Assembly (NCBI GenBank): GCA_036873755.1
Contig: JAVTVY010037272.1
Span: 1 to 64,000 of the forward strand
DNA: 64,000 nt
Reading direction: 5' to 3'
From: Hanleya hanleyi
Lineage: Eukaryota; Mollusca; Polyplacophora; Lepidopleurida; Hanleyidae
Shown: in pieces, positions 1 through 64,000 of the stretch
Layout: each line of letters starts with the position of its first letter
Numbering within the stretch: position 1 is the stretch's first letter
Made by a program: the position numbers and the translations under genes
Notes under the pieces: model-generated
Told to the model about the DNA's origin: nothing
Seen by the model: only the letters and a program-made list of their open reading frames with translations
Database searches by the model: none

Positions 1-332
1 CATAATCTATACGTTTTGGACGAGTCTCTTCACTCACCGTATACACGTACCTCAATGAAATGCCCGCTCCAAACCTAGACCAAAGACACGTACTTGGTCT
101 GTAGGCTGATTCCATTGGCTCTCTATTTTTTACTATAGTGCTCTTGCCTTCTAAACTTGATGGGTTACATTTTGACCCCATCCTACACCACTGATTTCAG
201 TTTGACTGAATCTTCACATTGGGCATTGATGCATTAGGAATAAAACACACAAGACAGGGTTTTTTGGTGAGATCTCATTTTTTTTTTTTTATTCAGTGAA
301 CAACAACAACGTGAGAACAACCACGTGAAAAC
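1..332. other. 3' flank of virus-like genes, non-coding
   Basis: No open frame of note. A T-run followed by TTTATT at about 288-293 reads as AATAAA plus a poly(A)-like run on the minus strand, so it is a plausible polyadenylation signal for the minus-strand protease transcript just to the right. Nothing else is recognised. Confidence 0.4.
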
Positions 333-334
333 TC

Positions 335-478
335 AAGCCCAGAACAAGGGGCTTGTCATTAACTGAAGCCCAGAACAAGGGGCTTGTACATTGAAGCCCA
401 GAACAAGGGGCTTGTACATTGAAGCCCAGAACAAGGGGCTTGTCATTAACTTAAGCCCAGAACGGGGCTTGTACATTG
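335..478. repeat. 28-31 bp tandem repeat at protease 3' end
   Basis: Five head-to-tail units share the core GCCCAGAACAAGGGGCTTGT, with spacers that alternate between CATTAACT and ACATTG types. The units are 26-31 bp long. The protease stop codon lies inside the last units, so the final residues of the protein are encoded by repeat sequence. Confidence 0.85.
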
Positions 479-924
479 AAATGATGGGAGGCCCAGTCAT
501 AGACGAGTACATCGCGGTCCTCGGCCTGGGAGTACTCGTCAAACATCTGTACGATAGTAGATAAGGGTCTTCCCCGGCATCGATGGTACAGGTAAAACAA
601 GCAATATTGTCCGCACACGCCACTGGTCAGGTTTTGCAACGTTTGACTGTTCCAACACCACGTCTCTGTGCCTTGATCCATGAAGTCTGTTAAATCGGGA
701 TGGAGGGGTGGCAGACCGTACGGGTCAAAGTATTCCCCCTGCTCTTCTGTCAAGTACACGGCCACCCAGCGTTCACCGGGTCGATCCATCGGGTCCGTGT
801 TGAGAACGTAAGCAGCCGGATACATACGGTCTAATGGAAACACATCTCGGGCGAACACCCCTTGAAAGACCCTACGTGTCTCTGGGTCATTCTCCAGCAC
901 GGTGGTTATCTGGTCTGCATCCAT
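451..924 (-). CDS. adenain-like cysteine protease, catalytic His replaced
   Basis: A 157-residue protein matching the adenovirus/Polinton maturation protease (C5 family), which in such viruses cleaves capsid precursors. Visible landmarks are a LNTDP..RPG lead-in, WVAVYL at 53-58, D67 in EYFDPYG, Q97 and C104 in CGQYCLFYL. The seven-residue Q-to-C spacing equals that of adenain Gln115/Cys122. The residue before WVAV, normally the catalytic His, is Arg52 (codon CGC), so the product is probably inactive. The start is the first ATG after the stop of the upstream capsid-like frame (TAA, one base, ATG). Capsid-then-protease order is typical of Polinton and adintovirus elements. The C-terminus runs into a tandem repeat. 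Confidence 0.8.
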   Translation of the reverse strand: MDADQITTVLENDPETRRVFQGVFARDVFPLDRMYPAAYVLNTDPMDRPGERWVAVYLTEEQGEYFDPYGLPPLHPDLTDFMDQGTETWCWNSQTLQNLTSGVCGQYCLFYLYHRCRGRPLSTIVQMFDEYSQAEDRDVLVYDWASHHFNVQAPFWA

Positions 925-925
925 G

Positions 926-1117
926 TTAGGTGGAGAAGTCACACAGCACGTTGCGCGCCTTGTCCACTTGAATGATGTTGTCAAACTCGGCGTAGCAGAT
1001 CACATTGACGGTGGTCGCCAGGGCTCGTGCAAAGTGGATTTCCAACCGTAAATTGCCTTGCTTGGTCAGGGCCAGCTGATGGTCGTTCTCTAAGGTGGGG
1101 GTCAGATCGAAACAGAA
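926..1117 (-). pseudogene. C-terminal tail of Polinton/adintovirus capsid-like protein
   Basis: About 63 codons remain open, ending in a conserved-looking tail (AEFDNIIQVD, then RNVLCDF and stop). This resembles the end of the transposon-derived F54H12.2-like proteins, which I take from memory to be Polinton/adintovirus hexon-type major capsid proteins. It lies immediately upstream of the protease on the same strand, the expected order. The frame is cut at about 1,118, where an inverted repeat begins; beyond that point the minus strand reads antisense of another gene. Everything N-terminal to the tail is missing. The capsid assignment is by order and resemblance, not by a full-length match. 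Confidence 0.55.
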
Positions 1118-1717
1118 GAGGAAGTGCATTTTAATGCGGCGGGCTTTCACGACAGACCCGGTAAGCATATTGCCATGACCTTAGACAACTGGCAAAAACT
1201 GGAGACCCTTGAATACGCCATCGATGCGGTGATTCGTGACCAGGGGAGTGATGAAGCGAAATTTCATGTGGGTGACGACATCTTTGTGAGCTGTGCTTAT
1301 TTCAATGACCAGCTCCTCGTCCACATCCGTAAGTGGCGAAAACGGTTAGATACCCAAGAGCTTGTTGCCTGTCCTCAGGGTGTCACTTTGAAATTAACAG
1401 CGTGGCGGAAGTTGCAGAGTCTCGCAAGTTCCATTCGTTCAGCTCTGACCTACCAGGTGTCTCACTATATTTACCTGAAATACATCGACACAGTCCTCCA
1501 TCTGATCAGACCTCAAATTCCACAGGACACTCGAGTACCTTCATACGCAATGATCACTGAAGCACTGGAGGCCGTGACGGAGCCGCAAATAGCCCTGGGA
1601 GTTGAAGCGGCCTGTCCTCCCAAAATTCCACGTGAGGACATTATCACGTACATTTATGTGCATCAAGGACGGAAAGATGATGATGAATTCAAACAAGTCT
1701 TGTTGAAGAATTATTGA
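1118..1717 (+). pseudogene. 5'-truncated copy of CARD-PC4-PC4 gene
   Basis: An open frame of about 197 residues nearly identical to residues 207-403 of the complete gene at 8,893-10,104. I see one substitution (Asp for Glu in the YAI-AV segment). It begins at the inverted-repeat edge inside the first PC4-like domain, so the CARD, the basic region and half of that domain are absent. The second PC4-like domain and the C-terminus are intact, ending in LLKNY and stop. No promoter is visible at its new 5' end, which abuts the broken capsid-like frame on the opposite strand. Probably not expressed as a functional protein. Confidence 0.8.
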
Positions 1718-2094
1718 ACAGAACTAGTGTTGAACAGAACATTTTACCATACACATTCATTGAAGTGGCTTGAGAGCGTATAATTGTATTTAAAATTCAC
1801 AGGTTATTTTTTTACTGTTAATTGTATTAAATGCAGAACTATTTAAAAATTCAGAGTTTTTTTTACTGTTAATTGTATTTAAAAATTCAATACTCAGATA
1901 TAATTGTATAAAAATTCAATACCCTTGTGAACACGTTCATTCTATTTGTGTTAATAAAAAATAGTATAAAATTAAAAAAAAAAATGCTTGTTAGTGTTCA
2001 TTCTTTAAATTATGCACAAGACCGATATGTCAACCTCACACCCAGTCCATTACATCGCCCTTCATGAATGCTTCACTTTGATACCGCACTCCAT
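1718..2094. other. AT-rich 3' flank with degenerate direct repeats
   Basis: Three related segments of about 60-70 bp contain ACTGTTAATTGTATT and AAAAATTCA motifs. AATAAA at about 1,953-1,958 is a candidate poly(A) signal for the truncated plus-strand frame. The same flank follows the full gene in the right arm, with TTTATT at about 8,652. Confidence 0.5.
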
Positions 2095-2816
2095 CCCATC
2101 GGTCCATTAGAGGCTTCCCTAGATGCCAAAACGTCTATTTTCATACCTTTGGGGGCCGCGCATGCGCAGAATCACTCTAATTCAACCCCATACTCAGTCC
2201 ATCACATGCTCCTTCACCTAAGCTTTAATTTGATACCTCTCTCGACCCACTACCTCCAAATTAAAAAAAGAGTGTATTTATACACTCCTGAAGGAGCTAA
2301 AAAATTTTTTTTGCAGGTAGAGGGTCGAGTGAGGTATCAAATTGAAGCTTAGGTGAAGGAGCATCTGATGGACTGAGTATGGGGTTGAATTAGGGTGATT
2401 GTGCGCATGCAAATACCCCATCGGTCCATTAGAGGCTTCCCTAGATGCCAAAACGTCTATTTTCACACCTTTGGGGGCCGCGCATGCGCAGAATCACTCT
2501 AATTCAATCCCATACTCAGTCCATCACATGCTCCTTCACCTAAGCTTTAATTTGATACCTCTCTCGACCCACTACCTCCAAATTAAAAAAAGAGTGTATT
2601 TATACACTCCTGAAGGAGCTAAAAAATTTTTTTTGCAGGTAGAGGGTCGAGTGAGGTATCAAATTGAAGCTTAGGTGAAGGAGCATCTGATGGACTGAGT
2701 ATGGGGTTGAATTAGGGTGATTGTGCGCATGCAAATACCCCATCGGTCCATTAGAGGCTTCCCTAGATGCCAAAACGTCTATTTTCATACCTTTGGGGGC
2801 CGCGCATGCGCAGAAT
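2095..2816. repeat. 322-bp palindromic tandem units with NRF1-like and octamer-like sites
   Basis: Two full units and one partial unit (about 2,095, 2,417 and 2,739). Each unit folds on itself: CTTCACCTAAGCTT with TTTGATACCT on one side and their complements on the other, around an AT-rich centre holding GAGTGTATTTATACACTC, which reads as a TATAAATA box on the minus strand. Each carries GCGCATGCGC (2,158-2,167; 2,480-2,489; 2,802-2,811), the NRF1 consensus. ATGCAAAT, the POU octamer, occurs at 2,407-2,414 and again in the next unit. Confidence 0.75.
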
Positions 2817-2829
2817 GTCGATATTTCAA

Positions 2830-4186
2830 TCTCCTACCCAGTCCATTAGATAGCCCTTCACCTCACCTTCAATTTGATACCTCACTCGACCCCATTGGTC
2901 CATTTTTAAAACAATTTTTTTTTGCTATAGGGTGATAATTTACACCCCTTTTTTTTCGCTAATTTCACTAATTTCAATATTTAGTTGTTAAAAAAACATA
3001 GAAAATGAAAAAGATTTTTTTTGCCTTCATTAATCTTTTTTTCCTTGTTTTTAAAATAAAAATTTTTTTTTGTCTTTTCTGCCTCCCTCCCCCCCCCCCC
3101 CCCCCGATGCCATACTGAACAATGATAAAAATATTAGCCCGACACACATGTATATATAGAGCGATTCTATATTTTTTCATTGTAAATACCCCTGGGAAAT
3201 TTAATTTGACACGGCAATTAATTTTTTAGACGCACCCCGAGTGCATCAATTAATAGTCTGGACTCATACGAAGATAAAAAATAAAACATTATCATGGTTA
3301 ACTTCGAATATCAAGTGCTCATCATTATCCAAACCAGGCCTACCGCCGCTGTAAAAATAGTCAAATAAGGAGCAAATAAAAGGATAACTCTTACCTCCCA
3401 AACGTAATAAGGGGGCAAAACTCTGCAGTGACAAACTGCATTTTGAACGACCGAAAAACATGAGGAGAGGAGTTTGACTCGAATAATGAACAGGGACGCA
3501 ACTCTGTTTTTGACCTCAATATTCAAGCGGGCCGGCCTAGAATATGCTCTCGCACCGTAAATCCAGGCCCTGTTTTGTTCATTTTTCTACAGTTCTCATG
3601 AACGAAACGATCTGGAATTTTCAGGACACACGTATCGAGTGATAACTGAACGACTTCTTATATTTTTAACGAAGAAAATCATTTTAACGTTGACTAGTAT
3701 TATTAAATACGAAACCTCTAGAGCTGTCATTTTACACAGCGCGTGACTTTGGAAAAATTCCATCGTTTGTGTTTTCTGACCGTCAACCCAAGCTCTCTGT
3801 TTTCTTCATTTTTCTACACTTCTTACGAACGAAACGGACTGGAATTTTCAGGGCACGCGTATCGAGTAATCAGGGCTAGACTGGCGCTATTTTTAATGCA
3901 GAAAATGAATTATTTTTTAATGGGTCGGGTTTTCTGTATTTTCGTACCGGCTCCAAAACCCACTAAAAAATTAAAATTCATGACGTAAACAAGAGCTAGA
4001 CGGTTGAAATTTTTAATACGAGCCCCTGATTTATGTGAGAAGAATTAGAACTAAAAATTCTACGGGGGACTGACAGTTATTGTACACTAAGAACCGTTTA
4101 TAAATTCAAAAGAAACACAACCCAGAGTTTATAGAATTTTTTCTATCTCCATTCTCGATTGCTATCGCACACGTCCGCGCGATGTG
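2830..4186. other. non-coding spacer with degraded direct repeat
   Basis: Poly-T and poly-C tracts occupy about 2,930-3,105. Two diverged copies of a segment of about 200 bp lie at about 3,575-3,760 and 3,795-3,990, sharing CATTTTTCTAC, GAACGAAACG, CTGGAATTTTCAGG and CGTATCGAGT. No convincing gene is seen. Confidence 0.5.
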
Positions 4187-4194
4187 CATAAATA
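4187..4194 (+). promoter_or_regulatory. TATA-like box for proline-rich gene
   Basis: CATAAATA lies about 50 bases before the ATG at 4,244, the spacing expected for a short 5' UTR. It is weaker than the TATAAATA boxes of the two RING genes in the same segment. Confidence 0.4.
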
Positions 4195-4243
4195 CTCGCC
4201 CCTTTGGAATAGCTTTACCATACAAATTTTTCCAACGAACAAG

Positions 4244-4834
4244 ATGACTTCACGTAACAAAATTTCTCGACGTAAAAGAGAGGCGGTGAGACAAGATATA
4301 AAAAGATTCTGGCACATGGAATTCGAGAGGTGGGAGCGGACGCTGAAAGGAGAGGAGGGAGCTGCAATAGCGATGGCCAACAATGTGAGGGCGTTGTTGG
4401 TCGCGGCCCACGGAACGATGAACGAAAACAACTGGTTTCATCTCTTAAAAAAAGTGATGGGTGACAACATTCGTTACCGCTCTGCCCGGCCTGATGGACC
4501 ACGAACAACAACGCCCCCCGACGCTCCTTTCCCTCTGGAAGACCTGCCAGCTCCGATATTTCCCGATATACCACCGCCACCTCCAGCCATGGCTATTCCA
4601 CGAGGAAATTTTTTAGAAGAGACACCAATCTACATTTCCTCAGATGATGAAGAAGACAGACCGCTCATCATTTGGGAGGAGCCCCCACAAACACCCAGGA
4701 ATGCAGCGGATATATTTCTCGACGGACTACCCCTGACTCCAGCCATTCCGGGCGTATTATTGGACGGGCTACCCCTGACGCCAGCCATTCCGGACCCCTA
4801 TGGGTACTTGACGGCGAATAAACCATCTCAGTGA
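4244..4834 (+). CDS. small proline-rich viral-type protein with SUMO-interaction-like motifs
   Basis: 196 residues, family not recognised. Residues 1-80 are basic and helical (KISRRKREAVRQDIKRF). Residues 88-120 are proline-rich. Residues 129-137 read IYISSDDEE, and 141-146 read LIIWEE: hydrophobic cores followed by acid, the layout of SUMO-interacting motifs. The C-terminus repeats GLPLTPAIP twice. The first ATG after the TATA-like box is used. AATAAA lies about 50 bases after the stop, in a small hairpin. It shares the inter-arm segment with two RING-finger genes, so a role with them in manipulating host SUMO/ubiquitin pathways is a guess from context. A host origin cannot be excluded. Confidence 0.6.
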   Translation: MTSRNKISRRKREAVRQDIKRFWHMEFERWERTLKGEEGAAIAMANNVRALLVAAHGTMNENNWFHLLKKVMGDNIRYRSARPDGPRTTTPPDAPFPLEDLPAPIFPDIPPPPPAMAIPRGNFLEETPIYISSDDEEDRPLIIWEEPPQTPRNAADIFLDGLPLTPAIPGVLLDGLPLTPAIPDPYGYLTANKPSQ

Positions 4835-5443
4835 GCCGCCAGAGGACTACATTACGGGAGAGTATACAGGTAAACTCTCCACCTGAATAAAAACAGGTTA
4901 AAAAATAATAAAACGTTCTTTTAAGAACGTCCTGATTAACAACAGGGTTAACAATATCAAATGTTCTTTTCAGAACAACTTTATCCTTCGAAAGAGGACT
5001 TCTGTAACTAGCACATGAATTTCAAAGCATTACAGCCCTGTCCCCTTTTTAATTTTTTTATTAGCCATGCATTACGAAAAAAATATACAATCCCAGGCCG
5101 ATATCCAAAAAGTTCTTATGAGAACTAATCTCTTATATATATACACAGAATTTTTTCGCTTCCATTTAATTAATTGCCCGAAGCATAACGGACTATATTT
5201 TTTTATTGTAATATGTCCGACGATAATAACGGACATTTATTTTTAATATATGTCAACCCGAATAAATTAACGGGGTTGAAATTTATGGTAATATGTCCGA
5301 CGATAACGGACATTTATTTTAATATATTTCAACCCGAATAAATTAACGGGGTTGAAATTTATTATAGCACAGGGATAGGGGAAATCTGTTTTTAATTTTT
5401 AGGGGGGGTTATTAAAAATAACCCCGTTGGTATATGTAATAAA
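4835..5443. promoter_or_regulatory. cluster of small hairpins between convergent genes, some looping AATAAA
   Basis: Short inverted repeats follow one another: ACCTG-AATAAAA-ACAGGT (about 4,881), GTTCTTTTAAGAAC, GTTCTTTTCAGAAC, GTTCTTATGAGAAC, then two tandem copies (about 5,210-5,360) of a block holding TGTCCG..CGGACA and AACCCG-AATAAATTA-ACGGGGTT hairpins. GGGGTTATTAAAAATAACCCC lies near 5,403-5,425. Convergent genes end on both sides, so these fit a shared 3'-end or polyadenylation zone. Hairpins seen; function inferred. Confidence 0.55.
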
Positions 5444-6205
5444 TTACATTGTTGAGAGGGATTGTTGTTGACGCTGTGTTCTTCTATCAGCGCAAATAGG
5501 ACATGTCAAAGGCAGCAATTGACACATAACAGGCTTGTTGGGTCGGACACACGTAGGTATTTGAGCGAGGCGGTGAATACAATTTTCGCACAATGCTTGA
5601 TGGTTGCAAGGAAAAATTGCATATTTCGAAAACGGACTTCTACATTCCACGCAAGGTATATACAAGTCACTTTGGCGTTCTGTATTACAGCCGAATGGTG
5701 TTGTTGTGGTAGTCCAAACATAATGGATCTGGTCATGTATTTGTTTTCGCTGTTTTATTCTATGGGTCCTGGTATCTTTGCGGTTTTTCCGCTCCTGTCG
5801 TCTCTCTGTACGCACTCTCACATCTTTTTTTTTTTTTTTTACATCTTTTACCGCCTCTTCCGTATCACAGGTTCCATCTTGTTCGTCGTGTTGGGTTTTC
5901 AACCCCTTTTCTAACAGCTCGTCTAAGTCAAAACTTGAGTATAGGTCTGGGTAGATGGGTGCCTGGGCGATGAAGTTATGCAGTTGAGGTGTTTCCGGGC
6001 GATCTTGACAATGGTCTGTACTTGGCGCAGGGTCGTTCCCGGATTCAGGTGTAGGTGAAAATAAATCTTTCATAATATCTTGTAGCCAGGGCTCATCATG
6101 CACCAAATTAAGCATAGTACCGGAAAGTTGTTGTTCTTCATTTGCATCAATGGTCAACAAGTCTGATGTGTCAATATCCATAATGTCAGCCAGGGGTAGT
6201 TCCAT
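5444..6205 (-). CDS. RING-finger protein with acidic N-terminus and bZIP-like basic region
   Basis: 253 residues. A C-terminal C3HC4 RING has C185, C188, C200, H202, C206, C209, C235 and C238, suggesting ubiquitin E3 ligase activity. Residues 1-115 are acidic with DELLE/DDE-like patches. Residues 122-155 are strongly basic and contain an N-x7-R spacing (N141, R149) like bZIP DNA-contact regions, but no leucine zipper follows. The poly-T tract at about 5,826-5,840 encodes a Lys run. The start is the first ATG downstream of a TATAAATA box with about 47 bases between; an in-frame ATG 10 codons upstream would fall too close to the box. Resembles regulatory RING proteins of large DNA viruses; no specific family identified. 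Confidence 0.7.
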   Translation of the reverse strand: MELPLADIMDIDTSDLLTIDANEEQQLSGTMLNLVHDEPWLQDIMKDLFSPTPESGNDPAPSTDHCQDRPETPQLHNFIAQAPIYPDLYSSFDLDELLEKGLKTQHDEQDGTCDTEEAVKDVKKKKKDVRVRTERRQERKNRKDTRTHRIKQRKQIHDQIHYVWTTTTTPFGCNTERQSDLYIPCVECRSPFSKYAIFPCNHQALCENCIHRLAQIPTCVRPNKPVMCQLLPLTCPICADRRTQRQQQSLSTM

Positions 6206-6251
6206 GACTGAGCAATCAGATGAATTGTGAATCATTAAAAAAATTAATGGG

Positions 6252-6259
6252 TATTTATA
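6252..6259 (-). promoter_or_regulatory. TATA box for minus-strand RING gene
   Basis: TATTTATA on the plus strand reads TATAAATA on the minus strand, 47 bases before the chosen ATG at 6,205. It decides the start in favour of the downstream ATG. Confidence 0.6.
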
Positions 6260-6701
6260 GGGTAAACATGCGGACGTCAGCGAGGGCACTGTAGCTGTGT
6301 CGCTCAACAAAATATATTTGTGTTTCTTTGACAAGTTTAAACGCCTGTAATTTTTACAAGAACTATCAGTGCACTTATAAAATTTATTGCAACTTGAAGT
6401 GAGGCCATTCATAGTCTATTATTTAAAAAAATTAGCACTCTAACGCTAAACTAGGTGATTATTTATTAATTTTTAGCGATTTTAAATAGTAAGATTAGTG
6501 TACGGAGGTATGAAAGACCACGTATATTGGAAATAAAATTCATTTTTTCTGGCTAATAATACGTGTAGACTATGGGGTTACAGTCTTATAAATAGTTCCC
6601 TAAAAATGGTAACGGATTTATCGAAAAAAATAGGACATTTTTATGGCTTGGGTAACACAGCGCTATACAGCGGGCAAAAACATATTCTTGCACTGACTGA
6701 C
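6260..6701. other. intergenic spacer between divergent RING genes
   Basis: The minus-strand frame stays open upstream to about 6,412, but it lies before the TATA box and is taken as non-coding. The rest is AT-rich. No further site is recognised until the YY1-like repeats begin. Confidence 0.4.
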
Positions 6702-6822
6702 ACAGGCCGCCATCTTGTCCCACCTCCCACAACATAGACACACACACAAACAGACCGCCATCTTGTTCCACCTCCCACAATATATACACAAACAGACCGC
6801 CATGTTGTCCCACCTCCCACTT
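6702..6822. promoter_or_regulatory. three YY1-like tandem repeats upstream of second RING gene
   Basis: Three units carry GCCATCTTGTCCCACCTCCCAC or close variants, spaced by CA-rich linkers. The first reads GCCGCCATCTTG, whose complement CAAGATGGCGGC is the YY1 consensus; the others have one change. They end about 15 bases before the TATA box at 6,836. The same unit is repeated 14 times upstream of the CARD gene. Confidence 0.75.
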
Positions 6823-6835
6823 CAGCCCACTTGCC

Positions 6836-6843
6836 TATAAATA
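6836..6843 (+). promoter_or_regulatory. TATA box for plus-strand RING gene
   Basis: TATAAATA lies 44 bases before the ATG at 6,880, just after the YY1-like repeats. Its spacing matches the box of the divergent RING gene. Confidence 0.65.
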
Positions 6844-6879
6844 GCCTGTAAATTGACATTTTATTTACAAAATAGAAGC

Positions 6880-7620
6880 ATGAGTTCCAGAAGAAGTAGA
6901 ACACCTCTATTTACTCATCATCCGCCAAGAGATCCGAGAAATGGTGCTTCAGAACACAGAGAAATCATTAGCAGTGAGCAGGACGGAGGAATAACCCTCA
7001 TCACCAGTTTTCAGCGGGTTATTGAAGACGAGGCCAGGTTAATACAAAGCACACAAGAATTGACACAACTCAGGCAAGCGGTAATAGCGGAAGAAGATGA
7101 CCGATTGCGACGGGAAAGTCAAGACCAAAACCCAGAAATAAACAGGATGGAGACCCTACAAGAACAAGACGAAACTATTACTGATGGAGATGAAGACACA
7201 CTTCCATGGTTAAATAGTAGACCTGCAATAACGCCAAGTATAACGACGACGCCTTGTGAAACTCCATCCACTTCGGAAACACAACCAGGCTCTTTGGATG
7301 AAGCCGAGATAACCCGCCTCAACACAGTGATTCAGACGATGGAAGACAACAATAATAATATGTGTGCAGAGATTAATAAACTGACCAAAAAACTGCATAA
7401 AGAGGACAAAAAAACCAAATGTAGCATCTGCACTGATCAAGAAAGCCAATATGCTGTACTCCCGTGTGGACACTTGTGTGTGTGTCAAGAGTGTTGGGTA
7501 ACTCTCACCTGTGCGGGAGATGGATGTCATTGCCTTGAAGCCGGAGAAAACCATCTCAAAGTAAAGTGCCCCATATGCCGGAAACACGTGGGAGCCGTTA
7601 AACGGATTTACCGTGCATAA
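6880..7620 (+). CDS. RING-finger protein with coiled coil (C-terminal RING)
   Basis: 246 residues. Residues 1-30 are basic and disordered; 45-80 are helical and charged. Residues 140-178 have a heptad-like pattern (EITRLNTVIQTM, then NKLTKKL) suggesting a coiled coil. A C-terminal RING follows: C181, C184, C196, H198, C200/C202, C205, then C230 and C233 in CPIC, with a longer than usual Cys-rich loop (CAGDGCHC) between. C-terminal RINGs of this type occur in IAP-like E3 ligases of viruses and hosts; no BIR is present. An in-frame extension upstream of this ATG lacks ATG. AATAAA occurs at about 7,866. Ubiquitin ligase role is inferred from the RING. Confidence 0.75.
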   Translation: MSSRRSRTPLFTHHPPRDPRNGASEHREIISSEQDGGITLITSFQRVIEDEARLIQSTQELTQLRQAVIAEEDDRLRRESQDQNPEINRMETLQEQDETITDGDEDTLPWLNSRPAITPSITTTPCETPSTSETQPGSLDEAEITRLNTVIQTMEDNNNNMCAEINKLTKKLHKEDKKTKCSICTDQESQYAVLPCGHLCVCQECWVTLTCAGDGCHCLEAGENHLKVKCPICRKHVGAVKRIYRA

Positions 7621-7789
7621 TAAGTGTGGTCGTGTAACACTTCAAAGGCCCTTTTCAGGGCCAACCATCTTTCCCGGAAGAGAACTTCAACAAAAGCACA
7701 AAAATTAACATCAGACTCCATCATCCTTTCCCCCAAAAAAATCAAAGAAAAATTTTTTTTTACTATTTTTTTGAAATTATTGAAAAAAA
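7621..7789. other. 3' flank of RING gene
   Basis: A/T-rich, with homopolymer runs and no further open frame of interest. The inverted-repeat similarity fades in near its end. Confidence 0.35.
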
Positions 7790-9494
7790 GGGGAAACATT
7801 GCAGTGGGGGGACATGGGGAGGGGGGAGGGAAATGGAATAGCCAAAAAAAATTTTTTTATCATTGAATAAAATGTAAAAAAAAGATTCATGGAGCCAAAA
7901 AAAATCTTTTTCATTTTATATGTTTTTTTAACAATTAAATATTGAAATTAAGAAAGGGGAGGGGTAAATTGGAGGGGGGGACAGGGGAGTAAGCAAGGTG
8001 GATGGAATAGCCCCAATTTTTTCTTTAATAATGAACCCATGGGGTCGAGTAAGGTATCAAATTGAAGCTGAGGTGAAGGGGCATGTAATGGGCTGGATGT
8101 GGGATTGAACTATCGGCATTCTGCGCATGCGCGGCCCCCTAAGGTATGAAAATAGACGTTTTGGCATCTAGGGAAGCCCCTAATGGACCGATGGGGTATT
8201 TGCATGCGCACAATCACCCTAATTCAACCCCATACTCAGTCCATCAGATGCTCCTTCACCTAAGCTTCAATTTGATACCTCACTCGACCCTCTACCTGCA
8301 AAAAATTTTTTTAGCTCCTTCAGGAGTGTATAAATACACTCTTTTTTTAATTTGGAGGTAGTGGGTCGAGAGAGGTATCAAATTAAAGCTTAGGTGAAGG
8401 AGCATGTGATGGACTGAGTATGGGGTTGAATTAGGGTGATTCTGCGCATGCGCGGCCCCCCTAAGGTATGAAAATAGACGTTTTGGCATCTAGGGAAGCC
8501 CCTAATGGACCGATGGGATGGAGTGAGGTATCAAAGTGAAGCATTCATGAAGGGCGATGTAATGGACTGGGTGTGAGATTGACATATCGGTCTTGTGCAT
8601 AATTTAAAAAAAGAACACTAACAAGCATTTTTTTTTTAATTTTATACTATTTTTATTAACACAAATAGAATGAACGTGTTCACAAGGGTATTGAATTTTT
8701 ATACAATTATATCTGAGTATTGAATATTTAAATACAATTAACAGTAAAAAAAACTCTGAATTTTTAAATAGTTCTGCATTTAATACAATTAACAGTAAAA
8801 AAATAACCTGTGAATTTTAAATACAATTATACGCTCTCAAGCCACTTCAATGAATGTGTATGGTAAAATGTTCTGTTCAACACTAGTTCTGTTCAATAAT
8901 TCTTCAACAAGACTTGTTTGAATTCATCATCATCTTTCCGTCCTTGATGCACATAAATGTACGTGATAATGTCCTCACGTGGAATTTTGGGAGGACAGGC
9001 CGCTTCAACTCCCAGGGCTATTTGCGGCTCCGTCACGGCCTCCAGTGCTTCAGTGATCATTGCGTATGAAGGTACTCGAGTGTCCTGTGGAATTTGAGGT
9101 CTGATCAGATGGAGGACTGTGTCGATGTATTTCAGGTAAATATAGTGAGACACCTGGTAGGTCAGAGCTGAACGAATGGAACTTGCGAGACTCTGCAACT
9201 TCCGCCACGCTGTTAATTTCAAAGTGACACCCTGAGGACAGGCAACAAGCTCTTGGGTATCTAACCGTTTTCGCCATTTACGGATGTGGACGAGGAGCTG
9301 GTCATTGAAATAAGCACAGCTCACAAAGATGTCGTCACCCACATGAAATTTCGCTTCATCACTCCCCTGGTCACGAATCACCGCTTCGATGGCGTATTCA
9401 AGGGTCTCCAGTTTTTGCCAGTTGTCTAAGGTCATGGCAATATGCTTACCGGGTCTGTCGTGAAAGCCCGCCGCATTAAAATGCACTTCCTCAT
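7790..9494. repeat. right arm of long inverted repeat
   Basis: Reverse complement of 1,118-3,090, shorter because it holds one fewer 322-bp palindromic unit. NRF1-like GCGCATGCGC sites are at 8,123-8,132 and 8,444-8,453, and ATTTGCAT (octamer complement) is near 8,197. Unlike the left arm, its outer edge continues smoothly into the complete CARD-PC4-PC4 gene, so this side looks like the original. Confidence 0.85.
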
Positions 9495-10104
9495 CTTTCA
9501 CACTCACTGTTAAATAAGGTGAGAGCTCCCAAATGTCGGTGTGAGCTACCTGGTAGGCCTGTTGGATGAGGTTATTAATCTCCTGGACAGACATAGGAAG
9601 TTCTACCACCATCTGTTTTTTCTCAGGCGCTTGCGGGGGTACTACTGGCTCAATCACTGACTCAGGTATTTCTAACGGTGTTAGTCGAGGCCGTTTAGAT
9701 CGTCCACCACGTTTAGCAGGTGTAGTACTCTCTGGGGTAGTACTCTCTGGGGTAGTGTGTGTACGTTTGCTAGCTGTACGCTGTTCGGTAGTGGTATCCA
9801 TCGCTAAGATATCTTCATCTTGTATAACGTCGGCTTCAAGTAGATCCGCTAGTTCTCCATTTCCCGTGATCTTCAACGCCGCCACGAAGGCTAGAAATGC
9901 ATAGGGGCTAGAGCGCAGTACACCATCGATGAGGGCTGTGTTTTGTGCTGAAGAAGTTTTCTCAGCCATGATTTCGTCGACACGCTGTTGGTGGAGTATG
10001 TTTCCATCCATAAGGATATAACATATTTCTTCTACACGCTGCATCTCATCAATAAGACGAACACGGTACTTTGCAAGCCTCACTAAAAATGATGATGACG
10101 CCAT
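8893..10104 (-). CDS. CARD-PC4-PC4 domain protein of virus-like element
   Basis: 403 residues. Residues 6-91 match a caspase-recruitment (CARD) death fold: a KYRVRLIDEM first helix, ILMDGNIL, RVDEIMAE, then SSPYAFLAFVAALKITG and LADLL, the usual order and spacing. Residues 105-145 are Ser/Thr/Pro-rich with a basic nuclear-localisation-like stretch (KRGGRSKRPRL). Two PC4/SUB1-like single-strand DNA-binding domains follow: about 190-243 (PGKHIAMTLDNWQKL) and 253-309 (FHVGDDIFVS, LLVHIRKW, GVTLKLTAWRKL). The start is the first ATG after a TATAAAA box at 10,341-10,347; the frame has only GTG further upstream. I infer a nuclear regulator that may also engage host death-domain signalling. I know of no such domain combination. 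Confidence 0.75.
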   Translation of the reverse strand: MASSSFLVRLAKYRVRLIDEMQRVEEICYILMDGNILHQQRVDEIMAEKTSSAQNTALIDGVLRSSPYAFLAFVAALKITGNGELADLLEADVIQDEDILAMDTTTEQRTASKRTHTTPESTTPESTTPAKRGGRSKRPRLTPLEIPESVIEPVVPPQAPEKKQMVVELPMSVQEINNLIQQAYQVAHTDIWELSPYLTVSVKDEEVHFNAAGFHDRPGKHIAMTLDNWQKLETLEYAIEAVIRDQGSDEAKFHVGDDIFVSCAYFNDQLLVHIRKWRKRLDTQELVACPQGVTLKLTAWRKLQSLASSIRSALTYQVSHYIYLKYIDTVLHLIRPQIPQDTRVPSYAMITEALEAVTEPQIALGVEAACPPKIPREDIITYIYVHQGRKDDDEFKQVLLKNY

Positions 10105-10222
10105 GACTAGGGGCTCAGGTGGATGAAAAACTGCTACGGAGTAATAGTCTGTTGAATTTGCACTGGTAAAATCGAAAAAAGTAATAGGGATGGCCACAGC
10201 TGATACAAGTAGGCTGGATGAC

Positions 10223-10251
10223 TGACTGGCTGGCTGGCTGGCTGGCTGGCT
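10223..10251. repeat. (CTGG)n microsatellite in 5' leader
   Basis: About seven CTGG units lie between the TATA box and the ATG of the CARD gene, hence within its predicted 5' UTR, followed by two AGACTAGAGGTGAA-like repeats. Confidence 0.8.
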
Positions 10252-10340
10252 AGAGGTGAAGCAGACTAGAGGTGAAACAGGCAGGCTGGTCAGGTCAGGT
10301 AAGTCAGATTGAATACACCCCTACCCTAAAAATTGACTCC

Positions 10341-10347
10341 TTTTATA
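10341..10347 (-). promoter_or_regulatory. TATA box for CARD gene
   Basis: TTTTATA on the plus strand reads TATAAAA(GG) on the minus strand. It sits directly downstream (in the gene's direction) of the 14-copy YY1-like array, about 240 bases before the ATG, with no ATG between. Confidence 0.6.
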
Positions 10348-10361
10348 CGTTTTTCTACAGG

Positions 10362-10925
10362 CCACCATCTTGTCCCACCTCCCACACACTAAAACCGACC
10401 GCCATCTTATCCCACCTCCCACACAACACACAAATACGGGCCGCCATCTTATCCCACCTCCCACACAACACACAAATACGGGCCGCCATCTTGTCCCACC
10501 TCCCACACAACACACAAATACGGGCCGCCATCTTGTCCCACCTCCCACACAACACACTAAAACGGACCGCCATCTTGTCCCACCTCCCACACGACACTAA
10601 AACAGGCCGCCATCTTGTCCCACCTCCCACACGACACTAAAACTCGCCGCCATCTTGTCCCACCTCCCACACGACACTAAAACCGGCCGCCATCTTGTCC
10701 CACCTCCCACACAACACACAAAAACACACAAATACGGCCCGCCATCTTGTCCCACCTCCCACACAACACACTAAAACCAACCGCCATCTTGTCCCACCTC
10801 CCACACGACACTAAAACAGGCCGCCATCTTGTCCCACCTCCCACACGACACTAAAACCGGCCGCCATCTTGTCCCACCTCCCACACGACACTAAAACCAG
10901 CCGCCATCTTGTCCCACCTCCCACA
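10362..10925. promoter_or_regulatory. 14-copy tandem array of YY1-like sites
   Basis: Fourteen units of about 37-53 bp share GCCGCCATCTTGTCCCACC plus TCCCACAC, with linkers such as ACTAAAAC or AACACACAAATACGG. GCCGCCATCTTG is the reverse complement of the YY1 consensus CAAGATGGCGGC. Two units have CTTAT instead of CTTGT, and the first has GCCACC. The array lies immediately upstream of the TATA box of the CARD gene, so it is a candidate enhancer. Binding is inferred. Confidence 0.8.
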
Positions 10926-11110
10926 GTCCCTCACGCGCACATCCACAATTATGACGTCACCACCAAGCGCAGTCAAACTACATTCTCGCATTTGATTGGT
11001 CAATATTTCACAATTGACCTCTATGACCTCTACATCCACAAAGTTCCCCCTTAAATTTTACCCGGGGGAACAAATAAGTAGGTCAATGAGCGTTTAAATG
11101 CATGCTGTAT
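10926..11110. promoter_or_regulatory. CRE- and CCAAT-like sites at edge of virus-like segment
   Basis: ATGACGTCACC at about 10,951 matches a cAMP-response element, and GATTGGTCAAT at about 10,994 contains an inverted CCAAT box. GTTCCCCC and GGGGGAAC face each other at about 11,041-11,069. No virus-like sequence is recognised beyond about 11,100, so the element edge may be near, but no terminal repeat was found. Confidence 0.45.
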
Positions 11111-11614
11111 ACTACTACCGTACTTCCCTTTCGTTCCTTGTAACTTTGCCGTTCGTCAGCCATAATTTCCTCGAAAAATGTCCTAAATCGTAGCAAATTA
11201 CCAGAAGTGTTCTGGTGGTTATACCCAAATGGAGCAGCACTGATTCGCCACAGTCTATTCTAAGCATGTTGAAAACAATAATAAAGGATATAGAATTTTT
11301 TTTCACTTCGATCGTTACTACAAGAAAACCAACGGTAGCTATTTTGAAGAAAAAAAAATGGAACACCGTTTATTTCGAAATGAAAAGATCACCCGCATCT
11401 GCCGTGTGAAAAATATCTTTGTATCGGTTATTAACTTTTGTAAGATGATATTTTCGTGCAGTGATACATCATCAGTGGCATCAACAGAGACAAATTGACA
11501 AGACAAATATACTGGAAAATTAATCCTGTTGGGAGATTAGCCAGTCATATTTGCCGCGAAAATGTCATAAAACTGACGTGATTACCAGAGGTTATACATG
11601 AATTAAACAGCACC
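11111..11614. other. diverged direct repeat, no gene
   Basis: About 11,155-11,250 and 11,530-11,614 share scattered blocks (CAGCCATAATTT/CAGTCATATTT, CGAAAATGTC, ATTACCAGA, GGTTATAC, AGCAGCAC/ACAGCAC). They are old copies of one repeat. No coding signal. Confidence 0.4.
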
Positions 11615-12024
11615 AATGGCTCAGTTGCACATTATTGAGAGAACAATGAAGATGCTCTCTGTTCACCGACCAGTGACTTCAGCTGATCAGCTACTGGGTT
11701 GTATATTTTCACTTTCCCCTATCTTTAACCCAGAAGACTATTTTGAACTGGTGATAGCTGACATAATTGTATACATTAGCACATATATACACAAATACTA
11801 TATTTTCCCAGTATTCAATCATAATAACACTCGCTTTGAGTACTGTGAAAATATAGTACGTATGTATAAATTCATGCCAGCTATCGCCAGTTCCAACCAG
11901 TCTCCTGAGTTACAAGATAGGGGAATGTGACATTAGGCAACCCAGTAGCTGATCAGCTGAAGTCACTGGTCCGTGAGCAGACAGGTTCTTCTGTGCTCTC
12001 TCAATAATGTGCAATTGAGCCATT
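11615..12024. mobile_element. 410-bp foldback element with 4-bp target duplication
   Basis: The segment is an imperfect palindrome over its whole length, centre about 11,820. It begins AATGGCTCAGTTGCACATTA and ends with the complement of AATGGCTCAATTGCACATTA. Matching inner blocks include AGCTGATCAGCTACTGGGTTG, TTCCCCTATCTT, GAACTGG.GATAGCTG and CTATATTTTC. CACC flanks both ends (11,611-11,614 and 12,025-12,028), consistent with a 4-bp target-site duplication. No transposase; a non-autonomous DNA element. Confidence 0.75.
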
Positions 12025-12028
12025 CACC

Positions 12029-12424
12029 GTATAATGTGTAGTCCGAGCATGTCACACACACAAATAAAAAACACACTACAGGAATCATTCCCATCTACAT
12101 CACTGTGGAAATCATATAATCCTGTACTGATCAGATGTTTGACAAATACTCATCGGCTGGCACAATATACGCTTGTGAGACGATGTTTGGTTTAAGGGCT
12201 GCATAATAAGTTGCGTGTATCGAGCAAAGATACAGAGGCCAGAAACTTTATGACGTTTTATCCCACTTCTATGTCATGATGCAATTTCTCACATCACAGC
12301 GGCCAAAAGCCATGTGATACACCCATGTGATACAAAACCTGTATCACACCCTTACAGTTGCTAACTATATTTTTGGTTATTTTGCAACATTATTTTGATG
12401 TGAGAAATAAATTATAACACTCGC
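12029..12424. other. non-coding, short imperfect palindromes
   Basis: Contains TGTGATAC repeats (ATGTGATACACCCATGTGATAC and its complement-like CTGTATCACACCC) near 12,313-12,352. Nothing coding is seen. Confidence 0.35.
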
Positions 12425-12538
12425 GGTCATTTATCTGATTTTTATCACACTCGTTTGATAAAACCCATATGAAACTCGCTAAAGCTCGTTTCATATGGGT
12501 TTTATCAAACTCGTGTGATAAAAATCAGATAAATGACC
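12425..12538. repeat. long hairpin (MITE-like)
   Basis: Arms of about 52-55 bases run from GGTCATTTATCTGATTTTTA to its complement, with a GCTAAAGC-type turn near 12,479. Mismatches are mainly CTCG against CGAG. The AACACTCG/ACTCGTAGTG sequences outside may be the element's ends. Confidence 0.75.
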
Positions 12539-12701
12539 ACTCGTAGTGATAATCTATATGTACATGCCTAACAATTACATGGTAGGTTCGGATCATTATT
12601 CAACTCAATTACCCTGCCGCCTCCCTCGTGTAACACGACATCAATTTAATTGCCAAGGCGAGGCCCATCGACTGGCCAAGCCGGAAGTGCAAGTTTGATT
12701 A

Positions 12702-13480
12702 TGAAGGGCCGTTCGCGCCATAATTCGTCAAAAATCTACACGTTAAACACAGGACGACGTGCTAAATTTTGCAACGTAAACTTGATAACCAACCAATCAT
12801 GATTCTGTATTTTCACCGCCAATGTTCAAACTAGTTCATTTTACGCGTCAAGTAAAGACACCCACTGTTAACGTGTAACTTTAGACACAACGCAATTTAC
12901 GTTCAACTCTGACGTGTAGCTTCAACTTCACGTAATGTTCCTGTAGGTCGTCACAATCTTATAATCCATGGGCCTTTCGCGCCATATATCGCTAACAACT
13001 TACGCGTTAAACACGAGAACGATGTGCTAAATTTTACAACGTAAACTTGATAACCAACCAATGATATTTCTGTATTCTTACCGCCAATATTCAAACCAGT
13101 TTATTTTACGCGTCAAATAAAGAAATCCACCTTTAACGTGTAACTTTAGACACAACGTAATTTACGTTCAACTTGACGACGTGTGACTTCAAGTTCACAT
13201 GATCTTTAACGCGTAACTTTAAACAGAACGCAATCTAAGTGAGCTTTAGACGTTTCCGGGTTGTATTAGCCAATCCTGTCCTCTCGCGGAAATTTAAACT
13301 GTTCTCGTCTTTACGTTTGTCATGTACTGGAAGCGTTATCTCGACGTTTCCGGTATTTATAATCAATCATTCGCTCCCGCGGTAATCTTAAATCGTTCTT
13401 ACATGTATTTTACGTCCTAGCCCTACACCGGAAACATTGTGACTGTTCAGTTTACGTTGTAGTTTCAGCCAATCAGATAA
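12702..13480. repeat. left terminal inverted repeat
   Basis: Two related modules (12,702-12,965 and 12,966-13,230), each holding ACGTAAACTTGATAACCAACC, TTACCGCCAAT-like and TTTACGCGTCAA blocks. These are followed by GACGTTTCCGGGTTGTATTAG and related unique sequence that pairs with about 18,300-18,490. No gene. Confidence 0.65.
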
Positions 13481-14572
13481 GCGCTCACTTCAGGTCTACC
13501 ATCTGTACAACGATCTCCACCAGCTAATATTACGGGTTTATGGGCAGTGGTATGTACCATTTTTAAAACGAAGAATGATATAGCGCATCGTATGCCTAAA
13601 TATACGAGGATATATATTTCGTTCTTGTTTCAAAAGTGTGTTCTCTGATGATTTCATAATCAGGGACACCGATCGCCCATTGAGAATGTGATGAAATTTT
13701 TCGGTTTTCAATGTCTTGAATTGAAATTCTGATAGAAAGGGTCTACTTTCTAATGAAATATTGTCATATTCAAGTCAAATTTCACATATACGATTAAACT
13801 GTGTACGATTAATATGTGTGATTAATGCAGTTTCGAAAATTACAATTACAACGATCTCTACAGGTTTGGTGCATTGAAAGTGTTGTAGACAGATTTACAA
13901 AGCATATGAACAGGCCTCCAACCAGAGATATGTTATGCGAATTTGTCTGATGCCAAATTGTACACGCACGCGCGAAAGGTGAGTGTGGCCTTGTCATTGA
14001 GAGCTTGGTGAATTGCGTACAGGTAATGAACTTCGTCCGCTTTCTATCACTCAACAAGTTATATGATCATCTTCACACACAAGTCACTACATTCACACTT
14101 CGAACTAGCCTTGATATATCAAACCACAGACATCAAATCCATGGTACAAATTTCATTGGTAATACTCTCAACTGACGTTTTACGCAACTGATTTTATAGT
14201 AATGGCAATTTAGTCCCCCGCAACAGAGAAAGAATAATTGAACCCTCAACGAGAATCAAGCCCACGATCCCTTCAATCCATGAAGTTGCTCTTACTCCCG
14301 TGAAAAATCAAAATGAAGGCTAGTCGGTGTTGCAATGTGCGAAAGTGGCATGACAATTTGATATAGCGTTGTTCTTATCTCAACACTCTTAAAATGAAAG
14401 TGTTGTATTTAACATTATAAATATTCGCGAGGAGTGACCCCATCATATAAAGTGTTATATTTGTAACATTCTCAAAACGTGCTGGAAAAGTGTTATATCT
14501 TAGAAACATCGAACAGTTGATAATAAATTTTATATGAATTTACATTTAATCGAACTGTTTGACGTTAAAATT
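13481..14572. other. interior of long-TIR structure, no gene recognised
   Basis: AT-rich. Scattered ACAACGATCTC(T/C)A motifs at about 13,513 and 13,847 recur as the complement at about 17,841. No open frame with recognisable content. Confidence 0.35.
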
Positions 14573-16010
14573 GCATTTTCAGACTATAAAACCATCTCCA
14601 AACTCAGAAACCATCCAGTGAGCTATGCTGATATTTTAAAAACTGTTTCCTCGCCATGTGATCTTTTTATTATCGAATGAAAAGTGCAGGTCTTCGATCT
14701 ACTTTTTTTTATGTAAAAAGCTTTGAGTGTCCCTATCTTCAAATAAGATTTGCGACGTCATTATCTCACCTGTAACATCGCTCATCGGAAAGGCGAGATA
14801 TGACGTTGAAAGCGTCATTACAGGGAAATCAACCGTTGTGTAATGTTTCTTTTCTCAAAAGCATCAGCGTGTTCATAGCACATTGTTCTCCCCTGCCCCT
14901 CCCAACGTAATCAGGTTAGGGAGATCCCGCTGTCTAAAATCAAGGTAAAAAAAGGTCGTTTTTGTTGAATAGCTCTTGATTCCTTCTTAACTAATGCTTC
15001 AAAACTTCAGGTGCATTAATCTGTATATTGTTCCATGTCCTATAATTAATTTGCCATTTGATGAACCAGTCAATGTTGTTTCAATAGCGTGACAAATGTA
15101 TGACCTATTATCCTGCAAATTAGATAGGTGACAATTTAGGTTTTTGCTACCATTTAATAGGGATATATATGTCTGTGTACGCTTCGAGAGGATGTGGCTG
15201 AATTCATTATGTAAACTGATTTATTGTGCAAAAAGGACGTTTTTTGCCTCCATTTTTTAAAGCGGGATCGCCGTAACCTGATAATATGATTTTGTCTTTA
15301 CTGATTTTCCCTGATAGACCCATTGGTTTTAGCTTACTGCCAGAGTAGGCCTGCTACAACACTATTAACGCTGATAGAGGTCGTTGTCAACTTCAACTGA
15401 CAACTGCTTGCATTTTCAGACTATAAAACCATCTCCAAACTCAGAAACCATCCAGTGAGCTATGCTGATATTTTAAAAACTGCTTCCTCGCAGTTATTAT
15501 CGAATAAAAAGTGCAGGTCTTCGATCTACTTTTTTTATATGTAAAAAGCTTTGAGTGTCCCTATCTCCAAATAAGATTTGCGACGTCATTATCTTCCCTG
15601 TAACATCGCTCATCGGAAAGGCGAGATATGACGTTGAAAGCGTCATTACAGGGAAATCAACCGTTGTGTAATGTATCTTTTTATCAAAAGCATCAGCGTG
15701 TTCATAGCACATTGTTCTCCCCTCCCCCTCAGGCTCCCAACGTAATCAGGTTAGGGAGATCCCGCTGTTTAAAATCAAGGTAAAAACGGTCGTTTTCATT
15801 CCTTCTTAACGAATGCTTCAAAACTTCAGGTGCATTAATGTATATATTGTTCCATGTCCTATAATTAATTTGCCATTTGATGAACCAGTCAATGTTGTTT
15901 CAATAGCGTGACAAATGTTTGACCTATTATCCTGCAAATTAGATAGGTGACAATTCAGATTTTTGCTACCATTTAATAGGGATATATATGTCTGTGTGCG
16001 CTTCGAGAGG

Positions 16011-16765
16011 ATATTTAGATCTATATCTCTATAAAAATGAAGCTGGCATTCTCTCTCGTCGACTTTATGACAAAAGAGATGATTACAATTTCGACATCGT
16101 AAACTATCCCTTTCTGGACAGTAATATTCCAGTGGGACCTGCATATGGCGTATACATATCTCGCTTAGTAGCATTTGCTAGATCCTGTGTTAAATGTGAC
16201 GATTTTAATCAACGTCACAAAACATTGTTACAGAAACTTATAAAACAGGGCTATTCCACCAAACGCCTCCACTCAAAGTTTCTCAAATTTGGCGATACAT
16301 ATCGCATGCTGATAAAAAAATACGAACGTAGCGTGCAAGATCTATGGCGCTACGTTTCGTAACTTGTGTCTAATTCCGCTTAACCCGGGGCTAGGGACCG
16401 TATGAACCCATGTACTTCAAGATCCTCATGGTACTTATATGAACAATCACAATTAAAGCGTGACTGAGATACATCATTCTTTAGATGACGACTTTACAAC
16501 GAATATTATGGATTAAGAATACTGATCAACGATACGGATTTGATATTTTTGGAACATCATGATGTCTTGCCGGCATCATTGAAAACTGTTGACCGCTTCT
16601 CTCTTGCAGGAAACAAGCCTATGTTTATGTATACTATGATTGTCTTTTTTGAATTTGGTGCTAATACTGTTATATGGAATATGGAATAGGTCTTTGGATT
16701 ATGGACGCGGATATTCTCTAATGGACGACGGCTGAATTATGGATGACGGACTAGACGCTTGTAAT
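16011..16765 (+). mobile_element. 5'-truncated RT element inserted in repeat unit 2
   Basis: Units 1 and 3 read GAGGAT(G/T)TGGCTGAATT without interruption. In unit 2 the same place is split between GAGGAT and TTGGCTGAAT by 755 bp matching the RT element at 63,017-64,000 (reverse). The inserted copy ends with ACGGACTAGACGCTTGTAAT, as does the other copy. It is a 3'-end fragment, as expected from incomplete target-primed reverse transcription. Confidence 0.8.
16012..16362 (+). pseudogene. C-terminal part of YIDD-type reverse transcriptase
   Basis: About 116 codons: a YLDLYLY start, YDKRDDYNFDIVNYPF, then NIPVGPAYGVYISRLV and FARSC, ending LWRYVS and stop. It corresponds to the thumb/C-terminal part of RT proteins common in marine invertebrates. 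The catalytic YIDD box is lost to 5' truncation (it survives in the copy at 63.9 kb). A Penelope-like affinity is possible but not established. The frame here is open to the natural stop. Confidence 0.7.
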
Positions 16766-17815
16766 TTGGCTGAATTTATTATGTAAACTGATTTATTGAG
16801 CAAAAAGGACGTTTTTTACCTCCATTTTTTAAAGCGGGATTGCCCTAACCTGATAATATGATTTTGTCTTTATTGATTTCCCCTGATAGACCCATTGGTT
16901 TTAGCTTACTGCCAGAGTAGGCCTGCTACAACACTATTAACGCTGATAGAAATCGTTGTCAACTTCAGCTGACAACTTCTTGCATTTTCAGACTATAAAA
17001 CCATCTCCAAACTCAGAAACCATCCAGTGAGCTATGCTGATATTTTAAAAACTGCTTCTTCGACATGCGATCTTTTTATTATCGAATAAAAAGTGCAGGT
17101 CTTCGATCTACTTTTTTTTTATGTGACAAGCTTTGAGTGTCCCTATCTCCAAATAAGATTTGCGACGTCATTATCTCTCCTGTAACATCGCTCATCGGAA
17201 AGGCGAGATATGACGTTGAAAGCGTCATTACAGGGAAATCAACCGTTGTGTAATGTATCTTTTTCTCAAAAGCATCAGCGTGTTCATAGCACATTGTTCT
17301 CCCCTGTCCCTCCCAACGTAATCAGGTTAGGGAGATCCCGCTGTCTAAAATCAAGGTAAAAAAGGTCGTTTTTGTTGAATAGCTTTTGATTCCTTCTTAA
17401 CTAATGCTTCAAAACTTCAGGTGCATTAATCTATATATTGTTCCATGTCCTATAATTAATTTGCCATTTGATGAACCAGTCAATGTTGTTTCAATAGCGT
17501 GACAAATGTATGACCTATTATCCTGCAAATTAGATAGGTGACAATTTAGGTTTTTGCTATCATTTAATAGGGATATATATGTCTGTGTACGATTCGAGAG
17601 GATTTGGCTGAATTCATTATGTAAACTGATTTATTGAGCAAAAAGGACGTTTTTTACCTCCATTTTTTAAAGCGGGATCGCCCTAACCTGGTAATATGAT
17701 TTTGTCTTTATTGTTTTCCCCTGACAGACCCATTGATTTTAGCTTACTTCCAGAGTAGTCCTGCTTCAACACTATTAACGCTGATAGAAATCGTTGTCAA
17801 CTTCAGCACAGAAAA

Positions 17816-18300
17816 AACACGCATATCGCGAACTCATGGTAGAGATCGTTGTAAAGTGAATAGTGATTTTGATTAAAATTCTTTTCCCAATCAAACACGA
17901 CGACTTGGAGGCTTGAGTATTTTAGTTCCTCGGAAAATAAGCCATAATTAAAGCGACAAACACAGCCGGTGTACATTCAGATATGCCCGAAAATAGACCA
18001 GTCTTTGAACGTGAAGTCGATATTCCTAACCGGCATAGCAATTCTGTGTCCCAAATTAAAAAATAATAAAAAGACACCAAGCTTAGCTTGCACGTGCTAT
18101 AAATCTGGTTACGGTACACTTGTGGGTACGCTGATCTATGGGGTTTACAGAACTTTTCGGTACTTGTTCGATTATTTTGCTTTGAATGGGCATGCTACTG
18201 TCAACCGTCTAACAATTTATCGCTCCACGAACCGGTAGAGATACATGTAGTTTCATACGGATAGAGATCGTTTGCACTGGTAGAAATCTGTTTGGATAAA
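17816..18300. other. interior of long-TIR structure, no gene
   Basis: Non-repetitive apart from TAGAGATCG-type motifs shared with about 13,513 and 13,847. No open frame with recognisable content. Confidence 0.35.
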
Positions 18301-20914
18301 GACCGTGGGTGCAGGCTGTAGGACGTGAAATAAGAACCATTTAAAATTCCCGCGGAGGGAATCATTGGTTATGAATACTGGAACCGTGGAGATAACGTTT
18401 CCGGTACATGACAAACTTAAAGATGAGAACAGTATAAATTCCCGCGACAGGACAGGATTGGCTAATACAACCCGGAAACGCCCGCTCACTTAGATTGCGT
18501 TGTGTTTCAAGTTACGCGCTAGAGTTTATGTGGACTTGAAGTCACACGTCATCAAGTTGAACGTAAATTACGTTATGTCTAAAGTTACACGTTAAAGGTG
18601 AATTTTTTAATTGACGCGTAAAATTAACTGGTTTGAATATTGGCGGTAAGAATACAGAATTATCATTGGTTGGTCATCAAGTTTACGATGTAAAATTTAG
18701 CACGTCGATCTTGTGTGACGCGTAAATTGTTGGCGATTTATTGCGCGAACGGCCCATGAATCGTAAGATTGTGGGCGATCTACAGGAACATTACGTGAAG
18801 TTGAAGCTACACGTCGGAGAGTTGAACGTAAATTGCGTTGTGTCTGAAGTTGCACGTTAAAAGTGGGGTCCTTAGGAACCGTCTCCAAAAATCGTTCGGT
18901 TTTTCGTCGGGAAATCTGTATTTTTTTCTCGATATCGATATTTCCAAAGGCGAGAGGGAATGGAGAATTTTTTTCAGAAAACTCGAAAGATTCGCGAAGT
19001 CGGTTTTCTGTCGTTATTTTGATCGGTTTTTATTCGAGAGAAATTTCTCGAATGAAAAACGATATCGAGAATCAGTCGAGAAATCTTCAAGAATTTTCCC
19101 AGTGGACCAAAAAAACGATTAAAAACCGGTGGAAGTAGTGCCGCTATTGACTTCGCCTAACCTGGTACCCTAACTTACTATCACATTGCTTACTTGTACA
19201 AGTAAGCTAGGGAACCAGGCTACCTCGTTCAGCCGCGGGAATCTTTGTCAAGTCGTCAGTTTAGCGAGAACGTTACAGTACAGTTTATAATTATTGTGTC
19301 CCAACTAGCCAAGCTGTGTTTGTATGTCAAATCCTTGAAGTAGTTGTGTAGGAAGGAGTCAATCGAGCAATTCAGTTTACATTGATAGCGTACACGACAA
19401 CAAAAACAACAACACATGACAACGGAAACTGTCAGTCCAATACCCATGCAGCTTCCCTCTATGTATTAGCAAGTATACATTTTTTATAAGTACATTCTGA
19501 CTGTATTTACGAGCTTTCAGGGAATTACATTGTCCATCCCCAGGTAGTGTGGCATTTTTTTCTTAATACCGGTATTTGAAAATATCGAGAAATATAGCCT
19601 ACTAAACACTGACTTCATATTGTATACTCATGAAAAAGAAATATTATAAAATAGCTTTTCATCGGTAACACAGAAGGTGCTTTCGTGTTATATAATACCA
19701 TATATGTTCATTCAAGAAAAAGATTTTTTTTGTTTTTGAAATCACACAATTTACTTAGAATTTTTCCATTTAGATAGATAAAATTTATTTGCTTATTTAT
19801 GCGCGAGGGCTTAGGAAGCAATACAATACAAACATATAAGACATTATGAGACCATTTAAGTTATTGAAGTTGGTCGGGCAAATGCCATAAATTGTTCGTT
19901 GAACCATAGACCAGTCATTCCGTCGTCAGATATCATGTAACGGTATGTGTTTATTCCTGATGATGTGTATGAAGTACGCATTATTCTTTCGCGGAAGATC
20001 AGAAAAGTCCGGATAGTAATCATTTAATGTCGGCAAAGTTGAACTTCCACTGTAGACTTAGCTCTTTCTGTCCTTTCTACTTGACTTACTGTTGTAACTT
20101 ACATACGTAAAAATGATTTCATTGCTGATCATTTCCTATAAATATAAAAGATAAACTGCCAACGATAACATGTGGTTTAAATTACCGTATTACCGTAAAT
20201 ACTGCTATGGGTCGTACGGGGAAGTCGGATGTTCAACTTCAAGCTGATCCGAACTGATCTGCTTTAATACGTTGAATAATTTGGCAAACTAACACTAACT
20301 AATACTAACTATATTCATCTCCTACTTAGTTCTTAAAAATAACAACGGACAAAATACGTTATTTTTCATTCTAAAGCGCCGGCAATGGTTCAATTTTATT
20401 CTGACCTATACTTTATAGCGCAATCACGCACAGCGGCGTAAACAGATGTTAGCCTGATAATGACGTCATTGTATTCATTCGCCTCTCGATGGTTTCGCGA
20501 TATTCTCTCGACGCTTTCTCGATCGGAATTTCTCGACATTCTCTCGATCGAAAAAAACCATTGATTCTCGATGGGTCAAAAAGAACGAATAAAAACCGAT
20601 GTCGAGAAAATCAATCGAGAATTTTGAAAACGATTTGGGTTTTTCCATTTTATTTTCTCGCCATTCTCTTGATGAATTCCCGATAGGATCGGGATTTCTT
20701 CGAGAAAACCAACGAAAATTCGCGATTGAAGGAAAAACGATAAATGGAGACCGTTCCTTACTTGACACGTAAAATCAACTAGTTTGAATACTGGCGGTGA
20801 AAATGCAGAGTCATGATTGGTGGTTATCAAGTTTACGTTGTACAATTTAGAGCGTCGTTCTTGTGTTTAACGCGTAGATTGATTTTTGACGAATTATGGC
20901 GCGAACGGCCCTTC
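18301..20914. repeat. right terminal inverted repeat, split by an insertion
   Basis: Reverse complement of 12,702-13,480, carried in two pieces (about 18,301-18,874 and 20,758-20,914) on either side of a Harbinger-like element. Joining points match the left arm, where GTGTCTTTACTTGACG is uninterrupted. Confidence 0.7.
18875..20757. mobile_element. Harbinger-like non-autonomous transposon (TSD TTA)
   Basis: 1.88 kb. Ends are GGAACCGTCTCC and the complement of GGAACGGTCTCC. TTA flanks both ends (18,872-18,874 and 20,758-20,760), and the left arm of the host repeat shows the empty site with a single TTA. A 3-bp TWA duplication and GG-starting inverted termini fit PIF/Harbinger. Subterminal zones are rich in TTCTCGAT/CTCGA repeats. 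No transposase or other long frame, so non-autonomous. Confidence 0.7.
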
Positions 20915-21167
20915 ACATTTGGTGTGTCAGATTACATAGGAGTTCACGTCTTGCGGCACATGTACCGTCTGTTGACAATTAAGTTTCTATTGTATTACAC
21001 AAGTGATGTCAGATTTCAAGATATTAGATCAGCTAGACCTAAACCCTGATAATGTTTTATCCCTATGTGCACCCACTCATCTACATGTCACACAGCCAGG
21101 AAAATGGTGTTAATCCATGCCATAAATGTGTAGCTCAAGCCCAACAAATCGTGTTGAATTTAGACAT
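20915..21167. other. short unique spacer
   Basis: Nothing recognised between the long-TIR end and the LINE tail. Confidence 0.35.
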
Positions 21168-22995
21168 AATATAATAATAATAATAAAACTTTATTTCAAG
21201 AGGGTAAAGTACAAATGTACGCTCAGTCAACAAACAATGCTGATCTTCCCTGAGGCCCTCACACACAAAACATCCACACATCATTCATATCACACTCAAA
21301 TCGAAGCAAAAAGGATTACAGTCATATGAACAATAGAAAACTATATACTTAAACAATTTGGTATGCATCACTGTGAACACAATACAGGCAAAGGAGCATA
21401 ATTATGCAATCTAGGGATTAAGAAGATAATTGTTGCACAAACAAGGTTTTAAACCTCTGAACAGAGGAAGCATTTTGTGTATTGGCTGGCAGGGAATTCC
21501 ACAGGACCGGTCCTGAATATAATAGGCTTTTCTTAAACAGCTCAGTATGGGGGAAGGGAACTTTGAGAACGTTTGTAGCAGAAGATCTCAGAGTTCTTTG
21601 ACCAATGTTATCAGTGAATAGATCTTTCATGTAATCTGGGTAATACCCATTGAGTGATTTGTATACAGTTACACCTTTATTGAGTTTAACCAAATTAAAT
21701 ACTGTTTGCCACTGTAGCATGTTAAAAAGTTGAGCAGAAGGAGTATGTTTTGTTTTGTCTAAGATCAAACGTGCTGCAGTCTTTTGCAGTTTATGTATCC
21801 TGTTCAGTAGTTGGTTTGAGCAATTACCCCAGATACTGATACAGTTATTAATATGGGGGGATATGTATCCATTGTAGAATAAAAGTCGCATATTCTGTGG
21901 GATTAGACTCTTATGCTTCCTCAGAACAGATAGTAATCTAGAAACAGTAGTACAAATATGATCTACATGAGATTGCCAAGACAGAGTTTTATCTAAATGT
22001 AGACCAAGCAATTTTTGATGGTCAACTCTTTCAATACGGGTGCCATTGATTGTGACATTGAAAGATTCCTTACCACATTGCTTTAACTTTTGGGATGACC
22101 CTATTAACATCGCTTTAGTTTTACTTGGATTAATAATCATTTTGTTTTCAGAGCACCATGTTTTTGCCTTAATCATATTTTTGTTAACTTTTGCTTCAAG
22201 TACTTTTAATGATTTTGAAGATGTGTGAATAGTGGTGTCATCAGCATATGTCTCAACGTCACAATCACTAATGTGCAAAACAAAATCATTGAGAAACCAA
22301 ATAAACAGTAGCGGACCAAGTATGGACCCTTGGGGTACACCAGTTTTAACAGTCAATGGCTCAGATAAAGTTTTACCAAGTGATACACATTGAAATCGAG
22401 AATTCAAGTAAGACGACATCCATTTTAGTGCTTTTTGATCAAAACCATAAATCTTAAGCTTTTTTAACAGGAGGTTGTGATCTATCAGATGGAATGCTTT
22501 TCGGAAGTCAATCATGACTGAACCAACAATTTCTTCATTGTCAAGTGCATGTAGCCATTTTTCAGTGAGTCTTGTTAAAGCAGTGAAACAGGAGTGTTGA
22601 GGCCTGAAACCTGATTGGGAGTCACTGAGCAAATCATGGGATGTTATATACGTATATAACCAGTCATGCACATGTCTTTCTAGAATTTTAGAGAGTATTG
22701 GTAAAATAGATATTGGACGGTAATTCTCAGCTTTGTTTACAGACCCATTTTTGTGAAGCGGATATACTTTAGATTTTTTCCAGTTGTTTGGGAATATGCC
22801 AGTAGAAATACTTAAGTTTAGTATTTTTGTCACATGTGGGGTGATTACATCTGCACATATTTTGAGGAATTTTGGACTCAAGGTATCAAGACCTGTACTT
22901 TTAGTGATATCAAGTGTAGATAAGTAGCTGAAAACATAGTTTTCTGATACTGGTGGGATGGAAAATGTATTTCCTGGGGTACATACATCATATGT
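21168..22995 (-). mobile_element. 5'-truncated non-LTR retrotransposon (CR1/L2/jockey-like)
   Basis: Minus-strand element. It ends in AATAAA (about 21,190-21,195 reversed) followed by a (TTA)n tail at about 21,168-21,189, the microsatellite-type tail of CR1/L2-like LINEs. The 5' side stops at about 22,995 against a CAACACC minisatellite, so ORF1, the endonuclease and the start of ORF2 are missing. Confidence 0.8.
21418..22995 (-). pseudogene. LINE ORF2 reverse transcriptase fragment
   Basis: About 525 codons open to the natural stop. RT blocks in order: KSTGLDTLSPKFLK, YRPISILPILSKILE, SQSGFRPQHSC, IDFRKAF, GVPQGSILGPLLF, YADDTTIH, then the thumb region (LGLHLDKTLSW) and a C-terminal RIHKLQKTAARLI segment. 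The catalytic YADD is intact. LINEs copy their own RNA at a nicked target. No endonuclease precedes it, so the copy is 5'-truncated and immobile by itself. The open frame suggests a fairly recent insertion. Confidence 0.88.
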
Positions 22996-23280
22996 CCCCA
23001 ACACCCTTTATTGGTGTTGGCCAACACCATTAATTGGTGTTGAACAAGTATTAGTACTTATCAGCTAAAACCAAAATATGGCGATGAGCCATTTCAACAC
23101 TCTATGTTGGTGTTGACCAACGCCATTATTTGATGTACAACTGGCCTCAACACCAGTTTTAGTGTTCACATTGGTCAACACCAACACTTTAAGGTGTTGG
23201 CCAGCCTTCAGCACCAAAAAAGGGTGTTGGGCCAACACTACTTTGGGCCAACACCATTGTTCTGGCCATGCAGGTATCAA
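22996..23280. repeat. GGTGTTGG/CCAACACC minisatellite
   Basis: Repeated GGTGTTGGCCAACACC-like words in both orientations, spaced by short A/T-rich linkers. Many self-complementary cores. It adjoins the truncated 5' edge of the LINE. Confidence 0.8.
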
Positions 23281-24419
23281 TTATCCTATAAGCTAACATC
23301 GCTTAGTACAGGTGCCGCAAGGCGTGAATTCTTGTATGTAACCCGACGCACCAAATTAATGGCTTACAAGACCGGCTGCCAGTCCAGTGATCTTGCGTTG
23401 GCAATAAAATTGATGTCGTGTTAGATGAGGTAGGTGACAGGGTAATTCGGTACTTTTATGATGCGCACCTGCCATTTAATTCGTATGGATGTACATTGTA
23501 TCGTGAGATAGATGAAGGATAAATCATCATCATGATTTATGTCTTTTGATTGAAAAAACCTTATGAGGAAATTATTCCTGCTGGGACATTCGAAGTAAAC
23601 AGCGATTATTCCCGCTTTACGCGAGGTTCGAATCGAAATATTGCGATTATCCACCAAAACGCTTGAAGGATCTTGGCAGTCTCGGGAATGTGGATCAATA
23701 TAGTTATGGTGGTATTATTAGAACGCATACAGAAGAACTGCAATGAACATGATCAATATGGTTGAAGTTAACCTCTGGTATGACATGTATACTAGTATTC
23801 ACGTCACTCAATGGAATATTGCGGCCCTCATCTGCGGGATGTTTCATGCATGTACTCTATCTTGGTGGGTGGAGAAGGGTGGATGTTAGAGGGTGATTTC
23901 ACTGCTAGAATGTATTATCCTTAAAGCTTGAACTGAAGCTTGAAACTTCTTAACTAATACAGTATATTGTTATGTGGTGCTCTCTGTCTGATTGCATTCT
24001 GTTTGCATGTCGAGAAGATTCATCGCCGTAATAAAGCAATCCGGTGGAGGGCGCCACTCCCCTCATCGATACCAAGGACGTCACATGGACCGGATAAAGT
24101 ACACATATCATTATCTGCTACAAATTATTATAATATTGTCAGTCTTTTGACCTTTTCAATGGGAGATCTAACACCAAAGCCTTGTCTGAATTTTGCATAC
24201 TTCATCCATCATGTATACAATTTACGAGAAATTCCAGGAAGGCTCATTAAATTTTACTCACCCACTCCTGCCAGACGGCAATATGAATCCATGCCATTAG
24301 AAACGTTGTTTCCAGTACATTTGCACTACGGTGTATTCGTTTCTGTGGAAGCGATAAATTATCAGTAGCAACCACCCAGGTATTAAAGTCTGGTATCCCG
24401 CCAAATCGACCACAGGTCG
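23281..24419. other. unique non-coding sequence
   Basis: No gene, repeat family or RNA gene recognised. Confidence 0.35.
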
Positions 24420-25170
24420 TGCAAAATTGTGCCACACTGTTCCAGTTTCAATGATATGATTGTAGTGAGGTGGCTTAGCAAAAAGATCGTGACACACTGG
24501 ACCAAAGCACCAAACTTGGCACATCCATTACTTGAGGCATACAGAACAGTATCAGAAGGGGTGCCCATCACTTTGGATCATGTGACGCCCTCTGGCCCCC
24601 AAAAGGGCATTTAACCCTATCTGCCCTGGGCTTTTTGGGACCTGTCGTGGCCTGGGGGGCATTCTCTTATCCCTTGAGCTAGGAGGCTGAAACTTACCAC
24701 GCTATACCCCTGGGTCAAGCTCTACCAGAAAATGTAAAAAAAAAATCCAAGATGGCCTCTCTGATGACGTCACAGTGACGTCATTTTTCAAAAACCGCAT
24801 TTTTGGTCGATTTTTCCGAATTTTTTATTTATGCAATTTCTCCGCAAAAACTGCATGATAAATTAGCAAATATTAATGTGATGTGAAATAAAATAGTTTT
24901 CGCCCACTTTTCATCGCGGAAAAGCAGAAATTTTAAAGGAATATTACAAAAACATCAATTTCCTGGTACCCCACGTGGCCGCCATCTTGAATTTACCCAT
25001 GATCCTCTGCTCGGGGGTTATGCAAATGGGCTCAAAATGACCAAAATATGATAAACTATAAAGTCAGGGGGTTTCGGCTCTCTGTTTTTTGTCGTTCCGG
25101 AGATAGCGCAGAAAGTTTGATAGGGGGGGGGGGGAGCATAATGCCCCCCCCCCTCCAGGCCAGGTAGGGT
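24420..25170 (+). repeat. dispersed repeat R1, copy A
   Basis: About 0.75 kb. Contains TGACGTCACAGTGACGTCA (24,765-24,783), two CRE-like sites, and CACGTG followed by GCCGCCATCTTG (24,972-24,989), an E-box and a YY1-like site. It also has CAAGATGGC and ACCCATGATCCTCTGCTCGG. An inverted copy ends at 27,640, and others lie at 25.2 and 32.6 kb. No open frame; class unknown. Confidence 0.75.
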
Positions 25171-25204
25171 TAAGGGGAAATATTACAAATTAAAAAATAG
25201 ATAG

Positions 25205-25690
25205 CTTACCAATATCTTCATTATTTTCATTATCCTTGAGGCTAGGAAGCTAAAACTTGCCACACTATATCTAGGGTTCCAGAGCTACCAGAAAATGTAA
25301 CAAAATTCAAGATGGTCTCTATGATGATGTCACAGTGACCTCATATTATAAAAATAAGTCATTTTGTCTGATTTTCGGATCGATTTTTCAAACTTTTTAC
25401 TTGTGCAATTTTCTTTGCCTAAATTACCTTGCGAGTTAGTAATTAATCATCTGATGTGATATAAGATATTATTGGGTAGTTTTACGTAGAGTAATACACC
25501 AATTTTGAAGAAAATACTCCAAAAACAAAATTTTCAAGGTACACTACCGTTTCGTCAAATCTGAATTTACCCATGATGCTTTCTTCCGAGAATAAAAAGC
25601 CCCTAATTTGATTTGTTATAAAGGCACAAAGTGCTAGCTTTAAAAAATTGCGAGCCCCAAAGAAAAGTTCATTGGGAAGGGGGGGGGGGA
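25205..25690 (+). repeat. dispersed repeat R1, diverged copy B
   Basis: Follows copy A directly, same orientation. Shared blocks are TTATCCTTGAGGCTAGGAAGCT, CCAGAAAATGTAA, CAAGATGG, CACAGTGACCTCAT and ATTTACCCATGATGC. More decayed; the YY1-like site is lost. Ends in a G-rich run. Confidence 0.6.
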
Positions 25691-26329
25691 GAGGGGGAGC
25701 TGGATCTGAACCCACCAATAACAATTGAACACCGGATCCTCCCCTTTCAGTATCATTTTTCTTACAGTGTACATGCATAACCGGCATATAATTAGAGTTA
25801 TGCACGGGTGCTGAACCATGCACATATATATGTAATGGCACCCAGTGGAATATATTAGATGTAGTTTTAGACACCACCGCCCCCCCCCACCAATCTGCCT
25901 CTGAACCTGAAATCGACCTAATCACTCCCAAACCGGTCAGTGGTGACAAAGGCCCATGAACATTCGACCAAAACTGTGGCCATTCAATATAGACCAGTGG
26001 TATAACATGTAAATTGTATGTTGCATGTTCCCGGTCCCCATTGCTTGATAACTGCCCTTTTGATTTTTTCTTGGTTTTAGAGTCCCTTCTCTGACCATAT
26101 AGCTCTTTTAGCTATCCCGACGTAATTTCACGGCCTTCCAGAAAAAAAATCAGCTATTCATCTCTCAAACTTGAAAGTAGAAAGATTGAAATTGGAGCGA
26201 TAAGCAAGAGGTGGGAGAAATTGACGACGTCTGGCGACTAAAAAGCAACCCCATCACTCAACAGGAAAGCTTCCCTGAGCACCAAACATGCAGTCCCGAG
26301 AATACGGTGGATTCTCGGACGTAGCCTTA
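25691..26329. other. no gene recognised
   Basis: Unique sequence without a convincing open frame or known repeat. Confidence 0.35.
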
Positions 26330-26430
26330 GTATCTCAACCGCGCATTTATTGTAGCGGTTCATGTGGAGATTATGAAATATCCACACGGCCCCTAGCACC
26401 GGCTTAAGCGGAATTAGATACGCTAGCTCG
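26330..26430. repeat. hairpin module shared with RT element 3' UTR and tandem array
   Basis: Reads GTATCTCA, then ACCGC-(12 nt)-GCGGT, GTTCATGTGG, and CACACGGCCCCTAGCACCGG with CTTAAGCGGAATTAGATAC. The same order occurs at 63,305-63,415 (RT element, antisense) and in each long sub-repeat of the array. The stem bases differ but still pair. Confidence 0.65.
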
Positions 26431-26849
26431 GGTGCTGTGATGACAGATCAGATCAAGCAAATAACTCATCGAATGTTAATGGGTGAGCATTGAGGACGTC
26501 TGATGGAGTAAACGCTTCAACATGGGGTAAACCTAGTAAATGCAAGAATAACCCAGAAAAACTAACCTGGCCAGCCTTGAGCATGTCCAGCTTTTTCCCC
26601 CCATTTTACGAAATGGAAAGCTGAATCCTCAAGTTTTACATGAAAATAGGGACACAGGCGATTATGTAAACCTAATTGGTTTAGGTGGTTTCAGCCACCC
26701 CACTTCGTTCTAAGATAATTTGTCCCTGGTGATCCAAAATGAATAAACGTTGAGAGCTGTAACTTAGCGCAGTTATAGCTTATGATATTGAAGTTATTTT
26801 GAGCCTGTAGCATAATACTCGGAGCAGAGCATCATTAGGAAATTGAAAA
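26431..26849. other. no gene recognised
   Basis: Unique sequence; nothing supported. Confidence 0.35.
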
Positions 26850-27640
26850 TGGATGATATTAGGGTGTAACTGGAAAGTTCTGTTTTCCTCGTATTCCTTC
26901 AATATTAAGCCTACCTGGCCTGCCCCCCCCCCACCAAATATTCTGCCCTATCTCCGGAACGACAAAAACTGGAGAACTGAAACTCCGGGACTTTATCGTT
27001 TATCATACTGGGGTCCTTTTGAGCCTATTTACATGACCCCCCGAGCAGAGGATCATGGGTAAATTCAAGATGGCGGCCACGTGGGGTACCAGAAAATTGA
27101 GTTTTTTGTCATATTTCTTCAAAATTTCTGCTTTTCCTCGATGAAAAGTGGACAAAAAATATTTTATTTCACATCACATTAATATTTACTAATTTATCAT
27201 GCAGTTTTTGCGGAGAAATTGCATAAATAAAAAAAAATCGAAAAATATGACCGAAAAATCGTCGGAAAAATGGCTTATTCTTGGAAAATGTTGTCATCAT
27301 GGCTGCCATCTTGGATTTTGTGACATTTTCTGGTAGGGCTTGAACCAGTGATACGGTGTGGCAAGTTTCAGCTTCCCAGCCTTAAGGATAATAAAAATAA
27401 TGAAGCTGTTGGGAGGCTAACTATTCTTTGAATAGCAATATTGCCCCTCAGATGCCCTTTTGGGGACCAGAGGGCATCACAGAGCCCAGAGCAACGGGCA
27501 CCCCTTCTGATATTGTTCTATATGTCTCAAGTGATGGGTGTGCCAAGTTTGGTACTTTGGTCCAGCGTGTCACGATCTTCCCAAAATATGGCCCTAAGCC
27601 ACCTCACTATTGGTCAAGATGACTAGTTTGAATGTGTGGT
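26850..27640 (-). repeat. dispersed repeat R1, inverted copy C
   Basis: Reverse complement of 24,420-25,170, including GTGAGGTGGCTTAG, GTACCAAACTTGGCACA and CAAGATGGCGGC (27,066-27,077). With copy A it forms an imperfect inverted repeat around about 1.7 kb. The CRE pair is degraded here. Confidence 0.75.
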
Positions 27641-27849
27641 ACCGAGGGAGATAATTTCTAGCAAATTTTTCCGTGAGTTTTACAGATAATGGTCAAATTC
27701 AGGGTAAATATTGCCTTTTGTTGTAATTTCACATTATATAGTAGTATGTGAATTTTAGAGAAGTGGTGAAAAGTTCTAGCAACTTTCCTGCATAATAATC
27801 AACAGAAAAATACCGTGTAGCCCATAATATAGGTAACCAGGTTCTGGAT

Positions 27850-27985
27850 AGTTGTAGAAGCGACACGTCACATCAAGATGTAGGAGCGACACGCTGCATA
27901 AAGGTGGTGTAGGAGCGACACGCCACATAAAAGTGTTTTAGAACAGACACACCACATAAAGTTGTTGTCGGAGCATCCCGTTTCT
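27850..27985. repeat. about 33-bp tandem repeat
   Basis: Four diverged units built on TGTAGGAGCGACACG(C/T)CACATAAA. Confidence 0.7.
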
Positions 27986-28467
27986 AGCAATCTAAAAAGA
28001 GTTATTTTATCTTCTGACAGTATAATCATATGAGGGTGTACAGACAAGTGTTACAATGGGATGTGTGTCCTCGCTTGAAAACAGGGTGTCATCGGAAAGC
28101 CAAGGAGAACAACCCAAGCCTCCAAGAGTAAGGTTTTGTGATCACCTGTACGGTTGACATCCGTTTCAGGGCAATTTTCTTTTTCACAAATTTCCTTAAA
28201 TGACTTTTTGATCCTGATTGATATAATATTTTTTTCGAAATGATATTTCATTAACTTTACAAACATAACAATATTTTTATCGTAATTCTAGTTATAAATA
28301 AATCCAAATAGGCTTGCCTCCCATACTAGCAATGAGTGAAAGGGGATTTGGGTAGTAGGAAGACTATTTATTATAATGGAAAAATAACAAATGAAAAACA
28401 TGTATTTTCTAACATGTCATTCCTCTTAATATTTGATTTACCTGCCTCATTTTATATATATATATAG
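27986..28467. other. sequence upstream of first recognised KY-like exon
   Basis: A polypyrimidine-poor stretch ending in a TATATATATATAG acceptor. No upstream exon, start codon or promoter was identified, so the 5' end of the gene probably lies further left or was disrupted by the repeats. Confidence 0.35.
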
Positions 28468-28812
28468 GTAAACCTAACCAAGGTAACTCGACTGCAAAAT
28501 GGTGGAACAGTATCTCCGCAAACTTATATTGGAAATAGCCAAAGAAATGGCCTCAAACCCAGTAACAGCCAGGTCTTAGCCACATGGTGGGAAGATGCAT
28601 CTCAAGAAAGATTCAGAAATGGTCGCGGAGAGGCTTTCTTCGCGGAATTTCCAAAGCCCACACTACTTGCTGAGGCACAGTCAGTTTATACCAGCTTGAA
28701 CTACGAAGCGCCTGTTGAGAATGGAATTAGATTACCATTTCCCACGCCGACATGGAAACAGGATGTATTTAATCTCGCTGATTATGCATACATCGACGAA
28801 CATGTCCTTAAG
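28468..28812 (+). CDS. KY-like gene exon 1 (first recognised)
   Basis: 115 codons, phase 0 in and out, ending AAG before GTAAGG. Encodes a low-complexity linker (TRLQNGGTVSPQTYIGNS) and the start of the KY module (WKQDVFNLADYAYIDEHVLK). The frame is closed upstream by the TAG of the acceptor, so it is an internal exon. Confidence 0.65.
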
Positions 28813-31800
28813 GTAAGGAAGGGCTTTCAAAGTTCAGTAAATATTTTCGCATTAATATATGAATACGCATGCACATAACATTTCCCAGTCGGAGAAACCA
28901 TGATGTGCGCAGTCAAGTTGTCAAGTTGTATGTACTATAGCGTAAAGCACTTTCTTCTAACAATTCCTTCTGGTCGCCAAAGTACAGAACCATATCGGAT
29001 GTTGTACTGTGGAAATCAGATCCAAACCTAAGGACAATTAGAGTGCAATATATATCTCGGTATGATGACAATCATATATCTCTGTTTCGGCAATTTGGAT
29101 TTTCTATTTGGGTTCCCTTTCGAATCTCCTCACAGGTACCAATGGCAAGTTGCTTCGGCGATTTGAAACATTTGGTGGCCGACCTGATAAAACCGGCTAA
29201 GGACGACATAGGACGAGTGAGGGCAATATATAGGTGGATTACAGAACAGGATGTCAGCGTAATGAGCTTTACTCACACGGAGAACGCGAGATCAGCAGCT
29301 CACTATCTGGCCCAAGTGAAGGAGAACAAAGGTGGTTACCCCGAGCTGTTTCAACAAATGTGCAGGTAAGGTACCGACAGACAGACGGATAGACGGACGG
29401 AGAGATAAAGAAATATTACGCAGTGTGAATATTGGTGATTCTAGAAGAAATCTTAGGTTCACGATCATTGGTCCAGGGGTATTATCATCGAATGTTACTG
29501 ACTATTGCATGTCGAACTAGATTAACAAATTTCTGACATGTTTGTTTCATCTCCGTTGTTATATTTGTCGTTCTGAACGCTTAATCCATGTACTATATGA
29601 CACATGTGATCATGAGAATAATGTTAATACATAAACAAGTATGATTCGGCAAAACGATTTCATATAACGATATTACCCCGTTCTCCAGGGGCAACCATTT
29701 TTCCTATCCATCTTGTGCGTTTTGTTCAGCGCCGTACGATTTCGGCCTCGCTATATTTCATGTCTTGTAATTTGTTTTTTCATTGTTTCTCTTATATACA
29801 GACGCGCCAAAATACAATGTCGCACCGTGCCCGGTTTTGTAAAAGGTTTCAGGTATGAGCCTGATAGCGATGTCACGGAACGAGCTGGCGGATGGTCCGC
29901 AGTGTATGTATCAAATTGCTGGCGATTGGTCGACTGCAACTGGGGCGCAAGTCACGTGTCCAGTGGAGACTCTCGTGAGTGGTCAGCACGTGTCGGAAGC
30001 TCCAGCGAAGATACAGACACGAGTGCCCCAACCAAAATGTCTTTCGGTTACGAAGGATATTATTTTCTGACCGATCCACATCACCTTATCTATAGTCATT
30101 ACCCATCGGACGAGAAATGGCAACTTCTAGCACGCCCAGTCAGCCTTGAAGAATTTAAAGACATGGCTTATCTTAAACCAGATTTCTTTACCTCCGGTTT
30201 CGACATACACAGTCATCCGAAGAGTATTATTGAATCGGAAAGTGGAGAGTGCCTTATAACCCTCCGGCTACCTGCGTATGCTTGCCATCGGTTTATATAC
30301 CGACTACACAGATCAAAGAACAGCGGAAACACAGCGAGTGTCGATAATATCGGCCTGGAGAGATACGTCTTTCTAGACATGGCAAGGGATGAGTCTTTAT
30401 TGCGTGCTAAAATAAATTTGCCGTGTGCGGGAAAATACAAACTGAAACTATTCAGTAAGGACACCACAAACCCAGAGAATGTTTTTTCGAGTATTTGCTC
30501 GTATATTATCATCTTTGACAAATCCCCAAGCGAATCGGTTCGACCATATCCACCAAATGCCAGGTGTGAGTGGGGTCCTGGAGCTGACATGCAAATGCTC
30601 GGTGTTGTGCCAGAATCACACCCATCTGGTGTGATAGAGGCAGAAGATGGAGAGGTCGAAGTTACGTTTATCCTAAACCAGAATGTTGAATTCCTGCACA
30701 AATTGCTTCACAAGGGGAGAGAAGAATTGACGTACAGAGATTTTGTGTTTCACAGGTTTGAAGACAATCGGGTTATTTTTAAGGTCCGCCTTCCAGAACC
30801 TGGACGATACACATTGAGTTTATATGCTAAGAAAGCAGAAACAGAGGGGCCTTTTCCAAACGTCTGCAACTACCTCATCGAAAGTGAGGAAAGGTCGGCA
30901 AACACATTGCCATTCCCTGAGATATACAACGGGCGAGTCGGTCCCAACTTGTACTTCCACGAATTAGGAATAAGTTCGCTCGGCAATGCTTCGGGGTTCT
31001 TTGTTTGCAGAGAATCAGGCGAGCTTGCGTTGAAATTCCAATTTTCTCGTTTGGTCTCCTTCCTTTCAACACTCCGTCTCCAAGTGGGTAAGGGGTACAA
31101 GGATTTCAACGACTACACAAGTTTCACAATAGAAGGAGATGTGATAACGTTTTACCTTGTTTTCCCCGAACCTGGAATGTATCACTTGACGCTATTCGCT
31201 AGAGAACCTTCTTCATCGAACAGTTACCCTCCTATCTACAACGGTTTAATCCAGGCGGATTTTCCCAAAGTTGGTGCGATTCCATTCCCCAAAATCTTTT
31301 CGAAATGGAAAGATAGTTATCAAATGTTGGAACCCACTGTTGGATATCTTCCTACAAATGAGAAAATTCGTTTCGTGGCTAAGATACCCGATGCTGAAGG
31401 AGTGGCCATCATTGGAACCACTTGGGTTCACCTTCAATTGAACAACAAAGACTTGTGGGATGGTATCCTTGAGACTGGGGATATGGAATGTGACCTTAAA
31501 TTTTCCGCCAGTATATCACCAGAAACCGATAAATACGCCTGCCTTCAACTGTTCAAGGTAGTTTTCCTGTGTTCATAATTCTTCGATCTTTAATCGTACC
31601 AATTTAATTCATTTATGCCTTTCACCAAAATTGATTTTATGAACATGATATCAAATCACAATAGCAAGCGTCAGATGTGACATTCAATATTCAGCCGTCG
31701 TCCATAAAAGAATTTTCGCGTAATAATCGACAGATCTATTTCGTATGACAGCACCAATTCCGAATGTGTATTAAATACAAAACAATAATAAACACAAATA

Positions 31801-34800
31801 TTGTGTCATACTTGATCATGTTCTTTACATAAACCCTAATCATTCACCATTATTCATGCTTATTTCTCGATATATCCGTATTGCATTGCAGCTTTCCAAT
31901 ACAATCAATGTGGGATACGTCAGAGATTTGACGATATTTTTTTCATTGGATCAGCCCGTTATCCATGTATTAATGTGTAGACTACAGATATCGCATTTGT
32001 ATTCATGTTTTAGCGTATCCAATATATATTAACACTTACAAACAGTAATTGCATAAGATGACTTTGTTTATTAACCCCAGGTTGTCTCCAAACAAACTCT
32101 TAAGAAGGTAACCGCGAAACAAAAAGAGCTATATGAGGAAGCACAAAATCGGTTCAAGGCCGATCAAAAGAGACAAGAGGAAAAAGACGTTGCCAAAGGA
32201 AGGAAAACAAAAGAAGAAATAGATAACAAAAGAGAAGTCGAAGAAGAACGAAAACGACAGGAAAAGCAAAGAATCCAAGAAGAAATCAAACAGCAGCAGG
32301 AAGAGGATAAACGACGTCAGGAAGAGAAACGAAAGCAGGAAGAAGAGTTTATGAACAAGGTTGCTGCAGAGCTCTTGAGAAATAAAGAAGCCGAACAGAT
32401 AGAAAGAAGAAAGGAGGAAGAAGAAGCGGAACGCATCAGACATGAAACAGAGAAGAGACAAATTCAGGAACGTGTGGAACAGGAAGAAGGAAGGGAACTG
32501 CGTCGGATAGAAGCTGGCGTTCATGATGCGAAAAGACAGGTGGGCCATCATACTGACTACTATTGGTCGAGACATTGCGTTCGGAAGTCTTCTTTGTGAG
32601 GTTGAGACGATCAAAATATGATAATGCTCATATATTATCCCTATCTAACCTGGGCTATTTGGGACCTGTCCAGGCCGGGGGAGGGCTAAATATTTTTCTT
32701 ATCCCTTGAGCTAAAGGGCTGAAACTTACGACACTATACCCTCAGGTCAAGGTCTACCAGAAAATGTAAAAGAGAATCTATAAGATGGCCGCTTTGATGA
32801 CGTCAGAGTGACGTCATATTCAAAACAGGCATTTTTGGACGGTTTTTTCGTCAAGATTTTTCGAATTTTTTATTTGTGTTTTCTTCGCAAAAACTGCATG
32901 ACACACTGGTAAATAATGATCTTATTTGGAATAAAATGGCTTTCTGCCCACTTTTCCACTCAGAAAAGCGGGAATTTTGAAGAAAAATGACAACATATCT
33001 TTTGTGGTACCTCACGTGGCTGTCATTCTGAATTTACCCATGATCCTCTGCTCGGGGGGTTATGCAAATATGCACAAAATAACTCCAATATGATTAATTA
33101 AAAATTCAAGGAGATTCATCTCTCAATTTTAAGTCATTCCGGAGGTTAGGCAGAAAGTTTGATAAGGGGGAAGGGGCATTTTTGTGACTATAGTTTTTCT
33201 TTATTCGGAATTTACGGTTCACAAAGCTGAGCAGCGTATCCAATTAAAAAATAATTAAATATATTAAGAAAGACAAATCCCATGCGTTCCTTTTAAACTG
33301 CAATTCATTCCGATGGCTCGGTGATGTGAAGGATATCGGTAGAAATAATACCGTCCTGGGCATTATTTTGAGCTACATTTATAGGCGGAGGGGTATTTTT
33401 TTTTTTTTGTACAAACAGTTTGGTAGTTTATTTATGATATCATACACTGCCATCGATGTGGACTGGCCATGATAGTTAGAGCAATCTGGCAGAATATGAT
33501 CGAGGGACGGTAGATATACATTCGAATATCCTCATATCACTTTTGCCAAGGGTGTTGGATTTACACATACATTGACCCTTAAGTTCAACATCCTGAGGTT
33601 ATGGATATATGTGTACAGCAATATCATGATTTATATGTGTACAGCAATGTGATGAGTTGCTGAAAGAAAACAATAGTATAAATATTAACGTGATCCAGCT
33701 TCATCTTCTGGATTTGTTGTTCTTCTTTCCAGTCGTCCAAATCTATGACGCAAAACAATAAGAGAACCGACATTACTTAAATGATCTATTTCAGGCGAAC
33801 GTTTTGGAGCTCACATTGGCCGAAGCGCGGGCATCAGCCACAAAAGAAGAGTTGGAACGACAAAAAAAAGTTTCCGAAAGTAAGTCAATTGTCACATGAG
33901 TGAATAGGTTTCAAAACGAATATCATGTGCTAGTTTATATTTTCATCGATTGAATGCGGTTTTTTCACAATTAAGAAAATTTATAAAATAGTGTGGTAAA
34001 TTCGACCTATGACTAAAATTCCATTTTGGTAGTTTAATATTTCTACTCTATAGGGGTATATTCAATAATACGATGTTAAGGCATAGCTAGAATGTATACA
34101 TTTGGAGAACAACAGAAGGTCCGGCTATGTTTCACACATCTTGTTGAATATCTGGCTATGTATTAACATCATGTCCTTCAAAATTACCCAATAAAAGTCG
34201 AAATATTGAACTACCAAAATCGACTTATATGTCAAGATAATCAGTGGATCTCAAGGAAAATGAATTCTCCAACCTCTCTCAATGTGTTTTGACATGGAAA
34301 ACTGGTTGACTTTTGTACTATGAATCAATTGACCTCAAATTAATCGTTGTGGATGTGCATTTTGTTGAGAACAGAACAGTTCCACTTCAAACATGTTAAC
34401 AAGAATGATTTGTGCAGAGAGGGCGATAACTCGAAAACTGAACGATTGTGTTATAATTCCCTTTTGAATTATGTACGTTGTGATCATTCTTTTTATACAC
34501 CTCGTATATATCCTCGTATGTGATGGCGTGAAGAAAACTGTCTGTTGACCTTGTCTCCCTCTGTTGTTTCTTTACTTCGTTGTGCCTTTTTGAATTGAGT
34601 GTGTATGGGAATGTATCGGTATCGAGTTCATACATCAATGATTTACCCATTTTCGCCATCCGTTAAATCTACACAGGACCTTGGGTTCTCTTTCAGGTAA
34701 CGCTATACGCGAAAAGCTTATAGCGGCTATCAAGAAGGGAGAGAGGGCTTCGCTAGAAACCGCCATCTTGGAATTCAAGAAGAGTGGCACCAAGCAGACG

Positions 34801-36449
34801 CAGGGGGAACTTGACGAGGCACAGGCTGTGTGTGACTTGCTTGTTTTGAAAGAAGGTGCATTTAAGTTCAGATGTAAATTTCGATGGAAAAAGGGGGTTG
34901 GTGGTTTGAATATGGCTGTCAAATCCTACCTTCAATAGGCGGCTGTTATCCACTAACAATTTTAATCGAAAGGACACTTGCGAATGACCCTGTACCACTG
35001 AATCGATATTCCAATTAATCACTCAGTGAATATTTCTATTCTATACTGCTATTTTCCATAACTTTTATTCCACAGTATGTGCGTGCGTGATTTTTCTTTC
35101 ACAGAATGAAATTATTCTTGAAAATCTATAACGGAATGAAAGAATATTTATATATCTGATCAATTCATCTCCCTCTATTGCTTTGTATATTGTAGCCCTG
35201 TTCTCTGCAATGGGATCCAAGGATCTGGCGGCTTTGAAGCGGGCCATCAGCCGCATCGAAGAAAGGGGATTCAATGCAAAACTGCACGAAGAATTGGCCC
35301 AAGGGAAAGACAAGCTTCGGACACTTGAAAGAATACAAAAATTAAAATCGTCTATTCTGTCCATGGACGCAAAGACCATGACTGAAATGAGACGGTATAA
35401 CAACCCACCGGAAATGGTTCATAAAGTGATGATTGCCACACTACTACTGCTCGGTGAACATGAAGGAATCACAAAAGTAAGTGTGCTTCCCTTCTGTAAC
35501 ACAGATCGTCCATACAGTGGTAATTTGTACTTTAGTGAACATGGTATGATCACCAGATTTGTTATTAGCATACCACATACAGGTATACCTGCAAATGGAT
35601 GGATCACCGAAGCAGGTGATTTACAAAGTCATAATTGTCGTACGAGTGAGTTTTGGTACACTACCTGCAACAATGGCTTCTCCATGGAGGCCACCGTCAG
35701 GAAATTATATGTGAAATTAATGTGTATATTAATTTTCTGTATACAGTAATATTTATAGCGAAGTTGAAAGATAAAGTGGAAACTGCTTTTGTTGTCCGCT
35801 GAAGTAGTATGAGTTAAGCTTTTTATTGTGACTTCGATTGCCCAAAAGTCGCCATAAACCACTTATCAACGTTGTGGTCACGTGAGTGCATGAAGACGGG
35901 CTAGCGGGAGATCATCCCAGCTGCTGTGTATAACTCCTGGTTTCCAGATTCTTTGCGCCTTCGACAAAAGACTGTATCATTATTCCACCAGTTCATGTTT
36001 CATAGAAACCCCATCAGTTGATGATTTACAAACTCCGAGTTACCTACGGTCATTGTATTCTTAGTGTCTATAAGAATATCTCAAAAAATGTGTTAACTGA
36101 ATTCTTTTGCAAATCTTTGGTCCCCTATTAGAGAACCTAATTTGAATATACTTTATCCGAAAGCGCGGAAATACTGGGTAATACATTTCAACAACTTTAT
36201 GCTTTTGGCAGTTTGAAACGTCTACAACACATAATCTACAAGTCGTGTGTTGCTTTACTATAGAAATGGATCAGATGCCAGAAGCGCTGTAACCCGACCG
36301 GCCCAGAGGGCTTGAAGAGGAGAGTGTTGGACTTCGACGTAGATAGTTTGCATCCAGAGATCGCCGCTCGAGCTGGGGAGATCCTCTCTGATCTGGACCT
36401 TGATCAAGTCAGCCTGATCAGCTCAGGAGCGGCCGCATTCTACGTCTGG
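28468..36449 (+). CDS. KY/hillarin-like transglutaminase-fold protein with dynein-stalk-like C-terminus (partial gene, 8 exons)
   Basis: Eight exons join in phase: 28,468-28,812; 29,136-29,365; 29,802-31,557; 32,081-32,539; 33,795-33,879; 34,697-34,855; 35,196-35,476; 36,264-36,449 (about 1,167 codons, 5' and 3' ends not found). Order: a linker ending DYAYIDEHVLK, a transglutaminase-like KY domain, KY-type beta-sandwich repeats, a long charged coiled coil, a helical segment, and a region matching the dynein heavy-chain stalk (PPEMVHKVMIATLLLLGE, then VLDFDVDSL..ISSGAAAFYVW). KY/hillarin proteins are cytoskeletal scaffolds. Here the catalytic Cys and His are replaced, so a structural role is likely. 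The last exon is duplicated seven times downstream. Confidence 0.75.
29136..29365 (+). CDS. KY-like gene exon 2: transglutaminase-like core
   Basis: Phase 0 in, 2 out. Contains DDIGRVRAIYRWITEQD, the family's helix before the active site, then KENKGGYPELFQQMC. Family members have C-x-G-Y-x-x-(L/I)-F; here the Cys position is Lys. Confidence 0.8.
29802..31557 (+). CDS. KY-like gene exon 3: rest of TG-like domain and beta repeats
   Basis: Opens with CRTVPGFVKGFRYE, then GGWSAVYV and WRLVDCNWGAS. The family His of HAWNAV is Gly; the Asp is kept. KY-specific region follows, then about four copies of a 110-130 residue unit with a recurring (F/L)PEPG(R/M)Y.L.L.AK motif and a (V/I)CNYLIE-like end. 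One large 586-codon exon, phase 2 to 0, donor GTAGTT. Confidence 0.85.
31680..31750. repeat. fragment of RT-element 3' UTR in intron 3
   Basis: ATTCAGCCGTCGTCCAT(A/T)A followed by GAAT.TTCGCGT.ATAATC matches about 63,045-63,090 with several changes. Confidence 0.55.
32081..32539 (+). CDS. KY-like gene exon 4: charged coiled coil
   Basis: 153 codons, phase 0 both sides, acceptor CCCCAG, donor GTGGGC. Composition is almost entirely E, K, R and Q with heptads, such as KREVEEERKRQEKQRIQEE. Predicted single long helix or coiled coil. Confidence 0.8.
32635..33180 (+). repeat. dispersed repeat R1, copy D, in intron 4
   Basis: Shares TTATCCCTTGAGCTAA, TCTACCAGAAAATGTAAA, TGACGTCAGAGTGACGTCA (about 32,797-32,815) and CACGTGGCTGTCATTC, and ends GATAAGGGGGAAGGGG. 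The YY1-like site is mutated. Confidence 0.75.
33181..33794. other. intron 4 remainder, nothing recognised
   Basis: Non-coding, one poly-T run near 33,400; no repeat or RNA gene seen. The later introns (33,880-34,696; 34,856-35,195; 35,477-36,263) are likewise featureless. Confidence 0.4.
33795..33879 (+). CDS. KY-like gene exon 5
   Basis: Phase 0 to 1; acceptor TTTCAG, donor GTAAGT. Encodes LTLAEARASATKEELERQ, a continuation of the coiled coil. Confidence 0.7.
34697..34855 (+). CDS. KY-like gene exon 6: helical repeat
   Basis: Phase 1 to 1. IREKLIAAIKKGERASLETA and ELDEAQAVCDLLVLKE form a two-helix repeat of L..AI..G....LE.AI type. Exon 7 opens with a related unit. Confidence 0.7.
35196..35476 (+). 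CDS. KY-like gene exon 7: helical repeat and stalk start
   Basis: Phase 1 to 0, donor GTAAGT. First part DLAALKRAISRIEERGFNAK repeats the exon 6 pattern. Second part (MTEMRRYNNPPEMVHKVM, LLLLGEH) matches the N-terminal half of the dynein microtubule-binding stalk, where PP..V..VM...LLG is characteristic. Confidence 0.75.
36264..36449 (+). CDS. KY-like gene exon 8 (array founder): dynein-stalk-like second half
   Basis: 62 codons, phase 0 both sides, acceptor CTATAG, donor GTAAGT. KWIRCQKRCNPTGPEG, then LKRRVLDFDVDSLHPEI and ISSGAAAFYVW. In dynein the same region reads L..L..FD.D.I and ends with S...W. This is the only copy with a native acceptor; all later copies replace its first 47 bases. 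Confidence 0.8.
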
Positions 36450-39225
36450 GTAAGTTTGATATCAATTTCGATATTCAGTTGACCACATGTCAGTTTGAAT
36501 TATAAGATAGCTTCAAATAGATATTGGCAGCAAATGTTGACCTCATCATGGGACATATGATCATGATGACTTGTCTTTTAGTCTTAGTATCTATCATGTT
36601 GTCGCATGTTTCAACTGCATTTCAGACCGATACGCATGTTTTGGGTTAAAGTGCAGTGCCAAAGAAAATGGAACTCTTCTGTGTCGGGATATCAATTTAG
36701 TCCATACCCTGGGGGCCAGAATATCAATCAGAGAGATCAAAATGTACATGTATGATCCTGTATTACTGGTTTCAATTCTGTCACAAATATTTTCTGGATT
36801 TGGACCAGTGTGCGTTTCACTTCTTTTATAATCTCAATTTAGCGTACTAGTTTCATAATTATTAACAGCTTCATGGAAAGTCTGATGCTACCATAGGTCA
36901 AGTAACACAGCTATTTGTAATATATGGCGAGTTCCACTGTTTTCACCATCCAAAAACTTGAGTATTACAAGACACTGGCTCACAAGCAGCTTGCAGACTA
37001 CCGTATATTTTTGGACCATATGGACTCAAGGATTACATTCTGAGAAGGAGGCCTTCATGCAGCAAATAACATGTGGACCATTCTTTGCACGTCACATCAT
37101 CAACAGATCTAGTATTCTGAGATAATTTCTCCGGACTGTGCCTTGGTCGTAAAGTATGCTGAAATGTGCAGTACAGATATATGCGCAGCTGTTCTCATTC
37201 TATTGATATTTTACCTGAGTACGAGCGATACGATTCAAATCATGAGCGACGCTATACACGTATGTCGACAGCCTCCATTCCTTTCCCAACTGAGTAAAAG
37301 TGTCTTGGTCCCGAGTTATCGCCTTCAGTAGATGTCTAGTAACAGTTCTATGACATTCCAACCAGGTGCTGCAACCTCCTATCGCATCAATGAATTAAGC
37401 TCTCACAATGTTTGATGGCATGGATGAGGGCAATACAGTCCAGGTCATGTTCAGAGCTGGGGAGAGTATGAATACGTACGTATCTTCTATGGCAATGATC
37501 ACAGCCTCTGGTACAGTATACTTTGCATGCAACAACATACGGATGTCTGCTCCCTCATATGTAGAACGGGACGCCTCAACCTCTGTTACAGCAGCACGCG
37601 TGAACTCGAAGCATTTGTCATCACAGATGACCAGCAGGATCAGGTACTCAAGCTACGTGCCCACCTGTCGTTATTACCATTTCTGTAAAGACTACATAAA
37701 GTATCTGACCCACGGTTTACCCTCTCTACAATTCAAATGGAATTCTTCTTGTAAACATGATCCGATCGACGACTTCCTGAACCGATAGTGCTTCTGATAG
37801 ATTTCACAAAGAAATTACAACACATATAAGGGAAGTGGGAAGAGGTGCCGACATACTGACTGCGTCATATGACCTCACAGAATAGTCTTCTGGTAAACCT
37901 ATTCTAAAGCACATACCAAGAATGTAACGATTCGTGATATGTGTTGTATCTCAGGTACGCTTTTATTGTTCCTGTTCATGTGGCAACATGGATGATATGA
38001 CCACACGGCCCCAAGCACCGGCATAAGCGGTATTAGATACAAATCTAGAGAGCTATGATGGAAATGCTCTGACAACTCGTATACTGGTAATTGGTGAGCT
38101 GTTTCGCTGTGACAACTCGTACATTGGAGATTGGTGAGCTGTGTCGTCGTCAGATGTAAATGACGGCAATTAACACAAAATACTAGTCTGTAAGGCCCGA
38201 TGTCGACCCAGCATCAACTTCCCACAAATGCCCACATATATCAAAGACCAAAAGGTCTGTACAGGGGTCGGGCCTCGGGGACGAAACGTCCACCAGCAGA
38301 ATCTCGCCATATACAGGTAAAAATTACAACACATATAAGGGAAGTGGGAAGAGGTGCCGACATACTGACTGCGTCATATGACTTCACAGAATAGTCTTCT
38401 GGTAAACCTATTCTAAAGCACATACCAAGAATCTAACGATTCGTGATATGTGTTGTATCTCAGGTACGCTTTTATTGTTCCTGTTCATGTTCATATACGG
38501 CTATGATGGAAATGCTCTGACAACTCGTATACTGGTAATTGGTGAGCTGTTTCGCTGTGACAACTCGTACATTGGAGATTGGTGAGCTGTATCGTCGTCA
38601 GATGTAAATGACGGCATTTAACACAAAAGGCTAGTCTGTAAGGCCCGATGTCGACCCAGCATCAACTTCCCACAAGTGCCAACATATATCAAAGACCAAA
38701 AGGTCTGTACAGGGGGCGGACCTCGGGGACGAAACGTCCACCAGCAGAATCTCGCCATATACAGGAAAAAATTACAACACATATAAGGGAAGTGGGAAGA
38801 GGTGCCGACATACTGACTGCGTCACATGACTTCACAGAATAGTCTTCTGGTTAACCTATTCTAAAGCACATACCAAGAATGTAACGATTCGTGATATGTG
38901 TTGTATCTCAGGTACGCTTTTATTGTTCCTGTTCATGTGGCAACATGGATGATATGACCACACGGCCCCAAACGCCGGCATAAGCGGTATTAGATACAAA
39001 TCTAGAGAGCTATGATGGAAATGCTCTGACAACTCGTATACTGGTAATTGGTGAGCTGTTTCGCTGTGACAACTCGTACATTGGAGATTGGTGAGCTGTG
39101 TCGTCGTCAGATGTAAATGACGGCAATTAACACAAAATACTAGTCTGTAAGGCCCGATGTCGACCCGGCATCAACTTCCCACAAATGCCAAAATATATCA
39201 AAGACCAAAAGGTCTGTACAGGGGG
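36311..39225 (+). repeat. macro-unit 1 (founder exon copy)
   Basis: 2,915 bp. The E copy here is the genuine exon 8, differing from the rest in SDLDLD instead of SELDLD. B content: a partial long form, then a short form (from 38,200) and a long form (from 38,648). Confidence 0.8.
37790..39222 (+). repeat. sub-repeat B (type copies)
   Basis: B is about 508 bp in the long and 448 bp in the short form. The short form lacks a block containing ACACGGCCCCAAGCACCGGC, the module shared with the RT element. Each B holds GTCGACCCAGCATCAACTTC, ACCAAAAGGTCTGTACAGGG, GGGGACGAAACGTCCACC and a donor-like CATATACAGGTAAAA. E copies 2-8 are joined to B at TGTACAGGGGGC. Confidence 0.8.
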
Positions 39226-41539
39226 CTTGAAGAGGAGAGTGTTGGACTTCGACGTAGATAGTTTGCATCCAGAGATCGCCGCTCGAGCTGGGGAGATCCT
39301 CTCTGAGCTGGACCTTGATCAAGTCAGCCTGATCAGCTCAGGAGCGGCCGCATTCTACGTCTGGGTAAGTTTGATATCAATTTCGATATTCAGTTGACCA
39401 CATGTCAGTTTGAATTAGAAGATAGCTTCAAATAGATATTGGCAGCAAATGTTGACCTCGTCATGGGACATATGATCATGATGACTTGTCTTTTAGTCTT
39501 AGTATCTATCATGTTGTCGCATGTTTCAACTGCATTTCAGACCGATACGCATGTTTTGGGTTAAAGTGCAGTGTCAAAGAAAGTGGAACTCTTCTGTGTC
39601 GGGATATCAATTTAGTCCATACCCTGGGGGCCAGAATATCAATCAGAGAGATCAAAATGTACATGTATGATCCTGTATTACTGGTTTCAATTCTGTCACA
39701 AATATTTTCTGGATTTGGACCAGTGTGCGTTTCACTTCTTTTATAATCTCAATTTAGCGTACTAGTTTCATAATTATTAACAGCTTCACGGAAAGTCTGA
39801 TGCTACCATAGGTCAAGTAACACAGCTATTTGAAATATATGGCGAGTTCCACTGTTTTCACCATCCAAAAACTTGAGTATTACAAGACACTGGCTCACAA
39901 GCAGCTTGCAGACTACCGTATATTTTTGGACCATATGGACTCAAGGATTACATTCTGAGAAGGAGGCCTTCATGCAGCAAATAACATGTGGACCATTCTT
40001 TGCACGTCACATCATCAACAGATCTAGTATTCTGAGATAATCTCTCCGGACTGTGCCTTGGTCGTAAAGTATGCTGAAATGTACAGTACAGATATATGCG
40101 CAGCTGTTCTCATTCTATTGATATTTTACCTGAGTACGAGCGATACGATTCAAATCATGAGCGACGCTATACACGTATGTCGACAGCCTCCATTCCTTTC
40201 CCAACTGAGTAAAAGTGTCTTGGTCCCGAGTTATCGCCTTCAGTAGATGTCTAGTAACAGTTCTATGACATTCCAACCAGGTGCTGCAACCTCCTATCGC
40301 ATCAATGAATTAAGCTCTCACAATGTTTGATGACATGGATGAGGGCAATACAGTCCAGGTCATGTTCAGAGCTGGGGAGAGTATGAATACGTACGTATCT
40401 TCTATGGCAATGATCACAGCCTCTGGTACAGTATACTTTGCATGCAACAACATACGGATGTCTGCTCCCTCATATGTAGAACGGGACGCCTCAACCTCTG
40501 TTACAGCAGCACGCGTCAACTCGAAGCATTTGTCATCACAGATGACCAGCAGGATCAGGTACTCAAGCTACGTGCTCACCTGTCGTTATTACCATTTCTG
40601 TAAAGACTACATAAAGTATCAGACCCACGGTTTAGCCTCTCTACAATTCAAATGGAATTCTTCTTGTAAACATGATCCGATCGACGACTTCCTGAACCGA
40701 TAGTGCTTCTGATAGATTTCACAAAGAAATTACAACACATATAAGGGAAGTGGGAAGAGGTGCCGACATACTGACAGGTACGCTTTTATTGTTCCTGTTC
40801 ATGTTCATATACGGCTATGATGGAAATGCTCTGACAACTCGTATACTGGTAATTGGTGAGCTGTTTCGCTGTGACAACTCGTACATTGGAGATTGGTGAG
40901 CTGTATCGTCGTCAGATGTAAATGACGGCAATTAACACAAAAGACTAGTCTGTAAGGCCCGATGTCGACCCAGCATCAACTTCCCACAAATGCCAACATA
41001 TATCAAAGACCAAAAGGTCTGTACAGGGGGCGGGCCTCGGGGACGAAACGTCCACCAGCAGAATCTCGCCATATACAGGTAAAAATTACAACACATATAA
41101 GGGAAGTGGGAAGAGGTGCCGACATACTGACTGCGTCATATGACTTCACAGAATAGTCTTCTGGTAAACCTATTCTAAAGCACATACCACGAATCTAACG
41201 ATTCGTGATATGTGTTGTATCTCAGGTACGCTTTTATTGTTCCTGTTCATATGGCAACATGGATGATATGACCACACGGCCCCAAGCACCGGCATAAGCG
41301 GTATTAGATACAAATCTAGAGAGCTATGATGGAAATGCTCTGACAACTCGTATACTGGTAATTGGTGAGCTGTTTCGCTGTGACAACTCGTACATTGGAG
41401 ATTGGTGAGCTGTGTCGTCGTCAGATGTAAATGACGGCAATTAACACAAAATACTAGTCTGTAAGGCCCGATGTCGACCCAGCATCAACTTCCCACAAAT
41501 GCCAACATATATCAAAGACCAAAAGGTCTGTACAGGGGG
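39226..41539 (+). repeat. macro-unit 2
   Basis: 2,314 bp, the shortest. The first B is internally deleted (ATACTGACAGGTACGC joins directly), followed by one long B from 40,962. E copy 39,226-39,364 keeps the donor. Confidence 0.8.
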
Positions 41540-44454
41540 CTTGAAGAGGAGAGTGTTGGACTTCGACGTAGATAGTTTGCATCCAGAGATCGCCGCTCGA
41601 GCTGGGGAGATCCTCTCTGAGCTGGACCTTGATCAAGTCAGCCTGATCAGCTCAGGAGCGGCCGCATTCTACGTCTGGGTAAGTTTGATATCAATTTCGA
41701 TATTCAGTTGACCACATGTCAGTTTGAATTAGAAGATAGCTTCAAATAGATATTGGCAGCAAATGTTGACCTCGTCATGGGACATATGATCATGATGACT
41801 TGTCTTTTAGTCTTAGTATCTATCATGTTGTCGCATGTTTCAACTGCATTTCAGACCGATACGCATGTTTTGGGTTAAAGTGCAGTGTCAAAGAAAATGG
41901 AACTCTTCTGTGTCGGGATATCAATTTAGTCCATACCCTGGGGGCCAGAATATCAATCAGAGAGATCAAAATGTACATGTATGATCCTGTATTACTGGTT
42001 TCAATTCTGTCACAAATATTTTCTGGATTTGGACCAGTGTGCGTTTCACTTCTTTTATAATCTCAATTTAGCGTACTAGTTTCATAATTATTAACAGCTT
42101 CATGGAAAGTCTGATGCTACCATAGGTCACGTAACACAGCTATTTGTAATATATGGCGAGTTCCACTGTTTTCACCATCCAAAAACTTGAGTATTACAAG
42201 ACACTGGCTCACAAGCAGCTTGCAGACTACCGTATATTTTTGGACCATATGGACTCGAGGATTACATTCTGAGAAGGAGGCCTTCATGCAGCAAATAACA
42301 TGTGGACCATTCTTTGCACGTCACATCATCAACAGATCTAGTATTCTGAGATAATTTCTCCGGACTGTGCCTTGGTCGTAAAGTATGCTGAAATGTGCAG
42401 TACAGATATATGCGCAGCTGTTCTCATTCTATTGATATTTTACCTGAGTACGAGCGATACGATTCAAATCATGAGCGACGCTATACACGTATGTCGACAG
42501 CCTCCATTCCTTTCCCAACTGAGTAAAAGTGTCTTGGTCCCGAGTTATCGCCTTCAGTAGATGTCTAGTAACAGTTCTATGACATTCCAACCAGGTGCTG
42601 CAACCTCCTATCGCATCAATGAATTAAGCTCTCACAATGTTTGATGACATGGATGAGGGCAATACAGTCCAGGTCATGTTCAGAGCTGGGGAGAGTATGA
42701 ATACGTACGTATCTTCTATGGCAATGATCACAGCCTCTGGTACAGTATACTTTGCATGCAACAACATACGGATGTCTGCTCCCTCATATGTAGAACGGGA
42801 CGCCTCAACCTCTGTTACAGCAGCACGCGTGAACTCGAAGCATTTGTCATCACAGATGACCAGCAGGATCAGGTACTCAAGCTACGTGCCCACCTGTCGT
42901 TATTACCATTTCTGTAAAGACTACATAAAGTATCTGACCCACGGTTTACCCTCTCTACAATTCAAATGGAATTCTTCTTGTAAACATGATCCGATCGACG
43001 ACTTCCTGAACCGATAGTGCTTATGATAGATTTCACAAAGAAATTGCAACACATATAAGGGAAGTGGGAAGAGGTGCCGACATACTGACTGCGTCATATG
43101 ACTTCACAGAATAGTCTTCTGGTAAACCTATTCTAAAGCACATACCAAGAATCTAACGATTCGTGAGATGTGTTGTATCTCAGGTACGCTTTTATTGTTC
43201 CTGTTCATGTGGCAACATGGATGATATGACCACACGGCCCCAAGCACCGGCATCAGCGGTATTAGATACAAATCTAGAGAGCTATGATGGAAATGCTCTG
43301 ACAACTCGTATACTGGTAATTGGTGAGCTGTTTCGCTGTGACAACTCGTACATTGGAGATTGGTGAGCTGTGTCGTCGTCAGATGTAAATGACGGCAATT
43401 AACACAAAATACTAGTCTGTAAGGCCCGATGTCGACCCAGAATCAACTTCCCACAAATGCCCACATATATCAAAGACCAAAAGGTCTGTACAGGGGTCGG
43501 GCCTCGGGGACGAAACGTCCACCAGCAGAATCTCGCCATATACAGGTAAAAATTACAACACATATAAGGAAAGTGGGAAGAGGTGCCGACATACTGGCTG
43601 CGTCATATGACTTCACAGAATAGTCTTCTGGTAAACCTATTCTAAAGCACATACCAAGAATCTAACGATTCGTGATATGTGTTGTATCTCAGGTACGCTT
43701 TTATTGTTCCTGTTCATGTTCATATACGGCTATGATGGAAATGCTCTGACAACTCATATACTGGTTATTGGTGAGCTGTTTCGCTGTGACAACTCGTACA
43801 TTGGAGATTGGTGAGCTGTATCGTCGTCAGATGTAAATGACGGCAATTAACACAAAAGACTAGTCTGTAAGGCCCGATGTCGACCCAGCATCAACTTCCC
43901 ACAAATGCTAACATATATCAAAGACCAAAAGGTCTGTACAGGGGGCGGACCTCGGGGACGAAACATCCACCAGCAGAATCTCGCCATATACAGGTAAAAA
44001 TTACAACACATATAAGGGAAGTGGGAAGAGGTGCCGACATACTGACTGCATCATATGACTTCACAGAATAGTCTTCTGGTAAACCTATTCTAAAGCACAT
44101 ACCAAGAATCTAACGATTCGTGATATGTGTTGTATCTCAGGTACGCTTTTATTGTTCCTGTTCATATGGCAACATGGATGATATGACCACACGGCCCCAA
44201 GCACCGGCATAAGCGGTATTAGATACAAATCTAGAGAGCTATGATGGGAATGCTCTGACAACTCGTATACTGGTAATTGGTGAGCTGTTTCGCTGTGACA
44301 ACTCGTACATTGGAGATTGGTGAGCTGTGTCGTCGTCAGATGTAAATGACGGCAGTTAACACAAAATACTAGTCTGTAAGGCCCGATGTCGACCCGGCAT
44401 CAACTTCCCACAAATGCCAACATATATCAAAGACCAAAAGGTCTGTACAGGGGG
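41540..44454 (+). repeat. macro-unit 3
   Basis: 2,915 bp, same layout as unit 1: partial long B, short B (43,429), long B (43,877). E copy 41,540-41,678. Confidence 0.8.
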
Positions 44455-47400
44455 CTTGAAGAGGAGAGTGTTGGACTTCGACGTAGATAGTTTGCATCCA
44501 GAGATCGCCGCTCGAGCTGGGGAGATCCTCTCTGAGCTGGACCTTGATCAAGTCAGCCTGATCAGCTCAGGAGCGGCCGCATTCTACGTCTGGGTAAGTT
44601 TGATATCAATTTCGATATTCAGTTGACCACATGTCAGTTTGAATTAGAAGATAGCTTCAAATAGATATTGGCAGCAAATGTTGACCTCGTCATGGGACAT
44701 ATGATCATGATGACTCGTCTTTTAGTCTTAGTATCTATCATGTTGTCGCATGTTTCAACTGCATTTCAGACCGATACGCATGTTTTGGGTTAAAGTGCAG
44801 TGTCAAAGAAAATGGAACTCTTCTGTGTCGGGATATCAATTTAGTCCATACCCTGGGGGCCAGAATATCAATCAGAGAGATCAAAATGTACATGTATGAT
44901 CCTGTATTACTGGTTTCAATTCTGTCACAAATATTTTCTGGATTTGGACCAGTGTGCGTTTCACTTCTTTTATAATCTCAATTTAGCGTACTAGTTTCAT
45001 AATTATTAACAGCTTCATGGAAAGTCTGATGCTACCATAGGTCAAGTAACACAGCTATTTGTAATATATGTCGAGTTCCACTGTTTTCACCATCCAAAAA
45101 CTTGAGTATTACAAGACACTGGCTCACAAGCAGCTTGCAGACTACCGTATATTTTTGGACCATATGGACTCAAGGATTACATTCTGAGAAGGAGGCCTTC
45201 ATGCAGCAAATAACATGTGGACCATTCTTTGCACGTCACATCATCAACAGATCTAGTATTCTGAGATAATTTCTCCGGACTGTGCCTTGGTCGTAAAGTA
45301 TGCTGAAATGTGCAGTACAGATATATGCGCAGCTGTTCTCATTCTATTGATATTTTACCTGAGTACGAGCGATACGATTCAAATCATGAGCGACGCTATA
45401 CACGTATGTCGACAGCCTCCATTCCTTTCCCAACTGAGTAAAAGTGTCTTGGTCCCGAGTTATCGCCTTCAGTAGATGTCTAGTAACAGTTCTATGACAT
45501 TCCAACCAGGTGCTGCAACCTCCTATCGCATCAATGAATTAAGCTCTCACAATGTTTGATGACATGGATGAGGGCAATACAGTCCAGGTAATGTTCAGAT
45601 CTGGGGAGAGTATGAATACGTACGTATCTTCTATGGCAATGATCACAACCTCTGGTACAGTATACTTTGCATGCAACAACATACGGATGTCTGCTCCCTC
45701 ATATGTAGAACGGGACGCCTCAACCTCTGTTACAGCAGCACGCGTCAACTCGAAGCATTTGTCATCACAGATGACCAGCAGGATCAGGTACTCAAGCTAC
45801 GTGCTCACCTGTCGTTATTACCATTTCTGTAAAGACTACATAAAGTATCTGACCCACGGTTTACCCTCTCTACAATTCAAATGGAATTCTTTTTGTAAAC
45901 ATGATCCGATCGACGACTTCCTGAACCGATAGTGCTTCTGATAGATTTCACAAAGAAATTACAACACATATAAGGGAAGTGGGAAGAGGTGCCGATATAC
46001 TGACAGGTACGCTTGTATTGTTCCTGTTCATGTTCATATACGGCTATGATGGAAATGCTCTGACAACTCGTATACTGGTAATTGGTGAGCTGTTTCGCTG
46101 TGACAACTCGTACATTGGAGATTGGTGAGCTGTATCGTCGTCAGATGTAAATGACGGCAATTAACACAAAAGACTCGTCTGTAAGGCCCGATGTCGACCC
46201 AGCATCAACTTCCCACAAATGCCAACATGTATCAAAGACCAAAAGGTCTGTACAGGGGGCAGGCCTCGGGGACGAAACGTCCACCAGCAGAATCTCGCCA
46301 TATACAGGTAAAAATTACAACACATATAAGGGAAGTGGGAAGAGGTGCCGACATACTGACTGCGTCATATGACTTCACAGAATAGTCTTCTGGTAAACCT
46401 ATTCTAAAGCACATACCAAGAACGATTCGTGATATGTGTTGTATCTCAGGTACGCTTTTATTGTTCCTGTTCATATGGCAACATGGATGATATGACCACA
46501 CGGCCCCAAGCACCGGCATAAGCGGTATTAGATACAAATCTAGAGAGCTATGATGGAAATGCTCTGACAACTCGTATACTGGTAATTGGTGAGCTGTTTC
46601 GCTGTGACAACTCGTACATTGGAGATTGGTGAGCTGTATCGTCGTCAGATGTAAAGGACGGCATTTAACACAAAAGACTAGTCTGTAAGGCCCGATGTCG
46701 ACCCAGCATCAACTTCCCACAAATGCCAACATATATCAAAGACCAAAGGTCTGTACAGGGGGCGGGCCTCGGGGACGAAACGTCCACCAGCAGAATCTCG
46801 CCATATACAGGTAAAAATTACAACACATATAAGGGAAGTGGGAAGAGGTGCCGACATACTGACTGCGTCACATGACTTCACAGAATAGTCTTCTGGTAAA
46901 CCTATTCTAAAGCACATACCAAGAACCTAACGATTCGTGAGATGTGTTGTATCTCAGGTACGCTTTTATTGTTCCTGTTCATGTGGCAACATGGATGATA
47001 TGACCACACGGCCCCAAGCACCGGCATCAGCGGTATTAGATACAAATCTAGAGAGCTATGATGGAAATGCTCTGACAACTCGTATACTGGTAATTGGTGA
47101 GCTGTTTCGCTGTGACAACTCGTACATTGGAGATTGGTGAGCTGTGTCGTCGTCAGATGTAAATGACGGCAATTAACACAAAATACTAGTCTGTAAGGCC
47201 CGATGTCGACCCAGAATCAACTTCCCACAAATGCCCACATATATCAAAGACCAAAAGGTCTGTACAGGGGTCGGGCCTCGGGGACGAAACGTCCACCAGC
47301 AGAATCTCGCCATATACAGGTAAAAATTACAACACATATAAGGAAAGTGGGAAGAGGTGCCGACATACTGGCTGCGTCATATGACTTCACAGAATAGTCT

Positions 47401-48228
47401 TCTGGTAAACCTATTCTAAAGCACATACCAAGAATCTAACGATTCGTGATATGTGTTGTATCTCAGGTACGCTTTTATTGTTCCTGTTCATGTTCATATA
47501 CGGCTATGATGGAAATGCTCTGACAACTCGTATACTGGTAATTGGTGAGCTGTTTCGCTGTGACAACTCGTACATTGGAGATTGGTGAGCTGTATCGTCG
47601 TCAGATGTAAATGACGGCAATTAACACAAAAGACTAGTCTGTAAGGCCCGATGTCGAGCCAGCATCAATTTCCCACAAATGCCAACATATATCAAAGACC
47701 AAAAGGTCTGTACAGGGGGCGGGCCTCGGGGACGAAACGTCCACCAACAGAATCTCGCCATATACAGGTAAAACTTACAACACATATAAGGGAAGTGGGA
47801 AGAGGTGCCGACATACTGACAGAGTCACATGACTTCACAGTATAGTCTTCTGGTTAATTTATTCTAAAGCACATACCAAAAATCTAACGATTCGTGATAT
47901 GTGTTGTATCTCAGGTACGCTTTTATTGTACCTGTTCATGTGGCAACTTGGATGATATGACTACACGGCCCCTAGCACCGGCATCAGCGTTATTAGATAC
48001 AAATCTAGAGAGTTATGATGGAAATGCTCTGACAACTCGTTTACTGGTAATTGGTGAGCTCTTTCGCTGTGACAATTCGTACATTGGAGATTGGTGAGCT
48101 GTGTCGTCGTCAGATGTAAATGACGGCATTTAACACAAAAGACTAGTCTGTAAGGCCCGATGTCGACCCAGCATCAACTTCCCACAAATGCCAACATATA
48201 TCAAAGACCAAAAGGTCTGTACAGGGGG
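44455..48228 (+). repeat. macro-unit 4
   Basis: 3,774 bp, the longest. Deleted first B as in unit 2, then B copies at 46,191 (long), 46,695 (long), 47,203 (short) and 47,651 (long, the most diverged, with GAGCC for GACCC). E copy 44,455-44,593. Confidence 0.8.
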
Positions 48229-50699
48229 CTTGAAGAGGAGAGTGTTGGACTTCGACGTAGATAGTTTGCATCCAGAGATCGCCGCTCGAGCTGGGGAGAT
48301 CCTCTCTGAGCTGGACCTTGATCAAGTCAGCCTGATCAGCTCAGGAGCGGCCGCATTCTACGTCTGGGTAAGTTTGATATCAATTTCGATATTCAGTTGA
48401 CCACATGTCAGTTTGAATTAGAAGATAGCTTCAAATAGATATTGGCAGCAAATGTTGACCTCGTCATGGGACATATGATCATGATGACTTGTCTTTTAGT
48501 CTTAGTATCTATCATGTTGTCGCATGTTTCAACTGCATTTCAGACCGATACGCATGTTTTGGGTTAAAGTGCAGTGTCAAAGAAAATGGAACTCTTCTGT
48601 GTCGGGATATCAATTTAGTCCATACCCTGGGGGCCAGAATATCAATCAGAGAGATCAAAATGTACATGTATGATCCTGTATTACTGGTTTCAATTCTGTC
48701 ACAAATATTTTCTGGATTTGGACCAGTGTGCGTTTCACTTCTTTTATAATCTCAATTTAGCGTACTAGTTTCATAATTATTAACAGCTTCATGGAAAGTC
48801 TGATGCTACCATAGGTCACGTAACACAGCTATTTGTAATATATGGCGAGTTCCACTGTTTTCACCATCCAAAAACTTGAGTATTACAAGACACGTACTGG
48901 CTCACAAGCAGCTTGCAGACTACCGTATATTTTTGGACCATATGAACTCGAGGATTACATTCTGAGAAGGAGGCCTTCATGCAGCAAATAACATGTGGAC
49001 CATTCTTTGCACGTCACATCATCAACAGATCTAGTATTCTGAGATAATTTCTCCGGACTGTGCCTTGGTCGTAAAGTATGCTGAAATGTGCAGTACAGAT
49101 ATATGCGCAGCTGTTCTCATTCTATTGATATTTTACCTGAGTACGAGCGATACGATTCAAATCATGAGCGACGCTATACACGTATGTCGACAGCCTCCAT
49201 TCCTTTCCCAACTGAGTAAAAGTGTCTTGGTCCCGAGTTATCGCCTTCAGTAGATGTCTAGTAACAGTTCTATGACATTCCAACCAGGTGCTGCAACCTC
49301 CTATCGCATCAATGAATTAAGCTCTCACAATGTTTGATGACATGGATGAGGGCAATACAGTCCAGGTCATGTTCAGAGCTGGGGAGAGTATGAATACGTA
49401 CGTATCTTCTATGGCAATGATCACAGCCTCTGGTACAGTATACTTTGCATGCAACAACACACGGATGTCTGCTCCCTCATATGTAGAACGGGACGCCTCA
49501 ACCTCTGTTACAGCAGCACGGGTGAACTCGAAGCATTTGTCATCACAGATGACCAGCAGTATCAGGTACTCAAGCTACGTGCCCACCTGTCGATATTACC
49601 ATTTCTGTAAAGACTACATAAAGTATCTGACCCACGGTTTACCCTCTCTACAATTCAAATGGAATTCTTCTTGTAAACATGATCCGATCGACGACTTCCT
49701 GAACCGATAGTGCTTATGATAGATTTCACAAAGAAATTGCAACACATATAAGGGAAGTGGGAAGAGGTGCCGACATACTGACTGCGTCATATGACTTCAC
49801 AGAATAGTCTTCTGGTAAACCTATTCTAAAGCACATACCAAGAACCTAACGATTCGTGAGATGTGTTGTATCTCAGGTACGCTTTTATTGTTCCTGTTCA
49901 TGTGGCAACATGGATGATATGACCACACGGCCCCAAGCACCGGCATCAGCGGTATTAGATACAAATCTAGAGAGCTATGATGGAAATGCTCTGACAACTC
50001 GTATACTGGTAATTGGTGAGCTGTTTCGCTGTGACAACTCGTACATTGGAGATTGGTGAGCTGTGTCGTCGTCAGATGTAAATGACGGCAATTAACACAA
50101 AATACTAGTCTGTAAGGCCCGATGTCGACCCAGAATCAACTTCCCACAAATGCCCACATATATCAAAGACCAAAAGGTCTGTACAGGGGTCGGGCCTCGG
50201 GGACGAAACGTCCACCAGCAGAATCTCGCCATATACAGGTAAAAATTACAACACATATAAGGAAAGTGGGAAGAGGTGCCGACATACTGACTGCGTCATA
50301 TGACTTCACAGAATAGTCTTCTGGTAAACCTATTCTAAAGCACATACCAAGAATCTAACGATTCGTGATATGTGTTGTATCTCAGGTACGCTTTTATTGT
50401 TCCTGTTCATGTGGCAACTTGGATGATATGACCACACGGCCCCTAGCACCGGCATAAGCGGTATTAGATACAAATCTAGAGGGCTATGATGGAAATGCTC
50501 TGACAACTCGTATACTGGTAATTGGTGAGCTGTTTCGCTGTGACAGCTCGTACATTGGAGATTGGTGAGCTGTATCGTCGTCAGATGTAAATGACGGCAA
50601 TTAACACAAAAGACTAGTCTGTAAGGCCCGATGTCGACCCAGCATCAACTTCCCACAAATGCCAACATATATCAAAGACCAAAAGGTCTGTACAGGGGG
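48229..50699 (+). repeat. macro-unit 5
   Basis: 2,471 bp. Carries a 4-bp insertion near 48,893 (ACACGTACTGG) not in other units. Partial long B, then one long B from 50,122. E copy 48,229-48,367. Confidence 0.8.
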
Positions 50700-53104
50700 C
50701 TTGAAGAGGAGAGTGTTGGACTTCGACGTAGATAGTTTGCATCCAGAGATCGCCGCTCGAGCTGGGGAGATCCTCTCTGAGCTGGACCTTGATCAAGTCA
50801 GCCTGATCAGCTCAGGAGCGGCCGCATTCTACGTCTGGGTAAGTTTGATATCAATTTCGATATTCAGTTGACCACATGTCAGTTTGAATTAGAAGATAGC
50901 TTCAAATAGATATTGGCAGCAAATGTTGACCTCGTCATGGGACATATGATCATGATGACTCGTCTTTTAGTCTTAGTATCTATCATGTTGTCGCATGTTT
51001 CAACTGCATTTCAGACCGATACGCATGTTTTGGGTTAAAGTGCAGTGTCAAAGAAAATGGAACTCTTCTGTGTCGGGATATCAATTTAGTCCATACCCTG
51101 GGGGCCAGAATATCAATCAGAGAGATCAAAATGTACATGTATGATCCTGTATTACTGGTTTCAATTCTGTCACAAATATTTTCTGGATTTGGACCAGTGT
51201 GCGTTTCACTTCTTTTATAATCTCAATTTAGCGTACTAGTTTCATAATTATTAACAGCTTCATGGAAAGTCTGATGCTACCATAGGTCACGTAACACAGC
51301 TATTTGTAATATATGGCGAGTTCCACTGTTTTCACCATCCAAAAACTTGAGTATTACAAGACACTGGCTCACAAGCAGCTTGCAGACTACCGTATATTTT
51401 TGGACCATATGGACTCGAGGATTACATTCTGAGAAGGAGGCCTTCATGCAGCAAATAACATGTGGACCATTCTTTGCACGTCACATCATCAACAGATCTA
51501 GTATTCTGAGATAATTTCTCCGGACTGTGCCTTGGTCGTAAAGTATGCTGAAATGTGCAGTACAGATATATGCGCAGCTGTTCTCATTCTATTGATATTT
51601 TACCTGAGTACGAGCGATACGATTCAAATCATGAGCGACGCTATACACGTATGTCGACAGCCTCCATTCCTTTCCCAACTGAGTAAAAGTGTCTTGGTCC
51701 CGAGTTATCGCCTTCAGTAGATGTCTAGTAACAGTTCTATGACATTCCAACCAGGTGCTGCAACCTCCTATCGCATCAATGAATTAAGCTCTCACAATGT
51801 TTGATGACATGGATGAGGGCAATACAGTCCAGGTCATGTTCAGAGCTGGGGAGAGTATGAATACGTACGTATCTTCTATGGCAATGATCACAGCCTCTGG
51901 TACAGTATACTTTGCATGCAACAACATACGGATGTCTGCTCCCTCATATGTAGAACGGGACGCCTCAACCTCTGTTACAGCAGCACGCGTGAACTCGAAG
52001 CATTTGTCATCACAGATGACCAGCAGGATCAGGTACTCAAGCTACGTGCCCACCTGTCGTTATTACCATTTCTGTAAAGACTACATAAAGTATCTGACCC
52101 ACGGTTTACCCTCTCTACAATTCAAATGGAATTCTTCTTGTAAACATGATCCGATCGACGACTTCCTGAACCGATAGTGCTTATGATAGATTTCACAAAG
52201 AAATTGCAACACATATAAGGGAAGTGGGAAGAGGTGCCGACATACTGACTGCGTCATATGACTTCACAGAATAGTCTTCTGGTAAACCTATTCTAAAGCA
52301 CATACCAAGAACCTAACGATTCGTGAGATGTGTTGTATCTCAGGTACGCTTTTATTGTTCCTGTTCATGTGGCAACATGGATGATATGACCACACGGCCC
52401 CAAGCACCGGCATCAGCGGTATTAGATACAAATCTAGAGAGCTATGATGGAAATGCTCTGACAACTCGTATACTGGTAATTGGTGAGCTGTTTCGCTGTG
52501 ACAACTCGTACATTGGAGATTGGTGAGCTGTGTCGTCGTCAGATGTAAATGACGGCAATTAACACAAAATACTAGTCTGTAAGGCCCGATGTCGACCCAG
52601 AATCAACTTCCCACAAATGCCCACATATATCAAAGACCAAAAGGTCTGTACAGGGGTCGGGCCTCGGGGACGAAACGTCCACCAGCAGAATCTCGCCATA
52701 TACAGGTAAAAATTACAACACATATAAGGAAAGTGGGAAGAGGTGCCGACATACTGACTGCGTCATATGACTTCACAGAATAGTCTTCTGGTAAACCTAT
52801 TCTAAAGCACATACCAAGAATCTAACGATTCGTGATATGTGTTGTATCTCAGGTACGCTTTTATTGTTCCTGTTCATGTTCATATACGGCTATGATGGAA
52901 ATGCTGTGACAACTCGTATACTGGTAATTGGTGAGCTGTTTCGCTGTGACAACTCGTACATTGGAGATTGGTGAGCTGTGTCGTCGTCAGATGTAAATGA
53001 CGGCAATTAACACAAAATACTAGTCTGTAAGGCCCGATGTCGACCCGCATCAACTTCCCACAAATGCCAAAATATATCAAAGACCAAAAGGTCTGTACAG
53101 GGGG
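50700..53104 (+). repeat. macro-unit 6
   Basis: 2,405 bp. Partial long B, then one short B from 52,589 running into the next E with one base missing (GACCCGCATC). E copy 50,700-50,838. Confidence 0.8.
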
Positions 53105-56019
53105 CTTGAAGAGGAGAGTGTTGGACTTCGACGTAGATAGTTTGCATCCAGAGATCGCCGCTCGAGCTGGGGAGATCCTCTCTGAGCTGGACCTTGATCA
53201 AGTCAGCCTGATCAGCTCAGGAGCGGCCGCATTCTACGTCTGGGTAAGTTTGATATCAATTTCGATATTCAGTTGACCACATGTCAGTTTGAATTAGAAG
53301 ATAGCTTCAAATAGATATTGGCAGCAAATGTTGACCTCGTCATGGGACATATGATCATGATGACTTGTCTTTTAGTCTTAGTATCTATCATGTTGTCGCA
53401 TGTTTCAACTGCATTTCAGACCGATACGCATGTTTTGGGTTAAAGTGCAGTGTCAAAGAAAATGGAACTCTTCTGTGTCGGGATATCAATTTAGTCCATA
53501 CCCTGGGGGCCAGAATATCAATCAGAGAGATCAAAATGTACATGTATGATCCTGTATTACTGGTTTCAATTCTGTCACAAATATTTTCTGGATTTGGACC
53601 AGTGTGCGTTTCACTTCTTTTATAATCTCAATTTAGCGTACTAGTTTCATAATTATTAACAGCTTCATGGAAAGTCTGATGCTACCATAGGTCACGTAAC
53701 ACAGCTATTTGTAATATATGGCGAGTTCCACTGTTTTCACCATCCAAAAACTTGAGTATTACAAGACACTGGCTCACAAGCAGCTTGCAGACTACCGTAT
53801 ATTTTTGGACCATATGGACTCGAGGATTACATTCTGAGAAGGAGGCCTTCATGCAGCAAATAACATGTGGACCATTCTTTGCACGTCACATCATCAACAG
53901 ATCTAGTATTCTGAGATAATTTCTCCGGACTGTGCCTTGGTCGTAAAGTATGCTGAAATGTGCAGTACAGATATATGCGCAGCTGTTCTCATTCTATTGA
54001 TATTTTACCTGAGTACGAGCGATACGATTCAAATCATGAGCGACGCTATACACGTATGTCGACAGCCTCCATTCCTTTCCCAACTGAGTAAAAGTGTCTT
54101 GGTCCCGAGTTATCGCCTTCAGTAGATGTCTAGTAACAGTTCTATGACATTCCAACCAGGTGCTGCAACCTCCTATCGCATCAATGAATTAAGCTCTCAC
54201 AATGTTTGATGACATGGATGAGGGCAATACAGTCCAGGTCATGTTCAGAGCTGGGGAGAGTATGAATACGTACGTATCTTCTATGGCAATGATCACAGCC
54301 TCTGGTACAGTATACTTTGCATGCAACAACATACGGATGTCTGCTCCCTCATATGTAGAACGGGACGCCTCAACCTCTGTTACAGCAGCACACGTGAACT
54401 CGAAGCATTTGTCATCACAGATGACCAGCAGGATCAGGTACTCAAGCTACGTGCCCACCTGTCGTTATTACCATTTCTGTAAAGACTACATAAAGTATCT
54501 GACCCACGGTTTACCCTCTCTACAATTCAAATGGAATTCTTCTTGTAAACATGATCCGATCGACGACTTCCTGAACCGATAGTGCTTATGATAGATTTCA
54601 CAAAGAAATTGCAACACATATAAGGGAAGTGGGAAGAGGTGCCGACATACTGACTGCGTCATATGACTTCACAGAATAGTCTTCTGGTAAACCTATTCTA
54701 AAGCACATACCAAGAACCTAACGATTCGTGAGATGTGTTGTATCTCAGGTACGCTTTTATTGTTCCTGTTCATGTGGCAACATGGATGATATGACCACAC
54801 GGCCCCAAGCACCGGCATCAGCGGTATTAGATACAAATCTAGAGAGCTATGATGGAAATGCTCTGACAACTCGTATACTGGTAATTGGTGAGCTGTTTCG
54901 CTGTGACAACTCGTACATTGGAGATTGGTGAGCTGTGTCGTCGTCAGATGTAAATGACGGCAATTAACACAAAATACTAGTCTGTAAGGCCCGATGTCGA
55001 CCCAGAATCAACTTCCCACAAATGCCCACATATATCAAAGACCAAAAGGTCTGTACAGGGGTCGGGCCTCGGGGACGAAACGTCCACCAGCAGAATCTCG
55101 CCATATACAGGTAAAAATTACAACACATATAAGGAAAGTGGGAAGAGGTGCCGACATACTGACTGCGTCATATGACTTCACAGAATAGTCTTCTGGTAAA
55201 CCTATTCTAAAGCACATACCAAGAATCTAACGATTCGTGATATGTGTTGTATCTCAGGTACGCTTTTATTGTTCCTGTTCATGTTCATATACGGCTATGA
55301 TGGAAATGCTCTGACAACTCGTATACTGGTAATTGGTGAGCTGTTTCGCTGTGACAACTCGTACATTGGAGATTGGTGAGCTGTATCGTCGTCAGATGTA
55401 AATGACGGCAATTAACACAAAAGACTAGTCTGTAAGGCCCGATGTCGACCCAGCATCAACTTCCCACAAATGCTAACATATATCAAAGACCAAAAGGTCT
55501 GTACAGGGGGCGGACCTCGGGGACGAAACGTCCACCAGCAGAATCTCGCCATATACAGGTAAAAATTACAACACATATAAGGGAAGTGGGAAGAGGTGCC
55601 GACATACTGACTGCATCATATGACTTCACAGAATAGTCTTCTGGTAAACCTATTCTAAAGCACATACCAAGAATCTAACGATTCGTGATATGTGTTGTAT
55701 CTCAGGTACGCTTTTATTGTTCCTGTTCATATGGCAACATGGATGATATGACCACACGGCCCCAAGCACCGGCATAAGCGGTATTAGATACAAATCTAGA
55801 GAGCTATGATGGAAATGCTCTGACAACTCGTATACTGGTAATTGGTGAGCTGTTTCGCTGTGACAACTCGTACATTGGAGATTGGTGAGCTGTGTCGTCG
55901 TCAGATGTAAATGACGGCAGTTAACACAAAATACTAGTCTGTAAGGCCCGATGTCGACCCAGCATCAACTTCCCACAAATGCCAACATATATCAAAGACC
56001 AAAAGGTCTGTACAGGGGG
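53105..56019 (+). repeat. macro-unit 7
   Basis: 2,915 bp, layout of units 1 and 3: B at 54,994 (short) and 55,442 (long). E copy 53,105-53,243. Confidence 0.8.
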
Positions 56020-58828
56020 CTTGAAGAGGAGAGTGTTGGACTTCGACGTAGATAGTTTGCATCCAGAGATCGCCGCTCGAGCTGGGGAGATCCTCTCTGA
56101 GCTGGACCTTGATCAAGTCAGCCTGATCAGCTCAGGAGCGGCCGCATTCTACGTCTGGGTAAGTTTGATATCAATTTCGATATTCAGTTGACCACATGTC
56201 AGTTTGAATTAGAAGATAGCTTCAAATAGATATTGGCAGCAAATGTTGACCTCGTCATGGGACATATGATCATGATGACTTGTCTTTTAGTCTTAGTATC
56301 TATCATGTTGTCGCATGTTTCAACTGCATTTCAGACCGATACGCATGTTTTGGGTTAAAGTGCAGTGTCAAAGAAAATGGAACTCTTCTGTGTCGGGATA
56401 TCAATTTAGTCCATACCCTGGGGGCCAGAATATCAATCAGAGAGATCAAAATGTACATGTATGATCCTGTATCACTGGTTTCAATTCTGTCACAAATATT
56501 TTCTGGATTTGGACCAGTGTGCGTTTCACTTCTTTTATAATCTCAATTTAGCGTACTAGTTTCATAATTATTAACAGCTTCATGGAAAGTCTGATGCTAC
56601 CATAGGTCAAGTAACACAGCTATTTGTAATATATGGCGAGTTCCACTGTTTTCACCATCCAAAAACTTGAGTATTACAAGACACTGGCTCACAAGCAGCT
56701 TGCAGACTACCGTATATTTTTGGACCATATGGACTCAAGGATTACATTCTGAGAAGGAGGCCTTCATGCAGCAAATAACATGTGGACCATTCTTTGCACG
56801 TCACATCATCAACAGATCTAGTATTCTGAGATAATTTCTCCGGACTGTGCCTTGGTCGTAAAGTATGCTGAAATGTGCAGTACAGATATATGCGCAGCTG
56901 TTCTCATTCTATTGATATTTTACCTGAGTACGAGCGATACGATTCAAATCATGAGCGACGCTATACACGTATGTCGACAGCCTCCATTCCTTTCCCAACT
57001 GAGTAAAAGTGTCTTGGTCCCGAGTTATCGCCTTCAGTAGATGTCTAGTAACAGTTCTATGACATTCCAACCAGGTGCTGCAACCTCCTATCGCATCAAT
57101 GAATTAAGCTCTCACAATGTTTGATGACATGGATGAGGGCAATACAGTCCAGGTAATGTTCAGAGCTGGGGAGAGTATGAATACGTACGTATCTTCTATG
57201 GCAATGATCACAACCTCTGGTACAGTATACTTTGCATGCAACAACATACGGATGTCTGCTCCCTCATATGTAGAACGGGACGCCTCAACCTCTGTTACAG
57301 CAGCACGCGTCAACTCGAAGCATTTGTCATCACAGATGACCAGCAGGATCAGGTACTCAAGCTACGTGCTCACCTGTCGTTATTACCATTTCTGTAAAGA
57401 CTACATAAAGTATCTGACCCACGGTTTACCCTCTCTACAATTCAAATGGAATTCTTCTTGTAAACATGATCCGATCGACGACTTCCTGAACCGATAGTGC
57501 TTCTGATAGATTTCACAAAGAAATTACAACACATATAAGGGAAGTGGGAAGAGGTGCCGACATACTGACAGGTACGCTTTTATTGTTCCTGTTCATGTTC
57601 ATATACGGCTATGATGGAAATGCTCTGGCAACTCGTATACTGGTAATTGGTGAGCTGTTTCGCTGTGACAACTCGTACATTGGAGATTGGTGAGCTGTAT
57701 CGTCGTCAGATGTAAATGACGGCATTTAACACAAAAGACTAGTCTGTAAGGCCCGATGTCGACCCAGCATCAACTTCCCACAAATGCCAACATATATCAA
57801 AGACCAAAAGGTCTGTACAGGGGGCGGGCCTCGGGGACGAAACGTCCACCAGCAGAATCTCGCCATATACAGGTAAAAATTACAACACATATCAGGGAAG
57901 TGGGAAGAGGTGCCGACATACTGACTGCGTCATATGACTTCACAGAATAGTCTTCTGGTAAACCTATTCTAAAGCACATACCAAGAACGATTCGTGATAT
58001 GTGTTGTATCTCAGGTACGCTTTTATTGTTCCTGTTCATATGGCAACATGGATGATATGACCACACGGCCCCAAGCACCGGCATAAGCGGTATTAGATAC
58101 AAATCTAGAGAGCTATGATGGAAATGCTCTGACAATTCGTATACTGGTAATTGGTGAGCTGTTTCGCTGTGACAACTCGTACATTGGAGATTGGTGAGCT
58201 GTATCGTCGTCAGATGTAAATGGCGGCATTTAACACAAAAGACTAGTCTGTAATGCCCGATGTCGACCCAGAATCAACTTCCCACAAGTGCCAACATATA
58301 TCAAAGACCAAAAGGTCTGTACAGGGGGCAGGCCTCGGGGACGAAACGTCCACCAGCAGAATCTCGCCATATACAGGAAAAAATTACAACACATATAAGG
58401 GAAGTGGGAAGAGGTGCCGACATACTGACTACGTCACATGACTTGACAGAATAGTCTTCCGGTAAACCTATTCTAAAGCACATACCAAGAATCTAACGAT
58501 TCGTGATATGTGTTGTATCTCAGGTACGCTTTTATTGTTCCTGTTCATGTGGCAACATGGATGATATGACCACACAGCCCCTAGCACCGGCATTAGCGGT
58601 ATTAGATACAAATCTAGAGAGCTATGATGGAAATGCTCTGACAACTCGTATACTGGTAATTGGTGAGCTGTTTCGCTGTGACAATTCGTACATTGGAGAT
58701 TGGTGAGTTGTATCGTCTTCAGATGTAAATGACGGCAATTAACACAAAAGACTAGTCTGTAAGGCCCGATGTCGACCCAGCATCAACTTCCCACAAATGC
58801 CAACATATATCAAAGACCAAAAGGTACC
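56020..58828 (+). repeat. macro-unit 8 and array end
   Basis: Deleted first B, long B copies at 57,756 and 58,260, then a B cut at about 58,828 after ACCAAAAGGT. No further E. E copy 56,020-56,158. The layout start matches units 2 and 4. Confidence 0.8.
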
Positions 58829-59079
58829 TTCTGTACAATCTCATTCCCTCTATGGAACTGCGTGGTGGTTGGAGTGGCAAAGGACCCGGATTGTGTCTTT
58901 TTCGTTACCGTCTTTCTAATTGCTGTTTTATCTAGGATCCGACCAAAGCACTTGTCTGTTAGTAGCACTAGGGACCCGCCACCAACAAGTAGAGCTTCTC
59001 TATCTAGGTGAAGCAATCGGCCCTATTCTTTGAAGATTTTGTGAAGCAGTATCTGTGCACGCGGTTCAGCATCAGATCA
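58829..59079. other. array flank, diverged copy of 62.6-62.8 kb sequence
   Basis: TTCTGTACAATCTCATTCCCTC and GGATCCGACCAAAGCACTTG resemble TTCTGCATCAATCTCATTCC and GGGATCGACCAAAGCAGTTG at 62.8 and 62.7 kb, in a different order. Old duplicated host sequence, no gene. Confidence 0.45.
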
Positions 59080-59082
59080 TAA

Positions 59083-61640
59083 GGGGTCACGTCCAATTAT
59101 TCGAGGCACTTTCTCGATTTCTTCGAGATGGATCGAGACATTTCCCGGCTGAAACCGGGAGGGCAGAAGCGGGACCCCTGATGACGTCTCCCGGTTTGCT
59201 CCCGGTTCTATCTCGATCGAATCGTCCCGGTTTTCGAGATGGATGCGAACTTTCTCGGTAATCTCGAAGGGGGTCCCGGTTTCAATATCTCCGTGTTTTG
59301 CTGCCGTTAATTTGGCCTATCTTAACTTCTCGGGCTATTAGAGTGTTGCGGGTACCATATTTTTTAGACGCTCGTCACCAATATATAATTCAGAAAACGG
59401 ATTTTTAAAAAGATGTTTCCTATGTTATTCATCGTTTAATGGCTATATCTTTGCCCTGATGTTTCCTGAATCCAATTGAACGAAAACTTTCATTTGTCTA
59501 TATATAAATTATGGATATATAATTGAGTGAACTTCTCTCACATCGATAATTGATTGTATATCTGACAAGTATCCCTCACGGAATAAAGGACACATCAACC
59601 GGATATGATACGAATAATAATGATATGGAAGCATGCATTAATTATTGTTCTATAAAGTTTTTCTGACCAAACATGGATCGTTTCAACCAAAAAAAATGAA
59701 CGCTATGTTAAGAGTTTGACCGGTGAATTACCTCGGTGTGTAATTTGTTTTATAATTTGGTGGTATTCATTACAGATTCCATTGGGGGGGGGGGATTACT
59801 GTCTTGTGATATAGTTCAAATAAGGAGATTATATCAACAAGTTTATTTCTGACATAAGCCTGACATAAGCTTGCCCGCAACAGGTAAGCGGAAATACTGG
59901 CAATCGGAACGAGGGGTGTTGATAATTCACGCCACAGGCGGTCTGTGAAAAACCGTCGGCTTGAAACAACAGCGAAGGGAGGAGCGGGGGGTTAATTTCT
60001 TGGAAGGAAAAAACTGAAACAACACTGTTGGCTGGGGTTTGATAATATACTCACGTTCTATTATTCATTGCTGATTTCATGTGCCTGGGGAAATTAACCA
60101 AATAATGGAAGTAGTTACCCCTCAATTCAGTGAACAATCACGCTTTATACCAACGGTTACATACATATTTCACTACAAACGATACCGCGTGTTGTTTGTT
60201 TGAAACTTCGATCGAGCGTTTATGTTTATATTCTCCGTTTTTCAGTGAATTACCTGACGTTCCTGCGGTCTTCGTAGTCTGTTTATTTCTGAATACGGCG
60301 GAAATCGTTGACGATAACGACATCCCATTCTGATACACTTTCAGAGAAACATATATATATATATTATATATTTATATTCACCTAATAGGTCGTTTGAATT
60401 CCGAACTATGTGTTATGACGCGCTTTGATTGTGTACGTGACGTGATAAGGCTCATTTGACCTAATTGAATAAATCCGCGCACGTGTCACTGGGCCAAAAA
60501 TAAACTCGCGCTCCTCGATGGAACAAACTAGGTCAGGATAAACAAAACGAGAAAGAGGGAAGAAAGACAGTCATGTTGGAACATTACCTCCCGCAGTATT
60601 TGGCATCGAGGATTGCAGAATGGTGAAAGGTACATATATACTGTTTGATGTGTTGTTCAACAAACTGTCTGTCGAACTGCGAAACACGATGGACCGATGC
60701 AGGCGTTCGGAAATTCTCCAACTGAGAAATTCAAACAATGACACGCAATGTCAGCTGTATAATGTTAACCGTAAGTTACAAGGCTCAGATTGACGGTCAC
60801 GAAGGCCAAAATCAGACTCAGAATAGATTCAGTATATATGCATATATTATCGCAAGTGTAAATCTATTCGTATTGATCTGGAAATAGCCTTCAGAACGGA
60901 TCAGCATGTGTGAAATTTTCAGTTCTATTAATAGAACAGAACGGGCTTCACGGGCTTTCCCCGACAGGTTGCCAAGGTCACCGGCGAAAGTAGTTCCGGT
61001 TACCGAGTAAGGCGATACAGATATCGACTAGGGTGATACGGAAATAGAAAACGCGAGTGTGTATCACTATCCTAGCACGCATAGGTATATGATAAGGAAT
61101 TTTATTCTAGACTTGCAGAATTTATTTCAATTCGCAGTTCCTGGACGTATCTTATAAAATGATTCAAATTCTAAAAACAGGTTCAAAATAACCGAACAAT
61201 AATAAGCAAGATTATAGATTTTCAATTTGTGATGTTTTCTTCTTTCCATTCATAACGTTTAGAGAAATTGCACTGTCTGAGTACGTATGCGACTATAGAT
61301 CTCTAGAAGGAATAACAAAATAATACTGAATGATTCATGTTCCATCTAATTCATTCTCCGTGTTCAAATGCGTATGTATTCGCCGAGATTAATCGGGCTG
61401 CCACAAACCGAGCATACGCCTTCCGAATGGTTCAAGCTTCATTTAATGGCATCTCGATTCCATTCTCGAAGCATGTCGAGTTATTTCGAGGAGGATCGAG
61501 ATGTTCTTGTGCTTCGAGAGAAAACCGGGAGCAAACCGGGACAGCAGTCGATAGAGATAAACCGGGACCCTTCGAGACGAGATATTTATCCGTTTTACTC
61601 GTTTATCGAGAAACCGTCTCGATCGATTGGACGTGACCCC
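59083..61640. mobile_element. Harbinger-like non-autonomous transposon (TSD TAA)
   Basis: 2,558 bp. Begins GGGGTCACGTCCAAT and ends with its complement. TAA flanks both ends (59,080-59,082; 61,641-61,643), the TWA duplication of PIF/Harbinger. Subterminal blocks of about 200 bp are full of CTCGA and CCCGGTTT words in both orientations. The interior has a (TA)n run near 60,355 and no long open frame, so transposase must come from elsewhere. Design resembles the 18,875-20,757 element but termini differ. Confidence 0.75.
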
Positions 61641-61643
61641 TAA

Positions 61644-62060
61644 GTGATGAAGTTACTTGTGAAAGATCGTAGTGAAATTTGGGTTTCGCAGAACAACATC
61701 CTGGCGTAGAGAAGATGGAAGCAATGATCACAGCTCTGATGTAGTTTACTTCGTTCGCACCAATATACAGTTGATTGCTTTCTCAAGTGAACAATCGAAG
61801 CTCAACCGATGTGGCAGCAGTACGGGTCCGTCTGAAACATTTTTATCGCAGGTGTCAAGCTTCGTGCTCAGTTGTACTTTTTGCCATTCCTTTGAGAAAA
61901 ATTTAGTCAGATTGGTTCTGCTCTCGATTCCTTCATCGTATGACCTTCAACATTATTATCAAAGAGTAGAGATGTATCTGACCCCACGGTTTACCCTCTC
62001 TACATTTGTAATGGAATTGCTGAACATCGAAACTCGATACATCAATTATTCTTGATCCAG
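61644..62060. repeat. diverged single copy of array segment A
   Basis: AGCAATGATCACAGC and TATCTGACCCCACGGTTTACC, with CTCTCTACA and TGGAATT following, match 37,490-37,745 in order but with many changes, so this copy is much older than the array. Confidence 0.65.
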
Positions 62061-63016
62061 CATAAGACAATGAGCGAAACGTTGCTCTGACAGATCTCCC
62101 AAAGGTAAGCTCTGACCAATCGCATCCGGACCAGTCACATTCCGTCTATCATACTGATGGATGGCCGAAGTATATAATTTCTGAAGGTTAACTAGTTTGC
62201 TCGTTGTCTCCAAACGTCCCTCACACGAACGCAGTGACCAGAGTAATTTCACGAGGCAATGGAACAGTACCTTTCTCATAAGCTAGTTCCTGCTGCTTGT
62301 AATCATCACCATGTGGCCAGGTAGACTGTGGGCTGTACTGTGAATCATTATTTGTTTGATATTTTAGCCTTCTATCCTTCCACATGTGTGGATGTTTGCA
62401 GCTGATGCGTTTGACGCCACTCGTGGAATGCCCGTGTCTGCTATTAAATCTGTGTTTCTTTGGACTACTGATAGGCTTTCTCCCCTTACCTATCTGGCTC
62501 TTTGAAAATCCATCTGAGGTCATTTGGATGGACAGATTTGTGAAGTTGCAGATATGCTGTCGAATGTTTACCCAGCAGTTTTCCCAACAGGCCATTGAGC
62601 ATCTGCTTCGTCTACACGAATGAGTGATTGCTGGAGATCATGTGGGAAAGGATCAGGATTTTGTCTCCTTCTTTAGTGTTACCTCTATCGTTTTTTAAAA
62701 CTGGGATCGACCAAAGCAGTTGCACTATGGACCCCCAGCAGTGGACATCGATATCGCGGTGGAGCATTCAGTCACATCCTCTGTTGAAAGATATGTTCTG
62801 GTCATTCGCTTTCTGCATCAATCTCATTCCTTTATGCGGGTGGGCGGGCGAGAAATGAAGATTGCTGAAGATACATCCTTCTCCAGGTGCCGCGCCGAGG
62901 AGGACAAGTTTGTTCGATTTCTCTGAAGTTCTTCTAGGCGAACGGGGAGGACTCCATTCTTGCAACTTTCATCCACCACCCAAACATACAGTCAGCACTA
63001 ATTGAGAATCCGCTAC
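62061..63016. other. no gene recognised
   Basis: Unique apart from the partial similarity of 62,640-62,840 to 58,829-58,980. No supported coding region. Confidence 0.35.
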
Positions 63017-64000
63017 ATTACAAGCGTCTAGTCCGTCATTCATAATTCAGCCGTCGTCCATTAGAGAATATCCGCGTCCATAATCCAAAGACCTATTCCA
63101 TATTCCATATAACAGTATTAGCACCAAATTCAAAAAGACAATCATAGTATACATAAACATAGGCTTGTTTCCTGCAACAGAGAAGCGGTCAACAGTTTTC
63201 AATGATGCCGGCAAGACATCATGATGTTCCAAAAATATCAAATCCGTATCGCTGATCAGTATTCTTAATCCATAATATTCGTTGTAAAGTCGTCATCTAA
63301 AGAATGATGTATCTCAGTCACGCTTTGATTGTGACTGTTCATATGAGTACCATGAGGATCTTGAAGTACATGGGTTCATACGGCCCCTAGCCCCGGGTTA
63401 AGCGGAATTAGACACAGTTACGAAACGTAGCGCCATAGATCTTGCACGCTACGTTCGTATTTTGCTATCAGCATGCGATATGTATCGCCAATTTGAGAAA
63501 CTTTGAGTGGAGGCGCTTGGTGGAATAGCCCTGTTTTATAAGTTTCTGCAACAATGTTTTGTGACGTTGATTAAAATCGTCACATTTAAGACAGGATCTA
63601 GCAAATGCTACTAAGCGAGATATGTATACGCCATATGCAGGTCCCACTGGGATATTACTGTCCAGAAAGGGATAGTTTACGATGTCGAAATTGTAATCAT
63701 CTCTTTTGTCATAAAGTCGACGACAGAGAATGTCCGCTTCATTTTTATAGAGATATAGATCTAAATATGATGTGCCTGTAGGGCTGTCTGTAGTTTCCTT
63801 CAAATCCAGTGAAGGTGGATATATATCCATCACTGCGTCATTTATATAGCGATTATCCACAGCGAGAAGATCGTCTATATAGCGTTTGGTGAATGAGAAG
63901 GAACGGGCTTTGAATGGATCGGTTTTTGAAAGCGCCTGCATATAGTCATATTCATAAGAGAACAGCTATAGGTCAGCCAACAGGGGTGCACAATTAGTAC
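63017..64000 (-). mobile_element. RT element with YIDD box, running off the window
   Basis: Minus strand. The 3' end at about 63,017 (TTGTAAT) is the same as that of the insertion at 16,765. The 3' UTR holds the hairpin module at 63,305-63,415. The coding part continues past the window end. Confidence 0.7.
63468..64000 (-). pseudogene. YIDD-type reverse transcriptase, two lesions
   Basis: From the window edge inward: TNCAPLLADL, a TAG stop at 63,966-63,968, LFSYEYDYMQ, FTKRYIDDLLAVDN with the catalytic box, DIYPPSLDLKET, SYLDLYLY and YDKRDDYNF. A one-base deletion near 63,494 (relative to the 16-kb copy) shifts the frame before the natural C-terminus. An RT of this sort copies element RNA; this copy is dead. 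Resembles RTs widespread in marine invertebrates; Penelope-like affinity is possible. Confidence 0.75.

Follow-up and report, generated by a model that had tools for sequence, protein, structure and literature searches.

A CARD joined to paired PC4-like domains in a virus-like stretch of chiton DNA, and proteins of the same layout in mussels

Viral CARD genes, MOSUB proteins and bivalve PC4 genes

MOSUB genes in adintoviruses and CARD genes in viruses are already known kinds. The MOSUB proteins of a Branchiostoma (lancelet) adintovirus (A0A5H3CIS2) and of a "Bos-associated insect" adintovirus (A0A5H3CT48), both in BFVD, contain a PC4/SUB1-type module that aligns over 175-189 columns with the protein described here; they are 197-203 aa long, whereas our protein has 403 aa and carries a CARD, a basic linker, and a helical tail. 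Adintoviruses also possess a virion-maturation protease (PMC8363768; for this and every other PMC source below, our statements are limited to the accessible part of the text). Among viral CARD genes, E10 of equine herpesvirus 2 is the second viral structural match to our protein (E 2.1e-4), and the Cod iridovirus CARD matches it with a TM-score of 0.79 to the target. The grouper iridovirus CARD protein, according to the accessible part of its description, is 91 aa long and, unlike our protein, has no room for a DNA-binding module; the presence of a PC4 pair likewise sets our protein apart from viral CARD-only decoys, in which the CARD stands alone. The ranavirus CARD protein lowers caspase-8 and caspase-9 activity and accumulates in the nucleus (PMC4457926), and a bivalve iridovirus has a predicted CARD+RHIM gene resembling bivalve sequences (PMC12452177).

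The cellular proteins human PC4 and Pur-alpha (repeats I-II) lack a CARD, and our protein is only 5-8% identical to Pur-alpha. PC4 genes are expanded in bivalves, with as many as 18 genes in M. galloprovincialis and 15 genes in C. farreri; three of the five bay scallop AiPC4s share with our protein the possession of two PC4 domains, and two of the five are encoded by a single exon, but the partner domain reported for them is zf-PARP, not CARD (PMC9223095). In the accessible text of that paper the whole word "CARD" occurs in one reference title only, and the words PC4, CARD, MOSUB, and SUB1 are absent from the accessible text of an adintovirus-related preprint (PMC11071296). Nor was the union of CARD and PC4 found in the literature searched, which covers few subscription papers. 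Since precomputed labels place both CARD and PC4 on mussel proteins, the architecture is visible in protein databases, yet as far as we have searched it is undescribed.

The CARD-PC4-PC4 gene and its mussel relatives

The gene is an intronless open reading frame of 403 aa without internal stops, on the minus strand at 8893..10104 of a 64,000-nucleotide stretch of DNA from the chiton Hanleya hanleyi (contig JAVTVY010037272.1, hereafter the window). The layout read from the bare sequence in the initial annotation, a CARD followed by a basic stretch and two PC4 segments, is confirmed as real. In order, and all on the minus strand, the protein consists of a CARD (residues 10-90; 9835..10077); a basic stretch, PAKRGGRSKRPR, that may act as a nuclear import signal (residues 129-140; 9685..9720); a degenerate PC4 repeat 1 (about residues 191-245; 9370..9534); PC4 domain 2 (about residues 251-317; 9154..9354); and a helical C-terminal tail (residues 318-403; 8896..9153). 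The last 84 residues have no match to the profile of relatives, their score being reached by 1228 of 2000 shuffles.

The N-terminal CARD is borne out both by Pfam (PF00619, residues 10-90, E 9.9e-10, 38.7 bits against a cut-off of 23.9) and by a six-helix death fold predicted with high confidence; together with the structural neighbours, these results rule out a chance hydrophobic pattern. Compared with solved chains, the CARD family profile matches CED-3 (1.3e-7), a de novo design (3.8e-7), RAIDD (4.7e-7), and caspase-9 (6.5e-7) ahead of Apaf-1 (1.2e-4), and an initiator-caspase/Apaf-1-type CARD appears, from these sequence comparisons, to be the best explanation. R14 aligns with an arginine in helix 1 of caspase-9 that we take to be R13 of the Apaf-1 interface; the basic residues of caspase-9 helix 4, presumably also interface residues, are not retained at the aligned positions (hand mapping). 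All 50 structural matches listed for the whole model fall on the CARD alone, among them the filament-forming CARDs of NLRC4, CARD8, and MAVS, and the PC4 part was for this reason folded separately.

With the window protein as the only query, one of 5.8 billion proteins was matched at a threshold of E 1e-3: P0002, a 272 aa protein of Mytilus coruscus (E 8.1e-9) that is 38% identical over 16% of the query and for which precomputed labels give both CARD and PC4. A two-sequence profile search then gave 16 proteins including P0002, all with E <= 6.4e-16. Half of the 16 are assigned to species: three distinct sequences from M. coruscus, three distinct sequences from M. edulis, and one each from M. 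trossulus and M. californianus. By Pfam, 12 of the 16 (P0002-P0011, P0013, and P0015) contain both CARD and PC4, with two PC4 stretches in P0002-P0011 (10/12) and one in P0013 and P0015; P0012 has a CARD without PC4, and P0014, P0016, and P0017 lack a CARD but show PC4 in two stretches, P0014 and P0016 being perhaps incomplete at 169-170 aa. Counting the window protein (P0001), CARD is found in 14 of 17 and PC4 in 16 of 17. The 12 relatives with both CARD and PC4 have the same domain order as the window protein; they are, however, mostly about 270 aa long with a short linker, compared with 403 aa, and P0002 is 38% identical to the window protein over 66 aa of PC4 domain 2 and 26% over 90 aa of the CARD. 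An invariant C-x5-H-x8-C-x2-C motif, putatively a zinc-binding tail, is found in six aligned relatives (P0002, P0007, P0010, P0011, P0016, and P0017) and is absent from the window protein, whose tail is helical.

Pfam PC4 (PF02229) matches a single stretch of the window protein, residues 257-305, with 23.6 bits (E 3.7e-5), below the cut-off of 25, whereas individual scans place the PC4-bearing relatives above it. A PC4 profile was built on 12 of the 16 relatives (P0005, P0012, P0013, and P0015 were left out), and the separate fold of the PC4 part used the same 12 relatives plus the window piece. In the predicted structure a beta sheet and C-terminal helix superpose on PC4. Both of the PC4 segments named in the initial annotation are supported by the relatives' profile and the fold, and a failure of both to match PC4 is ruled out by profile and structure comparison. 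By hand mapping, PC4 domain 2 keeps the equivalents of the human PC4 single-stranded DNA contacts F77 and R86 (F266 and R275) and lacks those of W89, P98, R100, and K101; P-G-K is retained in PC4 repeat 1 (residues 218-220). The lancelet adintovirus MOSUB ranks first in the viral structure library, with both the whole model (E 2.0e-4) and the PC4 part (E 6.7e-5), and the "Bos-associated insect" MOSUB ranks twelfth with the PC4 part (E 1.6e-2); these matches have 12-14% identity and an overall rmsd of 11-13, and it is by structure only that a MOSUB/PC4 gene of an adintovirus or Polinton element can be recognized here.

Nearly the whole length of the two MOSUB entries aligns with the PC4 part, so that MOSUB apparently needs no CARD, and the CARD might be an oligomerization module: polymerized PC4 pairs would bind viral single-stranded DNA or promoters, and cell death would not be a target. 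The position of the basic nuclear-type stretch between the CARD and the PC4 domains, and the filament CARDs among the structural matches listed, are consistent with such a role; however, the natural solved CARDs closest by profile (CED-3, RAIDD, and caspase-9) are not filament nucleators, and the experimentally tested ranavirus CARD acts on death signaling (PMC4457926). We regard oligomerization as rather unlikely.

The mussel relatives raise the further question of whether CARD-PC4-PC4 proteins are host genes of the expanded bivalve PC4 family, for example stress or DNA-damage regulators that trigger caspases, with the window copy merely lying beside viral debris. Their presence in four Mytilus species, with several distinct sequences in both M. 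coruscus and M. edulis, would fit, as would the bivalve PC4 expansion with its two-PC4 and single-exon members in bay scallop (PMC9223095); but the window ORF lies within an ORF-dense stretch that includes a viral-type protease ORF (below), and its best viral match is an adintovirus MOSUB; we think a host origin of this kind unlikely. A bolder reading, quite improbable in our judgment, makes the CARD-PC4-PC4 proteins of invertebrates the equivalent of AIM2-type nucleic-acid sensors: the PC4 pair would cluster the protein on single-stranded DNA, the clustered CARDs would recruit initiator caspases, and the viral copy would jam or redirect the sensor. If this were true, mussels would keep several sensors, the element would bear a diverged copy with an extra linker and a new tail, and host and virus would be contesting one protein architecture. 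Because mussels have proteins with this layout, the idea that bivalves possess a protein which binds DNA and recruits caspases can be tested directly.

The virus-like stretch and a possible role for the protein

ORFs of at least 150 aa starting with ATG cover a fraction of 0.469 of positions 450-10104 compared with 0.068 of 10105-64000; six occur in 1-10200 (one of them a truncated gene copy in the left arm of an inverted repeat, see below), and none in 40 mononucleotide shuffles. At 451..924 on the minus strand lies a 157 aa adenain-like cysteine protease ORF of viral type. It has three relatives (E 1.8e-46, 3.4e-29, and 5.2e-22), none of which matches Pfam when scanned singly, and itself scores below the cut-off for Peptidase_C5 (0.032); the profile of the ORF and its relatives reaches the African swine fever virus protease (S273R) structure with E 3.7e-9, and the adenovirus protease weakly (E 1.2). 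An adenain-type protease as expected of an adintovirus or Polinton element is accordingly present, a kind that fits such proteases generally and not adintoviruses alone. In the window, the protease ORF has G-E-R-W at the place of the G-E-H-W shared by its relatives P0018 and P0020 (the stretch is missing from the third, P0019), and the substituted arginine aligns with a histidine of the solved viral protease that we take to be catalytic; the window copy of the protease is therefore probably inactive, judging from the alignment.

Between the protease and CARD-PC4 genes lie two RING-type ORFs, one RING-finger-like (322 aa, 5444..6412, minus strand; 21.3 bits, below the Pfam cut-off of 27) and one a RING finger (246 aa from its ATG, 6880..7620, plus strand; 35.5 bits, above it), together with a 196 aa ORF (4244..4834, plus strand) that matched no family in Pfam or PHROGs. 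Pfam scans of 13 ORFs showed no polymerase (PolB), integrase, FtsK-type packaging ATPase, or capsid gene, in a window that begins inside the element; the element runs past its left edge. A PHROGs scan of three proteins and a tblastn search against phage records gave no match, and scans of IMG/VR returned no locus, with one stretch confirmed for the protease. That the gene belongs to a virus-like element, as the initial annotation held, is nonetheless backed by the protease ORF, the ORF density, and MOSUB as the best viral structural match.

Could the stretch simply be a decayed, nonfunctional remnant of an insertion too young for its CARD-PC4 ORF to have been interrupted? The inverted duplication with its truncated CARD-PC4 copy in the left arm and the arginine at the presumed catalytic position of the protease, compared with P0018 and P0020, would both be expected of a remnant; on the other side are 403 open codons, compared with fewer than 150 in all 40 shuffles, and the high-confidence predicted CARD fold, each still compatible with recent death of the element. 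We consider a mere remnant highly unlikely, and note that the window copy of the element may have decayed.

What has been computed is a CARD fold, a paired PC4 module, a viral-type protease ORF nearby, and the same architecture in mussels. Our favored explanation, to which we would give slightly less than an even chance, is that an endogenous adintovirus/Polinton-type element encodes a MOSUB-like paired PC4/SUB1-like module ahead of which a CARD and a basic nuclear-import-type linker have been added, and that the CARD is a decoy. Specifically, i) the PC4 pair would close into one intramolecular pseudo-dimer; ii) the pseudo-dimer would bind single-stranded viral DNA at nuclear sites of replication or transcription; iii) the partners bound by the CARD would be CARD proteins of the host, similar to Apaf-1 or the initiator caspases; and iv) because no protease or ATPase domain follows it, the CARD might act as a dominant-negative decoy that restrains the death of the host cell during replication of the element. 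The caspase/CED-3-like character of the CARD and the effect of the ranavirus CARD on caspase-8 and caspase-9 in the accessible report argue for a decoy; the lost DNA-contact positions in PC4 domain 2, the lost helix-4 basic residues of caspase-9 type, and a nuclear-type signal that would be odd in a decoy of a cytosolic complex argue against it. The RING-type ORFs lying between the protease and CARD-PC4 genes count in favor of the explanation as well, and the CARD+RHIM gene of the bivalve iridovirus is a further precedent. Against adintovirus ancestry stand the missing polymerase, integrase, packaging ATPase, and capsid genes among the 13 ORFs of a window that begins inside the element, the Pfam scores of PC4 domain 2 and the protease below curated cut-offs, the low identity to MOSUB, and the lack of an IMG/VR locus. 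The initial annotation suggested that the protein could couple transcription or replication with interference in host death signaling; such a coupling is something that we infer.

A CARD fused to a DNA-binding-type module would, within one polypeptide, connect what a virus does with its DNA to the machinery of host cell death, a combination that, going by their descriptions, is not present in the iridovirus CARD-only proteins, in E10, or in the predicted CARD+RHIM protein of the bivalve iridovirus. We wish to propose CARD-PC4-PC4 as a candidate host-interaction gene for invertebrate adintovirus-type elements.

Repeats and flanking DNA

An inverted repeat with a left arm at 1114..2570 (plus strand) and a right arm at 8042..9496 (minus strand) is 97.7% identical over 1458 columns, with 4 differences in the outer 847. 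We have not adopted it as the terminal repeats of the element, because the outer end of its right arm lies within the CARD-PC4 gene, so that the left arm holds a second, truncated copy of that gene's 3′ portion (1114..1717, plus strand). The repeat brackets a center of about 5 kb, and the CARD-PC4 gene is complete at only one of its two ends, as happens to genes that straddle inverted-repeat boundaries in some viral and plastid genomes. The arrangement here could also be a rearrangement arising in assembly or on integration. Direct repeats of 322 bp, themselves partly inverted-repeat, occur within both arms (2095-2892 and 8135-8517).

Upstream of the CARD-PC4 gene, at 10360..10925, a repeat of about 40 bp containing CCGCCATCTTG is present in 13.7 copies, and three similar copies lie upstream of the 6880-7620 RING gene (6696-6821). 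Thirteen of the 16 exact CCGCCATCTTG matches in the window fall in these two arrays, compared with a chance expectation of 0.05 for the whole window. We take the motif to be the YY1 consensus, and the arrays are possible promoters or enhancers.

Farther to the right, the flanking DNA contains a tandem duplication: eight near-identical 126 aa ORFs are spaced 2.3-3.8 kb apart between 37408 and 57497, interspersed with tandem repeats of 448 bp. The one ORF of the eight that was scanned has no significant Pfam family. A gene of animal type at 29043-31578 encodes KY-like immunoglobulin-like domains (E 1.4e-64), the ORF preceding the KY-like one showing a weak match to a transglutaminase core (E 0.04), and a reverse transcriptase ORF (RVT_1, E 4.2e-35) is located at 21418-23004.
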